From: Salinihabitans flavidus
Lineage (GTDB): Bacteria; Pseudomonadota; Alphaproteobacteria; Rhodobacterales; Rhodobacteraceae
Direction: 5' to 3'
Assembly: GCF_900110425.1 (NCBI RefSeq)
Contig: NZ_FODS01000003.1
Span: 1 to 64,000, forward strand
Length of the DNA stretch: 64,000 nt
A program made the position numbers and the translations under genes. This document shows positions 1 to 64,000 of the stretch, in pieces; positions within the stretch are counted from its first letter, which is position 1, and every line of letters starts with the position of its first letter. The notes under the pieces were generated by a model. That model was not told the DNA's origin. It searched no databases and saw only the letters and a list, made by a program, of their open reading frames with translations.

Positions 1-350
1 AGCCGAGGAACCGGAACACGATCATCTCCCGGCCGATGCGCTTCGACATGATCTGTGAGGCGAACGGCATCGAGCACCGGCTGACCAAACCCAACCATCC
101 ATGGACCAACGGCCAGGTCGAGAGGATGAACCGCACGATCAAGGACGCGACGGTCAAGCGCTTCCACTACGACAGCCACAATCAGCTACGCACGCACCTC
201 ACAGACTTCATGGCAGCCTACAATTTCGCCCGGCGGCTCAAAACTCTCGGCGGCCTCACGCCCTACGAATACATCTGCAAGGTCTGGACCTCAGAGCCGG
301 ATCGTTTCATCCTAAATCCGATCCACCAGATGCCGGGACTAAACACCTAG
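1..350 (+). mobile_element. IS481-like transposase, C-terminal part (cut by window edge)
   Basis: The reading frame is open from the left edge to the TAG at 348-350, so the gene starts outside the window. An internal ATG at 36 is probably not the start. The protein shows the end of an rve/DDE integrase core. NHPWTNGQVERMNR carries the catalytic Glu, and the conserved tail has RRLKTLGGLTPYEYI and ends in HQMPGLNT, typical of IS481-family transposases in Alphaproteobacteria. No target duplication or terminal repeat can be assigned because the left end is missing. I cannot tell whether the complete element is intact. Confidence 0.85.
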
Positions 351-448
351 GCGTGCCGAAGCCGGAACGCTTTGCGGTCCGCTGTCGTCATTCTGCCCGG
401 GTCGCTTGCGGCCCGGGCATGCACCTGCCCGGAACGCCCTGCGCCACG

Positions 449-2230
449 TCAATTCCGCAAGAACGATTCCATCGTTATGAGCGCACGCTCCAAACTGGCT
501 TCGTCCACGGAAGACGGGTTTTCATCCATGATGCGGCGCAGATCCTCTGCGCTCGTGATCTGCCCGCGCATGGCATGTGCAAGAAGCGGCACGATTTCCC
601 GAGAAGGACAGGTTCCGATCCGGTAGCGCCAGATCGGGATGTCCTGCGCCCCGGCGCTCAGGCCGCAGCGCGCCCCCGGTGGCAGGTTCCGCCAGAACAT
701 CAGCATCAGATCGGCCAGCGCCGAGGGATCGTCGGCGAAGTAGCCGTGTGCGAGAAAGTCCTCTCCAAGATCGGACATGTCGATGCTGTCGATCAGCGGA
801 GAGACGAGCGTATCCTCACCGCCCTGCCCTGCCCGCCGCAGGTTGCCATGCAACCGCCGCGAGGTTTCGAGTGCCCAGTCTGCCTCGGATGAATAGAGCG
901 TCATGCGCTCGGCGGTCGGGCGCATCGTGGGCAGCATCGCCTCGAAAAGGCCCGCATCCACGTCCGGCGCCGCGAAGATCACCTGCCCGAAGAGCGGGTC
1001 TCCTCCCTCCGGCAGCCCGTTGCGCAGCGACAGAAGCTCCAGCGCGTCGGTCAGGGCCCTGTTGCCCATGCTGTGCGCCACGAGGTGAATCTGCCTGGCC
1101 CCCGACCGATCGACGACATCTTGCAGGAAATCGGCAAGACGGCGCCCGGACAGGCGCACCACTGCCGTGTCGGCGATATAGGCCGCCGTGCGCCCTTGCG
1201 ATGGCCACGAATAAAGCACCGGCACCCCCGGATAGCGCATGTCAAAGGCCAGTTGCGCGGCGCGTTTCGCCGCCGCGTCGAAGCGCACGTTGAATCCATG
1301 CACGAAAACAAAGGCGTCGCGCTCCGGCGCATCGCGGAACTCGCCATTCATGCGCGCGAAGAAATCGTCCCCCTCCAGCGGTTCGATGCTCTGAAGGGTC
1401 ATGTGACGGGTGGGCGAGGGCGAGAATTCCAGCCGCCAGACCGACGGCGCCTCGATCTCGCCGGGCGTATGGGTATCGGGAATGGTCACGGTGACCATTC
1501 CGGTTTCCAGCGTGCCGCGCCCTGCGCCGTAGAAATCAGCGGGCCGGGTGTTGCCCGTGCGGGCGCGGTCAGTCGCGTAGTAGACGTCAACCGTGTGATA
1601 GCCCTGTTCCGATGCGGGGCGGGCGGGCGATGCGGCGGCGGGCGGTGCGGCGGCCGGCGGCGACGCCGCGAACGGCATCGGGCTTGGCGTGGCGGCAAAA
1701 GTGTTGCTCATGGCGGAGCTGCTGCCCTCCATCAGGGCGGTCAGGCGATCCCGCTCGCCGCGCCGTGCGGCCAGGTCCTGCTCGGACGCGGCAGAGGCGC
1801 GCAGGACCCGCATGATCGCGATGATCTGACGGCGGGCGGCGGCCAGCTCGCCGGCCTCCTCGAACAATCGGGCCGCTTGCTCGAACAGGCTGATCGGGTC
1901 ATGCCAGGCCGCCGCCGCGCCTTCGGCCAGTTGGCCAAGCTCGGCCAAAAGCATCGCGGCCTCTCGCGTCTGGCGGGTGTCCCGCAGCAATCGGGCCCGC
2001 ATCAGCAGAAGGTCGAACTGCGGGCGATTCTCCGGGCTGGCACCGATGCCGGCGCGCGCAAGCAACGCCTCGACATCATCGAGCGCCCGGCGCGGCGATG
2101 TCTCCACCAGGGCGTCGATCCTGATCATCTCGGTTGCGAGCATGGCGCCGCTCATCGCCTGGGCGCTGGCGGACCCCGGCGGGGTGTTTCCAAGCGCCAG
2201 AAAGATCACGAGGCAAATCGAACTGCGCAT
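449..2230 (-). CDS. Secreted DUF900 alpha/beta hydrolase
   Basis: This is a 593-residue predicted exported esterase/lipase-like protein. An N-terminal signal peptide ends near SASAQA at about residue 25. A helical region (30-170) and a Pro/Ala-rich linker (about 180-207) precede the DUF900 hydrolase domain. That domain shows the oxyanion motif FVHGFN (about 309-314), SWPSQG, and the nucleophile elbow VAHSMGNR with Ser at about 387. A later Asp (AAPDVD) and His (LAHGYF) could complete the triad. The ATG at 2230 is chosen because AGGA lies about nine bases upstream; an upstream TTG (2239) is less likely. The gene stands alone and its substrate is unknown. Confidence 0.85.
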   Translation of the reverse strand: MRSSICLVIFLALGNTPPGSASAQAMSGAMLATEMIRIDALVETSPRRALDDVEALLARAGIGASPENRPQFDLLLMRARLLRDTRQTREAAMLLAELGQLAEGAAAAWHDPISLFEQAARLFEEAGELAAARRQIIAIMRVLRASAASEQDLAARRGERDRLTALMEGSSSAMSNTFAATPSPMPFAASPPAAAPPAAASPARPASEQGYHTVDVYYATDRARTGNTRPADFYGAGRGTLETGMVTVTIPDTHTPGEIEAPSVWRLEFSPSPTRHMTLQSIEPLEGDDFFARMNGEFRDAPERDAFVFVHGFNVRFDAAAKRAAQLAFDMRYPGVPVLYSWPSQGRTAAYIADTAVVRLSGRRLADFLQDVVDRSGARQIHLVAHSMGNRALTDALELLSLRNGLPEGGDPLFGQVIFAAPDVDAGLFEAMLPTMRPTAERMTLYSSEADWALETSRRLHGNLRRAGQGGEDTLVSPLIDSIDMSDLGEDFLAHGYFADDPSALADLMLMFWRNLPPGARCGLSAGAQDIPIWRYRIGTCPSREIVPLLAHAMRGQITSAEDLRRIMDENPSSVDEASLERALITMESFLRN

Positions 2231-2475
2231 GTCACCCAATCCTTCAAATATGTTGCTGCTAGGCTAAGACAGACCCCTTTTCCGCGCAATCGCCTCAGGC
2301 GGAACAGTTGGCTTTGCGGGAAAATCGCGCAATTTCGCAACAATGGGTCATGGCCCACCGGGGGACGACAGATCGCCCGGTTGACCAAACGGCTTAGTTG
2401 AAGGAGCGACAGATTTGCGTATGGTGGATACATCTTTCCGGGTCGACATCCGGAATTGTAGACAGGGAGACAATC

Positions 2476-4050
2476 ATGACAAAATCGATTTTACTTACCG
2501 CCGCGCTCCTGGCCGGCACCGCGATCGGTGCATCGGCCGAGACCTTGCGCTGGGCACGAGCGGGCGATTCGCTCACCCTTGATCCGCATGCGCAGAACGA
2601 AGGGCCAACCCATACGCTGGCGCATCAGATCTATGAGCCGCTGATCATCCGTGACATGACCGGCGCGTTCGAGGCCGCCCTGGCCACCGATTGGGCCCCC
2701 AGCGAAGACGACCCGAATGTATGGGTATTCAACCTTCGGCAGGGTGTGACCTACCATGACGGCGCGGAATTTACCGCCGAGGATGTGGTGTTTTCGATCA
2801 ATCGCGCGAAGAAGGAACGGTCGGGGATGAAGGAACTGCTCTCCTCGATCGTCGAGGTGCGCGCGGTTGATGATCACACGGTGGAATTCGTGACCGATGG
2901 GCCAAACCCGATCCTTCCGTCGAACCTGACCAATCTGTTCATGATGGACAGCGGCTGGGCCGAGGACAACGACGTTGTTGATGTTCAGGATGTGGATGGT
3001 GGCGAAAAGACCTATGCCACGACCAACGCCAACGGAACCGGCGCGTTCAAGCTGGTCAGCCGTGAACCGGACGTGAAGACCGTGTTGTCCCGCAACGACG
3101 ACTACTGGGGCATGGACCAGTTCCCCATGGAAGTGAGCGAGATCGTCTATACCCCGATTCAGAACGCAGCCACGCGGGTGGCCGCGCTTCTGTCGGGCGA
3201 GGTCGACTTCATTCAGGACGTGCCCGTGCAGGATCTGGAACGCGTGGACAACACGCAAGGCCTTCTGGTCAAGACCGCGCCGCAGAACCGCACGATCTTC
3301 TTCGGGCTGCACCTCGGACCGGATGATATCGACAATGACAATGTCGAGGGGGAGAACCCGCTGGCCGATGTGCGCGTGCGCCGGGCGATGAATCTCGCCA
3401 TCAACCGCGACGCCATCAAGCAGGTGGTCATGCGCGGCCAGAGCGAGCCGGCAGGCATGATCGCGCCGCCCTTCGTCAATGGCTGGACCGAAGAGATGGA
3501 TTCGATCGAAACGGATGTCGATAAGGCAAAATCGCTGATGGAAGAGGCCGGCTATGGCGACGGCTTCTCGATCCAGCTCGATTGCCCGAATGACCGCTAC
3601 GTCAACGACGAGGCGATCTGTCAGGCCGCCGTGGGCATGTTCGGCCAGATCGGCATCACCGTGAACCTCGATGCCAAGCCCAAGGCACAACACTTCCCGC
3701 TGATCTCCTCTGGCGGGACGGATTTCTACATGCTGGGCTGGGGCGTGCCGACCTATGACAGTGAATACATCTTCAACTTCCTCGTGCACACGCGAGGCGA
3801 GGATCGTGGCAGCTGGAACGGCACCGGCTATTCCAACCCCGAGCTGGACGCCAAGATCGAGAGCCTGTCGTCGGAAACCGATCTGGAGAAGCGCGACGCC
3901 ATGATCGCGGAAATCTGGGAAGAGGTGCAGGACGAGGTGCTTTACCTGCCCATTCACCACCAGGTGCTCAACTGGGGCATGACCGAACAGGTGGGCATCG
4001 AAGTGAGCCCCGAAGACGATCCGAAGATGAAATACTTCACCATGAACTAA
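2476..4050 (+). CDS. ABC transporter substrate-binding protein (SBP_bac_5, peptide/nickel type)
   Basis: A 524-residue periplasmic binding protein that opens a five-gene importer operon. The signal peptide ends at ASA-ET (residue 21/22). The mature part follows the SBP_bac_5 fold with the family marks WARAGDSLTLDPH near the N terminus, AALATDW, VTYHDGAEFTAEDVVFS and RVRRAMNLAINRD. The ATG at 2476 follows an ACAGGGAGA ribosome site. Family members bind di- or oligopeptides, nickel chelates, opines or glutathione. The exact ligand cannot be read from sequence, although the complete DppABCDF-like order supports a peptide-like solute. Confidence 0.92.
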   Translation: MTKSILLTAALLAGTAIGASAETLRWARAGDSLTLDPHAQNEGPTHTLAHQIYEPLIIRDMTGAFEAALATDWAPSEDDPNVWVFNLRQGVTYHDGAEFTAEDVVFSINRAKKERSGMKELLSSIVEVRAVDDHTVEFVTDGPNPILPSNLTNLFMMDSGWAEDNDVVDVQDVDGGEKTYATTNANGTGAFKLVSREPDVKTVLSRNDDYWGMDQFPMEVSEIVYTPIQNAATRVAALLSGEVDFIQDVPVQDLERVDNTQGLLVKTAPQNRTIFFGLHLGPDDIDNDNVEGENPLADVRVRRAMNLAINRDAIKQVVMRGQSEPAGMIAPPFVNGWTEEMDSIETDVDKAKSLMEEAGYGDGFSIQLDCPNDRYVNDEAICQAAVGMFGQIGITVNLDAKPKAQHFPLISSGGTDFYMLGWGVPTYDSEYIFNFLVHTRGEDRGSWNGTGYSNPELDAKIESLSSETDLEKRDAMIAEIWEEVQDEVLYLPIHHQVLNWGMTEQVGIEVSPEDDPKMKYFTMN

Positions 4051-4114
4051 GACCGGACGGGCGGCGGGCCTGTGTCCCGCCGCCCTCTGTCTGACCGGAA
4101 TCGGACCCCCCTGC

Positions 4115-5098
4115 ATGCTGGCCTATATCATACGACGTGTCGGACAATCGGTGCTGGTGCTGCTGGTCGTGGGGCTGGTCGCGTTCGCCATGTTCCACTT
4201 TGTCGGCGACCCCATCGACAACATGCTCGGACAGGAACGCACACAGGCCGACATAGAGCGGCTGCGCGTCCAGCTGGGCCTCGACAAGCCCTTCGTGGTG
4301 CAATACTGGCGCTTTCTGGAGCAGGCCGCGCAGGGGAATTTCGGGCTGAGCTATCGTCAGGGACGCCCGGTCGCCGAGATCATGATAGAGCGCCTGCCCG
4401 CCACGCTGGAGCTGGCCTTCGTATCGGGACTTATGGCGCTTGTCGGCGGAATCGCCCTTGGGATTTTCACCGCGATCAACAGGCGCGGAGTTTCCGCCAA
4501 CGTGGTCATGACGGCCTCGCTGATCGGGGTGTCGCTGCCCACCTTCCTGATCGGGATCCTGCTGATCTATGTCTTTTCGGTCGAGCTGGGCTGGCTGCCG
4601 AGTTTCGGACGGGGCGAGGTGACACGCATCGGCGGCTGGACAACGGGATTCCTGACCGAAAGCGGTCTGAAGGCGTTGATCCTGCCGGCGGTCACATTGG
4701 GGCTCTACCAGATGACGCTCATCATGCGGCTGGTGCGCACCGAGATGCTGGAAGTGCTGCGCATGGACTATATCCGCTTTGCACGCGCGCGCGGTATCCG
4801 CGAGAAATCCATCAACTTCCGTCATGCGCTGAAGAACACGCTGGTGCCGGTGGTCACCGTGATGGGGCTGCAAGTGGGCAGCATCATCGCCTTTGCGATC
4901 ATCACCGAAACCGTTTTCCAGTGGCCGGGTGTCGGGCTTTTGTTCATCAACGCGATCCAGTTTGTCGATATCCCTGTGATGGCGGCCTATCTGATGATGA
5001 TCTCGGTGATGTTCGTGGGCATCAACCTGATCGTCGACATGCTCTATTTCGCGATCGACCCGCGGCTTCGGGCCGACCGCACCACCGGGGGACACTGA
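4115..5098 (+). CDS. ABC transporter permease, DppB type
   Basis: A 327-residue inner-membrane permease of the peptide/nickel family. It starts with the family signature MLAYIIRRVGQSVLVLLVVG, has about six membrane segments and carries the EAA loop (RTEMLEVLRMDYIRFARARG) that contacts the ATPase. It lies 64 bases after the binding-protein gene and one base before the second permease gene, so the genes are surely co-transcribed. Confidence 0.93.
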   Translation: MLAYIIRRVGQSVLVLLVVGLVAFAMFHFVGDPIDNMLGQERTQADIERLRVQLGLDKPFVVQYWRFLEQAAQGNFGLSYRQGRPVAEIMIERLPATLELAFVSGLMALVGGIALGIFTAINRRGVSANVVMTASLIGVSLPTFLIGILLIYVFSVELGWLPSFGRGEVTRIGGWTTGFLTESGLKALILPAVTLGLYQMTLIMRLVRTEMLEVLRMDYIRFARARGIREKSINFRHALKNTLVPVVTVMGLQVGSIIAFAIITETVFQWPGVGLLFINAIQFVDIPVMAAYLMMISVMFVGINLIVDMLYFAIDPRLRADRTTGGH

Positions 5099-5099
5099 C

Positions 5100-6053
5100 A
5101 TGGCGGAAACACGTGTCGAAACGCGCGCCGGCGCGCGACCGTCCCGGCTCCGCCGGGCCTGGCAGAGCGATTTCACCTGGTCCTTCCGCCATTCGCCCGT
5201 GGCCGTGGCGGCCTTTGGCGTCGTGATGATCCTGATCCTCGGCGCGGTTTTTGCGCCGCTGATCGCGCCGCACAACCCCTTCAACCCCGCCACTCTGAAT
5301 CTGATGAATGGCTTTACCCCGCCCGGCCAGGCCAATGAGTTCACCGGCGAGCTGTTCCTTCTGGGCACGGACGATCAGGGGCGCGACGTGTTTTCCACCA
5401 TCCTCTACGGGATGCGCATATCGCTCTTCGTGGGGGTGTCCGCGGTTCTGCTGGCCATGCTGCTGGGCGTGATGCTTGGCCTGATGGCGGGATATGTCGG
5501 GGGGTGGACGGAATCCATCATCATGCGCGTTGCCGACGTGCAGCTGACATTCCCGGCAATCCTCGTGGCGATGCTGATCTTCGGAATTGCCAAGGGAATC
5601 ACGCCCCCCGAATACCGCAACGAAATGGCGATCTGGGTGCTGATCCTTGCCATCGGCCTGAGCGACTGGGTGCAGTTCGCCCGCGTGGTGCGCGGTGCCA
5701 CTCTGGTCGAGAAGAACAAGGAATACGTGCAGGCGGCGAAACTGATCGGGCGGTCGCCGTTTGCTATCATGCTGCGCCATATCCTGCCAAACGTTCTGAA
5801 CCCGGTTCTGGTGATCGCGACCATTTCGCTGGCACTGGCCATTATCGCCGAGGCGACGTTGAGCTTTCTTGGCGTGGGCGCGCCCCCGACCAAGCCAAGC
5901 CTTGGCACGCTGATCCGCATCGGGCAGGAGTTCATGTTTTCGGGCGAATGGTGGATCCTGCTCTTCCCGGCCACCACTCTTCTGGCGCTGGCGCTGTCGA
6001 TCAACCTGATGGGAGACTGGCTGCGCGATGCCCTGAACCCGAGGCTGAGATGA
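5100..6053 (+). CDS. ABC transporter permease, DppC type
   Basis: A 317-residue partner permease. It has the N-terminal OppC-type cytoplasmic segment, the first membrane helix near residues 38-60, a periplasmic loop ending in LGTDDQGRDVFS, and the EAA loop VEKNKEYVQAAKLIGRS. The start codon is one base after the preceding stop. The stop overlaps the next ATG as ATGA, which indicates translational coupling. Confidence 0.93.
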   Translation: MAETRVETRAGARPSRLRRAWQSDFTWSFRHSPVAVAAFGVVMILILGAVFAPLIAPHNPFNPATLNLMNGFTPPGQANEFTGELFLLGTDDQGRDVFSTILYGMRISLFVGVSAVLLAMLLGVMLGLMAGYVGGWTESIIMRVADVQLTFPAILVAMLIFGIAKGITPPEYRNEMAIWVLILAIGLSDWVQFARVVRGATLVEKNKEYVQAAKLIGRSPFAIMLRHILPNVLNPVLVIATISLALAIIAEATLSFLGVGAPPTKPSLGTLIRIGQEFMFSGEWWILLFPATTLLALALSINLMGDWLRDALNPRLR

Positions 6054-7045
6054 CAGACACACCCGTCCTTTCCGTCCGCGACCTCACGGTCGAAATCCCG
6101 ACGCGCCACGGGGTGCTACGTCCGGTGGACGATATGAGCTTTGATATCCATGCCGGTGAAATCATGGGGGTGGTGGGCGAATCCGGCGCCGGCAAGTCCA
6201 TGACCGGGAACGCCGTGATTGGCCTTCTGGACCCGCCCGCGCGCATCGTGTCCGGCGAGGTCCTGTTGTCCGGCACGCCTGTTCACAAGTTGAAGGGCGA
6301 CGCGCTGCGCCGCCTGCGCGGCAAGCGGATGGGCATGATCTTTCAGGATCCGCAAACCTCTCTCAATCCACTGCTGACGGTGGGCGATCAACTCTCCGAA
6401 ACTATCCTCGAACATCTGAACGTGACCCAGCAGGAGGCACGCAAACGCGCCATCGCGGCACTGGAAGAAGTGGGCATTCCCGCCGCAAGGCAACGGATCG
6501 GCAGCTATCCGCACGAATTCTCCGGCGGGATGCGGCAGCGCGTGGTGATCGCGCTGGCCCTCTGCGCCGAACCCGATCTGGTGATTGCCGATGAGCCGAC
6601 CACCGCGCTTGACGTGTCGGTTCAGGCGCAGATCATCGCGCTGCTCAAGCGGCTTTGCCGCGATCGGGGTGTCGCGGTCATGCTGGTGACGCACGACATG
6701 GGCGTCATCGCAGAGGCCGCCGATCGCGTGGCGGTGATGTATGCCGGGCGAATGGCCGAGCTTGGCCCGGTGCGCGAGGTGCTCACAAACGCCCGTCACC
6801 CCTATACGGCCGGCCTCATGGAATCGACACCGCTGGCCAGCCAGGGCCGCAAACGCCTGCGCCAGATCCCGGGTGCCATGCCGCGCCTTGGCGCCTTGCC
6901 CGGCGGCTGCGCCTTTTCCCCCCGCTGCGACTATGCGCAGGATCGTTGCCGACAGGAACCGGGGCCAACGCTGAAACGATGTGACGGCCGCGCCGCGTGC
7001 TGGTTTCCTCTGAACACGGCCGCCAAAGAGGAGGCGAAGGCATGA
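6050..7045 (+). CDS. ABC transporter ATP-binding protein, DppD type
   Basis: A 331-residue cytoplasmic ATPase. Walker A GESGAGKS is at about 43-50, the signature FSGGMRQRV follows near 160, and Walker B ends in ADEPTTALD. The C-terminal oligopeptide-type extension has the Cys-rich [16 protein letters not shown] segment found in this family. The ATG at 6050 overlaps the stop of the DppC-type permease gene. It probably forms a heterodimer with the next gene product. Confidence 0.93.
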
Positions 7046-8007
7046 GCGCGATCATCAAGGTCGAGAATCTGACCCGCATCTTCGATGTATCGAAACCATG
7101 GCTCAACCGGATGATCGAACGGCAGCCCAAGGCGCTGCTCACCGCCGTGTCGGAGGTGAGTTTCGATGTCGAGCGCAACAGCGTCTATGCGCTGGTTGGC
7201 GAAAGCGGATCGGGCAAATCCACGATCGGGAAAATCATCGTCGGGCTGGTGGCGCCCTCCGAGGGCACGGTGGAGGTCGAAGGCGTCGATCTGGCAAGCG
7301 AGAGCGACGCGGACAAGATCGACGCCGTGCGCGCCGATATCCAGATGATCTTTCAGGATCCCTATGCCTCGCTGAACCCTCGCTGGCGCGTGCGCGACAT
7401 TATCGCCGAGCCGGTCGCCGCACGGGGTGGAAAGACTGCGGGGCTGGCCGAGAGGCTTCTCGAACAGGTCGGGTTGTCGGCGGCGGATGCCGGCAAATAT
7501 CCCCATGAGTTTTCGGGCGGGCAACGTCAACGTATCTGCATCGCCCGCGCCCTGTCGTCAGAGCCGAAGATCATCGTCTGCGACGAACCGACCTCCGCCC
7601 TCGACGTGTCGGTGCAAAGCCAGGTCCTGAACCTCATGTCCGACCTGCGCGAGGAATTCGGGCTCACCTATCTTTTCATCAGTCACGACCTCACCGTGGT
7701 GCATCACATGGCGGATATGATCGGGGTGCTCTACCTTGGGCGCCTTGTCGAAGAGGCCCCGCGCGACAGGCTCTTCAGCGCCCCGAAGCATCCCTACACA
7801 CAGATGCTGTTCGACGCGGCGCCGCGCATGGACGCCTTCGGCCGCGAGGTGGAGCCCCCCAAGGGTGAGATACCCGATGCGATCAATCCACCAAGCGGCT
7901 GCGCCTTTCACCCGCGTTGCCCCCTTGCGATCCCGCGTTGCAGTCAGGAGCGCCCCGAGATGCGCAAGATCGGCCAAACGCGCGTCGCCTGCCATATGGC
8001 GGAATAG
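7042..8007 (+). CDS. ABC transporter ATP-binding protein, DppF type
   Basis: A 321-residue second ATPase of the importer. It has Walker A GESGSGKS, signature FSGGQRQRICIARAL, Walker B CDEPTSALD, an H-loop in ISHDLTVVHHMAD and the C-terminal Cys motif GCAFHPRCPLAIPRC. The start is coupled to the previous stop by an ATGA overlap and follows AGGAGGCGAAGGC. It is the last gene of the operon. No clear hairpin terminator is visible after it. Confidence 0.93.
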   Translation: MSAIIKVENLTRIFDVSKPWLNRMIERQPKALLTAVSEVSFDVERNSVYALVGESGSGKSTIGKIIVGLVAPSEGTVEVEGVDLASESDADKIDAVRADIQMIFQDPYASLNPRWRVRDIIAEPVAARGGKTAGLAERLLEQVGLSAADAGKYPHEFSGGQRQRICIARALSSEPKIIVCDEPTSALDVSVQSQVLNLMSDLREEFGLTYLFISHDLTVVHHMADMIGVLYLGRLVEEAPRDRLFSAPKHPYTQMLFDAAPRMDAFGREVEPPKGEIPDAINPPSGCAFHPRCPLAIPRCSQERPEMRKIGQTRVACHMAE

Positions 8008-8203
8008 CGAAGACGGCCCTGACGGTCCGCGCCCCCGCCCCGCCGGCCGGCCATTTTGCACAAACCGTTTTCCGATCGGCCCTGCCCACCCGTTCTGCGA
8101 AGGGCACACCAATACCGCAAATCAGCGACCGGGATGGATTGAAGGGCACCGCAAATCGCATGAGTCCTTTTCCAACACCTGATTTTCCGGCTATTCGGTA
8201 TCC

Positions 8204-10717
8204 ATGGACATCGTTCTGATCACAACGGTCATCGCATCGCTTTTCCTTGTCATTGGGGTGGCGGAGCCTTTGGCCGCACGGATGCGTTTGCCCTACAGCG
8301 TGATCCTGGCCGCTCTCGGGATTCTGATTGGCGTCGGGGCGATCTTCTTTCTGCGCACCGAGTTGACAGATGCGCTCAATCCCGTGGCCGAAGCGATCCT
8401 CGGCCTGCCGATCCGCTCGAATGTGTTTCTCTACGTGTTTCTGCCAACACTGCTGTTTCAGGCGACGCTGGGGATGAACCTGCGGCGAATGCTTGACGAC
8501 TGGGTGCCCATCCTCGTTCTGGCGGTGGTGGCCGTGGTCGTTGCCACGCTGACGGTCGGCTACGCGTTGTCATGGGCAAGCGCCCTGCCGTTGGCGGCCT
8601 GCCTGCTGATCGGCGCGATCGTGTCCACGACCGATCCATCGGCGGTTGTCTCGATATTCCGATCAATTTCGGCCCCGCGCAGGCTCGCGCGGATCATCGA
8701 GGGCGAAAGCCTGCTGAACGATGCGGCTGCCATTGCGCTTTTTGGCCTCTTCATGGGGTTCGTGATGCTGGGTGCGCCGGATCCGGCCCTGACCGACGCT
8801 CTGGCGCGCTTCCCGCTCCTGATCGTTGGCGGGGCGCTGATCGGCTGGCTGGCCGCGCGCATCGCGGTGTGGGTCATGGCCCTCTTTGCGCATCATGAAC
8901 TCGCGCAGATCTCGATCTCGGTGGCCCTTCCCTACCTCGTCTACATCGGGGCAGAACAGAGTATCGGCGCCTCTGGCGTGATTGCTGTCGTCGCGGCCGG
9001 TCTGACGCTGAACCTGACCGGACCCGGACGCCTGCCGCCACAGGCTTGGGCCAACCTTCGTGAGGTCTGGGGTCTGCTGGCGCATTGGGCCGGGGCGCTG
9101 ATCTTCATTCTGGCCGCGCTTCTGATCCCGCGACTTCTCGAAGAGGTTCGTCTTTCGGATTTCGTGCTGATTGGCGTGGTGATCCTCGCGGCCATTGCGG
9201 CGCGTGCCGTGATCCTGTTCGGGCTTCTGCCTCTTCTGACGCTGCTGCGTGCCTCTCCAGCCGTGGAGCGGCCCTACCGGGTTGCGATCCTCTGGGGCGG
9301 GCTGCGGGGCGCGGTCACGCTGGCACTGGCGCTTGCGGTGACCGAAAGCTTCCGCGTGCCGGTGGAAGTCAAGCGTGTCGTCGGTATCCTCGCCACCGGG
9401 TTCACTCTCTTTACGCTGATCGTGCAGGGGACCACGCTCAGGGTTGTGATCGGATGGCTCGGCCTCGACCGGCTGTCGCCGATTGATCAAGCCCTTTCAC
9501 GGCAGGTTGTCGCCGTGGCGCTTCAGACCGTGCGCGAAGCGGTGGCACAGACGACCGAGAACTATGAGTTGACGCGCGAGATTGTGCGCTCGGAAGCCAA
9601 GCGCTTCGGTGATCGGCTCGATGAGGCGGTAAAGACCGCAGAGGCCAGCGCCGAGATCCTTGATCGGGACCGCATCACGCTGGGGCTGATTGCGCTGGCG
9701 GGGCACGAACGCGACACGATCCTTACCAGAGTGCGGGAGCGAACGATCTCCGCGCGGATGGCAGAGCAGGTTCTTTCGGATGCCGATCGGCTGATCGAAG
9801 GCGCGCGTTCGGGCGGGCGTAGTGGCTATATGCACGCCGCGCGACGCAGTATCGCCTATGGGAGAGCCTTTCAGGCAGCAGTCTGGCTGCACCGGCGATT
9901 GCGACTATCGTCCCCGCTGGCACGGCTGACGGCCGATCGGTTCGAGCTTTTGCTCTCGCAACGGCTGATCCTGCGTGACCTTGGTGCCTTCATCGACGGA
10001 CGCATCCGCCGTATTCACGGACGGCGGGTGGCCGATCTGCTGCATGAGCTTCTGTCGCGCCGGATCGAGATGATGGAGACGGCATTGGAAGGGCTGCGCC
10101 TTCAGTATCCGGGGTATGTCGAAAAACTTCAGCGCCGTTTCATCCGGCGCACCGCCCTGCGGCTGGAAGAGCGTGAATACACCACCATGCGCGAAGACGG
10201 GCTTTTCGGGTCGGAAGTCTACTCCGCGCTCATGCGGGATCTCGCGGTGCGCCGGGCCGGGGCGGAACGGCGTCCCCGGCTTGACATCGCGGTTCAGCGG
10301 ACTGAACTCGTGCGGCAGTTTCCGCTTTTCGCGGATCTCGACGACGCCGGGCTGAAGCGTCTGGGACGCGCCCTTCAGACGCGCTACGTCAACGCGGGCG
10401 AAGTCATCATCCGCAAGGACAGCATGGCGAAAAGCGTGTTCTTTATCGCGTCGGGCGCAGTCGAGCTGGAAAGTGCCGGCCAAACCTGGAAGCTTGGCCG
10501 TGGCGAGATGTTCGGACAGATGGCGATCCTGCTGCGCAAGGCCCGCCGGACCGAGGTGCGTGCCATCGCCCCCTCGACGCTTCTGGTGCTTGACGAAGAA
10601 CGCTTCCGGCGCCTTCTCACCCGCAGCGAAGCGATTCAGAAGGCGGTGCGCGCCAGCGCCGAGAAGCGCGGCATCGCACCGGACAAGCTCTTGTCTGACG
10701 ACACGGACGCGGCTTGA
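8204..10717 (+). CDS. CPA1-family cation:proton antiporter with C-terminal cyclic-nucleotide-binding-like domain
   Basis: This 837-residue protein has about 12-13 membrane helices in residues 1-410. It carries the CPA1 motif STTDPSAVVSIF followed by EGESLLNDAAAIALF, which holds the ion-site Asp residues. A long cytoplasmic helical region (about 430-690) leads to a cNMP-binding-like beta-roll (about 700-820). In that roll the phosphate-binding cassette reads GEMFGQMAILLRKARRTE. The usual FGE Glu is Gln, so cyclic-nucleotide binding is uncertain. The architecture resembles SOS1/NhaP-like exchangers. The likely role is Na+ or K+ for H+ exchange. The gene is monocistronic. Confidence 0.88.
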   Translation: MDIVLITTVIASLFLVIGVAEPLAARMRLPYSVILAALGILIGVGAIFFLRTELTDALNPVAEAILGLPIRSNVFLYVFLPTLLFQATLGMNLRRMLDDWVPILVLAVVAVVVATLTVGYALSWASALPLAACLLIGAIVSTTDPSAVVSIFRSISAPRRLARIIEGESLLNDAAAIALFGLFMGFVMLGAPDPALTDALARFPLLIVGGALIGWLAARIAVWVMALFAHHELAQISISVALPYLVYIGAEQSIGASGVIAVVAAGLTLNLTGPGRLPPQAWANLREVWGLLAHWAGALIFILAALLIPRLLEEVRLSDFVLIGVVILAAIAARAVILFGLLPLLTLLRASPAVERPYRVAILWGGLRGAVTLALALAVTESFRVPVEVKRVVGILATGFTLFTLIVQGTTLRVVIGWLGLDRLSPIDQALSRQVVAVALQTVREAVAQTTENYELTREIVRSEAKRFGDRLDEAVKTAEASAEILDRDRITLGLIALAGHERDTILTRVRERTISARMAEQVLSDADRLIEGARSGGRSGYMHAARRSIAYGRAFQAAVWLHRRLRLSSPLARLTADRFELLLSQRLILRDLGAFIDGRIRRIHGRRVADLLHELLSRRIEMMETALEGLRLQYPGYVEKLQRRFIRRTALRLEEREYTTMREDGLFGSEVYSALMRDLAVRRAGAERRPRLDIAVQRTELVRQFPLFADLDDAGLKRLGRALQTRYVNAGEVIIRKDSMAKSVFFIASGAVELESAGQTWKLGRGEMFGQMAILLRKARRTEVRAIAPSTLLVLDEERFRRLLTRSEAIQKAVRASAEKRGIAPDKLLSDDTDAA

Positions 10718-10824
10718 CCGGCACGCCATGCAAGGCGTTGCCCCGCCCCGAAGGCTGCTAACAAGATACTGACAGGGCGGGCGGTCTGTTCAACGTCGCC
10801 GCCGCAGGGGGTCAGGCAAAAACG

Positions 10825-10908
10825 ATACCGACGTAATACCGACGTTTTACCGACGTGATACCGAAACGGGTTTTTTTCGTGATTTCAGCACGTTAACCGA
10901 TGATTCGG
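10825..10908 (+). repeat. 11-bp tandem repeat array, site A, with conserved tail
   Basis: Four consecutive 11-bp units occupy 10825-10868: ATACCGACGTA, ATACCGACGTT, TTACCGACGTG and the degenerate ATACCGAAACG. A T-run and a tail with GATTTCAGC, TTAACC and GATTCG follow, and are shared with site B at 52 kb. The array lies in the 258-bp gap between the antiporter and ybaK-like genes. The 11-bp period puts each unit on nearly the same helix face, which suits protein binding. Its function is unknown. Confidence 0.75.
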
Positions 10909-10975
10909 GGTCAGTTGCATTTTTCGCCCCACCCCGCCATTCTCGCCTTCGGATCACGCAGAGGAAGAGGCGGGA

Positions 10976-11443
10976 ATGAGCAAGAGCATGAAGCGCGTCC
11001 GCGGCGCGCTGGAAGCGGCCGGGATCACACCCGAAATCAAGGAAACCGGCGCTGCCCGCACCGCCCAGATGGCCGCCGATAGCGTGGGCTGCACCCTCGA
11101 TCAGATAGCGAAGTCCATCATTTTCAAGGGGTTGGAAAGCGGCGAGGCGCTCTTGTTTCTGACGGCGGGTGGCAATCAGGTGAATGACGCCAAGGCCTCC
11201 ACTCTGGCCGGAGAGCCGCTTGGAAAGGCAGATGCGGCACTCATCCGGGCGCAAACGGGCTTTGCCATTGGCGGCGTGGCGCCGGTGGGCCACCTCAACC
11301 CGATCCGCGCCTGGCTCGATCCGCGCCTGTGCGAGTTTGACATCATCTGGGCCGCCGCCGGCACCCCGCACCATGTATTCCCCCTCGCCCCCGCCGATCT
11401 GTCTCGATTAACGGGGGCGCAAGCTGCTGATTTCACGTCGTAA
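10976..11443 (+). CDS. YbaK/EbsC-family aminoacyl-tRNA deacylase
   Basis: A 155-residue single-domain protein of the YbaK/ProX/INS superfamily. These enzymes hydrolyse mischarged tRNAs such as Cys- or Ala-tRNA(Pro). Diagnostic stretches are QIAKSIIFK (with the conserved Lys), LTAGGNQVN, and GFAIGGVAPVGH near the end of the domain. The ATG follows GAGGAAGAGGCGGGA. Which mischarged species it edits cannot be said; the neighbours give no hint. Confidence 0.88.
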   Translation: MSKSMKRVRGALEAAGITPEIKETGAARTAQMAADSVGCTLDQIAKSIIFKGLESGEALLFLTAGGNQVNDAKASTLAGEPLGKADAALIRAQTGFAIGGVAPVGHLNPIRAWLDPRLCEFDIIWAAAGTPHHVFPLAPADLSRLTGAQAADFTS

Positions 11444-11452
11444 TTCGAATTT

Positions 11453-11471
11453 ATGTGAAACTTTTTCACAT
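11453..11471. promoter_or_regulatory. Perfect 8-bp inverted repeat upstream of DUF2852 gene (candidate operator)
   Basis: ATGTGAAA-CTT-TTTCACAT forms a perfect palindrome about 80 bases before the DUF2852 start. The half-site ATGTGAAA recurs at about 11511, inside a larger GGTGA...TCACC dyad just before the gene. Low GC and the absence of a trailing T-run argue for an operator rather than a terminator for the preceding gene. Confidence 0.4.
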
Positions 11472-11552
11472 TACCTCTTGCAATACGGAAAGACTCTTCC
11501 AATCTTGGTGATGTGAAACGCATATACATTCACCTCTAACCGGGAGACCGAT

Positions 11553-11966
11553 ATGACATCATACGCCACAACCGCACCGCCGTCCGGCCCGATGAGCTGG
11601 CTCGCGCGGGCCGAGGACTGGCTCGACAGCAAAGGCAAGGGCGCCTGGATCGCCGTCATGGTTCTGGGCTTCATCGCCTTCTGGCCCGTGGGCCTCGCCC
11701 TTCTGTTCTACATGATCTGGAGCAAGCAAATGTTTGGCAAATCCTGCACTCGTCGCCATGCCCGTCGGCAAGATACCCTGCGCCGCACCGGCAACTCCGC
11801 CTTCGACGCCTACCGCGAGGACACGCTGCGCCGACTCGAAGAAGAGCAGGCTCATTTCGAGTCTTTCCTTGAAAGACTGCGCGCCGCCCGCGACAAGGCC
11901 GAGTTCGATCAGTTCATGGACGAACGCGCCACAGATGCCCGTGACCGCGAGGCGCCGCAGGCATGA
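11553..11966 (+). CDS. DUF2852 membrane protein
   Basis: This 137-residue protein has a short N-terminal region, a membrane stretch (about 32-55, WIAVMVLGFIAFWPVGLALLF) and a charged C-terminal helix with RRLEEEQAHFESFLERLRAARDKAEFDQFMDER. This is the pattern of the DUF2852 family, which is common in Alphaproteobacteria and has no known function. A good RBS (CCGGGAG) precedes the ATG. A strong hairpin terminator follows at 11982. Confidence 0.85.
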   Translation: MTSYATTAPPSGPMSWLARAEDWLDSKGKGAWIAVMVLGFIAFWPVGLALLFYMIWSKQMFGKSCTRRHARRQDTLRRTGNSAFDAYREDTLRRLEEEQAHFESFLERLRAARDKAEFDQFMDERATDARDREAPQA

Positions 11967-11981
11967 CCTTGCCACCCAAGA

Positions 11982-12006
11982 CCCGGGGCGCTGCCCCGGG
12001 GCTTTT
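11982..12006 (+). terminator. Rho-independent terminator after DUF2852 gene
   Basis: CCCGGGGC-GCT-GCCCCGGG makes an 8-bp GC stem, followed after GC by TTTT. It ends the DUF2852 transcript and separates it from the RDD gene. Confidence 0.8.
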
Positions 12007-12029
12007 GCAACGGTAACCCATTGGAAAAC

Positions 12030-12476
12030 ATGACATTCCCCCACACCCTCCCCGACCCTGAAATACAGCCGGAGTTCTATGCCGACATTCCGGTAAAGCG
12101 ACTTGTCGCATGGGTTGCGGACATGATCGTGATCATCGTGATCTGTGTGCTGATCGTGCCGCTCACCGCCTTTACCGGGATATTCTTCTTTCCGTTTCTG
12201 GTGCTGGTGGTCGGTTTCGCCTACCGCGTCGTGACGCTGGCAAATGGATCGGCCACTTGGGGGATGCGGCTGGTGGCGATCGAGATGCGCGCCACCGACG
12301 GGACGCGCTTCGATCTGTCGAAAGCGCTTCTTCACACGCTGGGCTATTCCATCTCGTTCACTCTTCCCATCCTTCAGTTCATCTCCATCGTGCTTATGCT
12401 CACCTCGGCGCGGGCACAGGGGCTGACCGATCATATGATGGGAACGGTTGCGATCAATCGCGCTGCGCGGTATTGA
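12030..12476 (+). CDS. RDD family membrane protein
   Basis: This 148-residue protein begins the RDD domain at VKRLVAWVADMIVI (about 26-39), with the Arg and Asp that name the family. Two membrane hairpins and a GSATWGMRLVAIEMR loop follow. It ends in GLTDHMMGTVAI, the usual RDD close. The ATG at 12030 is preferred over an in-frame TTG at 12021. Family members are small inner-membrane proteins, some linked to Na+/H+ exchange. The role here is unknown. Confidence 0.85.
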   Translation: MTFPHTLPDPEIQPEFYADIPVKRLVAWVADMIVIIVICVLIVPLTAFTGIFFFPFLVLVVGFAYRVVTLANGSATWGMRLVAIEMRATDGTRFDLSKALLHTLGYSISFTLPILQFISIVLMLTSARAQGLTDHMMGTVAINRAARY

Positions 12477-12566
12477 GCCAAAGAGCGGATCAGGTCTTGG
12501 CGACCCCGCTATCGGTTGCTATCGTCCATCTCGACAAATTCCCTGAAATGCGAACCCGAAAGCACC

Positions 12567-13388
12567 ATGCGCCACTCTCTCCCCATAGCTCCGCAGTTCT
12601 ATGTGACGGCTCCGCAACCCTGCCCATATCTCGCGGGACGGATGGAGCGGAAGCTCTTCACCTCGCTTCAGGGCGAGGATGCGCAGGCTCTCAACGACAG
12701 TCTTTCGCAGCAAGGGTTTCGACGCTCTCAGAATGTCCTCTATCGGCCATCCTGTTCGGAATGCTCACTTTGCCTGTCGGCACGTATCGACGTTGAGCGA
12801 TTCACCCCTTCGCGCAGCCAGAAGCGTCTGTTTAAACGCAATCGCCACCTGGCCCGCCGGGCAACATCGCCCTGGGCGACGGAAGAGCAATACGACCTGT
12901 TTTGCAGCTATCTCAAAGAGCGGCACGCCGATGGTGGCATGGCCGACATGGATGTGTTCGAATTCGCCGCGATGATCGAGGAAACGCCGATCCGAAGTCG
13001 TGTGGTCGAATATATTGACCGACAGGACAACACACTCACCGCCGTATCGCTGACCGATGTGCTCGAGGACGGGTTGAGCATGGTCTACAGTTTCTATCAG
13101 CCCGACCTGCCCCAGCAATCGCTTGGAACCTACATGATCCTCGATCACGTGGACATCGCGCGCGAAGCGGGATTGAAGTATGTTTATCTTGGGTACTGGG
13201 TGCCCGGCAGTCCGAAGATGGGGTACAAGTCGCGGTTCTCCGGTCTTGAGATTTTCTATCGCGGGCGTTGGACCGTCCTGAATGACCCCGATGCATTCGA
13301 GGCCGACCTGCATCCGTTATCAGTGGACCCGATCTCCGAGCAGGTGGCGAATATCTCTCTGCCCGATCTGAGGCGTGGGAAACCCTGA
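12567..13388 (+). CDS. bpt: Aspartate/glutamate leucyltransferase (bacterial N-end rule)
   Basis: This 273-residue enzyme would transfer Leu from Leu-tRNA to proteins with N-terminal Asp or Glu, marking them for ClpS/ClpAP. It matches the ATE/Bpt family: [12 protein letters not shown] at the N terminus, the paired cysteines in [16 protein letters not shown], and the C-terminal Leu-transferase core ([31 protein letters not shown]). The ATG at 12567 gives the usual N terminus, while upstream TTG codons would add an unmatched extension. A strong terminator follows. Confidence 0.93.
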
Positions 13389-13466
13389 TCTCCGGCTGGC
13401 CGAACGGTTGGATGCCTTCTGCCTCGCTGTGCCGTTGAGCAGTATTTGCGTCCCGAACACAAGAAT

Positions 13467-13492
13467 GGGCCGCCTCTCAAGGCGGCCCTTTT
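13467..13492 (+). terminator. Rho-independent terminator after bpt
   Basis: GGGCCGCCT-CTCA-AGGCGGCCC gives a perfect 9-bp stem followed by TTTT. It lies between the convergent bpt and TRAP permease genes. The U-tract favours the plus strand. Confidence 0.85.
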
Positions 13493-13512
13493 CCTTGGGA
13501 CACATGTCGTGA

Positions 13513-15867
13513 TCAGTTCGGAATAAGGTCGGGAAGGATCGTCACGATCTCGGGGAAGAACCAGAGAAGCGCAAGGCCAACCACCTGAATCAGGACGAAT
13601 GGCATGACGCCGCGATAAATGTGGCTTGTCGTCACCTCTTTCGGCGCGACCCCACGCAGATAGAACAGCGCAAACCCGAAAGGTGGCGTCAGGAACGAGG
13701 TTTGCAGGTTCACCGCGATCATGATCGTGACCCACTTGGGATCGAACGTGCCGCCATAAATCACGGGCCCCACGATGGGGATCACGATATAGATGATCTC
13801 AAGGAAATCGAGCACGAACCCGAGAATGAACAGAACAAGCATAACGATCAGGAACACCTTGAACTCGTTATCAAAACTCTGAAGGAACTGCTGGATATAG
13901 TGCTCTCCACCGAAGGAAATCACCACGAGGTTGAGAAGCTGCGAGCCGATTAGGATGGCAAAGACCATTGACGTGACCTTCGCCGTTTCGCGTACGATCG
14001 GACGAAGCACACCGCCACGGAACAAAACGTAACAGGCATAAAGCAGCCCGAAGATCGAAAAGAGGTAGGTCGCCTGCGCCACGAAAAACGCCAACCAGCT
14101 TTCAAAGCCGACACTCTCACGGTGCACCCGAAGATCGAAATTCACCCCGATCAACAGCATGATGACGATGGATAAGGCGGCCATGATGATAATCCGGCCG
14201 CTCTTTTCGTTTTCCTGCAGTTTGCGATAGGCGGCCAGCATGATTGCACCGCCCGCCCCCAGCGCCGCCGCTGGCGTCGGATTGGTGATTCCGCCGAGGA
14301 TTGACCCCAGAACCGCCACGATCAGAACCAAAGGCGGGAAAACAACGCGCAGCAATTCGTTCTGCGCCAGTCGCTCCACGGCGTGCTTGCATCCGTAAAG
14401 AGTCAACGCGAGCGGTATGGCAAGTATGAGAAGTGTTACCCCCGGACTTGTAACCGGAGAGATCAACAGGATATCGGCCGCGAGCCCCAGCACCACCCCG
14501 ATTGCCCCAATCAAAAGCGGACTGATATCTGCCGTGGGCGCCACCCCGCGTGACAGCGCCAGCGTCAGGGACAGCAGCAGGAAGATCGTCGCAACCCCGG
14601 TGCCGATGGGGGCCGCAGCGGCGACCTTTGCCTCGAACCGCTCTTGTTGTTCTTCTTCCGAGAGCGCGCGGGCCTGCTCGACGCCCCCCGCGGCATCAAT
14701 GGCGGCTTGTTCCGCGACCGCCTCGTCCCAGGCGCTCTGACCGTGCAAGTCGATCATCGAAGCCTTGCACTCATCACCGACATTGGTGCGCAACGAGGCC
14801 GTCTGCCCCGCGTCGGAGAAGCTGTCCACGTTGATGTTCTGGCTCCCGATCACGCCAACCGTGCCCAGTACGATCATGCCTCCGATGAGCAGGCCGGGAA
14901 TAGCGAGGAACCAGGTCAGAGCCTCGTTGCGCGTGATCACCTCACTCCCCGCCGCACCAAGCTCCACCGCCGGGGCCTTTGACGGATTCAGGAGTGCATA
15001 GGCGAACGCATACAACGCATAGAGCGCGGCCAGCAGAATACCCGGAATCAACGCAGCCTGAAACAGTGTGCCAACCGACACCACCGCCGGCTCGCCAAGA
15101 TAGGTGAGCGCATCCGAACAACCCGCCATTTGGGCTCGTGTCTCCTGGGCTGTGGCATAAAGATCACCCGCCAGCGTCCCCAGAAGAACGATCACGATCG
15201 AGGGCGGAATGATCTGCCCCAGCGTGCCCGAAGCCGCAATCACCCCCGTGGCGAGTTGCGGCGAATACCCGTTGCGCAGCATGGTTGGCAGAGACAGAAG
15301 GCCCATTGTCACCACCGTGGCGCCCACGATCCCGGTAGAGGCCGCAAGAAACGCCCCGACCACAACGACCGCAACGGCAAGCCCCCCGGGCAACGGGCCA
15401 AAGACCCGCGCCATCGTCGTCAGAAGATCGTTGGCAATCTTTGATCGTTCCAGCGTGATACCCATCATCACGAACATCAGAACGGCAAGAAGGGTCTCGA
15501 TCGACTGTCCCGCCAGCACCCGCTCATTCATCCGGTTCACGATAAAGCTGAGGTTGCGGTCCATCGCGGTTTCCCAACCCCGCGGGAAAATCGCCTCTGC
15601 GACCCGTGGCATCTCCGGGTATCGGAAGATCGAAATCGATTCGGGCCGAACGCCCTGCGCCACCAGATCGGAATACATCGCGGAAGATGTATCAATCGCC
15701 TGATGAATCAACAGGCCCGCGCTGTCCATCGCCGCCACGATGGCAAAGGAAATAATCCCGGCCCCACCGATGGCAAAAGCGACCGGGAAGCCCGACAGAA
15801 TGCCCCCGAAGAGGCAGAGAAAGACGATAATCAGGCCGAGTTCGACCCCATCAAGTCCGAATAGCAT
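13513..15867 (-). CDS. TRAP transporter large permease (DctM type), enlarged
   Basis: A 784-residue membrane protein of the TRAP DctM family, which transports organic acids driven by Na+. Typical DctM proteins are about 430 residues. Here the family motifs (FLAASTGIVGATVVTMG, GTLGQIIPPSIV, and AVNLQTSFLTPPFGFALFYLRG near the end) are spread over almost twice that length. A hydrophilic acidic insert lies near residues 345-425 (QSAWDEAVAEQ, LSEEEQQERFEAKV), with extra membrane helices after it. It lies 18 bases after the small permease gene. Such long DctM forms occur in marine Rhodobacterales with equally long DctQ partners. Confidence 0.9.
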   Translation of the reverse strand: MLFGLDGVELGLIIVFLCLFGGILSGFPVAFAIGGAGIISFAIVAAMDSAGLLIHQAIDTSSAMYSDLVAQGVRPESISIFRYPEMPRVAEAIFPRGWETAMDRNLSFIVNRMNERVLAGQSIETLLAVLMFVMMGITLERSKIANDLLTTMARVFGPLPGGLAVAVVVVGAFLAASTGIVGATVVTMGLLSLPTMLRNGYSPQLATGVIAASGTLGQIIPPSIVIVLLGTLAGDLYATAQETRAQMAGCSDALTYLGEPAVVSVGTLFQAALIPGILLAALYALYAFAYALLNPSKAPAVELGAAGSEVITRNEALTWFLAIPGLLIGGMIVLGTVGVIGSQNINVDSFSDAGQTASLRTNVGDECKASMIDLHGQSAWDEAVAEQAAIDAAGGVEQARALSEEEQQERFEAKVAAAAPIGTGVATIFLLLSLTLALSRGVAPTADISPLLIGAIGVVLGLAADILLISPVTSPGVTLLILAIPLALTLYGCKHAVERLAQNELLRVVFPPLVLIVAVLGSILGGITNPTPAAALGAGGAIMLAAYRKLQENEKSGRIIIMAALSIVIMLLIGVNFDLRVHRESVGFESWLAFFVAQATYLFSIFGLLYACYVLFRGGVLRPIVRETAKVTSMVFAILIGSQLLNLVVISFGGEHYIQQFLQSFDNEFKVFLIVMLVLFILGFVLDFLEIIYIVIPIVGPVIYGGTFDPKWVTIMIAVNLQTSFLTPPFGFALFYLRGVAPKEVTTSHIYRGVMPFVLIQVVGLALLWFFPEIVTILPDLIPN

Positions 15868-15885
15868 CAGGTCTGTCCCTCAATC

Positions 15886-16812
15886 TCAGTGCGTGCCTTC
15901 ATAGGCTTCCTCACCCGTGCCCAGCGTGTCACGGTCGAGATACTTGTTCTCGCTTCCGATGCCTTCCTTCCATTCGAGGAAAGCACGGTAGAAAACGGCG
16001 ATCGCGTGCAGGAACACCAGCCCTGCAAAGGCTACGAGCAGCACCTTGAACAGGAAGTATCCGTTAAAGCCATTGGGCGAAAATCCGATTGTTTCCACGT
16101 TCCACTTGAGAATCCGCGATTTCCGCATCAGAAGGTCAATTTGGTCGCTGGCCGAAACCTTCGGAGTCACGAGGTGCCGCCACAAGAAGAACCACCCGTA
16201 CATCCACACCAACACCGCCACCGGCATCATGAAGAAAAGGGCGCCGAACATGTCGATCACCTTTTTGGTGCGAAACCGCACATTGGAGTAAAAGAGATCG
16301 ACCCGCACATGGCTACCCTGCACGAACGTGTAGGTCACGCAGAGCGCCACGACCATGGCATTGTAAAGTTTGAGTTCTTCGGACCACCAGCTCACATCGA
16401 AGGTTATCGTGGTGCCGAACCCGATCGAAATTTCGGACGCGGCAAACACGCGCTGCATGAACACGATCACGATCTGCTGCAACACCATCAGAAGCCCGGC
16501 CCAAGCAAAGAACCGCCCCACAGTGTTGGCAAATCCCTCCAGCACGCGCACGCATCCCCACATGACGCTACTGCGCCATATGCCGATTACGGTGATCACG
16601 ATAAAGGCCGTGAACATGACAAAGAAGAACTCGACCGACCCACCGTAATAGATGAACCGGATGAGCGATTCACTATTGCTCCAATCCAGCCAGAGTTGCG
16701 GATTGAGCAGCGCATAGCCGAAATTGTAAAAGGCCATGACAATGTTGCTGACCAACCAGCCCAGCCCGTCCAGCAATGCGCCCGATACCCCGTTGGCGGC
16801 CGTGTCTTCCAT
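15886..16812 (-). CDS. TRAP transporter small permease (DctQ type), enlarged
   Basis: This 308-residue membrane protein is nearly twice the usual DctQ length of about 170. About 6-7 hydrophobic segments are seen. The DctQ core is recognisable in the middle, with a membrane helix followed by FVQGSHVRVDLFYSNVRFRTKKVIDMFG; the HVRVDL stretch is the family hallmark. It sits between the binding-protein and large-permease genes and should complex with the large subunit. Confidence 0.88.
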   Translation of the reverse strand: MEDTAANGVSGALLDGLGWLVSNIVMAFYNFGYALLNPQLWLDWSNSESLIRFIYYGGSVEFFFVMFTAFIVITVIGIWRSSVMWGCVRVLEGFANTVGRFFAWAGLLMVLQQIVIVFMQRVFAASEISIGFGTTITFDVSWWSEELKLYNAMVVALCVTYTFVQGSHVRVDLFYSNVRFRTKKVIDMFGALFFMMPVAVLVWMYGWFFLWRHLVTPKVSASDQIDLLMRKSRILKWNVETIGFSPNGFNGYFLFKVLLVAFAGLVFLHAIAVFYRAFLEWKEGIGSENKYLDRDTLGTGEEAYEGTH

Positions 16813-16940
16813 GACCAGAGCCCCTGTTTTCCCCTAGGTATTTTTTTCGGTGACGAAGGCGCCCTACCGCTCATTCGTCTACAGTTTTTGGATACGCCCC
16901 CGCATTTGGCGGGGACGCATCTTCATTGTTCCGGGCCGGT

Positions 16941-18026
16941 TTACAAGCCGAGGACGCGGTTCCGTTGCTCCGTATAGGTTCCTTCAGATCGGCTGATCCA
17001 AGCTGCCGAGCTGGCGATCGAATCCATGTAGCTGTCATAGATCGTCTTGTAGAGTTCGTCGTCCATCGGTTCAGCAATCACTTCCTGAGAAGCTTTGCCA
17101 AAGGCGTCCCAAACACTGTTGGGGAACTCCATGACCTTCACACCACCCGATTGCAAACGCTGCAATGCGGCGGAGTTGTTCGCCATGAAGAGCGACATGG
17201 TCCAAAGATTCGACGCGGTTGCCGTTTGTTCGATGGCGGCCTGCTGCGCGGTTGTCAGGCTGTCGAACACTTCCCGGTTGGTCGTCAGCGACAGAACCGG
17301 ACCCGGCTCATGGAAACCGGCAGTGTAGTAGATGTTCGTGATCTCCTGGAAGCCGGCCTTCTCATCCGCCCAGGGACCAATCCACTCGGTGCCGTCGATC
17401 GCCCCGGAGGCCAGCGCCTGATACACTTCCGCACCCGGCAGGTTCTGAACGCTCGCGCCCAGCTTCCCGAGAACCTGGCCACCCTGCCCCGGCATACGGA
17501 ACTTGAGGCCCTGGAAATCTTCGGGGCTGTTGATTTCCTTGTTGAACCAGCCGCCGGACTGGGGCCCGGTATTGCCCGCCGCAAAGGATTTCAGCCCGAA
17601 GATGCTGTAGAGATCATCAGCCAGTTCGATGCCACCGTCGTGATAATACCAGTTGTTGAATTCCTGGAATGTCATACCGAACGGTACCTGAGAGAAGAAC
17701 GACAGCGCCGGATGCTGCCCCATGAAGTAGTAGTCGACGGCGTGATACATGTCGGCCTGACCCGCGGCCACGGCGTCGAACACTTCGAAGGCACCGACCA
17801 GCTCACCAGCGGCTTTCAACTCGACTGTCAGCTGACCGTCGGTCAGCGCGGTGATCTGATCCGCGCAATACTGCGCGCTGTCATGCACACCTGCAAGGCC
17901 ACGACCCCACGTCGAGACCATCGTCAGAGTGCGTTTACCCTGCGCATAGGCCGGAGCCGCCAGCGTCGTGGCCGCAGCAGCCGAGCCGCCAAGTGCAGAA
18001 GTCTTAAGAAAAGAGCGACGATCCAT
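16941..18026 (-). CDS. TRAP transporter substrate-binding protein (DctP/TakP-like)
   Basis: A 361-residue periplasmic receptor. The N terminus MDRRSFLKTSALGG is a twin-arginine (Tat) signal that ends near AYAQG. The mature protein matches the TakP-like DctP branch: GNTGPQSGGWFNKEIN, LKFRMPG and TEWIGPWADEKAGF, the last carrying ligand-pocket residues. TakP itself binds 2-oxo acids, so a monocarboxylate is plausible but not proven. It is first in the three-gene TRAP operon, with 128 bases before the small permease gene. Confidence 0.92.
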   Translation of the reverse strand: MDRRSFLKTSALGGSAAAATTLAAPAYAQGKRTLTMVSTWGRGLAGVHDSAQYCADQITALTDGQLTVELKAAGELVGAFEVFDAVAAGQADMYHAVDYYFMGQHPALSFFSQVPFGMTFQEFNNWYYHDGGIELADDLYSIFGLKSFAAGNTGPQSGGWFNKEINSPEDFQGLKFRMPGQGGQVLGKLGASVQNLPGAEVYQALASGAIDGTEWIGPWADEKAGFQEITNIYYTAGFHEPGPVLSLTTNREVFDSLTTAQQAAIEQTATASNLWTMSLFMANNSAALQRLQSGGVKVMEFPNSVWDAFGKASQEVIAEPMDDELYKTIYDSYMDSIASSAAWISRSEGTYTEQRNRVLGL

Positions 18027-18400
18027 TTATCATTTCCTCCCAGAACTTTGGTGTTGTCCGAGCATGGTCTTACGCCGCCCGGACGGATCGTTTCAAGTGA
18101 GCCGAGACTAGCCACCTGAACGCGTCATGGGAATACCCTGAAAGATGAAATTCTGGGTAGGTCCGCGTAAAATTCAGGCGCGCCCCTTGTTCTGGGCGCC
18201 CAACCGCGCGCGCGGCGCACACCGCTCAGGCAACCGACGGAAATCTGCCGCAATATCAAGCTGTCACTCAGTCAATCAATGTCAGGTCGGACAAGGCTTC
18301 AGCGCATTGTGGCGCATGCCGCGCGCAACAATCGCAAAGATTCTCCGAACTGAAGCGACATATTTCTCACTCCGATGGACCCAAATGGCCGTTTTGGCGG
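18027..18400. other. Intergenic region between divergent TRAP and ilvBN operons
   Basis: No convincing coding frame, RNA gene or repeat is seen in this stretch. It must hold the TRAP operon promoter on the minus strand, but I could not pick clear -35/-10 boxes. The ilv promoter begins directly after it. Confidence 0.6.
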
Positions 18401-18429
18401 TTGACGCCCCAGACGGGGGCTCATAAAGT
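18401..18429 (+). promoter_or_regulatory. Likely sigma-70 promoter of ilvBN leader
   Basis: TTGACG (18401-18406) and TAAAGT (18424-18429) are separated by 17 bases. This is a good match to the housekeeping promoter, placing the start of transcription near 18436, about 24 bases before the leader peptide ATG. Confidence 0.65.
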
Positions 18430-18459
18430 CTCGCCACGCAAATCGAAAGATCGGTCGCA

Positions 18460-18507
18460 ATGAACCCTCTAATCGTAATTGTAGGAAAATGGCGCATGGG
18501 CCGGTAA
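18460..18507 (+). CDS. ilvBN leader peptide (MNPLIVIVGKWRMGR)
   Basis: A 15-codon frame ATG...TAA contains five consecutive branched-chain codons (CTA ATC GTA ATT GTA: Leu-Ile-Val-Ile-Val). It lies between a good promoter and a terminator hairpin, just ahead of acetolactate synthase. This is the hallmark of attenuation: scarcity of charged Leu, Ile or Val tRNA stalls the ribosome at codons 4-8. That leaves 18491-18500 free to pair downstream. Confidence 0.85.
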   Translation: MNPLIVIVGKWRMGR

Positions 18508-18563
18508 CGGTTGTCCATAACGGTACCCCATGCGCCCCCGTCATTATGATCGGGGGTTTTTTT
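18491..18563 (+). promoter_or_regulatory. ilvBN transcription attenuator (antiterminator and terminator hairpins)
   Basis: GGCGCATGGG (18491-18500, inside the leader gene) is perfectly complementary to CCCATGCGCC (18527-18536). The terminator CCCCCG (18535-18540) / CGGGGG (18551-18556) with seven Ts (18557-18563) shares bases 18535-18536 with the first stem, so the two are in conflict. Inference: a ribosome stalled at the Leu/Ile/Val codons lets the first stem form and transcription continue. A ribosome that reaches the stop codon covers its 5' arm, and the terminator forms. Confidence 0.8.
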
Positions 18564-18603
18564 GTGCGACAAGACGGATCGACGTCATGGAACGGAGAAA
18601 CAG

Positions 18604-20358
18604 ATGACACGTCAGATGACCGGAGCGAAAATGGTGGTTCAGGCCCTCAAGGATCAGGGTGTGGACACGGTATTCGGCTATCCCGGAGGCGCCGTCCTGC
18701 CGATTTATGACGAGGTATTTCAACAGAACGACATTCGTCACATTCTGGTGCGTCACGAACAAGGCGCGGTGCACGCCGCCGAAGGCTATGCGCGCTCGAC
18801 CGGCAAGGTTGGCGTGGCCCTTGTCACATCGGGCCCCGGAGCCACCAACGCAGTGACCGGGCTGACTGATGCCCTGATGGATTCCATCCCGATTCTGGTG
18901 ATTTCAGGACAGGTGCCCACGTTTCTGATCGGCTCGGACGCCTTTCAGGAGGCCGATACCGTCGGCATCACCCGTCCCTGCACCAAACACAACTGGCTGG
19001 TAAAGGATACCGCGCAGCTTTCGCAGACGATCCATCAGGCTTTTCATGTCGCCAGCGCAGGCCGCCCCGGTCCGGTTCTGATCGACATACCCAAGGACGT
19101 GCAGTTTGCCACTGCCACATATATGCCACCGCAATCAATCAAGATTGGCCACTACAACCCGCAGGTAAAAGGTGATCTAGCCGCAATAGCCGAGCTTGCG
19201 GAGGCGATCGAGGAGGCTGAGTGCCCGATCCTCTATACCGGCGGCGGCGTGATCAACTCCGGCCCCGGTGCAAGCCAGCTCCTGCGCGAGCTGGTGGAGG
19301 CCACGGGGATCCCGATCACTTCGACGCTGATGGGTCTCGGCGCCTATCCGGCCTCGGGCAAACACTGGCTCGGGATGCTCGGGATGCACGGTCTCTATGA
19401 GGCAAACATGGCAATGCACGACTGCGACCTGATGATCGCCGTCGGCGCCCGGTTCGACGACCGGATCACGGGCCGTATCGACGCCTTCAGTCCGAATTCC
19501 AAGAAAGCTCATATCGACATCGACCCTTCATCGATCAACAAGGTGATCCGCACCGACATCCCGATCATCGGCGATGTGGGCCATGTGCTTGAAGACCTGC
19601 TCAAGGTCTGGAAATCGCGCGGGCGCAAGACAAACAAGGAAGCGCTGTCCAAATGGCGGGCCAAGATCGACCACTGGCGCACTGTTGACTGCCTGAAATT
19701 CGATCAGGGCAAAACAATTATCAAACCGCAGTACGCCCTTCAGAGGCTGGAGGCGCTGACCAAGGACAGAGATCGCTACATCTGCACCGAAGTGGGCCAG
19801 CACCAGATGTGGGCGGCGCAGTTTCTCCGGTTCGAAGGCCCCAACCGTTGGATGACCTCCGGCGGGCTGGGGACCATGGGCTACGGCTTTCCGGCCTCCA
19901 TTGGGGTGCAGATGGCCCATCCCGACGCGCTTGTCATCAATGTCGCCGGCGAAGCGTCCTGGCTGATGAACATGCAGGAACTGGGAACCGCAATGCAATT
20001 CCGCCTTCCGGTCAAGCAATTCATTCTCAACAATGAACGCCTCGGCATGGTGCGTCAGTGGCAGGAACTGCTTCATGGCGAACGCTATTCGCAAAGCTGG
20101 TCCGAAGCCCTGCCCGATTTCGTGAAATTGGCCGAAGCCTTCGGTGCCAAGGGGATCACCTGTTCTGACCCGGCGGATCTTGATGACGCGATCATGGAGA
20201 TGCTCGACCACGACGGCCCGGTGATCTTCGATTGCCTTGTCGAAAAGCACGAGAACTGCTTTCCGATGATCCCGAGCGGTGCACCGCATAACAAGATGCT
20301 TCTGGGTGAAGCGTCCACCAAGGGCGCGATAGAAACATCTGGCGCGGTTTTGGTGTAG
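18604..20358 (+). CDS. ilvB: Acetolactate synthase large (catalytic) subunit
   Basis: This 584-residue thiamine-diphosphate enzyme makes acetolactate or acetohydroxybutyrate, the first shared step of Val/Leu/Ile synthesis. Domains in order are the N-terminal PYR domain with catalytic Glu at about 52 (VRHEQGAVHAAEGYA), the central FAD-binding domain (about 195-330) and the C-terminal PP domain. The usual GDG/GDA metal motif reads VAGEASWLMN, with Glu for Asp. The later Asn of ILNNERLGMVRQW is kept. The ATG at 18604 follows ACGGAGAAACAG. It is controlled by the attenuator upstream. Confidence 0.95.
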   Translation: MTRQMTGAKMVVQALKDQGVDTVFGYPGGAVLPIYDEVFQQNDIRHILVRHEQGAVHAAEGYARSTGKVGVALVTSGPGATNAVTGLTDALMDSIPILVISGQVPTFLIGSDAFQEADTVGITRPCTKHNWLVKDTAQLSQTIHQAFHVASAGRPGPVLIDIPKDVQFATATYMPPQSIKIGHYNPQVKGDLAAIAELAEAIEEAECPILYTGGGVINSGPGASQLLRELVEATGIPITSTLMGLGAYPASGKHWLGMLGMHGLYEANMAMHDCDLMIAVGARFDDRITGRIDAFSPNSKKAHIDIDPSSINKVIRTDIPIIGDVGHVLEDLLKVWKSRGRKTNKEALSKWRAKIDHWRTVDCLKFDQGKTIIKPQYALQRLEALTKDRDRYICTEVGQHQMWAAQFLRFEGPNRWMTSGGLGTMGYGFPASIGVQMAHPDALVINVAGEASWLMNMQELGTAMQFRLPVKQFILNNERLGMVRQWQELLHGERYSQSWSEALPDFVKLAEAFGAKGITCSDPADLDDAIMEMLDHDGPVIFDCLVEKHENCFPMIPSGAPHNKMLLGEASTKGAIETSGAVLV

Positions 20359-20431
20359 CAGAATTCATCGACGGATTTCACCCGGGATTGGTCAAGAATT
20401 CCGGACCTGACGAAACAGACGGGACAATGAG

Positions 20432-20995
20432 ATGGCAGCTCTACACATCAAGAAAGGCTCGACCAAGCATTCGGCCTACAACCTGCGCCCGACCTTTTCG
20501 GACGTGCAGGAAACCCACACCCTCGCCGTGTTGGTTGAAAATGAACCGGGCGTTCTGGCCCGGGTGATTGGCCTTTTTTCTGGCCGGGGCTACAATATCG
20601 AAAGCCTGACAGTCGCAGAGGTCGACCATCAGGGCCATCTCAGCCGCATCACCATCGTGACCACGGGCACCCCGCAGGTGATCGAGCAGATAAAGGCCCA
20701 ACTCGGCCGCATCGTATCGGTTCACGATGTCCATGATCTCACAGTGGAGGGCCGTTCCGTTGAACGAGAGCTTGGCCTGTTCAAGGTTTCGGGCACCGGC
20801 GACAAACGGATTGAGGCGCTGCGGCTGGCCGAGATTTTCCGAGCCAATGTGGTAGACAGCACGCTTGAAAGTTTCATTTTCGAAATCACCGGCGCACCAG
20901 AGAAAATCGACGCCTTCGCAGATCTGATGCGGCCTCTTGGCCTCTTTGAGGTGGCACGCACGGGTGTGGCCGCCCTGTCACGCGGCGCAGAATGA
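20432..20995 (+). CDS. ilvN: Acetolactate synthase small (regulatory) subunit
   Basis: This 187-residue regulatory subunit binds valine and stimulates and feedback-inhibits IlvB. An N-terminal ACT domain (about 30-105) contains HTLAVLVENEPGVLARVIGLFSGRGYNIESL, and the C-terminal ALS_ss_C domain (about 110-185) ends in the RTGVAALSRG region. It lies 73 bases after ilvB in the same operon and is followed by a long perfect terminator hairpin. Confidence 0.95.
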   Translation: MAALHIKKGSTKHSAYNLRPTFSDVQETHTLAVLVENEPGVLARVIGLFSGRGYNIESLTVAEVDHQGHLSRITIVTTGTPQVIEQIKAQLGRIVSVHDVHDLTVEGRSVERELGLFKVSGTGDKRIEALRLAEIFRANVVDSTLESFIFEITGAPEKIDAFADLMRPLGLFEVARTGVAALSRGAE

Positions 20996-21013
20996 TCACG
21001 CGATATACAATGT

Positions 21014-21041
21014 GAAAGAGGGCCTCATGAGGCCCTCTTTC
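21014..21041 (+). terminator. Terminator after ilvN
   Basis: GAAAGAGGGCCT-CATG-AGGCCCTCTTTC is a perfect 12-bp-arm hairpin ending in CTTTC. Its symmetry (A-rich on one side, T-rich on the other) lets it act in both directions, also serving the convergent gene at 21098. Confidence 0.85.
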
Positions 21042-21097
21042 TGCGTCTGCGTGAGTGGTTGATTAGTGCGTTTGAAGTGATCCGGTTCTGGTGCGAT

Positions 21098-21469
21098 CTA
21101 TACGGCGACCAGGGTTTCTCTTTGTCTTGATTGAGATCTTCGCTGTAGCGGGATGATCTTGGCGGAAGTGAAACGTTCTGTCGCCCTCGGCCCTGGCCGA
21201 TGCTGTTCCCTCTGCTCCTGCATCGTCATACTCTGTAGATCCGCTGCGAGGCTGGGATAGGCATTCTGGCCAATTCGACGGGGATTGCGCGCATAGCGAA
21301 GATGCCGTTCTTCACTGAGATCAAACTGCACCAGGTCCCCCGCATCGAAATCCGGCGTATCACCGTCGGGCGATTTATTGCCGCTGAAGAAGGCAAGATT
21401 GCCATGATCCTCGCACCAGATCACCGCCTTGCTCTCACTCGCGTTGCTCCAAAGAACGACTCCAAGCAT
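21098..21469 (-). CDS. Hypothetical protein (123 aa)
   Basis: I do not recognise a named family. The N-terminal half is compact, with alternating hydrophobic strands (MLGVVLWSNASESKAVIWCEDHG, LAFFSG) and an acidic stretch (DFDAGDLVQFDL), like a small beta domain. The C-terminal half is Arg/Gln-rich and likely disordered. The ATG at 21469 has a strong AAAAAGGAG site nine bases upstream, supporting a real gene. It is divergent from the XRE regulator gene. Confidence 0.65.
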   Translation of the reverse strand: MLGVVLWSNASESKAVIWCEDHGNLAFFSGNKSPDGDTPDFDAGDLVQFDLSEERHLRYARNPRRIGQNAYPSLAADLQSMTMQEQREQHRPGPRATERFTSAKIIPLQRRSQSRQRETLVAV

Positions 21470-21715
21470 TTGAGTTCAAACTCCTTTTTGCCTTCCAAGG
21501 AAGTCTCACAAATCATGCCTGTCAGAGACATTAAAATTTCCGCGTCGAAGTCATCGGAATTGTGTCGACTTCCCGCTTTTCCGATGCGAAACTGCGTCTA
21601 CCTGTAGCTAATTAGCGTCAGGTCAATGAAAAACTGGCGCTGAGTTCATTCAGCAGTCGTGTCGAAACAGGGACAGCAACCGGAGGTCGAATTGCACCGC
21701 GGAAAAGCAGGAGAC

Positions 21716-22507
21716 ATGTCACAATACTCGCCAGCCGATCTCAGGCGAATGTTTGGCGAGAACCTCCGCATTCTTGTGAAGGATTACCCTTCCGTATCGC
21801 AGCTCTGCCGGGAGCTGGGCATCAATCGAACCCAGTTCAATCGCTATCTATCGGGCGAGAGCTTTCCGCGCCCTGATGTGCTGCATCGCATCTGCACATT
21901 TTTCAACACCGACTCCCGCATCCTTCTGGAGCCTTTGAATCGTATCTCCACTCAGCGTGGGATTCTCAACCACCCGCTTATCGCCGATTTTGTCGGTGCC
22001 GGAATTGAGGATCTCCCACAGGATGTTTTTCCTGACGGATTCTATCGTTTCTCACGCCTGAGTTTTATCGAGGATGACCTGATCATCACTGGGCTCATCT
22101 ACGTTTTTCGCGAGGAATCCCATACCTTTATCCGAGGATACGAAGCCAAGGACGCCATGCGCCAGCAAGGTTTGCCCATCGATTCCGAAACCCGCGAATT
22201 CCGAGGTATCGTTCTGCCGCAGGAGGATGGCGTCGCCGCGCTGGTATCGCATCGCAATACCATGGCCACCTCCTTCAACTATCTCAGCCGCGTCGCGTCC
22301 TTCCAGAACCACTACTGGAGCGGCTATGCCACACGCACCGTCCGCGAGAGCGTTACAGGACGACGGGCGGCGCGCCTCGTCTATGAGCATCTGGGCAAGA
22401 ACCGCGGCGCTGTGCTCGATGCGGCGCGCAACGTGGGCTTCTGCAAAATAGAGAACCTGCCAGCCTATCATCGCAAATTGCTCAGGCCAGACCTCCCCTT
22501 TACTTGA
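21716..22507 (+). CDS. XRE-family transcriptional regulator
   Basis: This 263-residue protein has an N-terminal helix-turn-helix (about 10-65: LRRMFGENLRIL, VSQLCRELGINRTQFNRYLSGESFPRPDVLHRIC). A roughly 190-residue C-terminal domain of unknown ligand follows. The ATG at 21716 follows CAGGAGAC and is preferred over a GTG at 21659, though the longer form is possible. It lies 177 bases upstream of the Rieske oxygenase gene on the same strand and may control it. Confidence 0.85.
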   Translation: MSQYSPADLRRMFGENLRILVKDYPSVSQLCRELGINRTQFNRYLSGESFPRPDVLHRICTFFNTDSRILLEPLNRISTQRGILNHPLIADFVGAGIEDLPQDVFPDGFYRFSRLSFIEDDLIITGLIYVFREESHTFIRGYEAKDAMRQQGLPIDSETREFRGIVLPQEDGVAALVSHRNTMATSFNYLSRVASFQNHYWSGYATRTVRESVTGRRAARLVYEHLGKNRGAVLDAARNVGFCKIENLPAYHRKLLRPDLPFT

Positions 22508-22684
22508 GTGTTCCGGCCCTGGAAAAGCCCTCCGACGGGCCGCAGCCCCCTGTCCGAAAGTCGTCAACATGTGTCGCTTTCGATCCTTCCGACGCGCCTC
22601 TGCGTCGCCTTGCGGCAATTGACAGACGCGGAATGGCAATAGACTGGTGCCGACTCAGCAGGGATCAGCAGGGAGATGCCGCCA

Positions 22685-23848
22685 ATGTCACTTGAGTCCG
22701 AACTTTCTTCCGTCCGCCGCGACGTCGAAACCGCAAACGGTCTGCCCAATGCTCACTACACGGACCTTCGACTGTTCGAGGAAGAAAAGCGCGCGGTACT
22801 ATTTGCGGGTTGGTCCGGGCTTGCCGTGGCCTCTGACGTGCCGGAACCCGGTGACGCGATCCCGCTGACCTTTCTGGGTATGCCGCTGCTGCTGATCCGC
22901 GACAAGACAGGTCATGTCCGGGTCTTCAACAATACATGCCGGCACCGTGGCATGATCCTCGTGGACGTGCCGCGCAGGATCGACGGCGCCATACGCTGTC
23001 CCTACCATTCGTGGTGTTATGCCACCGACGGGCGGCTTGTCACAACACCGCATGTCGGCGGGCCGGGCCAGAACACCCACAAGTCCATCAATCGCGACGA
23101 ACTCGGCCTGATCGAACTGCGCAGTCACATCTGGCGTGATGTGGTCTTCATAAATGTCTCGGGCGATGCCGCGCCTTTTGAGCAGGTCCACGCCGATCTG
23201 ATGGACCGCTGGCAGGAATTCGATCAACCCTTGTATCACGGCGGGGCGGACAGCCGGTTTCAACTTCATGTGAAAACCAACTGGAAGCTCGCGGTAGAGA
23301 ACTACTGCGAAAGCTACCACCTGCCCTGGGTGCATCCTGGTTTGAACAGCTATTCGCGACTGGAAGACCATTACAACATCGCAAAGCCCGGCGCCTATTC
23401 CGGTCAAGGCACGCGCGTGTACCGCCAGTTGCGTGGGCACAATGAGGAGGTGTTCCCGGACTTCAGCGCCCTGAGCCCCAGTTGGAACGAAGGTGCCGAG
23501 TATATTGCGGTCTATCCCAATGTGCTGCTTGGTGTGCATCGCGACCACGCTTTCGCGATCGTTCTGGAACCTCTCGGCCTCGAAGAGACGGTGGAACACG
23601 TTCACATCTACTATGCCGTACCGCGCACCGACGAGGCCATGCGCGCCAAGAACGCGACGCAGTGGAAGACCGTCTTTGAAGAGGATATTTTCGTCGTGGA
23701 AGGGATGCAACGCGGTCGCCACGCCGAGGGCTTCGACGGAGGACGCTTCTCGCCCGCGATGGACGGAGCAACGCATTGCTTTCACGATTGGGTCGCCGGC
23801 AGGATTGAGGCAAACCGCGCCGCACGCCGATCGGAGGCGGCGGAATGA
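22685..23848 (+). CDS. Rieske-type ring-hydroxylating oxygenase, alpha subunit
   Basis: This 387-residue oxygenase has a Rieske [2Fe-2S] domain with Cys85-X-His87 (TCRHRG) and Cys105-X2-His108 (CPYHSW). A catalytic domain follows, with the mononuclear iron motif ENYCESYHLPWVHP (His212, His217). The Glu near residue 209 instead of Asp resembles the choline-monooxygenase/quaternary-amine branch more than aromatic dioxygenases. The ATG at 22685 is nine bases after GGGAG; an in-frame ATG at 22676 is too close to that site. No reductase or ferredoxin gene lies nearby. Its stop overlaps the next start. Confidence 0.88.
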   Translation: MSLESELSSVRRDVETANGLPNAHYTDLRLFEEEKRAVLFAGWSGLAVASDVPEPGDAIPLTFLGMPLLLIRDKTGHVRVFNNTCRHRGMILVDVPRRIDGAIRCPYHSWCYATDGRLVTTPHVGGPGQNTHKSINRDELGLIELRSHIWRDVVFINVSGDAAPFEQVHADLMDRWQEFDQPLYHGGADSRFQLHVKTNWKLAVENYCESYHLPWVHPGLNSYSRLEDHYNIAKPGAYSGQGTRVYRQLRGHNEEVFPDFSALSPSWNEGAEYIAVYPNVLLGVHRDHAFAIVLEPLGLEETVEHVHIYYAVPRTDEAMRAKNATQWKTVFEEDIFVVEGMQRGRHAEGFDGGRFSPAMDGATHCFHDWVAGRIEANRAARRSEAAE

Positions 23849-24057
23849 TGGACCTTCATACCCGCCTTATGGCCGCACATGCGTGCCGCGATCGCGCAGC
23901 TCTTGTCGCGCTTTATGCCGAGGCAGCGGACACAGTGAACGACCCCGATGCCTGCGGATTCTATCTGACCCATGCCTACGTCCATGCGCTGGAGGCGGGA
24001 GACAACGCCGCCCGCACGCTTCATGCCCGGCTCAAGGCAATGGGTCGCGAAAGCTGA
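23845..24057 (+). CDS. Small protein coupled to Rieske oxygenase (70 aa)
   Basis: An all-helical 70-residue protein without signal or membrane segment: RLMAAHACRDRAALVALYAEAAD, then FYLTHAYVHALEAGD, then ARTLHARLKAMG. The pattern looks like one or two TPR-like helical hairpins. Its ATG overlaps the oxygenase stop (ATGA), which is strong evidence for translation and functional linkage. The function is unknown; an accessory or assembly role for the oxygenase is a guess. Confidence 0.75.
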   Translation: MMDLHTRLMAAHACRDRAALVALYAEAADTVNDPDACGFYLTHAYVHALEAGDNAARTLHARLKAMGRES

Positions 24058-24069
24058 AAAGGCCCGGCC

Positions 24070-24873
24070 TTATGGGGCCACCTCCTCCAAATGGATTTCG
24101 TCGGCATTCTGTCGCATGAGGGAATAGACGTGCCAGGAGGCATGTCCTAGAAGCGGCAGAACGATGAACAATCCCAGAAACGCTGGAATCATCGCCAGAA
24201 AGGTGAGACCGGCAAGAAACACCGCCCAGCCCAACATCGGCCCCGGATACTCTGTGACCGTCTGGAAACTCGTGATCATTGCGGTGACAAAATCCACTTC
24301 ACGGTCAAGTAGCAGCGGCAGCGCGATAACCGTGATCATATAAAGCAACAGCGCGAACATCGCCCCCACGATGGAGCCGAACAACAGCATGCTAAGACCA
24401 TTGACCGTAAGGTAGATATCCAGTGTCGTGGAGACGTTGGTCATGGTCGAAAGGCCGAGAAACAACGCAAAGATCATATGAGCGAGAAAGAACCAGAACA
24501 GAAACACCACCACGATGACAGCACAAATGGAAGGAAGCTGCCGTCCTCCCTGCCGGAACACGACTCCGAATATCTCGCCCAGATCCATCTCTTCGCCGCG
24601 CTCCAGCCGCCGGGACACTTCGTAGAGTCCCACCGCAGCGAAGGGTCCAATCAACGGAAACCCGATTGCCGCGAATATCAGCCAATAGGTCTGCCCCGTT
24701 GCCCATGTGATCCATGCCATCCCCAGTCCGCCCAACACATAGACCAGAGCAAACACAATGCCGAAACCCGGCCGCGCCCTGAAATCGGCCCAACCGCGTC
24801 GCACCGCCTCCCGCAACAAGCTGACATTCACAGCGCCCAGTGCTGGAACGCCATGCTCAGGTATCCCCGGCAT
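24070..24873 (-). CDS. DUF2189 integral membrane protein
   Basis: This 267-residue protein has about six membrane helices and matches DUF2189: [23 protein letters not shown] at the start, [19 protein letters not shown], and a late [11 protein letters not shown]. The ATG at 24873 follows GGGGAGGTGAGC and is far better than the upstream in-frame codon. It is convergent with the Rieske gene pair. The function is unknown. Confidence 0.85.
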
Positions 24874-24974
24874 GCTCACCTCCCCGATCCTGTCTTCCGC
24901 GCGCTGTGAACATGAGACCCGGTTTTTCTGAACCAATCAAGTGGTCAGGACCAAGGATGAGGGCCGCGATCAAT

Positions 24975-25778
24975 CTAGGTCCGCACATCTGCCGATTTCA
25001 AACGTGCCCCGCCGGTTCCTCGGCGTTCGAACCGGCGGAAGAGCAACGTGATCGCACCGGCGATCATGAGATAAAACACGGCCAGCAACAAAAGCGGCTC
25101 GTAGACGATGAAAGTGTCGGCGCGCACCTTCGATGATACGGCGTAAAGCTCCACCACGGTGATCGTGGCCACCAGCGGCGTCGCCTTGAGTTGCAGGATC
25201 GTCTCGCCGCCCAGCGTGGGCAGAACATTGCGGATTGCCTGAGGCAACCAGATTCGCCGGAACATGGTGAATCGCTTCATGCCATAAGCCTTTGCCGCCT
25301 CAAGCTGACCTTTGGCCACACTCGAGAACGCGCCGCGCATCACTTCGCCCTCATAGCCGGCATAGGACATCGTGAGCGCAAGGACCGCATAGGGCCACGC
25401 CTGCCGCAGATACGGCCAGAGCTCGCTCGACCGGATGGCCGGGAACTGCGGAAACAACGATCCGAGTCCATAATACAGCAACCAGATTTGCAGCAACAGC
25501 GGCGTGCCGCGAATGACGGTGCAGAAACTGCGCGCAGGTATGGCAAGATACCAAGGCCCCACCGCCTGCGCGAGGCCGAGCGGTATTGCCAGCAAAAACC
25601 CCAGAACGCAGGTGATGACGAGTATCCAGACCGTGCGCCACAACCCTTCAAGCGCCAGTGGCGCATAGACGGGAATCCAGTCCCATCTGAGCGCAAGTGC
25701 GCACCACAGGACAATCCCCCCGAAAACCAGCATCAGGGCGATCCGGTGCGGTTGCATCAAGGCGCGCAGGGTGTTCAT
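24975..25778 (-). CDS. Polar amino-acid ABC transporter permease (HisM/ArtM type)
   Basis: A 267-residue permease of the His/Lys/Arg/Orn family with five or so membrane helices. It has the family pattern LEGLWRTVWILVITCVLGF and an EAA loop QLEAAKAYGMKRFTMFRRIWLPQA. The ATG at 25778 overlaps the stop of the preceding permease gene (ATGA), so the two are coupled. It is last in a four-gene operon. Confidence 0.9.
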   Translation of the reverse strand: MNTLRALMQPHRIALMLVFGGIVLWCALALRWDWIPVYAPLALEGLWRTVWILVITCVLGFLLAIPLGLAQAVGPWYLAIPARSFCTVIRGTPLLLQIWLLYYGLGSLFPQFPAIRSSELWPYLRQAWPYAVLALTMSYAGYEGEVMRGAFSSVAKGQLEAAKAYGMKRFTMFRRIWLPQAIRNVLPTLGGETILQLKATPLVATITVVELYAVSSKVRADTFIVYEPLLLLAVFYLMIAGAITLLFRRFERRGTGGARLKSADVRT

Positions 25779-26527
25779 CGGCGCGCCTCCCGAAGAGAGG
25801 GTTGTCCGCGACGCGCCCATTTCTCGACCCGGCCGAAGACAACCCCGGAACAGAGGGTAACGATCAGGTACAGCGCCCCCGCCGCGAGGAAGAACGTGAA
25901 ATAGGCCCGTGTGCTCGCAGCGGCCTGACGGGTTTCGAGGGTCAGTTCATTGAATCCGACGATGGCAAGCAATGCCGTATCCTTGGTCGCAATAAGCCAC
26001 AGATTGGCCAGCCCGGGAATCGCGAAGGACATCATCGCCGGGATCGTGACCCGACGCATCAGCATGAAGGGTGGCATGCCAAAGACGCGCGCGGCTTCGA
26101 TCTGGCCGGCCGGTACAGCCTGAATCGCGCCGCGCAGCACCTCGGTCGCATAGGCGCCCTGCACGATGCCAAGCACCCAGATTCCGGCGACCACGCCGCT
26201 GATCTCCACCCGACCATGGCCCAGCATGGTGGCGGCCTTGTTGATCAGGTCTGTGCCCACGTAATACAGGATCAGGATCAGCACCAGTTCGGGCACCGCC
26301 CTGATCACGGTCGTGTATATGGCGAGCAGATCCCGCAAGACCGGCCCGCCATAAAGTTTGCCATACGCCCCGAACAACCCGATCACGAGCCCCATTCCGA
26401 ACGCTCCGAACGCGATCTGAAGCGAATTGACCAGACCGCGCAGCAGGTTCATGCCCCAGCCCGGCGGGGACAGCGAAAGCAACCGCGCGGCCTCGGTCAG
26501 ACCGAGTATATCAAGCAGGGCGTCCAC
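25775..26527 (-). CDS. Polar amino-acid ABC transporter permease (HisQ/ArtQ type)
   Basis: A 250-residue partner permease with NSLQIAFGAFGMGLVIGL, the RAVPELVLILILYY motif and an EAA loop QIEAARVFGMPPFMLMRRVTIPA. It starts with GTG at 26527, nine bases after the binding-protein stop; no good Shine-Dalgarno is visible, so coupling is likely. With the HisM-type partner it would form the membrane channel. Confidence 0.9.
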   Translation of the reverse strand: MDALLDILGLTEAARLLSLSPPGWGMNLLRGLVNSLQIAFGAFGMGLVIGLFGAYGKLYGGPVLRDLLAIYTTVIRAVPELVLILILYYVGTDLINKAATMLGHGRVEISGVVAGIWVLGIVQGAYATEVLRGAIQAVPAGQIEAARVFGMPPFMLMRRVTIPAMMSFAIPGLANLWLIATKDTALLAIVGFNELTLETRQAAASTRAYFTFFLAAGALYLIVTLCSGVVFGRVEKWARRGQPSLREARR

Positions 26528-26536
26528 AGAGATGTG

Positions 26537-27310
26537 TTATTCGCTGTAGATGCTGGCGTCGAAATATCGCGAGGTGATCTCCTCGTGGGTGCCATCGGCG
26601 AGGATCGTCGCGATCCCTTCGTTCAGCGCCTCGCGCAGATCGTCATCCCCTTTGCGCAAACCGGCACCGACACCCCGGCCCAGAATCGCCGGATCGCTGG
26701 CCACGGCGCCCTTGATCTCACAGCAGGCCCCGGCATCGGAGTTGACGAAATCGGCCATCGCGATGCTGTCGGCCTGAATGGCGTCGACGCGCCCGGCAAA
26801 AAGATCCTGATTGGCTTCGTCCTGCGTCTGATACACCCGCAGTTCGGAGTTTTCGTCAAAATACTCCTGAGCATAGGCTTGGTGAATGGTCGAGGCCTGA
26901 ACGCCGATGATCTTGCCCGCAAGAGACTCGGGCGTGGGCTCGATCTCAAGCGATTTGTCAGCGACGATAACCGCCGGCGTGTTGTAATAGGGATCACTGA
27001 AGTCGATCGTCTTCTGGCGCTCTTCCGTAATGGACATGGATGCCATGATCGCGTCAATCTGCCCACCTGTGAGCGACGGAATGATCCCATCCCAGGCCAC
27101 GGGTGTCAGCACACATTCGAGTTTCGCGGCGGTGCAAACCGCGTCAATCACCTCGATTTCCCAGCCTTCCCACTCGCCAGAGCTGTTGAGCGAGGCAAAA
27201 GGCGGATAAGGCTCCGCCGCGATGCCGATCTTCACCTCTTGTGCGCTGGCGATCCCGGCGCTGAGCAAGGCGGTGGCAATGCCGGCGGCAAACGTTTTCT
27301 TGAATGTCAT
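26537..27310 (-). CDS. Polar amino-acid ABC transporter substrate-binding protein (HisJ/LAO type)
   Basis: A 257-residue periplasmic receptor. The signal peptide ends near ASA-QE (about residue 23). The family-3 signatures YPPFASLNSSGEWEGWEIEVIDAVC, LTGGQIDAIMASMSITEERQKTIDFSDPYY and the late SRYFDASIY are present. A Cys pair near ACCEIKG may be a disulfide. The ATG at 27310 follows GGGAG. Family members bind Arg, Lys, Orn or His. The divergent ddaH-like gene points to arginine or methylarginine, as an inference. Confidence 0.92.
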   Translation of the reverse strand: MTFKKTFAAGIATALLSAGIASAQEVKIGIAAEPYPPFASLNSSGEWEGWEIEVIDAVCTAAKLECVLTPVAWDGIIPSLTGGQIDAIMASMSITEERQKTIDFSDPYYNTPAVIVADKSLEIEPTPESLAGKIIGVQASTIHQAYAQEYFDENSELRVYQTQDEANQDLFAGRVDAIQADSIAMADFVNSDAGACCEIKGAVASDPAILGRGVGAGLRKGDDDLREALNEGIATILADGTHEEITSRYFDASIYSE

Positions 27311-27335
27311 TTTATGACTCCCTGTTTTCGGTTGG

Positions 27336-28136
27336 TTAGTGGATTGATTGCAGGAACTGCTTGAGCCGTTCGGACTTCGGATTGCCGAAAACCTCTTCGG
27401 GCGGGCCCTGTTCCTCGATCCGACCTTCAAAGAGATACACGACATGGGTCGCAACCTCACGGGCGAATTTCATTTCGTGGGTGACAAGCAGCATGGTGCG
27501 CCCTTCGGCCGCGAGATCCCGGATCACGGTGAGAACTTCGCCCACAAGTTCCGGATCAAGGGCGCTTGTGGGTTCATCGAACAGCATGACCTCAGGGTTC
27601 ACCGCGAGCGCGCGGGCAATGGCAGAGCGTTGCTGCTGCCCGCCCGAAAGGTAGGCTGGAAAGGTATCGGTCTTGTCACCCAGCCCGACCCGGTCGAGCA
27701 GAACGCGGGCCTGCGCAATGGCATCGGCTTTCGGGATCTTGAGAACATGTACAGGCACTTCGATCACGTTTTCCAGAAGCGTGCGATGAGTCCAGAGATT
27801 GAATGCCTGAAAGACCATACCGAGCCGTGTGCGAATCCGTTCGATCTGCCGCCGGTTGGCCGGGGTGCCGTCGGCACGCAGGACGATTTGCTCGCCCCCG
27901 ACCGAGATTTTTCCCCAATTCGGTGTGTCGAGAAAGTTGATGCAGCGCAGAAGTGTCGACTTTCCGGATCCGCTGCCACCAATGATGGCAACCACGTCCC
28001 CCTTGCGTGCCGAAAGCGAAACGCCCTTCAGAACCTCGAGCGGACCGAAGGATTTGTGCAAATCCTCGATCTCGATCGCTATGTCCTGCTGACCCGCCTG
28101 GGCCGGGTCACCGGGCGCGCTTGTCGTAGAACTCAT
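27336..28136 (-). CDS. Polar amino-acid ABC transporter ATP-binding protein (HisP type)
   Basis: This 266-residue ATPase has Walker A GGSGSGKST, signature LSGGQQQRSAIARAL, Walker B MLFDEPTSALDPELV and an H-loop in VTHEMKFAREV. An insertion GEQIVLRADGTPANRRQIERIR after the first strand is typical of HisP-type proteins. It is the first gene of the operon, opposite the ddaH-like gene. Confidence 0.92.
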   Translation of the reverse strand: MSSTTSAPGDPAQAGQQDIAIEIEDLHKSFGPLEVLKGVSLSARKGDVVAIIGGSGSGKSTLLRCINFLDTPNWGKISVGGEQIVLRADGTPANRRQIERIRTRLGMVFQAFNLWTHRTLLENVIEVPVHVLKIPKADAIAQARVLLDRVGLGDKTDTFPAYLSGGQQQRSAIARALAVNPEVMLFDEPTSALDPELVGEVLTVIRDLAAEGRTMLLVTHEMKFAREVATHVVYLFEGRIEEQGPPEEVFGNPKSERLKQFLQSIH

Positions 28137-28183
28137 TCACCTTTCCCTTGCATTTTGCCCTTGTATAGGGCCCGGATTCGCAC

Positions 28184-28203
28184 AATTATTCAAGTGTATA
28201 ATT
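28184..28203. promoter_or_regulatory. Inverted repeat between divergent transporter and ddaH operons (candidate operator)
   Basis: AATTAT-TCAAGTGT-ATAATT has perfect 6-bp arms around 8 bases. It includes a TATAAT reading toward the ddaH-like gene and is the most AT-rich part of this 223-bp divergent gap. It may be a shared operator or simply promoter sequence. Confidence 0.4.
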
Positions 28204-28359
28204 TTGGCCGCGCAAGTGGAACTCCCCAGTGACCGTAAATCCAGCAGATTTTCCATCGGGGACGACGGTGCGCCCGTGTTTCGTTCACACAACGAGTCGA
28301 CCGACAACACTCACGCACGGCTGGCATCATGCTGACGGACAGCTTTCAAGAGGGACTGA

Positions 28360-29160
28360 ATGACCAATCCTGCCTATGAGTTTACCCATGCCATCACGCG
28401 CCGTCCGGGCACCAGTGTCGTGAACGGTCTGCGGGCCACAGATATCGGCACCCCTGATCCCGTGCGTATGGAGAAGGCCCATGCTGCCTATGTTTCCGCA
28501 CTGCAATCGACCGGGGCCCGTGTGATCGAGCTTGATCCGCTGGAAGAGTTTCCCGACGCCCTGTTTGTCGAGGATACGGCGCTCTGCCTGCCGCAAGGCG
28601 CGGTTCTGATGCGCCCCGGCGCCGGCTCTCGGCGCGGCGAAGTGGCTCACATGGCCCCGGCCCTGCGGCAATGCTTCGATGACGTGCGAGAGATCGCGGA
28701 CGGCTTCATCGAAGGGGGCGATATCCTTGTGACGGGGCGCGAGATCCTTGTCGGACGCTCGGCCCGCACGGATGCGAATGGCGTGGCGGAGCTGTCGGCC
28801 ATCGTGGCCGATTGGGGCCATAGCTTGCGAGAGGTTTTCACACCCGAAGGTGTGCTTCACTTCAAGACGGACTGCTCGCTGCTCGATGCAGAGACGATCC
28901 TTGCCACCAGACGGCTGGATGCCTCGGGCTGCTTTGACGGCTACCGCGTGCTGCATGTGGCCGATGGCGAAGAGGCCGCGGCCAACTCCATCCGGTTCAA
29001 CAATCTGGTGATCATGCCAGCCGGTTTTCCGCGCACGGCAGACACGATCAGCAATGCTGGCTTCGAAGTTGTCGAGATCGACAATTCCGACTGTGCCAAG
29101 CTTGATGGCGGCATGTCCTGCCTTTCCCTGCGGCTGACCCCGACGACCCCTCCGGATTGA
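28360..29160 (+). CDS. ddaH: Dimethylarginine dimethylaminohydrolase-like amidinotransferase-fold enzyme
   Basis: A 266-residue enzyme of the guanidine-modifying (pentein) superfamily. DDAH converts methylated arginines to citrulline and methylamines. The conserved motifs are in place: ITRRPG near the N terminus, FPDALFVEDTA (Asp/Glu substrate ligands), FIEGGDIL, catalytic His167 in VLHFKTDC, and nucleophile Cys254 in DGGMSCLSLRL at the C terminus. It is divergent from a basic amino-acid importer, consistent with import and use of (methyl)arginine. Arginine-deiminase-like or other pentein activity is possible. Confidence 0.82.
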   Translation: MTNPAYEFTHAITRRPGTSVVNGLRATDIGTPDPVRMEKAHAAYVSALQSTGARVIELDPLEEFPDALFVEDTALCLPQGAVLMRPGAGSRRGEVAHMAPALRQCFDDVREIADGFIEGGDILVTGREILVGRSARTDANGVAELSAIVADWGHSLREVFTPEGVLHFKTDCSLLDAETILATRRLDASGCFDGYRVLHVADGEEAAANSIRFNNLVIMPAGFPRTADTISNAGFEVVEIDNSDCAKLDGGMSCLSLRLTPTTPPD

Positions 29161-29181
29161 ACAGGACCTGCCCGCACCGTC

Positions 29182-30948
29182 TCAAGCCTGCGAGGGACCG
29201 CTCAACTCTTCGATCATCCGGTCACGCATGATGAACTTCTGCGGCTTGCCGGTCACCGTCATTGGCATCTCTTCAACGATCCGAATATGGCGCGGGATCT
29301 TGAAATGCGCGATCTGGCCGGCGCAATAGGCGCGTAGATCCTCGGCACTCGGGGAACCCTCGGGTTTCGGCACGACCCAAGCGCAGATCTCTTCGCCCAT
29401 CTTCTCATCGGGAATGCCGAACACCTGCACATCCGCGATCCCGGGATGACCGTATAGGAACTCCTCGATCTCGCGGGGATAGATGTTCTCGCCGCCGCGG
29501 ATGATCATGTCCTTGGACCGCCCCACGATCGCACAGAACCCGTCGGCATCGAACCGGGCCAGATCGCCGGTGTGCATCCATCCCCCGCGGAGCGCCTCGG
29601 CGCTTTTCTCGGGATCATCCCAGTAGCCTTTCATCACCGAATAGCCGCGCGTGCAAAGCTCCCCGCCCTCCCCTTGCGGCACGATGCGCCCTTCGGTGTC
29701 GATGATCTTGACCTCAAGGTGCGGATGCACCCGGCCCACGGTCTCGCAACGTTTGTCGAGCGGGTCGGACACGAAACTCTGAAACGACACCGGGGAGGTC
29801 TCGGTCATGCCATAGCAGATCGTCACCTCGGGCATATGCATGTCGCGCACCACGCGCCGCATGACATCCACCGGGCAAGGCGCCCCCGCCATCACGCCGG
29901 TGCGCATCGCCGTCAGATCCTGCGGTGCGGTTTCAAGCGCCTGTAACAGCGTGACAAACATGGTCGGCACACCGTAAAGCGCCGTGCAACGTTCCTGTGA
30001 CAGGGCCGCAAGCGTGGCATCCGGCTCGAATGATGACCCCGGAAAGACCATGGCCGCGCCCTTGCTCAGCGCCCCCAGAACCCCCATCACCATCCCGAAG
30101 CAATGGTAGAGCGGGACCGGAATACACAAGCGGTCCATCTCCGTCAGGGTGATCCGGTCGGTGACGAAACGGGCATTGTTGACGATGTTGTAGTGCGACA
30201 GCGTGGCGCCCTTGGGATGGCCCGTGGTGCCAGAGGTGAACTGGATATTGATGGCGTCGTCAGGATCAAGCGCCCGGTCCAGCACCGGAAGGCGCAATTG
30301 CTGCGCCGGCCCACCCAGTTTCCGAATGTCGGAGAACAGATGCGCGCCGGCAACCGCGCCCTCTCCCGTCACGATCACATGACGCAGATGCGGTAGACGC
30401 TCGGCGCGCAACCGGCCCGGCGCGCAGGTTTCCATTTCGGGCGCGAGATGCCGGATCATCCCGACATAGTCGGAGGATTTGAACGTCCGCGCCGTGATCA
30501 GCGCCTTGCAGCCCACCTTGTTGAGCGCATATTCCAGCTCCGAACGCCTGTAGGCGGGATTGATGTTGACCAACACAAGCCCGATCCGCGCGGTGGCGAA
30601 TTGCGTCAGCACCCATTCGTGACAGTTTGGCGCCCAGATCCCGATGCGGTCGCCCTTCTCTAGCCCCAGCGCAAGAAGGCCGGTGGCCAGTTCATCCACC
30701 GCGCGATCCAACTCGTAATAACTCTGGCGAATACCCTGCGCGGGAAAGATCACCGCGTCCCGTGGCCCGAAGCGGGCCACCGTCTCGCGGAAAAGCTGCG
30801 GGATCGTGATGAACCGCAACTCTGGCAGCGTCGTGCCCCGGACATAGGACATCCCGTCAACCGGCGCGCCGGTACCCTCCGGGTCACACGGTGCGGCGTG
30901 CCCCGCCTGCCGGACCTGACCGGCCAGACTTTCGTTGAGAATGGACAT
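29182..30948 (-). CDS. AMP-forming acyl-CoA ligase
   Basis: This 588-residue ANL-superfamily enzyme activates a carboxylic acid with ATP and CoA. Motifs present are [16 protein letters not shown] (AMP/phosphate loop), [10 protein letters not shown] (A5), [12 protein letters not shown] (A7), [20 protein letters not shown] (A8 hinge) and the C-terminal Lys in TVTGKPQKF. Overall it looks like the medium-chain acyl-CoA ligase group. It lies 12 bases downstream of the ATPase-amidase gene and has a GGGAGG site. It could activate the acid freed by the amidase. Confidence 0.9.
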
Positions 30949-30960
30949 GCGCGGCCTCCC

Positions 30961-33330
30961 TTACATGGTGCGCCAGTCGCCCGATTGTTCAAAGGCATGG
31001 GCGGCCTGATAAATCTTCAACTCGCCATAGCTGGGCCCGACAAGCATCATCCCGATGGGAAGCCCCTCGCTCAGACCGCAGGGCAGGCTCATCGCGGGAA
31101 GCCCGCCATTGAAAGGCGCGGTATTGCCGATCATCTCGAAGGCCCGTTGCACATAGAGGCTCAGAGAGCAGTCGGGCGGCGGGATCTCCTGCGGTTTCAT
31201 CGGCACCGTGGGCATCAGCAGCAGGTCGAACTGCCGCAGCGCCTCCGCATATTTGCCGTTTGCCTTACGCATCAGGTTCTGCGCCTTGCCATAGAACCGC
31301 CCGCGATACTGTTCCTGAAAATACTCCCCAAGGAACATGCAGGCCTTGAGCGAGTGGCTCAACTCATCCGCCCGCCCCCGCCATTGCGCCATGCGGTCCA
31401 TCATCGACGGCAGGAACAGGCCGCGATAATTCGTGCCTCCGGCATTGCCGCGCATCATGTGATCCTGAAGCCCCTCAAGGGTGATCGCAGTCCAGCAGTC
31501 CACCGCGAGGTTGTGCTCGGGGATCGACACAGTCTCCACCCGCGCGCCCAGCTCACGGAATCGGTCGGCGCCTGCGATCACCTTGTCGTCCACATCCACC
31601 TCCCCCTCCGGGCGGTTGAACCCCTCTTGAAGAATGCCGATGCGCATGCCCTGCGCGCCGCGGCCCAGAGCCTCGGTATAGCGGAAGGTCTTGGGCGCAT
31701 ACTGCCGGGGGTCAAGCCCGTCCTCGCCCGCCAGAACTTCGAGCAGCTTCGCATTGTCGGCCACGGATTTCGTGATCGGGCCGACGTGATCGATCGTCTG
31801 CTCGACCGGCATCACCCCGGTATAGGGCACAAGACCATGCGTGGCCTTCATCCCGTAGACCCCGCAATTGGACGATGGAATACGGATGGAGCCACCCTGA
31901 TCCCCGCCGATGGCCATATCCACCTCGCCCGCCGCGACCAAAGCGGCAGAGCCGCCCGAAGAGCCGCCCGCCATGTAGCCACGCTTCCACGGGTTGTGGA
32001 TCGGCCCCTTCGCATTGGTGTGCGAGGCGCCCGACAGGCAGAGGTTCTCGGAATGCGCCTTGCCCGCGATGACGGCCCCCGCATCCAGCATTCGCGTGAC
32101 GATGGTGGCGTCGATCTCCGGCACATAGCCCTCGATGATGGAGGAGCCGTTCATCATCGGCACCCCGGCAAGACAGACAGTGTCCTTCAGAACGATCCGC
32201 TTGCCCCGCAACGGACCATCGGGGGCCCCGCGCACCTCGGTCTTGACATACCAGGCGTTCAGCGGATTTTCCGTCAGGTCAGGGAAATGCCCCGGCGCAC
32301 GCGGATAGCGCACTTCGGGCAGGTTGTCGGGCATCGCGTCAAGCCGGTCATAGGCCTGGATATAGGGCTCAATGATCTGCCGGTATTCCTGCAAATCCTC
32401 GTCCGTCAGGCTCATGCCGAACCTGTCGGCCATGTCGCGCATCTGGGCGAGTGTGGGGCGATTAATCGTCATGTGTGTCACCGGGGTTGAAGGAATCGGG
32501 GTATCCGGGCGGCGCGGCGAAGCTGGTGGCGCCTTGCCGGTGCCGTGTTGGGGGACATCGGAACGTGGCGATGGGACAGCCTGCGCCCCGCGTGTCGTTC
32601 GCGCGGCGCCGAAACCGAGGAACTGATCCACCTTGGCGCGGTCCGCCATGTCATCGCGCGAAAGCTCCGCCGTAATGCGCCCGCGTTCGAGCACCAGAAC
32701 ACGGTCGGACAGGTCATGAATGAAATCGAAATTCTGCTCCACCAGAAGGATCGACACTCCGCGCGCCCGGCGCAGATGCAAAAGCGTGTCCTCCATCTCC
32801 TCGATGATCGAGGGCTGGATGCCTTCGGTGGGCTCGTCCAGAAGCAACAGGTCCGGATCGCCCATGAGGCTGCGCGCCAGCGAAAGCAACTGCTGCTCGC
32901 CGCCCGACAAAGTGCCGCCCTCGCGGTCAAGGAGCCGTTCAAGCCGCGGAAAATCGGCCAGCACACTATCGAGAACCTCGGCCTCCTCGCCTCCGGCATA
33001 GTCATGCCAGGCAAAGCGCAGATTGTCCCGCACGCTCAGCTGCGGAAAGATGCCCCGGCCCTGCGGCACGTATCCGATACCCAGCGCCGCGCGGTCGTGC
33101 GGGGCCAGGCGGGTGATCTCGGCACCGTGATAGCGAAGCTGCCCACTGGTCGCGGGCAAAAAACCCATCAGGGTCTTGAGCAGGGTCGTCTTGCCCATCC
33201 CGTTGTGACCGAGAATGCCCACGACCTCGCCTTCGGCGACGTCGAATTCCACACCGTGCAGGATCGGCACCTTGCCATATCCGCCCGAAAGACCTTTGAC
33301 CTGAAGGCCCGGATTGCTTTCGTCCAACAT
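30961..33330 (-). CDS. In-frame fusion: LivF/UrtE-type ABC ATPase plus amidase-signature hydrolase
   Basis: One open frame of 789 residues holds two enzymes. Residues 1-240 are a complete LivF/UrtE-like ATPase: Walker A GHNGMGKTT 41-49, signature LSGGEQ 141-146, Walker B LLLLDEP 161-167, and VEQNFDFIHDLSDRVLVLERG. Residues 242-286 form a Pro/Ser/Arg-rich linker. Residues 287-789 are an amidase-signature enzyme with Lys382 (IVLKDT), Ser457/458 (GGSSGGS) and nucleophile Ser481 (GGSIRIPSS). Met287 (32472) matches a normal amidase start but has no clear ribosome site, so independent translation is possible but weakly supported. Two bases separate it from the upstream ATPase gene. Confidence 0.88.
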   Translation of the reverse strand: MLDESNPGLQVKGLSGGYGKVPILHGVEFDVAEGEVVGILGHNGMGKTTLLKTLMGFLPATSGQLRYHGAEITRLAPHDRAALGIGYVPQGRGIFPQLSVRDNLRFAWHDYAGGEEAEVLDSVLADFPRLERLLDREGGTLSGGEQQLLSLARSLMGDPDLLLLDEPTEGIQPSIIEEMEDTLLHLRRARGVSILLVEQNFDFIHDLSDRVLVLERGRITAELSRDDMADRAKVDQFLGFGAARTTRGAQAVPSPRSDVPQHGTGKAPPASPRRPDTPIPSTPVTHMTINRPTLAQMRDMADRFGMSLTDEDLQEYRQIIEPYIQAYDRLDAMPDNLPEVRYPRAPGHFPDLTENPLNAWYVKTEVRGAPDGPLRGKRIVLKDTVCLAGVPMMNGSSIIEGYVPEIDATIVTRMLDAGAVIAGKAHSENLCLSGASHTNAKGPIHNPWKRGYMAGGSSGGSAALVAAGEVDMAIGGDQGGSIRIPSSNCGVYGMKATHGLVPYTGVMPVEQTIDHVGPITKSVADNAKLLEVLAGEDGLDPRQYAPKTFRYTEALGRGAQGMRIGILQEGFNRPEGEVDVDDKVIAGADRFRELGARVETVSIPEHNLAVDCWTAITLEGLQDHMMRGNAGGTNYRGLFLPSMMDRMAQWRGRADELSHSLKACMFLGEYFQEQYRGRFYGKAQNLMRKANGKYAEALRQFDLLLMPTVPMKPQEIPPPDCSLSLYVQRAFEMIGNTAPFNGGLPAMSLPCGLSEGLPIGMMLVGPSYGELKIYQAAHAFEQSGDWRTM

Positions 33331-33332
33331 GC

Positions 33333-34049
33333 TCAGGCCTTCTTTCCCAGATAGATGTTGCGCACATGCGGGTCCGACATGACGGTCTCCACATCGTCCT
33401 CGATCAGGATCGCCCCCTGATGAAAAACCGTGACCGTGCTCGCGATGGAGCGGATGAACTGCATGTCGTGCTCCACGATGACCACGGCGGCGGTTCGGTT
33501 AAGCTCGTGGATCACCTCGGTCATCCGCGCGACCTCACCGGCCGTCATCCCGGCGGCCGGTTCATCCAGAAGCACCAGCCACGGATCGCTCGCCGCGACA
33601 AACCCCAACTCCACCTGCTGTCGCTCGCCATGCGCGAGCCGCCCCAACTCTGTGCGCGCGATCGGCCCCAGCGCCAGCCGGTCGATGACCTCGCGGGTCT
33701 TGGCAGCGGCCTGCGCGGACGGCACGAAACGCCGCGCGGCAAGCCAGATATTCTCCTGCACGCTCAGCCCGTCCATCACGTTGGGCACCTGCGTCTTGAT
33801 CCCGACACCGAGCGCGGCCACACGATGCGGCGGCCAGCCCGTGGTCTCCTCCCCCTGCATGAGGACATGGCCCTCGCTCGGGGTGAGCAGGCCGGTCAGA
33901 CACTTGAAGAAGGTCGATTTGCCTGCCCCATTCGGCCCGATCAGGCAGCGCAGCTCGCCCCGCCGCAATGTGAAGGTCACATTGTCCACCGCGACAACGC
34001 CGCCAAAGCGCATGGTCAGATGCTGTGTTTCCAGAACGGGTTCAGCCAT
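33333..34049 (-). CDS. Branched-chain/urea-type ABC transporter ATP-binding protein (LivG/UrtD type)
   Basis: This 238-residue ATPase has Walker A GPNGAGKST, Walker B LVLLDEPAAGM and an H-loop in IVEHDMQFIRS. The signature reads LAHGERQQVELG rather than LSGGQ, as in UrtD-like ATPases of urea and amide transporters. The start at 34049 overlaps the upstream permease by eight bases; longer frames are low-complexity and rejected. It probably pairs with the ATPase half of the fused protein. Confidence 0.9.
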   Translation of the reverse strand: MAEPVLETQHLTMRFGGVVAVDNVTFTLRRGELRCLIGPNGAGKSTFFKCLTGLLTPSEGHVLMQGEETTGWPPHRVAALGVGIKTQVPNVMDGLSVQENIWLAARRFVPSAQAAAKTREVIDRLALGPIARTELGRLAHGERQQVELGFVAASDPWLVLLDEPAAGMTAGEVARMTEVIHELNRTAAVVIVEHDMQFIRSIASTVTVFHQGAILIEDDVETVMSDPHVRNIYLGKKA

Positions 34050-35082
34050 CGGTCCGCCCCCTCCTGCGATTGCGGCGCAGGGCTCCTGCGCGCCCGGCCC
34101 GTCGCGGTCGTCCGATGCTGGCCCGCCAGACGGAGATCGCCGCCGGCACCACGCCGCGCGGCAGGAACAGCACGAACAGCACAAGGATCAGCCCCATCAG
34201 CATGGTGTTGTTGATCATGCTCTGTTGGCCGAGAAGGAACTTCAGGTATCCTAGACCCGCCGCGCCCAGAAGCGGGCCGAAGCGCGTGCCAAGCCCGCCG
34301 ACAATGCACCAGATGATGATCTCGGCCGATTGCGACAGGCTGAATAGCCCCGGCGTGACAATCGCGCCCCAATTGGCGAAAAGCGCCCCCGCCAGCCCGG
34401 CAATCGCGGCCCCGATGGCGAACAACACTGTCTTGCGCGCGCGCACGTCATACCCGATCAGGGACATCCGGGTCTCGTTCTCGCGGATACCCACGGCAAT
34501 GCGCCCGAATGAGGACCGCAAAAACCATGTCACCCCCAGATAAACAAGCAGCAGCGCCACCGCGCACAGGTAATAGAGCGCATCCCCCCAGATAAAGAGA
34601 TCGGGCCGCCCCGGCACGTTGAGCGTGGGAAAGCCCGGGATCCCGTTATACCCGCCCAGCCGCGCGGTGCCGATGGTGTACTGCGGCCCGGCGGTGGAGC
34701 TGATGAACTTGAACAGGATCAGTGTCACCACGAGGGTGATCACCCCCAGATAGACATCCCCGAGCCGGCCATAGAACATCATCGCCCCGAGCAGCGCGGC
34801 AAAGACGCAAGGGACGATCACCGCCAGAATCATCGGCAGGGTGCTTTCGCCGGTATTGATGGCGGCGATGGCATAGGTATAGGCGCCCAGACCAAAGAAC
34901 GCGGCCTGACCGAAACACAGGATGCCGCCGAACCCCCAGATCAGGCCAAGGCTCAGGCCGAGCATCGCATAGATCGCCAGAACCGTCAGCGTGTAGGTTC
35001 CCACCATCAGCGGCAGCGCCCAGATCAGAACCGCCGCAACGAGAACCGTGACGATCACGTCTTTTCCGGCAGTCCCCTGCAT
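34042..35082 (-). CDS. Branched-chain/urea-type ABC transporter permease (LivM/UrtC type)
   Basis: A 346-residue permease with about nine membrane helices. It has the LivM signatures YAMLGLSLGLIWGFGGILCFGQAAFFGLGAY near the N terminus and RIAVGIRENETRMSLIGYDVRARKT in the cytoplasmic loop. A basic Arg-rich C-terminal tail follows the last helix. The ATG at 35082 shares one base with the stop of the preceding permease gene; an in-frame GTG lies just upstream. Confidence 0.9.
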   Translation of the reverse strand: MQGTAGKDVIVTVLVAAVLIWALPLMVGTYTLTVLAIYAMLGLSLGLIWGFGGILCFGQAAFFGLGAYTYAIAAINTGESTLPMILAVIVPCVFAALLGAMMFYGRLGDVYLGVITLVVTLILFKFISSTAGPQYTIGTARLGGYNGIPGFPTLNVPGRPDLFIWGDALYYLCAVALLLVYLGVTWFLRSSFGRIAVGIRENETRMSLIGYDVRARKTVLFAIGAAIAGLAGALFANWGAIVTPGLFSLSQSAEIIIWCIVGGLGTRFGPLLGAAGLGYLKFLLGQQSMINNTMLMGLILVLFVLFLPRGVVPAAISVWRASIGRPRRAGRAGALRRNRRRGRTDG

Positions 35083-35948
35083 CACATGCGCCCCCGGAAA
35101 AAGCGCGCCGTGATCCCCTGCGGCAAGAGCCGCAACAACACGACCGCCGCGATCAGAAGCGCGACCTCCCCGATCACCGGCGACAGCGCGAAGGTGAAGA
35201 TCTGGTCGATGACGCCAAAGACGCTGGCGCTGCTGACCAGCCCCGCAATCAGCGACGGCCCCCCCGCGATCACGGTGATGAAGGCCTTGGCGATATAGGC
35301 CCCACCCGATGTCGGAACCAGCCCGACCAGCGGCGCAAGAATCGCTCCGGCCAGCCCCGACAGCGCCGAGCCGCAGAAGAACGTGGCCATGTAGATGCGC
35401 TCGGGGCTGTAGCCAAGGCTGGAGGCCATGTCAGGGCGTTGCATCGTGCCGCGCGCGATAAGGCCGAGCCGTGTCCTGCCCAGCACCAGGTAAAGGGCGA
35501 TCATCAACAGCACCGACACCACGACGATAAAGAGATTATAGCCGTTGATCTGGTAATTCCCGATCGCCACGCCCGGTATCGGGGTGGAAATGCCCGTGGT
35601 GGTATTGCCGAAGATGATCGTCGCCAGACCGATGAAAAACAGGCTCAGCCCCCAGGTCGCCAGCATCGTATCCACCAGACGCCCGTAGAGATGCCGGATC
35701 ACAAGACGCTCCACCACCAATCCGATCAGCCCCACCACCACGGGCGCGATGATCAGCATCGCCACGAAGACATTGATGCCCAGATTGACGGAGACGATGG
35801 TGGCATAGCCGCCCATCATCATGAATTCGCCATGCGCGAGGTTGATCACCTTCATCATGCCGAACACCACCGCCAGCCCGACGCTGATCAGCGCGAGAGA
35901 CGCGACGGCGTAAAGTATCTCGATCCCGATGACGACTGTCAGATCCAT
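35082..35948 (-). CDS. Branched-chain/urea-type ABC transporter permease (LivH/UrtB type)
   Basis: A 288-residue permease of the LivH/UrtB family: SVGLAVVFGMMKVINLAHGEFMMMGGY near the start, then ATWGLSLFFIG, and a loop RTRLGLIARGTMQRPDMASSLGYSPERIY. It forms the channel with the LivM-type partner. It lies about 100 bases after the binding-protein gene, a gap that holds two GC-rich hairpins. Confidence 0.9.
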   Translation of the reverse strand: MDLTVVIGIEILYAVASLALISVGLAVVFGMMKVINLAHGEFMMMGGYATIVSVNLGINVFVAMLIIAPVVVGLIGLVVERLVIRHLYGRLVDTMLATWGLSLFFIGLATIIFGNTTTGISTPIPGVAIGNYQINGYNLFIVVVSVLLMIALYLVLGRTRLGLIARGTMQRPDMASSLGYSPERIYMATFFCGSALSGLAGAILAPLVGLVPTSGGAYIAKAFITVIAGGPSLIAGLVSSASVFGVIDQIFTFALSPVIGEVALLIAAVVLLRLLPQGITARFFRGRM

Positions 35949-35980
35949 ATGTCAGGGCCTTTCGGACAATAGACAACACC

Positions 35981-36026
35981 CCCGGCGCCGCGCCGGGATA
36001 GCGGGGCCGCCGACCGGGCGGCCCCG
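35981..36026 (-). promoter_or_regulatory. Two tandem GC hairpins between binding-protein and permease genes
   Basis: CCCGGCG-CCG-CGCCGGG (35981-35997) and CGGGGCCGCC-GACCG-GGCGGCCCCG (36002-36026) are perfect stems without a following U-run on the minus strand. Such stems after a binding-protein gene usually protect the upstream mRNA or attenuate the rest. This would give more receptor than permease. Confidence 0.6.
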
Positions 36027-36046
36027 TCCTCGCATGCCGCGTTTGC

Positions 36047-37267
36047 TCAGATGTCGATTTCGTACTGCGTGTTGTCGCCGGGGTTGGCCCCTAGATCGCA
36101 CACCGCCTGCGTATCCATCGGCTGCCGCTGCGGCAGGGTTTCGAGAACCTGCATCTTCTGATCCCTGATTTCCATCAGGCGCACATCGGCGATGGCATGG
36201 TGGGTTTGTGGATCGACCGTGATCTTGCCCGAGGGCCCGTCCACCGACAGCCCCGATTCCAGTGCCTCGACCACCGGGTCATGCGCGGCCGTGCCGGCCT
36301 GCCGCACAGCCTCGGCCCAGGTCATGACACCGGCATAGGTGGAGATGGCGAATTCGTTGATCTCGCCCGCATTGCCGCCCGCGGCCTCCCACTTGGCCTT
36401 GAACCCGTCATTCTCGGGCGACTCGATCTCCTGGCTGTAGTTATAGGCCACCATGATCCCGTCACCCTCTTCGGCGGTCAGGACCTTGTGCTCATTGCCC
36501 ACGCCCAGCGTGGTGGAGGCCAGAGGGATGCGATCCTTCATGCCCGATGCGGCCCATTGGCGGAAGAACGACAGATGCGCGCCCCCCACCAGCGGCGCCA
36601 CCACGAGATCGGGCGCGGCGGACTGGATCTTGGCGATGGTCGAACCGAAATCGGCCACATCCAGCGGGAAGAAGTCCGTCGCCACGACCTCGCCGCCATT
36701 GTCGCGCACGAACTTGTTGATCCAGCGCGCCATGATCTGCCCGTAGTTGTAATCGGCCGCCAGCACATAGACCTTCTTGCCCGACTGCTTCATCGCGTGC
36801 GGGATCAGCACCTCAACCTGCTGCGCGGGTGTCACGCCGTTGATGAAGATGTTGCGGTCACAAACGCCGCCCTCATACATCACGTTGTAGAAATAGAGCG
36901 TGTTGCTGCGGCGCATGGTCTGGCGGATCGCCTCGCGCGAGGCGGACAGGATACCGCCATGCACCACGTCCACCTGATCCTGCCGCGTGAGTTGCTGGGC
37001 ATACTGCGCATAAAGGGCCATGTCCGATTGCGTGTCATAGGCGCGAATTTCGATCGGCCGGTCCAGAAGCCCCCCGCCGTCGTTCAGATCGGCCACGGCA
37101 AGGCGCATCGCGCGATCCATCGGTTTGCCATAAGCGTCGAAAATGCCCGAGGTGTCGAGGATCGAACCCAGCTTGATCGGTTCCGCCGCGCGGCCAATCC
37201 GAGGCATGAGGCCCGTCCCCGCCATTGCCGTTCCCGCTGCAAGAAACTGTCGTCTGTTGAAAGTCAT
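36047..37267 (-). CDS. Tat-exported ABC substrate-binding protein (Peripla_BP_6, urea/amide type)
   Basis: A 406-residue receptor. The N terminus FNRRQFLAAGTAMAG is a twin-arginine signal ending near GRAAEP. The mature protein follows the type-I Leu/Ile/Val-binding fold with UrtA/FmdD-like features: IKLGSILDTSGIFDAYGKPM, YEGGVCDRNIFINGV, and VYVLAADYNYGQIMARWI. Substrates of this branch are urea and short amides. It is placed between the flotillin and permease genes and is probably the receptor for the downstream permeases and amidase. Confidence 0.9.
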   Translation of the reverse strand: MTFNRRQFLAAGTAMAGTGLMPRIGRAAEPIKLGSILDTSGIFDAYGKPMDRAMRLAVADLNDGGGLLDRPIEIRAYDTQSDMALYAQYAQQLTRQDQVDVVHGGILSASREAIRQTMRRSNTLYFYNVMYEGGVCDRNIFINGVTPAQQVEVLIPHAMKQSGKKVYVLAADYNYGQIMARWINKFVRDNGGEVVATDFFPLDVADFGSTIAKIQSAAPDLVVAPLVGGAHLSFFRQWAASGMKDRIPLASTTLGVGNEHKVLTAEEGDGIMVAYNYSQEIESPENDGFKAKWEAAGGNAGEINEFAISTYAGVMTWAEAVRQAGTAAHDPVVEALESGLSVDGPSGKITVDPQTHHAIADVRLMEIRDQKMQVLETLPQRQPMDTQAVCDLGANPGDNTQYEIDI

Positions 37268-37312
37268 CTGTGATCTCCCGGTTGGTCTGATGTGGCGCCA
37301 CCCTGGCGGTGG

Positions 37313-38977
37313 TCATTCCTTGGTCTTGTTGTCGCTTGGCTTGTCCTTGCCATCCTTGGGGGTAATGCGATTGGCGTAGTCCGCCGTGCGTCCGGCGAGG
37401 TTGGCGTCAAAGTCGAAACCGATCTCCTCGCCCATCTGCTTCATCGCCGGAAGGCGCACGGCCATGCCGAGGATCTGGTCCATCGCGGCGCCAAAGGCGC
37501 CTTCGACGCCGGTGCCGTCGCCGCCGCTCATACCGCCGCCCGTCCCGCCGATCTGGTTGATGCGGATGGAGTCGATCTTTTCCACCGGCTTCATCATCTG
37601 CGTCATGATCTCGGGCATCCGGTCGAGCTTGTGACCCTCCAGACGCATCCGAAGCACCGTCTCGCTCAGCGTGTTTTCCGCCTCGTTCAGCGCGGCCTGA
37701 CCGGCGGCGCGGGCCTGCATGCCGATCTTCTCGGCCTCGGCGGCGGTCTGCGCGGCGCGGGCCTCGGCTTGCGCGCGCGACAGCATGATTTCCACATCCG
37801 AGGCGACTTTCTCGTTCTCCAGTTCAAGCGCGCTCTTCTGCTTGAGCCCTGAAATCTCGCGCTCGCGTTCAGCGATGGCGCGCTCCTTCTGGGCCTGGAC
37901 CTGCTCGGCGGCCAGCAGAACCTGCGCACGAGAGGTTTCCTCGGCGGCCTTCGCCTCGGCCTCTTCGGCGCGCCTGCGTGCAAGCTGTATGTCGTTCGCG
38001 ATCTTCGCCTCTTCCAGCGCCAGGATGGCCGCCATCTCGGCGCGGCGCAGCGCCTCGTCGTTGTCGACCTGCGCGGTCTTGAGGCGCTGATCCTTCTCGA
38101 TGCGCGCGGTTTCCGAGGCCAGTTCCGCCTCGGTCGCCGATGTCTCGCTGCGCGCCCGCGATTCCGCCTCAAGGCGGGCAATGTGTTCGCTCTGGGCGAT
38201 CTCGGCCTCACGCTCGGCGCGCTGCACCTCCAGCCGCTTGTTGTGCTGGGCCAGCCGGCTCTCGCTGATCGCGATCTCGGCCTCCGTTTCCACCTTGACC
38301 CGCGCCTTGCGCTGCTCGGCCACCAGTTCGGCCAGACGGCGCATCCCCTGCGCGTTGAAGGCATTGCTTTCGTTATGCTGCGTCAGGTCGCTCTGATCCA
38401 CCGCAACAAGTGACGCCGAGACCAGAACCAGCCCCAGCCGCTCGGCATGCGCGCTCGCAAGTTGCGCGACCTCATCGGTGTATCCGGCCCGATCCAGATG
38501 GATGTCCGCCATCCCGCGCTTGGCGGCAGCGTTCTGCATCGCGTTGGCCAAAGGGCCGGCGAGAACCTCGTGCACCCCTTCGCCGCCACTGCGGGAAATC
38601 CGGCGGCCAAGCGCCTGCGCCGCCGTCGCGATGCCCTTTTCGCTGGGATCGACATAGAACTCGAATTCCATGTCCACATCGGCACGCAGCTGATCCTGCG
38701 TCAGAAGGGCGTCGCGCCCACTGCGCGAAGTGGTGAAAGAGATCGTGCCCATCGACACGCGCTGCACCTGATGCAGTATCGGCAAGGCCAGACACCCGCC
38801 ATCCACCACCACGCGCCGCCCGCCCATCCCGGTGCGCACCAGCGCCGTCTCCAGCGTGGCCTTGGCATAATAGCGGTGCAGAAACCAGATGCCGATCAGA
38901 ACGACAGCGGCCAGAACGAGCAGAGACAGAAACCAGATCAAGGCCAGATCCCCCAATGTAACAGGTGGTGCCGCCAC
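37313..38977 (-). CDS. Flotillin-like SPFH-domain protein
   Basis: This 554-residue protein has one N-terminal membrane helix (about 10-33), an SPFH/band-7 domain (about 45-215, with LALPILHQVQRVSMGTIS and RLGLVLVSASLVAVDQS), and a long Ala/Glu/Arg coiled coil (about 215-430, many AEAEA/EREREI repeats). A Gly-rich segment (GGTGGGMSGGDGTG) and a charged tail follow. This is the flotillin/YqiK plan, a membrane microdomain scaffold. The start is uncertain: GTG at 38977 is used, and its Shine-Dalgarno is poor. The binding-protein gene follows after 45 bases, so the genes are probably co-transcribed. Confidence 0.85.
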   Translation of the reverse strand: MAAPPVTLGDLALIWFLSLLVLAAVVLIGIWFLHRYYAKATLETALVRTGMGGRRVVVDGGCLALPILHQVQRVSMGTISFTTSRSGRDALLTQDQLRADVDMEFEFYVDPSEKGIATAAQALGRRISRSGGEGVHEVLAGPLANAMQNAAAKRGMADIHLDRAGYTDEVAQLASAHAERLGLVLVSASLVAVDQSDLTQHNESNAFNAQGMRRLAELVAEQRKARVKVETEAEIAISESRLAQHNKRLEVQRAEREAEIAQSEHIARLEAESRARSETSATEAELASETARIEKDQRLKTAQVDNDEALRRAEMAAILALEEAKIANDIQLARRRAEEAEAKAAEETSRAQVLLAAEQVQAQKERAIAEREREISGLKQKSALELENEKVASDVEIMLSRAQAEARAAQTAAEAEKIGMQARAAGQAALNEAENTLSETVLRMRLEGHKLDRMPEIMTQMMKPVEKIDSIRINQIGGTGGGMSGGDGTGVEGAFGAAMDQILGMAVRLPAMKQMGEEIGFDFDANLAGRTADYANRITPKDGKDKPSDNKTKE

Positions 38978-39023
38978 TCCGGCGACGACTGAGTCCGTTA
39001 CACTGAAGGATTGGAAATTTTCA

Positions 39024-39056
39024 TTTCCATTTCAAGTATATTATTTTCCATTTCAA
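39024..39056 (-). repeat. Direct repeat TTTCCATTTCAA, 21 bp apart, upstream of flotillin gene
   Basis: TTTCCATTTCAA occurs at 39024-39035 and 39045-39056, exactly 21 bp (two helix turns) apart. The sequence is very AT-rich in an otherwise GC-rich region. It lies about 50-80 bases upstream of the flotillin start and is a candidate activator or repressor site for the amide operon. Confidence 0.5.
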
Positions 39057-39078
39057 CAATTATTGGTAAGCGATTGCT

Positions 39079-40203
39079 TTATATGCGCTTTATAACCGAA
39101 AATTGTATGCCATCAGCGCGGGCAAGATAGATCGGGGTGCGCATCACCCCCTCATCCGTCGCGCGTTCACGCCGCGCGCTGCGATAATCGAGGGTGCAGG
39201 GAATCACCTGCCCGCCCTCGCGCCAGCCAGCGTCATCGCGCCCCAGAAGACCGGCCAGGAAATGCATCCCCTCATAAGTCGATTGACCGATGGCGTTGAG
39301 CACTGGCGCATGCTCTCCATGCAGGCTGTAATATTTCTCCTTGAACGCGCCGTTGGCCTCGGTCGGCAGCGCTCCGAAATACGACGCGGCCGAGAACAGC
39401 CGCTTGAGATTCTCTCCGCCGCTGGCCAGCAGACCGTTCTCCTCGACCGCACAGGACAGGCGCACGATCCGGTTGTCCAGACCGGCCATCCCGAACGCCC
39501 GGTTGAAGGCGACCGCATCCTGCCCCACCAGTGAGATCAGCACCGCCTCGGCCCCCGAGGCGGCAAGCTCGTCCACATGGCGGCCCATGTCGCGCAGGCC
39601 GAAGGGCAGATACCGCTCGAACGCAAGATTCGCGGACATGTCGCGCAGCTTGGCCTTGGCATAGGCATGCGAAGTTCGCGGCCAGACATAGTCATTGCCG
39701 ATCAGCGCCCAGCTTCGCGGCCGGAACTGCGCCTGAAGATAGTGCAGCGCCGGGCCCAACTGCGCATCCGGCGTCTCCCCGATGGCGAAAATTCCGGCGG
39801 TCTGTTCGCCCCCCTCGTAAAGCGGGGTATAGATATAGGGCACGCGCTGGCCGACGACCTTGCTCAGCCGCTGGCGCACGGCACTGATGTGCATTCCGAC
39901 GATGGCGTCAATCGCGCCCGCCTCGATCAGCTCATGCACCACGGCCTCCACCGGCGTGGGCGCTTCAAGGGCCGCATCGACCATGATCAGCTCGACCGGC
40001 CGACCCGCGATCCCGTCGCCGCGGTTGAGCTCTCGCACCGCGACCTGCGCGCTGGAGATGCAGGACGGCGCCCACAGTCCGGCCGACCCGCACAGCGGGA
40101 TCAACAGCGCCACGCGATAGGTGCGTGCCGCTCCGCGCAGCGGACGGTCGCCGATCTCCGGCACCTCCGTGGGAAACAGAGCCTCACCCATGCAAGAGAT
40201 CAT
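39079..40203 (-). CDS. AmiC-like cytoplasmic amide-sensing protein
   Basis: A 374-residue protein with the type-I periplasmic-binding fold but no signal peptide, as in AmiC, the amide sensor of the Pseudomonas amidase operon. Family stretches are YRVALLIPLCGSAGLWAPSCISSAQVAV, VDAIVGMHIS-like segments, PYIYTPLYEGGEQTAGIFAIGE, and GNDYVWPRTSHAYAKAKL. No AmiR antiterminator gene is seen nearby. The ATG at 40203 has AAGG nine bases upstream. It is upstream of the flotillin gene on the same strand and divergent from a MarR gene. Confidence 0.82.
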   Translation of the reverse strand: MISCMGEALFPTEVPEIGDRPLRGAARTYRVALLIPLCGSAGLWAPSCISSAQVAVRELNRGDGIAGRPVELIMVDAALEAPTPVEAVVHELIEAGAIDAIVGMHISAVRQRLSKVVGQRVPYIYTPLYEGGEQTAGIFAIGETPDAQLGPALHYLQAQFRPRSWALIGNDYVWPRTSHAYAKAKLRDMSANLAFERYLPFGLRDMGRHVDELAASGAEAVLISLVGQDAVAFNRAFGMAGLDNRIVRLSCAVEENGLLASGGENLKRLFSAASYFGALPTEANGAFKEKYYSLHGEHAPVLNAIGQSTYEGMHFLAGLLGRDDAGWREGGQVIPCTLDYRSARRERATDEGVMRTPIYLARADGIQFSVIKRI

Positions 40204-40308
40204 TTTGCAAGCCTTGAACAATAGTCAGGTCGGTTCGCAACACTGCAATTGAATTTACTTTCCAAGTCAACTATTAATTGGAACAGGCTAGATACGGTGG
40301 ATTACGGC

Positions 40309-40743
40309 ATGGATCAGGTTTCAACCCCAATGGAGTCCTACATTTCCTACATGCTGGCCGCGGCGCATCGCGCCGTGCATCAGACACTCGCCGCCCGCCT
40401 CAAGGATCAAGGGATGCAGGTCGAGACATGGCGCATCCTTGAGGCTCTCGACAGCGAACGCCAGCTCACCATGGGAGAACTGGCGCGCACCGTGCTGATG
40501 AACCCGCCGACTTTGACCAAGATGGTGGATCGGATGGTCTCGCAGGGCCTCGTTCACCGCCAGATCGCCGCCTCCGATCAGCGCAAGGTCAATCTGCTGC
40601 TGACGGATCTGGGGCGCAAGCGCATGACCGAAATCCGCGAACTGGTCCGCCTGCAAGACCGCGAGATTCTCGCGCAGTTCGACCCCCAGCAGGTCGAGGT
40701 GCTCAACCGCGTCCTGCGCGATCTGTCCGACACCGCCGGCTGA
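40309..40743 (+). CDS. MarR-family transcriptional regulator
   Basis: This 144-residue protein is a winged helix-turn-helix of the MarR type. It has VETWRILEALDSERQLTMGELARTVLMNPPTLTKMVDRMVSQGLVHRQ (recognition helix) followed by the wing ASDQRKVNLLLTDLGRKR. The ATG at 40309 is used; an earlier in-frame start would add 20 atypical residues. It is divergent from the AmiC-like gene, so it is the best candidate regulator of the amide operon. Confidence 0.88.
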   Translation: MDQVSTPMESYISYMLAAAHRAVHQTLAARLKDQGMQVETWRILEALDSERQLTMGELARTVLMNPPTLTKMVDRMVSQGLVHRQIAASDQRKVNLLLTDLGRKRMTEIRELVRLQDREILAQFDPQQVEVLNRVLRDLSDTAG

Positions 40744-40763
40744 ACCGCTCCCGGCCGCCGCGC

Positions 40764-41927
40764 TCAGGCGTCCCAGCTGACCGGCATCCGGAGAGGCCCG
40801 CGAAAGGCCCAGCCGCCAAACGGCACCTCCCCGTCAAGGCGCAGCCCCGCAAGGTGCCCGAAGATCATCGGAAGCGCCACCTCCGCGATCAGGCAGCGCG
40901 AGGCCCAGGCCCCGGCGCAGAAATGCGGCCCCGCGCCAAAGGCCAGCGACGGGCCGCAATCGCGTGTGATGTCGAACACCTCTGGCCGCTCGAACACCGC
41001 CTCGTCCCGGTTGCCCGATCCGAACATGAGAAACGCGCGGTCTTCCGGCTCCAGCGTGACGCCGCGCACCTCGTGGCGCCGCGCGATCCGGCGGGGCGAC
41101 ATGCCGATGGGCGACATCCATCGGGCGTATTCCTCGAACGCCTGAAGCCAGGACACCTCCCCGACTTGTACCATCCGAAGCTGGTCGGGATGTGACAGCA
41201 GCGCCCAGATCGTGCCCGCAATGGCATCGCGCGGCTCGTTCTGCCCGCCGGAAATCGCCAGCTTCACATTGGCGCGGATCTGTTCTTCCGAAAGCCCCGC
41301 CCGCATCTGCACCGAGAGCAGGGACGAATTCGGATCCGTCTCAAGGCGCGGCATCATCGCGTCGATATGCGCGTCAATCGAGGCGGTGCAATCGTGACAG
41401 CGCGCCTCGATCTCCGGGTCGCCCGCGTAATTGGCGCAGCCGTCGATCATGCCCTGGCTCACGCGGTCCATTTCCTGCCAGCTCATGTTGGTCAGCCCGG
41501 TGATATGGCGCAACGCATCGCCCGAGATCCGCATCGCGATATCCTTGACCATATCCGCCCGGCCCTTCGGCGCGATCTCGTCAAGAAGCGCGCGCGTCGC
41601 CGTTTCGAACTCCGCCTTCCAGACATCCCTGACAGTGCGGGGCGACGTGGTGGGAAAGATCGCCTTGCGCTCGGCCTGATGATCGGTGCCGTCCTTGCGC
41701 ATCAGGTTCTGCCCCATCAGAACCGTCATCAGCCCGCCCGGCTGATCCGATGAAAATACCTCAACCTTCTTCTCGTTGACGAAAATATCCTCTCGCCGGG
41801 TCAAAAGCGTCGCGCCAAGTTGCGGAACGAAGGCCACAGGACAGCCCGCCCGCATCCGCGCCAGATCTGGGTAAGGGTCACGCCAGAAGGTATCCGGATC
41901 GATCTCATAGACGGGGGCGTCGGACAT
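40764..41927 (-). CDS. Cytochrome P450
   Basis: This 387-residue soluble class-I P450 has the heme loop FGAGPHFCAGAWASR (Cys337 ligand) and ExxR at Glu266-Arg269 (EEYARW). The I-helix reads SGGQNEPRD (about 225-233) instead of the usual AGxDT, so the proton-delivery Thr is absent. This hints at an unusual mechanism or a peroxygenase-like or specialised subfamily. No ferredoxin or reductase gene is adjacent. It is convergent with the MarR gene. The substrate is unknown. Confidence 0.9.
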   Translation of the reverse strand: MSDAPVYEIDPDTFWRDPYPDLARMRAGCPVAFVPQLGATLLTRREDIFVNEKKVEVFSSDQPGGLMTVLMGQNLMRKDGTDHQAERKAIFPTTSPRTVRDVWKAEFETATRALLDEIAPKGRADMVKDIAMRISGDALRHITGLTNMSWQEMDRVSQGMIDGCANYAGDPEIEARCHDCTASIDAHIDAMMPRLETDPNSSLLSVQMRAGLSEEQIRANVKLAISGGQNEPRDAIAGTIWALLSHPDQLRMVQVGEVSWLQAFEEYARWMSPIGMSPRRIARRHEVRGVTLEPEDRAFLMFGSGNRDEAVFERPEVFDITRDCGPSLAFGAGPHFCAGAWASRCLIAEVALPMIFGHLAGLRLDGEVPFGGWAFRGPLRMPVSWDA

Positions 41928-42126
41928 GGGGATGTCTCTCCATCGGGCTGCAATGCGAACCAGACTATTGCCCCCACGGGCCGCTGAACACCCCCGAAGG
42001 CGGCCCGATCACCCGGCATGAAATCACCCGATTTCCGGCATCGCGGCGACAAAGGGCCTTGCGACACTCCGGGGATCGAGGCGCAGAGCCGGACGAACCG
42101 GCCAGCAGGACCAAAGGAGCAAAGCA

Positions 42127-42246
42127 ATGCCATATATGGGCCGGACAGACCCGACACCGAAACCCGCAGGGCAGCCGCCTCGCGGCAAGCCGAACCCCAG
42201 ACCCGAGCCGAAGAAACCGATCTTCGCCGATTGGGCGATGATCTGA
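42127..42246 (+). CDS. Small Pro-rich protein (39 aa)
   Basis: This short frame encodes MPYMGRTDPTPKPAG... and ends in KKPIFADWAMI. A textbook AAAGGAG lies nine bases before the ATG. About a quarter of the residues are Pro and many are Lys/Arg, with a hydrophobic end, so it is likely unstructured. No family is recognised. The clear ribosome site and the lack of any competing gene support it. Confidence 0.55.
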   Translation: MPYMGRTDPTPKPAGQPPRGKPNPRPEPKKPIFADWAMI

Positions 42247-42312
42247 TCATCGCGCCCGCTCGCGCTCATTGCAGGGTGACAGGACCGTGCCCGGAGATGT
42301 AATCTCTGGCTC

Positions 42313-42642
42313 ATGACAAACCCCGTCTCCTCCATCCGCAATCTCGGCCCCGCGTTCGAGGCCGCCTGCACGCGCGCCGGTATCGCCTCCGCCGAAGATC
42401 TGCGCGAGATGGGCGCCGATGCCGCCTATGCCCGGCTTCTGGCCAGCGGGACAAAGCCGCATTTCATCGCCTACTACGTTCTTGTCATGGTGCTTCAGGG
42501 GCGACCGTGGAACGATTGCAAGGGCAAGGAGAAAGAGGCGCTTCGCGCGCGCTTCGATGCGCTCCGATCGCGGTCGGAGGCGACGGGCCTTCCCGCGATT
42601 GAGGCGGCGCTTGACAGGATCGGCACCGGACTGCGGCGCTGA
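42313..42642 (+). CDS. TfoX C-terminal domain protein
   Basis: This 109-residue protein matches the TfoX/Sxy C-terminal helix-hairpin-helix-like domain: SIRNLGPAFEAACTRAGIASAEDLREMGADAAYARLL. It lacks the TfoX N-terminal domain, so it is a stand-alone version common in Alphaproteobacteria. TfoX regulates competence in gamma-proteobacteria, but a role here is unknown. It is convergent with ndk. Confidence 0.85.
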   Translation: MTNPVSSIRNLGPAFEAACTRAGIASAEDLREMGADAAYARLLASGTKPHFIAYYVLVMVLQGRPWNDCKGKEKEALRARFDALRSRSEATGLPAIEAALDRIGTGLRR

Positions 42643-42651
42643 AACGCGAAA

Positions 42652-42675
42652 CGCCCCGACCGATGGGCCGGGGCG
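42652..42675 (-). terminator. Hairpin between TfoX-C gene and ndk
   Basis: CGCCCCG-N10-CGGGGCG forms a 7-bp GC stem between the two converging genes. On the minus strand it is followed by TTTCGCGTTTC, so it most likely terminates ndk. Confidence 0.6.
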
Positions 42676-42703
42676 CTGCAACAGCCGTTCAGGCGCATAC
42701 CGA

Positions 42704-43126
42704 TCAGCCGACCAGTTCGAGACCCGAGAAGAAGTAGGCGATTTCGGCCGCCGCGGTTTCCGGCGCGTCGGACCCGTGAACCGAGTTTTCGCCGACGGAT
42801 TCGGCAAACTCGGCGCGAATGGTGCCCGCCGCGGCATCGGACGGGTTGGTTGCGCCCATCACTTCGCGGTTCTTGGCAATCGCGCCTTCCCCTTCCAGCA
42901 CCTGCACCACGACCGGCGCGGAGGCCATGAAGCCGCACAGCTCGTCATAGAACGGGCGCTCCTTGTGCACCTCGTAGAAGGTGCCCGCCTGCTCTTTCGT
43001 CAGCTTGATACGCTTCTGCGCGATAATGCGCAGGCCGGCATCCTCGAACTTGGCGTTGATCTTGCCGGTCAGGTTCCGCTTGGTGGCGTCGGGTTTGATG
43101 ATGGAAAGGGTGCGTTCGATGGCCAT
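42704..43126 (-). CDS. ndk: Nucleoside diphosphate kinase
   Basis: A 140-residue enzyme that transfers phosphate from ATP to NDPs through a phospho-His. The start [15 protein letters not shown], the loop [16 protein letters not shown] and the active-site [12 protein letters not shown] (catalytic His) are all intact and the length is normal. AGGAG lies before the ATG. Confidence 0.97.
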
Positions 43127-43270
43127 CTGGTGGTCTCCTGTTCAAAGACCGGGGCGAAACCCCGGCCGGATGTGAAATCTGCGTCCCGATAGCATGGGGG
43201 TCACGGCTTGGAAAGGCCCTCGATCGTCGAGGTGACGCCCCGGCGCGCGGGGGAGGTAACAGGCCCGGAG

Positions 43271-43624
43271 TCAGATCGGCAGAAGCGCGGCGGCCACGCG
43301 CCGCCCCTCGCTCAGAAGGATGTTGTAGGTCCGGCAGGCAGATGCGCTCTGCATCGGCTCGAGCCCCACGCCGGCCTCTTCCAGTGCGGCGCGGAACTCC
43401 GCGGGCGGCGTAGCCATCTCCGCCCCGGTGCCAAGCAGCAGCACGTCGATCTCATTGGCCAGCCGCAGCGCACTGGCGCTGTCTTCCAGCCCGCCCCAGT
43501 GCATGACGCCGCCCGAATGCACGATCACCGCGCCCTCGACCACCTCACCGCCCACGCGGAAGAAACCGGGGCCATAGCCGTCGATGGGCCGCGCCTCGGG
43601 AAATGTCATTTCGGTCAGTTTCAT
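43271..43624 (-). CDS. Mth938-like domain protein (NDUFAF3/DUF498 family)
   Basis: This 117-residue protein has the Mth938 fold: GYGPGFFRVGGEVVEGAVIVHSGGVMHWG and EIDVLLLGTGAEMATPPAEFRAALEEAGVGLEPM. The ATG at 43624 follows GGAGGGCCT. It is the last member of the yajC-secD-secF cluster, an arrangement common in Alphaproteobacteria. The eukaryotic relative NDUFAF3 helps complex I assembly, and the bacterial role is not established. Confidence 0.9.
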   Translation of the reverse strand: MKLTEMTFPEARPIDGYGPGFFRVGGEVVEGAVIVHSGGVMHWGGLEDSASALRLANEIDVLLLGTGAEMATPPAEFRAALEEAGVGLEPMQSASACRTYNILLSEGRRVAAALLPI

Positions 43625-43752
43625 AGGCCCTCCGCTATGTCCCGGATCGGCAGCGCCAACAAATTTCCGAGCCTCGTCGCCGCCCGTGCCGTCCGCATAC
43701 ATCCCCCGCTTGTCCCGGTCAAACGCGGCAACAACGCCACCGTGCCACCCGT

Positions 43753-44721
43753 TCAGGCGTCGACATTGGCGAACTGGTTGCCCGTGTTGGCGTCCGGCTT
43801 GGACCAGTCGCGCTTCACCCCGAGCCAGTACAATATGATGGCGGCCACGAACACCGACGAATAGGTGCCGACGATCACGCCCCAGATCATCGCGAAGACA
43901 AAGCCCCGGATCACATCCCCGCCCAGAACGAAAAGCGAGATCAGCGCCAGAAGCGTGGTCACCGATGTCATCACCGTGCGGCTCAGCGTTTCGTTGATCG
44001 AGATGTTGAGGACTTCCTTGAGGTCCTTCTTCTTGTACTTGCGAAGGTTCTCGCGCACCCGGTCGAACACCACCACCGTGTCGTTGAGAGAATAGCCCAC
44101 GATGGTCAGAAGCGCCGCGATGATCGCCAGATCGAACTTGATCTGAAGCTCCGAGAAGACACCGATCGTCAGGATCACGTCATGCACAAGCGCCGCCACC
44201 GCGCCAAGCGCGAACTGCCATTCGAACCGAAGCCAGATATAGACAAGCACCGCCCCGATGGCGAGCAGCACCGCGATCACCGCGGTCTTGATCAACTCCC
44301 CCGACACCTTGGGCCCGACCGATTCGACCGAGATGAAGGTGATATCCGGCGCCACCTGCTTCAACGCATTCTCGACCTCGGCGATCACCTCGGCAGAGAC
44401 CGATTCCTGCCCCTCCTGAGCCTGAATCCGGATCATGGTGACGTTCTGATCCTCGTCGAACCCGGGGTCGAACACCTCGGAGATCGCGACATCGCCAAGG
44501 TTCAGCGGCGAGATCGCATCGCGATACGCCCCCACATCCACCGGCTGCGCGCTTTCGGTGCGGATCGTGGTGCCGCCGCGAAAGTCGATGCCATAGTTCA
44601 AACCCTGCAACAGGAAGGACACCGCCGCCAGCACGATCAGCACCACCGACAGGCCGAGCGTGAGGCGCGGCTTGCCGAAGAAGTTCCAGTTCGTTTCCTG
44701 CGGGACAAGTTTCAGGCGCAT
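43753..44721 (-). CDS. secF: Protein translocase subunit SecF
   Basis: A 322-residue membrane protein with six helices and a periplasmic loop. The family signature LNYGIDFRGGTTIRTES follows the first helix. Later motifs are VGYSLNDTVVVFDRVREN and NISINETLSRTVMTSVTT. With SecD it uses the proton gradient to pull exported proteins across. It starts four bases after secD. Confidence 0.96.
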   Translation of the reverse strand: MRLKLVPQETNWNFFGKPRLTLGLSVVLIVLAAVSFLLQGLNYGIDFRGGTTIRTESAQPVDVGAYRDAISPLNLGDVAISEVFDPGFDEDQNVTMIRIQAQEGQESVSAEVIAEVENALKQVAPDITFISVESVGPKVSGELIKTAVIAVLLAIGAVLVYIWLRFEWQFALGAVAALVHDVILTIGVFSELQIKFDLAIIAALLTIVGYSLNDTVVVFDRVRENLRKYKKKDLKEVLNISINETLSRTVMTSVTTLLALISLFVLGGDVIRGFVFAMIWGVIVGTYSSVFVAAIILYWLGVKRDWSKPDANTGNQFANVDA

Positions 44722-44725
44722 GGGC

Positions 44726-46387
44726 TCAGACCTCGATGGTTTTGGGGCGGCGGCGTTCGAACCACATCACGATCATCAGCCGTGTCACGAATATCGCGGT
44801 GAAGACGGATGTGAGGATGCCCAGTCCCAGCGTGATGGCAAACCCCCGCACCGGGCCAGAGCCCATGGCAAACAGGATCACCGCGGTGATGAATGTGGTG
44901 ATATTGGCGTCCAGAATGGCCGAAAGCGCCTTCTCATAGCCAAGCTCGATGGCGCGGGCCGGGCCACGCGCGGTCTTGAGCTCCTCGCGAATCCGCTCGA
45001 ACACAAGCACATTGGCGTCCACCGCCATGCCGATGGTCAGCACGATCCCGGCGATCCCCGGCAATGTCAGCGTCGCGCCGATCAGGCTCAGCAGCCCGAA
45101 GATCAGCCCCACGTTCAGGATCAGCGCGATATTGGCGAATACCCCGAAGGTGCCGTAACTGAGAAACATGAATACCAGAACCGCGGCAAAGGCCACGATG
45201 GAGGCGATCTTGCCCGCCTCGATACTGTCGGCGCCAAGCTCCGGCCCGATGGTGCGCTCCTCAAGGAACTCAAGCCCCGCCGGAAGCGCCCCGGCCCGCA
45301 ACAGCACGGCAAGGTTTGTGCTTTCCTCGACAGAGAAGCGCCCGGTGATGATTCCCGATCCGCCCGGAATATGCGACTGGATCACCGGGGCGGAGATCAC
45401 CTCCCCATCCAGCACGATCGCGAAGGGAGAGCCGATATTCTCCGCCGTGTAATCCCCGAACTTCCGCGCCCCGGTCGGGTTGAACCGGAAGGACACCGCC
45501 GGGCGGTTGTTCTGATCGAACGAGGGCTGCGCATCGACCAGTTCCTCGCCGCTCACCACCGGGGCGCTTTCGACGACGTAGAAGGTGCCTTCCTCGTCGA
45601 TGGACGGCAGAATCTCATTGCCCGATCCCGCCGTGGCGTCCTCATTGCTGGTACGCCGCACCACCGGATGAAAGGTGAGCTGCGCGGTCGTGCCGATGAT
45701 CTGCTTGAGTTCGGAGGCCGATCCGATGCCCGGAACCTGTATCAGGATGCGGTCGCTGCCCTGACGCTGAATCGTGGGCTCGCGCGTGCCGACCTCGTCG
45801 ATCCGGCGGCGGATGATCTCAAGGGCCTGCCGCACGGTGCGGTCGTCGGTCGCCCGGCGCTCCGCTTCGGACAGTGTGACGACGACCTCGTCGCCGTCGG
45901 TCGACACCTCGATGTCGTTGGAGCCTGCCCCGGTCACCGATGTCACCGGACGCGCCAGACCCCGCACCAGCGCGGCGGCCTCCCCGACCAGTTCGGGACG
46001 CGAGACCCTCACCCGAAGCTCATCGGATGCCGACGGCTGAAGCCGGATCGTGCCGACGGTCTCGCGCTCCTCGCGCAGCAGATCGCGCACTTCCGGCCAC
46101 ATGGAGGTCATCCGCGCTTCATAGACATCCTCGACCTGCACCTCGGCCAGAAGATGCGCCCCGCCCCGCAGATCCAGCCCAAGGTTCACCAGCGCGCGCG
46201 GCATGAAATCGGGCCAGAGCTCCGTCTGCGCTTCGATCTCGGGTCCAGAGGCCCCGGTCGCCTGCGCGGCGAGCGCGTCGTTATAGGTCTCTACCCGCGT
46301 GTAGAACGCGTTGGGCAGCGCAAGCAACAACCCCAAAGCACAAAGCCCCAGTATCAGGACCCGTTTCCACAGTTCGATTTGCAGCAT
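44726..46387 (-). CDS. secD: Protein translocase subunit SecD
   Basis: A 553-residue partner of SecF. After the first membrane helix comes the D1 motif LGLDLRGGAHLLAEV, then the long periplasmic P1 region (about 85-360). The C-terminal helices carry LTLPGIAGIVLTIGMAVDANVLVFERIREEL. It is placed between yajC and secF, as in most bacteria. Confidence 0.96.
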   Translation of the reverse strand: MLQIELWKRVLILGLCALGLLLALPNAFYTRVETYNDALAAQATGASGPEIEAQTELWPDFMPRALVNLGLDLRGGAHLLAEVQVEDVYEARMTSMWPEVRDLLREERETVGTIRLQPSASDELRVRVSRPELVGEAAALVRGLARPVTSVTGAGSNDIEVSTDGDEVVVTLSEAERRATDDRTVRQALEIIRRRIDEVGTREPTIQRQGSDRILIQVPGIGSASELKQIIGTTAQLTFHPVVRRTSNEDATAGSGNEILPSIDEEGTFYVVESAPVVSGEELVDAQPSFDQNNRPAVSFRFNPTGARKFGDYTAENIGSPFAIVLDGEVISAPVIQSHIPGGSGIITGRFSVEESTNLAVLLRAGALPAGLEFLEERTIGPELGADSIEAGKIASIVAFAAVLVFMFLSYGTFGVFANIALILNVGLIFGLLSLIGATLTLPGIAGIVLTIGMAVDANVLVFERIREELKTARGPARAIELGYEKALSAILDANITTFITAVILFAMGSGPVRGFAITLGLGILTSVFTAIFVTRLMIVMWFERRRPKTIEV

Positions 46388-46413
46388 GGGGGTGCGCCCT
46401 TGGTATCAGAGGA

Positions 46414-46701
46414 TCAGGATTTGGCCGGCTCTGTCTTGGACAGTACCTGCGCGATGGTGGCCTGAACCACACGGACTTTCACGCCCTCGGCGATCTCGAC
46501 CTCCAGCTCGTTGTCCTCCTTGACCTTCACGACCTTGCCGATCAACCCGCCCTGCGTGACCACCGTATCGCCCCGGCGCAGCGCATTGACCATGGCCTGA
46601 TGCTCTTTCACCTTCTTCTGCTGCGGACGGATGAGCAGGAAATACATGATCGCGAAGATCAGGATGAGCGGTAGAAACTGGGCGATAGCGGAGCCATCCA
46701 T
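46414..46701 (-). CDS. yajC: Preprotein translocase accessory subunit YajC
   Basis: A 95-residue protein with one N-terminal membrane helix ([21 protein letters not shown]) and the conserved cytoplasmic stretch [27 protein letters not shown]. It is first in the yajC-secD-secF-Mth938 run and associates with the SecDF complex. Confidence 0.95.
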
Positions 46702-46947
46702 GGGCGGTATCCTTTGCGAAAGACGGTGAGAGGGGCAGCCCCCTGTTTCAGATTGCGGCGAACCTATGTGCCCCGGCGCGCGGATGCAAGGCGGGAAAGC
46801 AACTGCCGTGCGCCAGACTTTTCGGCGTATCCGCTGCCTTTGCTGCCGCGTCGCGGCCCCCCACGATACCGCCCGCGTGCCCTACCCCTGCGCGGAAATC
46901 TGGTTTATCACGCGGCGAGACGACTCAGGCAACCCGAGGACAAGCCC

Positions 46948-48240
46948 ATGCACGACATCCGCGCGATCCGCGAAACCCCCGCAGCCTTCGACGCCGCGCT
47001 TGCGCGCCGCGGGGACGCGCCGGTGTCCTCCGAGATCATCAAGCTTGACGAGGCGCGGCGCGCCAGCATCGCCGCTGCCGAGTCCGCGCAGGCCGAACAG
47101 AAACGCGCGGCCCGGGAGGTGGGCGCCGCCAAGGCGAGCGGCGACGAGGCCGAGTTCGAGCGCCTGCGCGCACTGGTGGCCGACAAGAAGGCCGAGGTGG
47201 CAAAGATGCAGGCCGAGGCCAAGGCGCTCGACCAGCAGCTGACCGACCGGCTCATGTCGCTGCCCAACCTGCCGCAAGACGATGTGCCCGATGGCGCGGA
47301 TGAGGCCGACAACGTGGAGCTGCGCCGCTGGGGCACCCCGCGCGCCTTCGACTTTGCGCCCAAGGAGCATTACGAACTGGACGGCGTGGCACCGGGGATG
47401 GATTTCGAGACGGCCGCGAAGCTGTCGGGCGCGCGCTTCGTCGTGATGTCGGGCGGCGTGGCGCGCCTCCACCGGGCGCTGGCGCAGTTCATGCTCGACA
47501 CCCACACCGAAGAGAACGGCCTGACCGAGACCTGGACGCCCGTTCTGGTGCGCGACGAGATGATGTATGGCACCGGGCAGTTGCCCAAGTTCGGCGACGA
47601 CAGCTACCAGACGACCAACGGCTGGTGGCTCGTGCCCACCGCCGAGGTGACGCTCACCAATCTCGTCAACGGGCTGACAGTCGACGAGGCCGCCCTGCCC
47701 CGGCGCTTTGTGGCGCACACGCAATGCTTCCGCTCGGAGGCCGGATCGGCCGGGCGCGACACCGCCGGGATGCTGCGCCAGCACCAGTTCGAGAAGGTGG
47801 AGATGGTCAGCATCACCCACCCGGACACGAGCGGCGCGGAGCTGGAGCGCATGACCCGCTGCGCCGAGGGCATACTGGAGCGGCTGGAGCTGCCCTATCG
47901 CACCGTGGTGCTCTGCACCGGCGACATGGGCTTCGGCGCGCGCCGCACCCATGACATAGAGGTCTGGTTGCCCGGTCAGGACATGTATCGCGAGATTTCC
48001 TCGATCTCGGTCTGCGGCGATTTTCAGGCGCGGCGCATGAACGCGCGGTTCAAGCCGTCGGGTGGCGGCAAGCCGGGGTTCGTGCATACGCTCAACGGCT
48101 CCGGCCTCGCGGTGGGTCGCTGCCTGATCGCTGTGCTGGAGAACGGCCAGCAGGCGGACGGCTCCGTCACCCTGCCCGCCGTGCTGCACCCCTATCTGCG
48201 CGGCAAGACCGTGCTGGGCGCGGACGGCATTCTGCGCTGA
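46948..48240 (+). CDS. serS: Seryl-tRNA synthetase
   Basis: A 430-residue class-II synthetase. The N-terminal tRNA-binding coiled coil spans about 30-100 ([38 protein letters not shown]). The catalytic core has motif 2 [20 protein letters not shown] and motif 3 [18 protein letters not shown]. The ATG at 46948 follows GAGGA and gives the standard N terminus MHDIRAIRE; longer in-frame starts are rejected. Confidence 0.97.
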
Positions 48241-48276
48241 TCGCTCCCGCCCGGCCGAAGCCGCGGTCGCTCCCGC

Positions 48277-48768
48277 TCAGCCGAGCCGCGCGATCAGCGC
48301 CTCGCGCACCGCCGGGGTGACGAACTTGCTCACGTCCCCCTTCAGCCGGGCGATCTCCTTCACCAGCTTGGAGGCGATCGCCTGATGGCTGGCATCGGCC
48401 ATGAGAAACACCGTCTCCACGCTGGCATCCAGCGCCCGGTTCATGCCCACCATCTGGAACTCGTATTCGAAATCCGTCACCGCGCGCAGGCCGCGCACGA
48501 TGATCTGCGCCCCCACGTCATGGGCGCAGTCGATCAGCAGGTTCTCGAAGGGATGCGCGACGATCTCGGTTCCGGTCTCCTCGCTGAGCGCCCGGCATTC
48601 CGCCTCGATCATCGCCACCCGCTCTTCGAGATCGAAAAGCGGCCCCTTGTCGCGGTTGATCGCCACCCCGATCACAAGCCGATCCACAAGCAGCGTGGCC
48701 CGCCGGATGATATCGATATGGCCAAGGGTGATCGGATCGAAAGTTCCGGGGTAAAGGGCGATGCGCAT
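48277..48768 (-). CDS. coaD: Phosphopantetheine adenylyltransferase
   Basis: This 163-residue enzyme is for the fourth step of CoA synthesis: ATP plus 4-phosphopantetheine to dephospho-CoA. It has the nucleotidyl-transferase motif GTFDPITLGHIDII, the substrate-binding VRGLRAVTDFEYEFQMVGMNR and SHQAIASKLVKEIARL. Length is typical. It is convergent with serS. Confidence 0.97.
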   Translation of the reverse strand: MRIALYPGTFDPITLGHIDIIRRATLLVDRLVIGVAINRDKGPLFDLEERVAMIEAECRALSEETGTEIVAHPFENLLIDCAHDVGAQIIVRGLRAVTDFEYEFQMVGMNRALDASVETVFLMADASHQAIASKLVKEIARLKGDVSKFVTPAVREALIARLG

Positions 48769-48865
48769 CGGATGTCTCCTGAGAGTTGGTCGCGCACACG
48801 CAACAGTATTGCCACGCGGAATGCAACCCGAACCCGGCCCCGTATTGTCGCGGATGGGGCGCGGA

Positions 48866-49300
48866 TCAGCGCCCCATGATCATGCCTTCAAGCGCATCCT
48901 TTTCCATCGACAGCTCGTCGAGCCGCGCCTTGACCACGTCGCCCAGCGTGATCAGGCCGATCATCTCGCCGTCTTCCACCACCGGCATGTGCCGGAACCG
49001 CCCCTGCGTCATCCGCGCCAACACCCCGTCGGCCGTGTCCTTCAGCGTGCAGGTGACAAGCTCCGTGGTCATATAGGTATCGACCTTCTGCGCCAGGCAT
49101 TCGCCGCCCTGCGCGGCCAGCTCGCGCACGATGTCGCGCTCCGACAGGATGCCCAGCGGGGTCTTGCCGTCGTCCGAAATCACCACCGTGCCGATCCTCT
49201 TGTCGGCGAGGACCTTCGCGGCCTCCGACACCGGCGTCCCCGGCGCCACCGTTTCCACCGCGCTCGTGCCCTTTACCTTCAGGATCTGTTGGACAAGCAT
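48866..49300 (-). CDS. Tandem CBS-domain protein
   Basis: This 144-residue protein consists of two CBS domains. The first has the stretch SEAAKVLADKRIGTVVISDDGKTPLGILSERDIVREL, and the second has the stretch TADGVLARMTQGRFRHMPVVEDGEMIGLITLGDVVKARL. CBS pairs bind adenosine nucleotides and regulate partners; here it is stand-alone. The ATG at 49300 is seven bases after GGGAGG. The partner is unknown. Confidence 0.9.
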   Translation of the reverse strand: MLVQQILKVKGTSAVETVAPGTPVSEAAKVLADKRIGTVVISDDGKTPLGILSERDIVRELAAQGGECLAQKVDTYMTTELVTCTLKDTADGVLARMTQGRFRHMPVVEDGEMIGLITLGDVVKARLDELSMEKDALEGMIMGR

Positions 49301-49361
49301 GTAGCGGCCTCCCGGAACTGTCATTCGCCTCGTTTCAGCGTTGCCGCAAGTGTGCCTCTTG

Positions 49362-50258
49362 TCAAGACAGCGCCTCCAGCCGGGCAACCTCCCGCCGCAT
49401 CCCCTCGCAAAGCGCCTCGGCAAAACGGTTGAGCCGCTCCAACCGCCGGTCGTCGGCATGGCGCACCAGATAGAAGGACCGCGTCAGGCTCACCTCGTCG
49501 CACAGCACTTTCTCCAGCCCGTCGGCGGCGGGAATGGCAAAATCATGCACGATGCCCAGCCCCGCCCCCTGCCGCAGCCAGTTGAACTGCACCGCCACCG
49601 AATTGGAGCCGAGATTGACCCGCTCTACCCCGATCGTGCCAAGGTAATCGAGTTCCTTGTCGAAGATCATGTCGGGGATATAGCCGATGATCCGGTGCCT
49701 GTGCAGATCGTCCAGCGAACGGATCGGCCCGTGCCGCGCGAGATACCCGCGCGAGGCCGCCAGATGCAGCCGGTAATCGGTGATACGCTGCACCGTCAGC
49801 CGCCCGGCCGATGGCGGGCTGACCGCCACCACCATGTCCGCCTCCCGCCGGGACAGCGAAAACACCCGCGGCAGCGCCACGATCTGCACCTCGAGCTCGG
49901 GGTTCTCCGCCGCGATGGCGGCGCAGACCTGCGGCAGAAGATAGTTGGCCGCCCCGTCCGGCGCCCCGATGCGGATTTGCCCGCTGAGCCCCGCGGCCTG
50001 ACCCGCCATCTCCTCCGAGGCCTCCTGCATCGCCTGTTCGACCCGTTCGGCCCGCCCCAGAAGGCGTTGCCCGGTATCGGTGAGCGCATACCCCAGCGGT
50101 GATTTGGCGAAGAGCGGCGCGCCAAAGGCCGTCTCCAGCCGCACGATGCGCCGTCCCACCGTGGCCGGATCGACGCGAAGCCGCCGCCCCGCCGCCGACA
50201 GGCTTTCCTCCCGCGCCACGGCCAGAAAAATGCGCAGATCGTCCCATTGCGGCTCCAT
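49362..50258 (-). CDS. LysR-family transcriptional regulator, divergent from mmsA
   Basis: A 298-residue regulator. The N-terminal winged HTH (about 5-65) has DLRIFLAVAREESLSAAGRRLRVDPATVGRRIVRLE, and an effector domain follows (about 95-295: IRIGAPDGAANYLLPQ, MVVAVSPPSAGRL). The ATG at 50258 follows GGGGAGG. Its back-to-back position with mmsA, about 100 bases apart, suggests it controls that gene. Confidence 0.9.
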   Translation of the reverse strand: MEPQWDDLRIFLAVAREESLSAAGRRLRVDPATVGRRIVRLETAFGAPLFAKSPLGYALTDTGQRLLGRAERVEQAMQEASEEMAGQAAGLSGQIRIGAPDGAANYLLPQVCAAIAAENPELEVQIVALPRVFSLSRREADMVVAVSPPSAGRLTVQRITDYRLHLAASRGYLARHGPIRSLDDLHRHRIIGYIPDMIFDKELDYLGTIGVERVNLGSNSVAVQFNWLRQGAGLGIVHDFAIPAADGLEKVLCDEVSLTRSFYLVRHADDRRLERLNRFAEALCEGMRREVARLEALS

Positions 50259-50270
50259 CCAGCCTCCCCT

Positions 50271-50284
50271 TTGCACAATTGCAA
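50271..50284. promoter_or_regulatory. Candidate LysR binding site between regulator and mmsA
   Basis: TTGCA-CAAT-TGCAA is a perfect 5-bp-arm inverted repeat in the 100-bp divergent gap, close to the regulator start. A second looser pair CTTGC...GCAAG follows nearer mmsA. This layout is usual for LysR autoregulation plus target control. Confidence 0.5.
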
Positions 50285-50358
50285 AATGCTTTTGGAAACT
50301 TGCCTCTTTCCCCGTGGTTTTTGCAAGTCTATCCTGCGCTCAAAGATTTGGAGGATCC

Positions 50359-51858
50359 ATGAAGAATATCACTCACTACATCAACGGCGAGCACGTCAAA
50401 GGCACCTCGGGGCGCTTTTCGGATGTGTTCAACCCCGCCACCGGCGAAGTGCAGGCGCAATGCCCCCTCGCGACACAGGCAGAGCTTGGCCGCGCCGTAG
50501 AGGCCGCCGAGGCCGCGCAGCCAGCCTGGGGCGCAACCAACCCGCAGCGCCGCGCGCGCGTGCTGATGAAGCTGGTGGACCTGCTCAACCGCGACATGGA
50601 GAAACTGGCCGAGGCGCTCTCGTCCGAGCATGGCAAGACCCTGCCCGACGCCAAGGGCGACATCCAGCGCGGACTTGAAGTCGTCGAATACTGTATCGGC
50701 GCGCCGCAGATGCTCAAGGGCGAGTATACCGATGGCGCCGGGCCGGGCATTGACATCTACTCCATGCGCCAGCCGCTGGGTGTGACCGCCGGGATCACGC
50801 CGTTCAACTTCCCCGCCATGATCCCGATGTGGATGTTCGCGCCCGCCATCGCCTGCGGCAACGCCTTTATCCTCAAACCGTCCGAACGCGCGCCCTCCGT
50901 GCCGCTGATGCTGGCCGAACTGGCCGAGGAGGCCGGGCTGCCCAAGGGTATCCTTCAGGTCGTCAACGGCGACAAGGAAGCGGTGGACGCGATCATCGAC
51001 AACCCGGTGATCCAGTCGATCGGCTTTGTCGGCTCCACCCCGATCGCCGAATACATCTATGGACGTGGCTGCTCCAACGGCAAGCGTGTGCAATGCTTCG
51101 GCGGCGCCAAGAACCACATGATCATCATGCCGGATGCCGACATGGATCAGGCCGCCGACGCGCTCGTGGGCGCGGGCTATGGCGCTGCGGGCGAGCGGTG
51201 CATGGCGATCTCGGTGGCTGTGCCGGTGGGCGATGAAACCGCCGACCGCCTTGTCGAAAAACTGGTGCCGCGCATCGAAAAGCTCAAGGTCGGCCCCTAT
51301 ACTGCGGGCAACGACGTGGATTACGGCCCCGTCGTGACGGCGGCGGCCAAGGAAAAGATCCTTGGCCTTGTCGAAAGCGGCGTGAAACAGGGCGCGAAGC
51401 TGGTGGTCGATGGCCGCAACTTCAACCTTCAGGGCTATGAGGACGGCTTTTTCATAGGCCCGCATCTCTTCGATCATGTCACCCCCGACATGGACATTTA
51501 CAAGCAGGAGATTTTCGGTCCCGTGCTCAGCCAGGTCCGCGCCGACAGCTACGAGGACGCGCTCAAGCTGGCCATGGACAACGAGTACGGCAACGGCACC
51601 GCGATCTTCACCCGCGACGGTGACGCCGCACGCGATTTCGCCAGCCGGGTCAATGTCGGCATGGTCGGCGTGAACGTGCCGATCCCGGTGCCGCTGGCCT
51701 ATCACACCTTCGGCGGCTGGAAGAAATCGGCCTTCGGCGATCTCAACCAGCACGGGCCCGATGCGTTCAAGTTCTACACCCGCACCAAGACCGTGACCTC
51801 GCGCTGGCCCTCGGGTCTCAAGGAAGGCGGAGAATTCCACTTCAAGGCGATGGACTGA
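50359..51858 (+). CDS. mmsA: Methylmalonate-semialdehyde dehydrogenase (CoA-acylating)
   Basis: This 499-residue aldehyde dehydrogenase of valine/thymine catabolism makes propionyl-CoA (or acetyl-CoA) from (methyl)malonate semialdehyde. It starts MKNITHYINGEHVKG and has GITPFNFPAMIPMWMFAPAIACGN, the NAD-binding GFVGSTPIAEYIY, and the nucleophile Cys in YGAAGERCMAIS. The absence of the general-base Glu of non-acylating ALDHs at the usual loop (QCFGGAKNHMIIMPD) is typical of MmsA. A strong RBS (TTGGAGGATCC) and a long terminator bracket the gene. Confidence 0.95.
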   Translation: MKNITHYINGEHVKGTSGRFSDVFNPATGEVQAQCPLATQAELGRAVEAAEAAQPAWGATNPQRRARVLMKLVDLLNRDMEKLAEALSSEHGKTLPDAKGDIQRGLEVVEYCIGAPQMLKGEYTDGAGPGIDIYSMRQPLGVTAGITPFNFPAMIPMWMFAPAIACGNAFILKPSERAPSVPLMLAELAEEAGLPKGILQVVNGDKEAVDAIIDNPVIQSIGFVGSTPIAEYIYGRGCSNGKRVQCFGGAKNHMIIMPDADMDQAADALVGAGYGAAGERCMAISVAVPVGDETADRLVEKLVPRIEKLKVGPYTAGNDVDYGPVVTAAAKEKILGLVESGVKQGAKLVVDGRNFNLQGYEDGFFIGPHLFDHVTPDMDIYKQEIFGPVLSQVRADSYEDALKLAMDNEYGNGTAIFTRDGDAARDFASRVNVGMVGVNVPIPVPLAYHTFGGWKKSAFGDLNQHGPDAFKFYTRTKTVTSRWPSGLKEGGEFHFKAMD

Positions 51859-51893
51859 TCCGGCCGAACCGGAAAACATCACGCCGATACGTC

Positions 51894-51922
51894 AAAGGCC
51901 CGCTGCAGCAGCGGGCCTTTTT
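51894..51922 (+). terminator. Rho-independent terminator after mmsA
   Basis: AAAGGCCCGCT-GCAGC-AGCGGGCCTTT has perfect 11-bp arms and ends in five Ts. Confidence 0.9.
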
Positions 51923-52019
51923 CAATGCGGCCCCCCGCGCGCGCCGCCCCTTCATCTTTGCATGAAAAGCAACGCACGCCGCGTACACACGGCTTGCGGC
52001 GGCACGTTCCGGATCATCG

Positions 52020-52089
52020 CCACCGACGTTATACCGACGTTTTACCGAAAGCGGTTTTTCAGCGATTTCAGCGCATTAACCCTGATTCG
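52020..52089 (+). repeat. 11-bp tandem repeat array, site B, with conserved tail
   Basis: The units CCACCGACGTT, ATACCGACGTT and TTACCGAAAGC occupy 52020-52052. A tail (GCGG run-on into T5, GATTTCAGC, TTAACC, GATTCG) follows, nearly matching that of site A. The tail overlaps the stop codon (52076-52078) of the minus-strand SDR gene. Confidence 0.75.
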
Positions 52090-52735
52090 CCAAATCAAGC
52101 TCTGACAACAACCGCGCCGCCTCGTCGCGTGGCTCGGCAAGTCCCACGCGCTCTTCGCCGGGAAAAAACCGCGCCCGCGTCGCGGTCGGCATGGGCGCGG
52201 GGGTCAGCACATGCACCCGCGGCCCGGTCCGCGCGCTCTCGGCCTGCCAGCTCCGCGCCAGTGCGATCTGCGCCGCCTTGCTCGCGCCATAGGCGCCAAA
52301 GAACTTCTCTCCCGCCCGTGGATCGTCGAAAAACACGGCCTGCCCCGCCTCGCCCAGAAGCGGCGCGAGAAAGGGAACAAGATGCCCCGTCGCCGTGACA
52401 TTGCAGGCCACCGAACGATCCCAGTCACGCGCGTCCAGATACCCCGCCGGGCTCAGTGGCGCGGCATGAACGGCTGAATGAATCCACAGATCCAATTGCC
52501 CCCAACGGTCATGAATCGACCGGCAGAGCTGCCGCATGGCATCGTCATTGGTGATATCCATCGGTGCCAGCGTCGCCTGCCCGCCCCGGGCCTGGATCCG
52601 GTCGTCCAGCTCTTCCAACGCGCCGGTGGTGCGCGCCACGGCCACGACATGATGGGTCTTCGAAAGCGCCTCCGCGAAGGCGGCCCCGAGGCCCCGCGAG
52701 GCCCCTGTCACAAGTGCGATCCGGTGGTCTGTCAT
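52076..52735 (-). CDS. Short-chain dehydrogenase/reductase
   Basis: This 219-residue SDR has the cofactor motif TGASRGLGAAFAEAL near residue 10, the Asp-Ile pair (MDITND) and the active-site Tyr-X3-Lys in AYGASKAAQIAL. The segment that normally reads NNAG is IHSAVHA, a departure from the classical type. The ATG at 52735 follows AGGGGGCC. The substrate is unknown. It lies downstream of the DUF815 gene on the same strand. Confidence 0.85.
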   Translation of the reverse strand: MTDHRIALVTGASRGLGAAFAEALSKTHHVVAVARTTGALEELDDRIQARGGQATLAPMDITNDDAMRQLCRSIHDRWGQLDLWIHSAVHAAPLSPAGYLDARDWDRSVACNVTATGHLVPFLAPLLGEAGQAVFFDDPRAGEKFFGAYGASKAAQIALARSWQAESARTGPRVHVLTPAPMPTATRARFFPGEERVGLAEPRDEAARLLSELDLANQG

Positions 52736-52830
52736 GGCCCCCTGTTGAAGCGGATCGCCCCCGAGGTCAAGAGGCCAAAGGCGCGCGAAGGCGGGGCTGG
52801 GCGGGCGGGTGGGCACCGGCTGAGCGCGCC

Positions 52831-53676
52831 TTATGACGCGCTGAGCGTGACCCCCTCGCGCCCGGCAAGGTCGGTAAAGAACTGCCAGGCCACCCGGCCC
52901 GACCGTCCGCCGCGCGTCGCCTGCCATTCGATGGCCTCGGCCCGCAGGGTTTCCTCGGCAATTTCAATGCCATAGGCATCGCAGTAGCGTCGGATCATCT
53001 CAAGATACTCATCCTGGCTGCAGGGATGAAACCCGAGCCAGAGCCCGAAGCGATCCGACAGCGACACCTTCTCCTCGGTCGCCTCCGACGGGCTGATGGC
53101 CGAGGATCGTTCATTTTCGATCATGTCGCGCGGCATCAGATGACGGCGGTTCGACGTGGCATAGAACACCACGTTCTCGGGCCGTCCCTCGATCCCGCCA
53201 TCGAGCACCGCCTTGAGGCTCTTGTAATGCTCGTCGTCATGCGAAAAGGACAGATCGTCACAAAACAGCAGGAACCGTTCCTCCCGGCCGCGCAGGATGT
53301 TCAGAAGCCGGCCCACGCTGGGCAGGTCTTCGCGCTGAAGCTCCACCATCTTGAGCGACTGGCCACGCGCGCGAACCTCGGCGTGGACCGCTTTGACAAG
53401 GCTGGATTTTCCCATCCCCCGCGCGCCCCACAGAAGTGCGTTGTTTGCCGGAAAACCCCGCGCGAAACGCAGCGTGTTCTCCAACAGCGTGTCGCGAGAG
53501 CGATCCACCCCCACCAGAAGCCCCACGTCCACCCGGTTGACTGTCTCCACCGGGCAAAGGCGATCGGGCTCCACATGCCAGACAAAAGCATCGGCGGCTG
53601 AGAAATCCGGGCGCACCATCGGCGGCGGCGACATCCGTTCGAGCGCCGCCGCGATCCGTTGGAGGGCCTTACTCAT
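52831..53676 (-). CDS. DUF815 AAA-type ATPase
   Basis: A 281-residue P-loop protein of the DUF815 family. Walker [16 protein letters not shown] is at about 83-97 and Walker [15 protein letters not shown] follows. The family's [35 protein letters not shown] segment is present, with a sensor Asn/Arg. It overlaps the tatC end by eight bases, so it is translated with the Tat genes. The function is not established in this family. Confidence 0.88.
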
Positions 53677-54556
53677 CCTCGTCGAATTCCTTCATCATCG
53701 GGTCGTCGAATTCTTCCTCGTCATCATCGTAAAAGCCCTCTTCGCGCAGTTTCTGCTCGCGTTTGGTCTCCACACGGCGCACCAGCCAGATCGACACCTC
53801 GTAGAGACCGTAGACCACGACAAACAGGATCACCTGCGTGATCACGTCCGGCGGCGTCACCAGCGCGGCCAGCAAAAGGATGCCCACAACCGCGTATTTG
53901 CGCACCGAACGCAAACCGTCGGCGCTGACCAGACCGGCCTTGCCCATCAGCGTGAGCAGTACCGGAAGCTGGAAACACAGGCCGAAGGCAACGATGAACT
54001 TGATCGTGAGGTTGAGGTATTCCTGCGCAGAGCCCTGAAAGACCACGGAAAGGCCGGGCCGGTTGGACTCCGCGCCCACGGGCACCGCCTCCCCTTCACC
54101 GCCAAATTGCTGAAACCCGAGAAAGAAGTCATAGGCCAGCGGCGTGACGACGTAGAAGGCAAAGGACGCGCCAAGCACGAACATGAAGGGCGAGGCGATC
54201 ATGAACGGCAGGAATGCGCCTTTTTCCGTGCGGTACAGTCCCGGCGCCACAAAACGCCACATCTGCATCCCGATATAGGGAAAGGCGAGCATGAAGCCTC
54301 CGAGAAGCGAGATCTTGATCGCCACGAAGAAGCCTTCCTGCGGGCTGATGAAGATCAGGTCGCAATCCTGCCCCCGGTCGTCGAGAACCTGACAGAGCGG
54401 ATCAGTCAGAAAATTGAAAATCGGGGTGGCTATTGTGAAGCAGATGACCATCCCTACAATGAAGGCCAGAACCGAATGAATAAGCCGCGTGCGCAGCTCG
54501 GCCAGATGCTCGATCAGCGGGGCAGAGCTGTCCTCGATCTCGTCTGTCGGGCTCAT
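53669..54556 (-). CDS. tatC: Sec-independent translocase TatC
   Basis: A 295-residue six-helix core of the twin-arginine translocase. It has the N-terminal [21 protein letters not shown], the periplasmic [23 protein letters not shown] and the [19 protein letters not shown] region. An acidic C-terminal tail (DDDEEEFDD) is longer than in E. coli. It would receive Tat substrates such as the two Tat-signal receptors in this window. Its start overlaps the tatB stop (ATGA). Confidence 0.96.
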
Positions 54557-55095
54557 GCCTTGTCCTTCTTGTCATCATCCGCCTTGCCATCAGCCTCGCC
54601 GACGTCCGTGGTCGGGGTTTCGGCGGTCTTTGCCGCCGGGGCAGCAGACGTCTCTCCCGCTTCCGTCGCCTGGGCCGCCGCCTCCGCCTCAGCGTCGATG
54701 CGCGCCTGCGCCTTCTTGGCGGTGCTCTCCTTGATCTTGCGCGCGGCTTCCGCGCGTTCGGCGGCGAGCTTGCCGGTCTCGCTTTCGGGGTCGACATCGG
54801 TCAGGCCGGAGGTCGCATCCTTCGCCGCCTTCGACAGGCTGTCCTTGCCCGCCTTCAGCGGGTTGGACATCTTCGAAAGCCCGTCGGTCGCGCTGCGAAA
54901 GCCCTGCGCGGCGTCCTTCATGCCGGAGTCGTCAGCCGCCTGGTTCATCGCCTGCGAAAACTCGCGCGCCATGCCCTTGGCCTTGCCGACAAAGCGGCCC
55001 ACCTGCCGGAAAAGCACCGGCAGATCCTTCGGCCCCACGACAATCAGCGCAACGATGCCGATCACCAGAAGCTCGGTCCATCCCAGGTCCAGCAT
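54553..55095 (-). CDS. tatB: Sec-independent translocase TatB
   Basis: A 180-residue protein with the single N-terminal helix and hinge [37 protein letters not shown], typical of TatB (Glu8 and GPKDLP). An amphipathic helix follows. A long Ala/Glu/Lys-rich, probably disordered tail (about 100-180) is characteristic of alphaproteobacterial TatB. It lies between tatA and tatC. Confidence 0.93.
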
Positions 55096-55110
55096 GGCGT
55101 CAGTCCCCGC

Positions 55111-55338
55111 TTACACCTTGTCCTTGTCTTTCTCCGACTCCGTCTCCGGGGTCACGTCCCGCGCGGTGTCCACCGTTTCATCCTCCAGCTCCTTGGAGCC
55201 TTCGCTCACACCCTTCTTGAAGGAAGTGATGCCCTTGCCCACCTCCCCCATGAGTGAACTGATCTTGCCGCGCCCGAACAGCACCAGTACGACAACCGCG
55301 ATCAGCAGAAGGCCCGGAAGGCCAATATTGTTCAACAT
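55111..55338 (-). CDS. tatA: Sec-independent translocase TatA
   Basis: A 75-residue pore-forming subunit: [43 protein letters not shown]. The FGRGK hinge and amphipathic helix are followed by an acidic tail. The ATG at 55338 follows GGAGAGAACCC; the longer frame upstream is not supported. It is first in the tatABC-DUF815 run. Confidence 0.94.
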
Positions 55339-55476
55339 GGGTTCTCTCCTATCTCGGGGGCGCGCTTGGCTGCGGCACCCGGAAATCCGTCCCAGATACC
55401 TAATGCTTCGCGCAGCCCGTTGAAAGCGGCAATAGCACACGCAAAGGGTGATTTGAGCGGCTTTTTGCATCACTCT

Positions 55477-55512
55477 TTGTCAGCAGATTGTCAGTTGTCA
55501 GATTTTTGTCAG
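55477..55512 (+). promoter_or_regulatory. Four direct TTGTCAG repeats (11-7-11 spacing) upstream of WYL regulator
   Basis: TTGTCAG occurs at 55477, 55488, 55495 and 55506, giving two pairs with 11-bp phasing. The array ends about 35 bases before the regulator ATG and overlaps a plausible -35 (TTGTCA 55488) and -10 (TATAGC 55513, 19-base spacing). It is a likely binding array, perhaps autoregulatory. Confidence 0.65.
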
Positions 55513-55546
55513 TATAGCGCCCGACTCAGACAGGGAATCACGCGCC

Positions 55547-56206
55547 ATGAAACGCTCGGACCGGCTTTATGCCCTGATCGAAATCCTCAAGGACGGGCGG
55601 CTCCACCGGGCCGAGGATCTGGCGCGCACGCTCGATGTCTCGCTGCGCACGATCTACCGCGACATGGACACGCTGGCGGCCTCCGGTGTGCCGGTGGAGG
55701 GCGCACGCGGCATGGGCTACTGGGCGGGCGCGGCGATCACCCTGCCGCCGCTCAACCTCACCCCCACGGAGCTGGAGGCGTTGCATCTTGGCCTGGCCGC
55801 CGTGGCACAGGGCGGCGAGGACGATCTGCCCGCCGCCGCGCGCAGCCTGGCGGCCAAGATCGACGCCGTGTTGCCCGAGGATCGCCATGTCGCCCCCGCC
55901 AGTTTCGGGTTCGCGGTCTACCCCTTCGCCGATGCCGCCAAGGGGTTCAGACATCTGGCCAGCCTGCGCAACGCGGTGCGCCATCGTCAGAAACTGCGCC
56001 TGACCATGCAGGACGGCCGCATCCGGCAAGTGCGGCCGCTGAAGCTCGATTATTGGGGCCGGATCTGGACACTTCTGGTCTGGTGTGACACCACCGGCGA
56101 TTTCACGAGCCTGCGTGTCGATCAGATGGAGACCGTCACGGTTCTGCCGGGCCTGTTCGTGGATGAGCCGGGAAAACGCCTGCGCGACTACCGCCCGGAC
56201 AGCTAG
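55547..56206 (+). CDS. YafY-like HTH/WYL-domain transcriptional regulator
   Basis: This 219-residue regulator has an N-terminal HTH_11 (about 1-55: KRSDRLYALIEILKDGRLHRAEDLARTLDVSLRTIYRDMDTL). A WYL domain follows (about 130-215: RLTMQDGRIRQVRPLKLDYWGRIWTLLVWCDTTGDF). WYL regulators sense small ligands or nucleic acid. It is divergent from tatA with a four-copy repeat upstream, and overlaps the end of the convergent ATPase gene by four bases. Confidence 0.9.
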   Translation: MKRSDRLYALIEILKDGRLHRAEDLARTLDVSLRTIYRDMDTLAASGVPVEGARGMGYWAGAAITLPPLNLTPTELEALHLGLAAVAQGGEDDLPAAARSLAAKIDAVLPEDRHVAPASFGFAVYPFADAAKGFRHLASLRNAVRHRQKLRLTMQDGRIRQVRPLKLDYWGRIWTLLVWCDTTGDFTSLRVDQMETVTVLPGLFVDEPGKRLRDYRPDS

Positions 56207-57345
56207 GGATGCATCGCGGCCTCATGGGCCTGCGCCGCGGGGAACACGAAACACCTGTCCCGCCGCAGCGTCAGCCAGAGCGCCGTACCCGGTTGTGGCA
56301 GAAACACATTGGGCACCGTCGCGCGAAGCACGGAGCCGTCGTGATCCATGCGAAACTCCACAAGGCTTTCATTGCCCATGAAGCGCGCGCGCTCCACGAT
56401 GCCCCGCGCCGCCTGCCCGTCCCGCTCCGTCGGCAGCGGCCCTTTGCCCGCGCGATCGAAATCGAGCTTGAGATGCTGCGGACGGATCACGATGTTCACC
56501 GTCTGCCCGTCGCGAAATCCCGGTGTCAGAAACTGCCCGAAGGGCGTATCGGTCAGCGCCCCCCGGCTCACGCCTCTTATCACGTTGATGTCCGAAAAGA
56601 ACGCCACCGCCTCAAGATCGACCGGCGCATTGTAGATATTGTAGGGCGCGCCCTGCTGCACGATCCGCCCGTCCCGCATGAGCGCGATCTCATCGGCCAT
56701 GCGCATCGCCTCATCCGGCTCGTGCGTAACCAGAAGAACGGCGGTATCCTCCTGCTTGAGCACGCTCAGCGTCTCGTCGCGGATACCGTCGCGCAGCCGG
56801 TTGTCCAGCCCCGAAAACGGCTCATCCATCAGCATGATCCGCGGCCGGGGCGCCAACGCCCGCGCCAGTGCGACACGCTGCTGTTCCCCGCCCGAAAGCT
56901 GATGCGGAAAGACGTCGATCGTCCAGCCAAGCCCGACCCGTTCCAGAAGCGTCTCGACCCGCGCGCGTTTTTCCACCTTCGGGCCCTTCAGACCAAAGGC
57001 CACGTTGTCGGCCACGCTCATATGCGGGAAAAGCGCGAAATCCTGGAACATCAAACCGATCTGCCGCCGTTCGGGCGGGACGCGAAATACCGTGTCGCAG
57101 ATCAGGTTGCCATCGACGTAGATCTCGCCGGCATCCTGCGTGTCCACCCCCGCGATCATCCGCAGCGTGGTCGATTTACCGCATCCCGACGGTCCCAGCA
57201 GGCAGGTCACCTGTCCCGGCATGATCGACAGCGACACATCATCCACCACCATCCGGTCGCCAAAGCGCCGTTTGAGGTTTCGAATCTCGAGCCGGGGTAT
57301 GGTGTGAACGGTCGTGCCGGTGGTCGGAGTCAAGCGGAGCCTCAT
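56203..57345 (-). CDS. CUT-type ABC transporter ATP-binding protein (FbpC/PotA-like)
   Basis: This 380-residue ATPase has Walker A LGPSGCGKSTTLRMIAG, the PPERRQIGLMFQDFALFPHMSV Q-loop region, signature LSGGEQQRVALARALA, Walker B MDEPFSGLD and an H-loop in VTHEPDEAMRMAD. A C-terminal TOBE-like regulatory domain (about 270-380) follows. Closest in pattern to iron(III) FbpC. No permease or receptor gene is adjacent, so it is an orphan subunit here. The start is uncertain: ATG 57345 is used, 57366 is an alternative. Confidence 0.85.
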   Translation of the reverse strand: MRLRLTPTTGTTVHTIPRLEIRNLKRRFGDRMVVDDVSLSIMPGQVTCLLGPSGCGKSTTLRMIAGVDTQDAGEIYVDGNLICDTVFRVPPERRQIGLMFQDFALFPHMSVADNVAFGLKGPKVEKRARVETLLERVGLGWTIDVFPHQLSGGEQQRVALARALAPRPRIMLMDEPFSGLDNRLRDGIRDETLSVLKQEDTAVLLVTHEPDEAMRMADEIALMRDGRIVQQGAPYNIYNAPVDLEAVAFFSDINVIRGVSRGALTDTPFGQFLTPGFRDGQTVNIVIRPQHLKLDFDRAGKGPLPTERDGQAARGIVERARFMGNESLVEFRMDHDGSVLRATVPNVFLPQPGTALWLTLRRDRCFVFPAAQAHEAAMHP

Positions 57346-57350
57346 GCGGT

Positions 57351-57371
57351 ATCTGATGAAAAACATCAGAT
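57351..57371. promoter_or_regulatory. Perfect palindrome upstream of the orphan ATPase gene
   Basis: ATCTGATG-AAAAA-CATCAGAT has 8-bp arms directly before the preferred ATG on the minus strand. It could be an operator, or a hairpin that affects translation. Confidence 0.4.
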
Positions 57372-57549
57372 TTTGCGAAGATGTAGCAGCCCCCCACTCA
57401 GGCCGCAACCCTGCGCTCACCGGCGAAGATCGCCGCGAAACCGGCTCCCGAACCGGACCGCAAAACCACCACGAGATTGACCCGCCACGCCCCCGCACGC
57501 AAACGTGAGACCGCGTTCGCCGGCGTTTTCAGAGGCTTGAGCCCCCTGC

Positions 57550-58329
57550 CTAGAACGTTGCGTTCACCGCGCCCCCGTCCAAAAGCCAGTTCTGCCCCAC
57601 CACGAAGCCCGCGTGCTGCGAGCACAGGAAGGCGCAAGTCGCGCCGAACTCCCGCGCCGAGCCATAGCGCCCGGCCGGTATCGTCTCGCAGCGCTGCGCC
57701 TTGGCCTCTTCGAGGGTGATCCCCTGCGCCTGAGACACCCCGGTGTCGAGCGATACGGCCCGGTCGGTCGCGTGAATGCCGGGCAGCAGGTTGTTGATCG
57801 TCACCCCATGCTTGGCCACCTGCCGCGAGGTGCCCGCGACATAGCCCGTAAGCCCCGCGCGCGCCGAATTCGACAGCCCAAGAACCGGGATCGGCGCCTT
57901 CACCGATTGCGAGGTGATGTTGACCACACGGCCCCACCCCTTCTCCATCATCCCCGGCAACAGCGCCTTCATGAGGGCGATCGGCGTCAGCATATTGGCG
58001 TCCAGCGCCTTGATGAACTCCTCGCGCGTCCAGTCGGTCCACATGCCCGGCGGCGGCCCGCCCGCGTTGGTCACAAGAATATCGACACCCTGCGCCGCCG
58101 CGATCACCCGCGCCTGCCCGTCTTCGGTGGTCACATCGGTGGCGACGGTCTCAACCGCGACGCCGAACCGATCCCGCAAATCCTGTGCCGCCGCCTCCAG
58201 CGCCTCGGCGCCGCGCGCGTTCATCACCAGATCGACCCCGGCCTCCGCCAGCGCCTCGGCACAGCCGAAGCCCAGCCCCTTCGACGAGGCACAAACCAAT
58301 GCGCGCTTACCCTTGAGTCCCAGATCCAT
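57550..58329 (-). CDS. SDR-family oxidoreductase without the canonical YxxxK
   Basis: A 259-residue SDR with cofactor motif VCASSKGLGFGCAEAL, the NAG motif in VTNAGGPPPGMW, and a C-terminal WLLDGGAVNATF. The catalytic Ser is present (NITSQSVKAPI). The usual Tyr-X3-Lys position reads LSNSARAGLTGYV, with no Tyr or Lys. This is a known SDR subgroup pattern of uncertain chemistry. The ATG at 58329 follows GGGAGAGCGGAA. The gene stands alone. Confidence 0.85.
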   Translation of the reverse strand: MDLGLKGKRALVCASSKGLGFGCAEALAEAGVDLVMNARGAEALEAAAQDLRDRFGVAVETVATDVTTEDGQARVIAAAQGVDILVTNAGGPPPGMWTDWTREEFIKALDANMLTPIALMKALLPGMMEKGWGRVVNITSQSVKAPIPVLGLSNSARAGLTGYVAGTSRQVAKHGVTINNLLPGIHATDRAVSLDTGVSQAQGITLEEAKAQRCETIPAGRYGSAREFGATCAFLCSQHAGFVVGQNWLLDGGAVNATF

Positions 58330-58480
58330 TTCCGCTCTCCCCTGTTTGCGTCGCGCATACCAAACATAAAAACGCGCCCGTACACCAGTGGAAGATGCCG
58401 AAAAATGGTCGGGGCCGAGGCGTGAAGTTGACATAGTTCCTCGCAAGACTCACATGACTGATGACCCACGGGGAAAGTGC

Positions 58481-59500
58481 ATGTCCGATACAACACCCGA
58501 TACGCCACGCCCGCAACAGCCGCTTCAGGTTTATCTTGCGGCGGATCTGCGCGTGAGCGACGGGGCCAATCTGGGCGATGCGCTATCCTTCGCGGCAGAG
58601 TTGCAGCCCGATGATGTCTACATGCTTGATCAGCGCGCCGAGGTTGCCAGTCTGACGATCGACATCGAAGACAATGACCGTTTCGTGATCTCGGAGCATT
58701 CGCAAGTTGGCCTGCCCGGCGCGGCGATCTATCTCGACAGTTGCATAACAGTCATGCCGCCCAGCGGAGACACGATCGAGATCCTGATTCTGGTCGAAGT
58801 GGACCGGGGCGGTCATGTGGCGCAACTCTATCTGCAACCGCTGGCCCCGCTGAGTCCGAAAACCCCCTATACGCTCGTCGGCATCGACCGCGACACCGCC
58901 CGCCGTCGCCTTGCACAGCTCGCCTGCGTCAGCTTTTCGCGTGGAACCCGTATCACCCTGGCCACCGGAGAAATGCGCCCGGTCGAGGATCTGCAAGAGG
59001 GTGACCGCGTCCTGACCCGCGACGACGGCCCCCAGCCGTTGCGCTGGATCGGGCAGACCACACTGCGCGCCACGGGTGTCTTCGCCCCTGTTGTGATCAC
59101 CGCCGGAACGCTCAACAACACCGACGATCTGGTGGTCAGCCCCGATCACCGACTGTTCATCTATCAACGTCACGACCATATCGGCGCCGGACGCTCCGAG
59201 CTGATGGTGCGCGCCCGGCATATCGTGAATGGCACCACCGTTTATGTGCATGAAGGCGGCTTCGTCGACTACTTCCAGCTTGTCTTCGACACCCATCAGA
59301 TCATTTTTGCCGAAGGCATCTCCGCAGAGACAATGTTGATCGATACCTCCACCAGCGCCGCCCTGCCTTCTTCAACCAATCACGCGTCCGGTCAGCCAGA
59401 GCACGAGGACCGCCTGCGCCGCGCCTATGAGGTGAACGAGTCGCTGCTTGAACGGCCCGATCTCGCCGAGATCCTGCGCCGCGCTTCCGGGTCGGGCTGA
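58481..59500 (+). CDS. Hint-domain protein
   Basis: A 339-residue protein. An N-terminal region (about 1-145) precedes a hedgehog/intein-type Hint domain (about 148-290): FSRGTRITLATGEMRPVEDLQEGDRVLTRDDGPQPLRWIG, then VVSPDHRLFIYQ and GTTVYVHEGGFVDYFQLVFDTHQIIFAEGI. The residue that would be Cys1 appears as Ser in CVSFSRGT, although a Cys lies two residues earlier. Rhodobacterales carry many Hint proteins, usually secreted or in self-cleaving toxins/adhesins; no signal peptide is seen here. GGGGAAAG precedes the ATG at 58481. Confidence 0.85.
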   Translation: MSDTTPDTPRPQQPLQVYLAADLRVSDGANLGDALSFAAELQPDDVYMLDQRAEVASLTIDIEDNDRFVISEHSQVGLPGAAIYLDSCITVMPPSGDTIEILILVEVDRGGHVAQLYLQPLAPLSPKTPYTLVGIDRDTARRRLAQLACVSFSRGTRITLATGEMRPVEDLQEGDRVLTRDDGPQPLRWIGQTTLRATGVFAPVVITAGTLNNTDDLVVSPDHRLFIYQRHDHIGAGRSELMVRARHIVNGTTVYVHEGGFVDYFQLVFDTHQIIFAEGISAETMLIDTSTSAALPSSTNHASGQPEHEDRLRRAYEVNESLLERPDLAEILRRASGSG

Positions 59501-59505
59501 GCAAA

Positions 59506-59549
59506 CACCGGCATTGGCACCGGCATAATACCGACGTTATACCGACGCG
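59506..59549 (+). repeat. 11-bp tandem repeat array, site C
   Basis: ATACCGACGTT (59528-59538) and ATACCGACGCG (59539-59549) are preceded by two degenerate units with CACCGGCAT (59506-59527). It lacks the long tail of sites A and B. It lies between the Hint gene and prfC, in the same orientation as the other two sites. Confidence 0.65.
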
Positions 59550-59600
59550 ATGCAGACAGGCATATTGCGCCCCTGCCCGGGGCTGGATATATGCCCCGAT

Positions 59601-61208
59601 ATGCTGGATATGAAACCCAATCGCCCCGACCTGCCGCTTGAAATCGCACGGCGCCGCACGTTTGCGATCATTTCGCACCCCGATGCCGGCAAGACCACGC
59701 TGACAGAGAAATTCCTGCTTTATGGCGGTGCCATCCAGATGGCCGGACAAGTGCGCGCCAAGGGCGAGGCACGGCGAACTCGCTCTGACTTCATGCAGAT
59801 GGAAAAGGATCGCGGTATCTCTGTCTCCGCGTCCGCAATGTCATTTGATTACAACAACTTCCGCTTCAATCTTGTGGATACACCCGGTCACTCCGACTTC
59901 TCCGAGGATACGTATCGCACACTCACCGCAGTGGATGCGGCAGTGATGGTGATCGACGGTGCCAAGGGAGTCGAAAGCCAGACCCGCAAACTCTTTGAGG
60001 TCTGCCGCCTGCGCGATCTGCCGATCCTGACCTTCTGCAACAAGATGGACCGAGAAAGCCGGGACACCTTTGACATCATTGATGAAATTCAGGAGAACCT
60101 AGCCATCGACGTGACCCCGGCAAGCTGGCCCATCGGGATGGGGCGGGAGTTTCTGGGGTGCTATGACCTGTTGCGCGACCGCCTGGAACTGATGGATCGC
60201 GCTGACCGGAACCGTGTCGCGGAATCAATAGAGATCAATGGGTTGAACGATCCACTTCTTGCCAAGCATGTACCTGGGCACCTGCTCGAACAACTTCGCG
60301 AGGAAGTGGAGATGGCGCGCGAGTTGCTGCCCACTCTCGACCCGCAGGCGGTTCTTGAGGGCCACATGACGCCGATCTGGTTCGGCTCTGCCATCAACTC
60401 TTTCGGGGTGAAGGAACTGATGGACGGCATTGGCAACTACGGCCCCGAGCCGCAACCGCAGCGCGCCGAGCCACGAGAGATTCTTCCTGAAGAAACAAAG
60501 GTTTCCGGTTTTGTCTTCAAGGTTCAGGCGAACATGGACCCCAAGCATCGTGACCGTGTAGCCTTTGTCCGGCTTGCCTCCGGCCATTTCAAACGCGGCA
60601 TGAAACTGACACATGTGCGATCAAAGAAACCGATGACAATTTCCAATCCGGTACTTTTTCTCGCTTCTGACCGCGAGCTGGCAGAAGAGGGCTGGGCCGG
60701 CGATATCATCGGCATTCCAAACCACGGGCAGCTGCGGATTGGCGACACGTTAACCGAAGGCGAACAAATCCGTGTTACGGGTATCCCCTCGTTCGCACCC
60801 GAGTTGCTTCAAACCTGCCGCGCGGGCGACCCGATGAAAGCCAAGCACCTTGAAAAGGCGCTCATGCAGTTCGCCGAAGAAGGGGCGGCCAAAGTGTTCA
60901 AGCCCAGCTACGGGTCGGGCTTTATCGTCGGTGTCGTCGGCGCGTTGCAGTTCGAGGTTCTAGCCAGCCGGATCGAAATGGAATACGGCCTCCCGGTGCG
61001 CTTCGAGGCGTCGCAGTTCACCTCCGCCCGCTGGGTGAACGGTGAAAAGCAAGCCGTTGATAAATTTGTAAATTCCAACAAACAGCATATCGCGACCGAC
61101 AATGATGGCGATACGGTTTATCTCACGCGTCTTCAATGGGATATCGACCGTGTCGAGCGTGACTACCCGGACGTGACCCTCAGCGCGACGAAAGAGATGA
61201 TGGTCTGA
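59601..61208 (+). CDS. prfC: Peptide chain release factor 3
   Basis: A 535-residue GTPase that removes RF1/RF2 from the ribosome after termination. G1 ISHPDAGKTTLTEK, the RGISVSASAM switch I, G3 VDTPGHSDFSEDT and G4 FCNKMDRE are intact. Domain II and the RF3 C-terminal domain follow (LQFEVLASRIEMEYG). The length agrees with other RF3. The start may be ATG 59601 or 59610; neither has a strong Shine-Dalgarno. Confidence 0.95.
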   Translation: MLDMKPNRPDLPLEIARRRTFAIISHPDAGKTTLTEKFLLYGGAIQMAGQVRAKGEARRTRSDFMQMEKDRGISVSASAMSFDYNNFRFNLVDTPGHSDFSEDTYRTLTAVDAAVMVIDGAKGVESQTRKLFEVCRLRDLPILTFCNKMDRESRDTFDIIDEIQENLAIDVTPASWPIGMGREFLGCYDLLRDRLELMDRADRNRVAESIEINGLNDPLLAKHVPGHLLEQLREEVEMARELLPTLDPQAVLEGHMTPIWFGSAINSFGVKELMDGIGNYGPEPQPQRAEPREILPEETKVSGFVFKVQANMDPKHRDRVAFVRLASGHFKRGMKLTHVRSKKPMTISNPVLFLASDRELAEEGWAGDIIGIPNHGQLRIGDTLTEGEQIRVTGIPSFAPELLQTCRAGDPMKAKHLEKALMQFAEEGAAKVFKPSYGSGFIVGVVGALQFEVLASRIEMEYGLPVRFEASQFTSARWVNGEKQAVDKFVNSNKQHIATDNDGDTVYLTRLQWDIDRVERDYPDVTLSATKEMMV

Positions 61209-61265
61209 CACCATGATCGACAAACAGGGCTTGCGGTGGCGTGGCGAGACCCGCATCCTCGTCCC

Positions 61266-62267
61266 ATGACCGCCACCGAAACCAAACCGACAACAGCACC
61301 ATCATGGGGGCTTGTTGCCACGATCAAGGCGCCGGTCGAAGTGATCCTGGATTTCGCGGCCTATCATCTGGAACTCGGGGCGGCGCATCTTTTCATCTAT
61401 CTGGACGATGAAAATTTTGCGGCGGAAGAAGAACTTGCTGCGCATTCTTCAATCACTGTCACTCGCACGGACAATGCCTACTGGCAGGAAACCCTGGGCC
61501 GGCGCCCGCCAAAGCACCAGGTCCGTCAATCGCACAATGCGCGCCACGCCTATGCCCACGCCGGGGCGCTGGACTGGCTCGCCCATATAGACGTGGATGA
61601 ATTTCTTTGCCCCGAACAAAGCGTCGCCGCCCATCTGGGCACCCTGCCCGCCGGCACACGCGCCGCCCGTACCCGCCCCGCCGAGATGCTGGCCACCGAC
61701 GGGCAAACCGGGCTTGATCCGGACATCACCTACTGCAAGGCTTGGATGCCTCCCGATGGTGAACGTGTGGCCCGCGCCGAGCGGATCTATCCCACCTATG
61801 GACGCTATGTGAAGGGCGGCTTTCTGAGTCATGTCGCCGGCAAGATATTCCTGCGCACCGGCCAAGGCGGGGTCGACATCCGGATTCATAGTGCCTTCAG
61901 CGGGACAACGGAAATCCCGAGCGTCGAGATGCCGGAAGTTGCGCTCGCCCATCTTCATGCACCAAGCTGGCAGGCGTGGCAGCATCACTACCGCTATCGC
62001 CTGACAAAAGGCTCCTATCGCGCCGAGATGCGGCCCGCGATCTCGCGCGATCAGGGGGGGCTATCCCTCTACGAACTTTTCAATCTTCTGGAGGACAAAG
62101 AGGGTGAAGACGCACTGCGCGGTTTCTTCGAAGAAGTCTGCCTTGCCACCCCTGAGCACCTCCACCGACTGACGCAGGAGGGGTTGTTGCGCCGTTTCCA
62201 TCTGGATCGGGACCGAAAGCGCCTCAAACATTTCCCGGGATTTCGTTCGGAGTGTCCGCAACCTTGA
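61266..62267 (+). CDS. Glycosyltransferase family 2-like protein (Glyco_tranf_2_4)
   Basis: This 333-residue cytoplasmic protein has the GT-A pattern of the Glyco_tranf_2_4 group: WGLVATIKAPVEVILDFAAYHLELGAAHLFIYLDDEN at the start and the metal-binding DVD in WLAHIDVDEFL (near residue 120). Conserved GHVAGK-like (SHVAGKIFLRTG) and LAHLHAPSW segments follow. The start ATG 61266 has no clear ribosome site. Acceptor and sugar are unknown. It lies 57 bases downstream of prfC on the same strand. Confidence 0.85.
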   Translation: MTATETKPTTAPSWGLVATIKAPVEVILDFAAYHLELGAAHLFIYLDDENFAAEEELAAHSSITVTRTDNAYWQETLGRRPPKHQVRQSHNARHAYAHAGALDWLAHIDVDEFLCPEQSVAAHLGTLPAGTRAARTRPAEMLATDGQTGLDPDITYCKAWMPPDGERVARAERIYPTYGRYVKGGFLSHVAGKIFLRTGQGGVDIRIHSAFSGTTEIPSVEMPEVALAHLHAPSWQAWQHHYRYRLTKGSYRAEMRPAISRDQGGLSLYELFNLLEDKEGEDALRGFFEEVCLATPEHLHRLTQEGLLRRFHLDRDRKRLKHFPGFRSECPQP

Positions 62268-62436
62268 AATCGTTTTCCGGACTGGCCTGCGTAGTCCCCC
62301 TGATTCATTGACGATTGGCCCGAGTAGAGATATACGCCTCGTCGTGGATCCCTTTTTGTGAACAAACACAGGGCCGACAGGGCCTGATCCACATCAGACG
62401 CTACGGGCCAAACGTGTCCGTAAACCACGGATGCAA

Positions 62437-63924
62437 ATGACCAAATTTTCCGAACTCAACCTGAATCCGAAAGTACTCAAGGCCGTTGTAGAGGCCGGGT
62501 ACGAGATACCAACCCCGATCCAGGAAGGGGCGATTCCCCCTGCACTGGAAGGCCGCGACGTTCTTGGCATTGCCCAGACCGGCACCGGCAAGACCGCTGG
62601 CTTTACCCTGCCGATGTTGTCGCTTCTGGCCCGTGGGCGCGCACGCGCGCGGATGCCCCGCAGTCTGGTGCTATGTCCGACCCGTGAACTTGCCGCACAA
62701 GTGGCCGAGAACTTTGACACCTATTCCAAGCACCTCAAGCTGACCAAGGCGCTGCTGATCGGCGGGGTGAGTTTCAAGGATCAGGACAAGCTCATTGACA
62801 AGGGCGTGGATGTGCTCATCGCAACGCCGGGGCGCCTTCTCGATCACTTCGAGCGCGGCAAACTCCTGCTGACTGGCGTGCAAATCATGGTCGTGGATGA
62901 GGCTGACCGAATGCTCGACATGGGTTTCATTCCCGATATCGAGCGGATTTTCTCGCTTACGCCCTTCACACGCCAGACCCTTTTCTTCTCCGCCACGATG
63001 GCACCTGAAATTGAGCGGATCACCAACACGTTTCTGCAAGCGCCTGTGCGGATTGAGGTGGCCCGTCAGGCAACCGCGTCAGAGACCATTGAACAAGGCG
63101 TGGTGATGTTCAAGGCATCCCGCCGAGATCGCGAAGCCAGCGAAAAGCGCGATTTGCTGCGCGCTATGATTGATGCCGAAGGTGACAAGTGCAGCAATGC
63201 GATCATCTTCTGCAATCGTAAGGTCGATGTGGATATCATCGCCAAATCGCTCAAGAAGTATGGCTATGACGCAGCGCCGATCCACGGCGATCTGGAGCAG
63301 TCGCAGCGCACCAGAACACTGGATGGCTTTCGCGCCGGGGACCTGCGCTTTCTCGTGGCCTCGGACGTTGCGGCGCGCGGGTTGGATGTGCCTGCGGTCA
63401 GCCACGTTTTCAATTATGACGTGCCCAGCCATGCCGAGGATTACGTTCACCGTATCGGCCGCACGGGTCGTGCCGGGCGTGCGGGCAAGGCCATGATGCT
63501 CTGCGCCCCGCGCGACGAAAAGAACTTCGAAGCGATAGAACGGCTTCTGCAAAAGGAAATTCCGCGACTCGCCTCTCCGATTGAGCAAAGCGAACCGGCC
63601 GAGTTGGCCGAAGACTCGGCCCCCACCCCAAAACCCAGGAAAGTCAGTACACGCGGACGCTCAAAACCAGCGCACCCTCCAGAAGATGCGGCTGAGGTGA
63701 ACCCGCCACAGGACGAACCGCTGGCCAAAGAGGCGGACAAGCCAAAGCCGAAACCTCGCGCAAAGGCGCAGGACAAACCACAGGCCAAAACGCAGGAATC
63801 CTCTGATCGCGGGAAATCCGGTGGACGCGGAAAATCCGATAAGGGCGGCAACAAGGTGGTTGGCATGGGTGATCATATGCCCAGCTTCATTGCGCTGAGT
63901 TTCGACGAGCGTCGCGCAGGCTGA
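62437..63924 (+). CDS. DEAD-box RNA helicase (RhlE/CsdA type)
   Basis: A 495-residue helicase. It has the Q motif (PTPIQEGAIP), motif I AQTGTGKT, Ia PTRELAAQV, II VDEADRMLD, III FFSATM, V ARGLDVPAVSHVFNYD and VI HRIGRTGRAGR. A low-complexity Lys/Pro/Glu tail (about 385-490, KPKPRAKAQDKPQAK) probably binds RNA or partners. ATG 62437 gives the common MTKFSELNL start; ATG 62431 is two codons upstream. It ends before a strong terminator. Confidence 0.94.
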   Translation: MTKFSELNLNPKVLKAVVEAGYEIPTPIQEGAIPPALEGRDVLGIAQTGTGKTAGFTLPMLSLLARGRARARMPRSLVLCPTRELAAQVAENFDTYSKHLKLTKALLIGGVSFKDQDKLIDKGVDVLIATPGRLLDHFERGKLLLTGVQIMVVDEADRMLDMGFIPDIERIFSLTPFTRQTLFFSATMAPEIERITNTFLQAPVRIEVARQATASETIEQGVVMFKASRRDREASEKRDLLRAMIDAEGDKCSNAIIFCNRKVDVDIIAKSLKKYGYDAAPIHGDLEQSQRTRTLDGFRAGDLRFLVASDVAARGLDVPAVSHVFNYDVPSHAEDYVHRIGRTGRAGRAGKAMMLCAPRDEKNFEAIERLLQKEIPRLASPIEQSEPAELAEDSAPTPKPRKVSTRGRSKPAHPPEDAAEVNPPQDEPLAKEADKPKPKPRAKAQDKPQAKTQESSDRGKSGGRGKSDKGGNKVVGMGDHMPSFIALSFDERRAG

Positions 63925-63952
63925 TTGTTCTTTCAAGTCGCCGCTACAGCAT

Positions 63953-63985
63953 AAGGCCGGGAAGCGTTTTCGCTTCCCGGCCTTT
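63953..63985 (+). terminator. Rho-independent terminator after helicase gene
   Basis: AAGGCCGGGAAGCG-TTTT-CGCTTCCCGGCCTT is a perfect 14-bp stem followed by T. Confidence 0.9.
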
Positions 63986-64000
63986 CGCTTTGTCCCGCTC

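Follow-up and report, generated by a model that had tools for sequence, protein, structure and literature searches.

Does the window, i.e., the whole analysed stretch of 64,000 nucleotides from Salinihabitans flavidus, encode an importer motor genuinely joined to an enzyme, and which products would such a gene make? An earlier note, prepared from the sequence alone, had described an uninterrupted 789-codon frame at 30961..33330 in which an ABC transporter ATPase continues into an amidase. The frame was found as described and was located on the minus strand, which the note had left unstated, running from 33330 down to 30961 and encoding a protein of 789 aa with a calculated mass of 85.9 kDa (about 86 kDa). 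Based on the frame and domain profiles, the gene was divided into a UrtE/LivF-type ABC ATPase half (residues 1–240; 32611..33330, minus strand), a linker between the domain limits (residues 241–286; 32473..32610, minus strand) and a half belonging to the amidase signature family (30964..32472, minus strand). Pfam matched ABC_tran to residues 24–168 and Amidase to residues 365–770. NCBIfam placed the UrtE profile at residues 9–238 and the amidase profile PRK07235 at residues 287–788, with position 1 of the latter falling on residue 287, an internal methionine.

The motifs of both halves were conserved. In the alignment of 43 fusions, the window's included, Walker A (G41–K47), the signature LSGGE (141–145) and Walker B (D165 and E166) of the ATPase were invariant, as were K382, S457, S458 and S481 of the amidase. 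Residues K382, S457 and S481, which match the Lys-cisSer-Ser pattern of the amidase signature family, are presumably the catalytic triad. This assignment was consistent with the alignment of the fusion to the solved amidase 3a1k, and amide hydrolysis is the putative activity of this half. Membership in the PRK07235 subfamily (NF005565) was indicated by a score of 748.5 bits, relative to the curated cut-off of 545, and by a match to profile positions 1–505 of 506. Both the complete LivF/UrtE-like ATPase with Walker A, signature and Walker B and the complete amidase with its Lys-Ser-Ser residues, as originally proposed, were thus recovered by profiles and alignment. The linker had been described as 45 residues long and Pro/Ser-rich; the composition was upheld, with Ala and Thr also abundant, and the length was corrected to 46 residues. 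In a structure model of the fusion (mean pLDDT of 64.6), the ATPase half was confident, the amidase half was poor and patchy and residues 241–280 of the linker had a pLDDT of about 30. The linker is predicted to be disordered.

The ATPase scored 266.2 bits with the UrtE equivalog profile TIGR03410, below its curated cut-off of 285.8. All seven other urea transporter profiles (TIGR03407, 03408, 03409, 03411, 03622, 03669 and 03727) also gave scores below their curated cut-offs, and with its subunits scoring in this way the identity of the system as a urea transporter was rejected. The Walker A, signature and Walker B motifs together with the partner genes, i.e., a second ATPase, two BPD_transp_2 permeases and a Peripla_BP_6 binding protein, classified the ATPase half as belonging to an ABC importer of the HAAT/LivF-UrtE type.

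The join of two genes by a sequencing or assembly artefact was assigned a negligible probability. A genome scan of bacteria and archaea was performed with the fused protein, using short peptide patterns from both halves, which limits the result to close relatives. It revealed 47 loci, 45 with both halves, one with the amidase only (L055) and one with the ATPase only (L056). Even though the search did not require a fusion, both halves lay in one open frame with no stop between them in 45/45 loci; 43 of these frames covered the entire amidase, whereas two (L037 and L044) ran off the contig. The same in-frame join was accompanied by varied linkers, and isolates and one complete plasmid were among the fused loci. 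In Sulfitobacter alexandrii, the same gene is annotated in RefSeq as a single 2382-nt CDS. Because the same single frame was conserved in all 45 both-half loci, chance or sequencing error could be excluded, and a frameshift, a missed stop or decay was rejected on the same grounds. Going by record titles, the matches came mostly from Rhodobacterales, with others in Hoeflea and Roseibium (other Alphaproteobacteria) and in one Arenicellales assembly (L050). One locus labelled Chloroflexi (L051) paired with the alphaproteobacterial L042 in the amidase tree and was probably mis-binned.

A further search with the amidase alone as the query was conducted in the genome sets of the family, class and phylum, which overlap and each count the window's own genome. 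At an E-value of 1e-100 or lower, 33 of the 295 family genomes contained a match; at 1e-150 or lower, the same was true of 43 of the 385 class genomes and 20 of the 398 phylum genomes. The 131 loci classified (L009–L139), a set that excludes weaker family and class matches that got no locus, comprised 81 fused loci, 25 with a separate adjacent ATPase gene, 24 without an adjacent ATPase (the truncated L055 and L097 included) and one without the amidase. The removal of duplicates resulted in 73 distinct fused regions, one of which is that of the window. The amidase tree of 120 rows was obtained by a quick search with SH-aLRT support only and midpoint rooting, leaving out L044, whose amidase is truncated where the contig stops, and the fragment L055. 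In this tree, 72 fused rows formed one clade (SH-aLRT 96), and independent origins of the fusion were therefore not favoured. The sole other row in the clade, L097, begins 47 nt upstream of its amidase at a contig end and is for this reason uninformative on fusion. Sequence comparison shows the fusion to be genuine and old, which strongly supports the earlier view that it is not simple decay and argues equally against a frameshift error.

Since an open common frame was the definition of "fused", the lack of stops (0/73) and the multiple-of-three lengths of the linkers hold by construction and are not evidence. The other two frames of the 73 linkers, interrupted by stops in 58 and 29 of them, show the appearance of an unselected frame. 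The linkers were 29–71 aa long (median of 48, with 29 different lengths) and rich in Ala, Pro, Thr, Ser and Gly, and the spacing of the separate genes covered all three phases (11, 7 and 7 of the 25 loci). For 15 close pairs chosen by hand, in part with overlapping members, dN/dS was 0.08–0.63 for the linker, 0.01–0.09 for the amidase and 0.02–0.20 for the ATPase. The varied linker lengths, the stops in the other frames, the phases of the separate genes and these ratios speak for maintenance of the fusion.

C-terminal regulatory domains occur in the importer ATPases MalK, ModC and MetN. The amidase domain might similarly be mainly a regulator of transport, with bound substrate or product adjusting the ATPase, as it occupies the place usual for such domains and leaves the ATPase of the fused loci without its own stop. 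However, the invariance of the presumed catalytic residues in 43 fusions and the low dN/dS of the amidase speak against a mainly regulatory role, and a long, variable and presumably disordered linker suits tethering more than allostery. Such a role was considered very unlikely, and the preferred reading was that the hydrolase is tethered at the importer, as would follow from the architecture.

Concerning the products, the earlier alternative of either one 85-kDa protein or separate products is probably wrong, as internal start signals predict an 86-kDa and a 55-kDa product. The internal ATG of Met287 (32470..32472, minus strand), indicated by the profile start and by conservation, is a predicted second translation start from which a free amidase of 503 aa and 54.9 kDa would be made. 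In the window, it is preceded by GGTGA, a Shine-Dalgarno (SD)-like signal at -10 to -6 (32478..32482, minus strand), followed by five bases. Among the 73 distinct regions, the codon at this site was ATG in 71, GTG in one (L036) and ATC in one (L033). The GGTGA sequence was present at -10 to -6 of 43/73 internal starts versus 2/2366 of the remaining in-frame ATGs in these frames. This test is post hoc, as the pattern had first been noticed in sequences that, together with relatives of them, were then used to test it. At least one of six SD cores was found within -16 to -5 in 55/73 cases, in comparison with 78/2366 for the other in-frame ATGs. Because the sequences are related and not independent, these counts overstate the evidence.

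Synonymous codon choice was analysed for the 56 members whose amidase identity was 70% or higher, with the expectation calculated from each gene's own codon use. The third base supplying the first G of GGTGA was G in 51/56 members (expected 26.9), in codons for ten different amino acids, and the third base of the next codon was G in 52/56 (expected 23.3). For eight other codons tested, no excess of third-base G was observed and most of them avoided G. Thinning to 12 representatives of less than 85% identity left G in 10/12 (expected 5.1) and 11/12 (expected 3.9), respectively. A protein motif Val-Thr-x-Met was rejected as the cause of GGTGA because of this third-base bias, the presence of Gly codons in place of Val in 6/56 members and the lack of bias at other Val-Thr pairs, for which the Val codon was GTG in 43/133 cases elsewhere in the same frames versus 39/41 at the site.

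The 17 members with less than 70% identity mostly carried another purine signal ahead of the same Met. An Arg codon AGG was found in 10 of them (L072–L080 and L102), AGGGAG or CAGGAG in three (L093–L095) and GGA in three (L098–L100), and none of these signals was present before the Met of L050. In the branches with GA[AG]AGG, the AGG codon made up 1 to 7 of the 33–56 Arg codons of the frames. The predicted pairing with the 16S tail (anti-SD) had a mean of -6.8 kcal/mol at the 73 internal starts, in comparison with -4.4 kcal/mol for synonymous recodings, -3.8 kcal/mol for other ATGs and -8.0 kcal/mol for the starts of the 25 separate amidase genes. Local mRNA folding was -5.9 kcal/mol at the internal start versus -13.4 kcal/mol at other ATGs and was weaker than their mean in 73/73 cases. 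This low folding is partly an effect of composition, with the site's own shuffles averaging -7.3 kcal/mol and the site being less folded than the shuffles in 59/73 cases. Synonymous tests performed per locus were weak alone (P<0.05 in 4/73 and P<0.1 in 10/73). Taken together, these comparisons indicate a bias at synonymous positions that preserves the internal start signal.

The same signals could be relics of an ancestral separate amidase gene, with only the full-length fusion being made. An ancestral start signal probably existed, because the equivalent Met, preceded by a purine-rich signal, is the start of most of the 25 separate amidases, and the loss of the ATG in L033 and a pairing of -4.2 kcal/mol or weaker in 9/73 fused members (L031, L041, L042, L044, L051, L058, L072, L091 and L098) would fit its disuse. 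An unused signal should, however, erode in a linker evolving as fast as this one (dN of 0.02–0.55 in the 15 pairs), yet the two third bases were held, and deep branches place different signals (GGTGA, GA[AG]AGG with its Arg codon AGG, and CAGGAG) before the same Met. The relic explanation was therefore regarded as unlikely. Most likely, the gene makes two products, an 86-kDa importer-tethered amidase and a 55-kDa free amidase, and no free ATPase is predicted to be made from it. The maintenance of the amidase's own start, with the signature of a ribosome-binding site, inside a fused gene appears to be newly recognised.

The fused gene is part of an operon on the minus strand. The order of the genes begins with a UrtA/AmiC-like ligand-binding protein (39079..40221), which is perhaps a cytoplasmic sensor, as a signal peptide was not apparent by eye. 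It is followed by a flotillin gene (37313..38977), the gene of the Peripla_BP_6 substrate-binding protein (36047..37267), the BPD_transp_2 permeases of LivH/UrtB type (35082..35948) and LivM/UrtC type (34042..35085), the second ABC ATPase of UrtD/LivG type (33333..34052), the ATPase–amidase fusion and, 12 nt after the fusion stop, an AMP-binding acyl-CoA synthetase (29182..30948). A MarR-type regulator is encoded divergently (40249..40743, plus strand). The flotillin scored 107 bits with Flot (PF15975; gathering score of 27) and 48 bits with SPFH/Band_7 (23.6). The best solved matches of the substrate-binding protein were, in order, the "extracellular ligand-binding receptor" 8tg1, urea-binding proteins and AmiC. 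Flotillin and the acyl-CoA synthetase had been absent from the earlier note. A nitrile hydratase alpha gene was located elsewhere in the same genome (contig C29).

Longer flanks were obtained for 60 of the 73 distinct fused regions (L010–L054, L086 and L140–L153), with the window and 12 others outside this set. A flotillin gene was detected in 56/60 fused operons, and in the other four (L014, L032, L044 and L051), the contig ends before its position. The acyl-CoA synthetase gene followed the fusion in 55/60; two contigs end first (L037 and L044) and three operons were without it (L140, L147 and L153). No flotillin match was observed in any of 24 unfused neighbourhoods, a set in which L162 has little upstream sequence, several members come from the same genus and the amidase of L154 lies beside the importer operon on the opposite strand. 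An acyl-CoA synthetase directly after the amidase was likewise not matched in 23/24 of these neighbourhoods, with the exception of L162 (32% identity). In an unrooted flotillin tree from a quick search, 14 background flotillins, all from the same bacterial family, were placed on one side of a branch and 38 operon flotillins on the other. As the tree separates the two sets, repeated recruitment of the operon flotillin from ordinary genome flotillins was not favoured. The pairing of flotillin with the fusion represents one shared history, maintained in every case observed, rather than many independent events, because both trace to one clade. That a flotillin gene consistently accompanies the fused operons also appears to be newly recognised.

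These neighbourhoods also bear on the possibility that the fusion merely fixes co-expression and stoichiometry, with no benefit from proximity. Because the amidase already follows the ATPase in the separate-gene relatives, at a distance of 3 nt in L088, the step to a fusion would be small. Nevertheless, co-expression is already provided by an operon alone, and a fixed ratio would be lost with an internal start. Flotillins are a family of membrane scaffolds, and their presence in the fused operons and absence from the 24 unfused neighbourhoods argue against this explanation as well, though this is one shared history. Such a limited role of the fusion was judged improbable.

The reading that we consider probable is that the fused gene encodes the ATPase–enzyme subunit of an operon for amide uptake and utilisation, with tethered and free amidase products. 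Translation from the first ATG would yield an ABC ATPase with a flexibly linked amidase on every copy, so that each importer would carry the enzyme at its cytoplasmic face, because the ATPase cannot be made without the amidase in these genes. Translation from the internal ATG would add free amidase, and through this conserved start, the amidase could exceed the importer. Amidase-free ATPase would not be formed, barring proteolysis. An imported amide would be hydrolysed to ammonia and a carboxylic acid, which the co-encoded acyl-CoA synthetase would activate to an acyl-CoA. We infer that both products occur in cells and that the imported amide is channelled into hydrolysis, the kinetic advantage being the capture of the substrate before it leaks back or diffuses. 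Small organic amides are suggested as the cargo by the separate-gene relatives located next to nitrile hydratase and by the solved amidase 3a1k. It is possible, though doubtful, that flotillin organises the importer, the tethered and free amidase and the acyl-CoA synthetase into a membrane unit converting the imported amide to acyl-CoA on site. The Rhodococcus amidase pairs as a dimer; if the fused amidase were also dimeric, neighbouring importers could become cross-linked through their tethered copies, and the size of the clusters could be adjusted by the free form.

An importer motor fused to the enzyme that probably uses its cargo would be a direct and testable case of coupling between transport and metabolism, for which matched fused and separate-gene versions exist in nature. 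The conserved internal start would provide built-in control over how much of the enzyme is tethered relative to free, and the steady presence of flotillin would make the fused operons a concrete system for the role of bacterial flotillins in nutrient uptake. The ATPase subunit is easily overlooked because the RefSeq record of S. alexandrii names the fused protein "amidase".

Among known systems, loci on, for example, p1 of Paracoccus methylovorus, pMK-3 of Rhizobium sp. and pAtAF1_95 of Agrobacterium encode a UrtABCDE-type importer with a PRK07235-type amidase, as here. Their order, SBP-permease-permease-ATPase-ATPase-amidase, matches that of the fused operon, and nitrile hydratase is present in the operons of pMK-3 and pAtAF1_95. 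The amidases of the 25 split-adjacent loci are homologous, with 45–61% identity, and in these operons the ATPase and the amidase are split by a stop, unlike in the fused gene. The solved amidase 3a1k/3a1i, which we take to be the Rhodococcus amidase, is homologous over fusion residues 298–782, the K, S and S motifs included, and differs from the fusion in being a stand-alone enzyme. The nitrile pathway of Pseudomonas chlororaphis B23 reportedly has an aldoxime dehydratase and a nitrile hydratase, unlike the fused operon. With its acyl-CoA synthetase, this pathway follows the same logic from amide to acid to acyl-CoA, and an importer fusion is not mentioned in the excerpt of the source (PMC5391958). 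The known amide operons amiE-amiC-amiR and urtABCDE-fmdA are described, in section 3.3 of the source, as having an ABC importer beside a separate amidase; an AmiC sensor in one of them resembles the AmiC-like protein of the fused operon, whereas AmiE and FmdA are different, stand-alone amidases for which that portion describes no importer fusion (PMC13209695). The IsdF importer of Staphylococcus aureus was reported to need the flotillin scaffold FloA; it is a heme importer from another phylum, and the abstract of the paper does not mention an enzyme fusion (PMC10147376). A full-text literature search, with most subscription papers outside its reach, gave no account of an importer ATPase–amidase fusion among the matches listed. 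Compared with these systems, the parts of the fused operon are individually of known kinds and their combination appears to be new.

The internal start of the amidase part was replaced by ATC, a non-start codon, in only one of the 73 fused regions, the fused gene of locus L033 from another genome. The GGTGA motif was retained in this gene despite the ATC codon, which makes L033 a test case for the internal start provided by nature.

Two amidase genes located back to back, the second immediately after the first, were observed in three loci of other genomes: L140 (positions 3324 and 4796), L157 (12355 and 13899) and L163 (5445 and 6990). The ATPase was fused to the first amidase in L140, and both amidases were separate, unfused genes in L157 and L163.

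A nitrile hydratase alpha subunit was encoded elsewhere in the S. flavidus genome, away from the window operon (G000:C29:61737-62279), and this enzyme could be a source of amides for the pathway of the operon.

The ORFs read in the window at 24975-29160 corresponded to a polar-amino-acid-type ABC system comprising two permeases, a binding protein and an ATPase. It is adjoined by a dimethylargininase-like gene, whose NCBIfam match scored under the cut-off of the profile. The region is possibly a cluster for methylarginine uptake and degradation.

The divergent MarR gene adjoins the gene encoding the UrtA/AmiC-like binding protein (window 39079-40221, minus strand). No obvious signal peptide was seen in this protein, which is perhaps the ligand sensor of the fused-gene operon and matched AmiC (1pea) with an E value of 9.6e-17.
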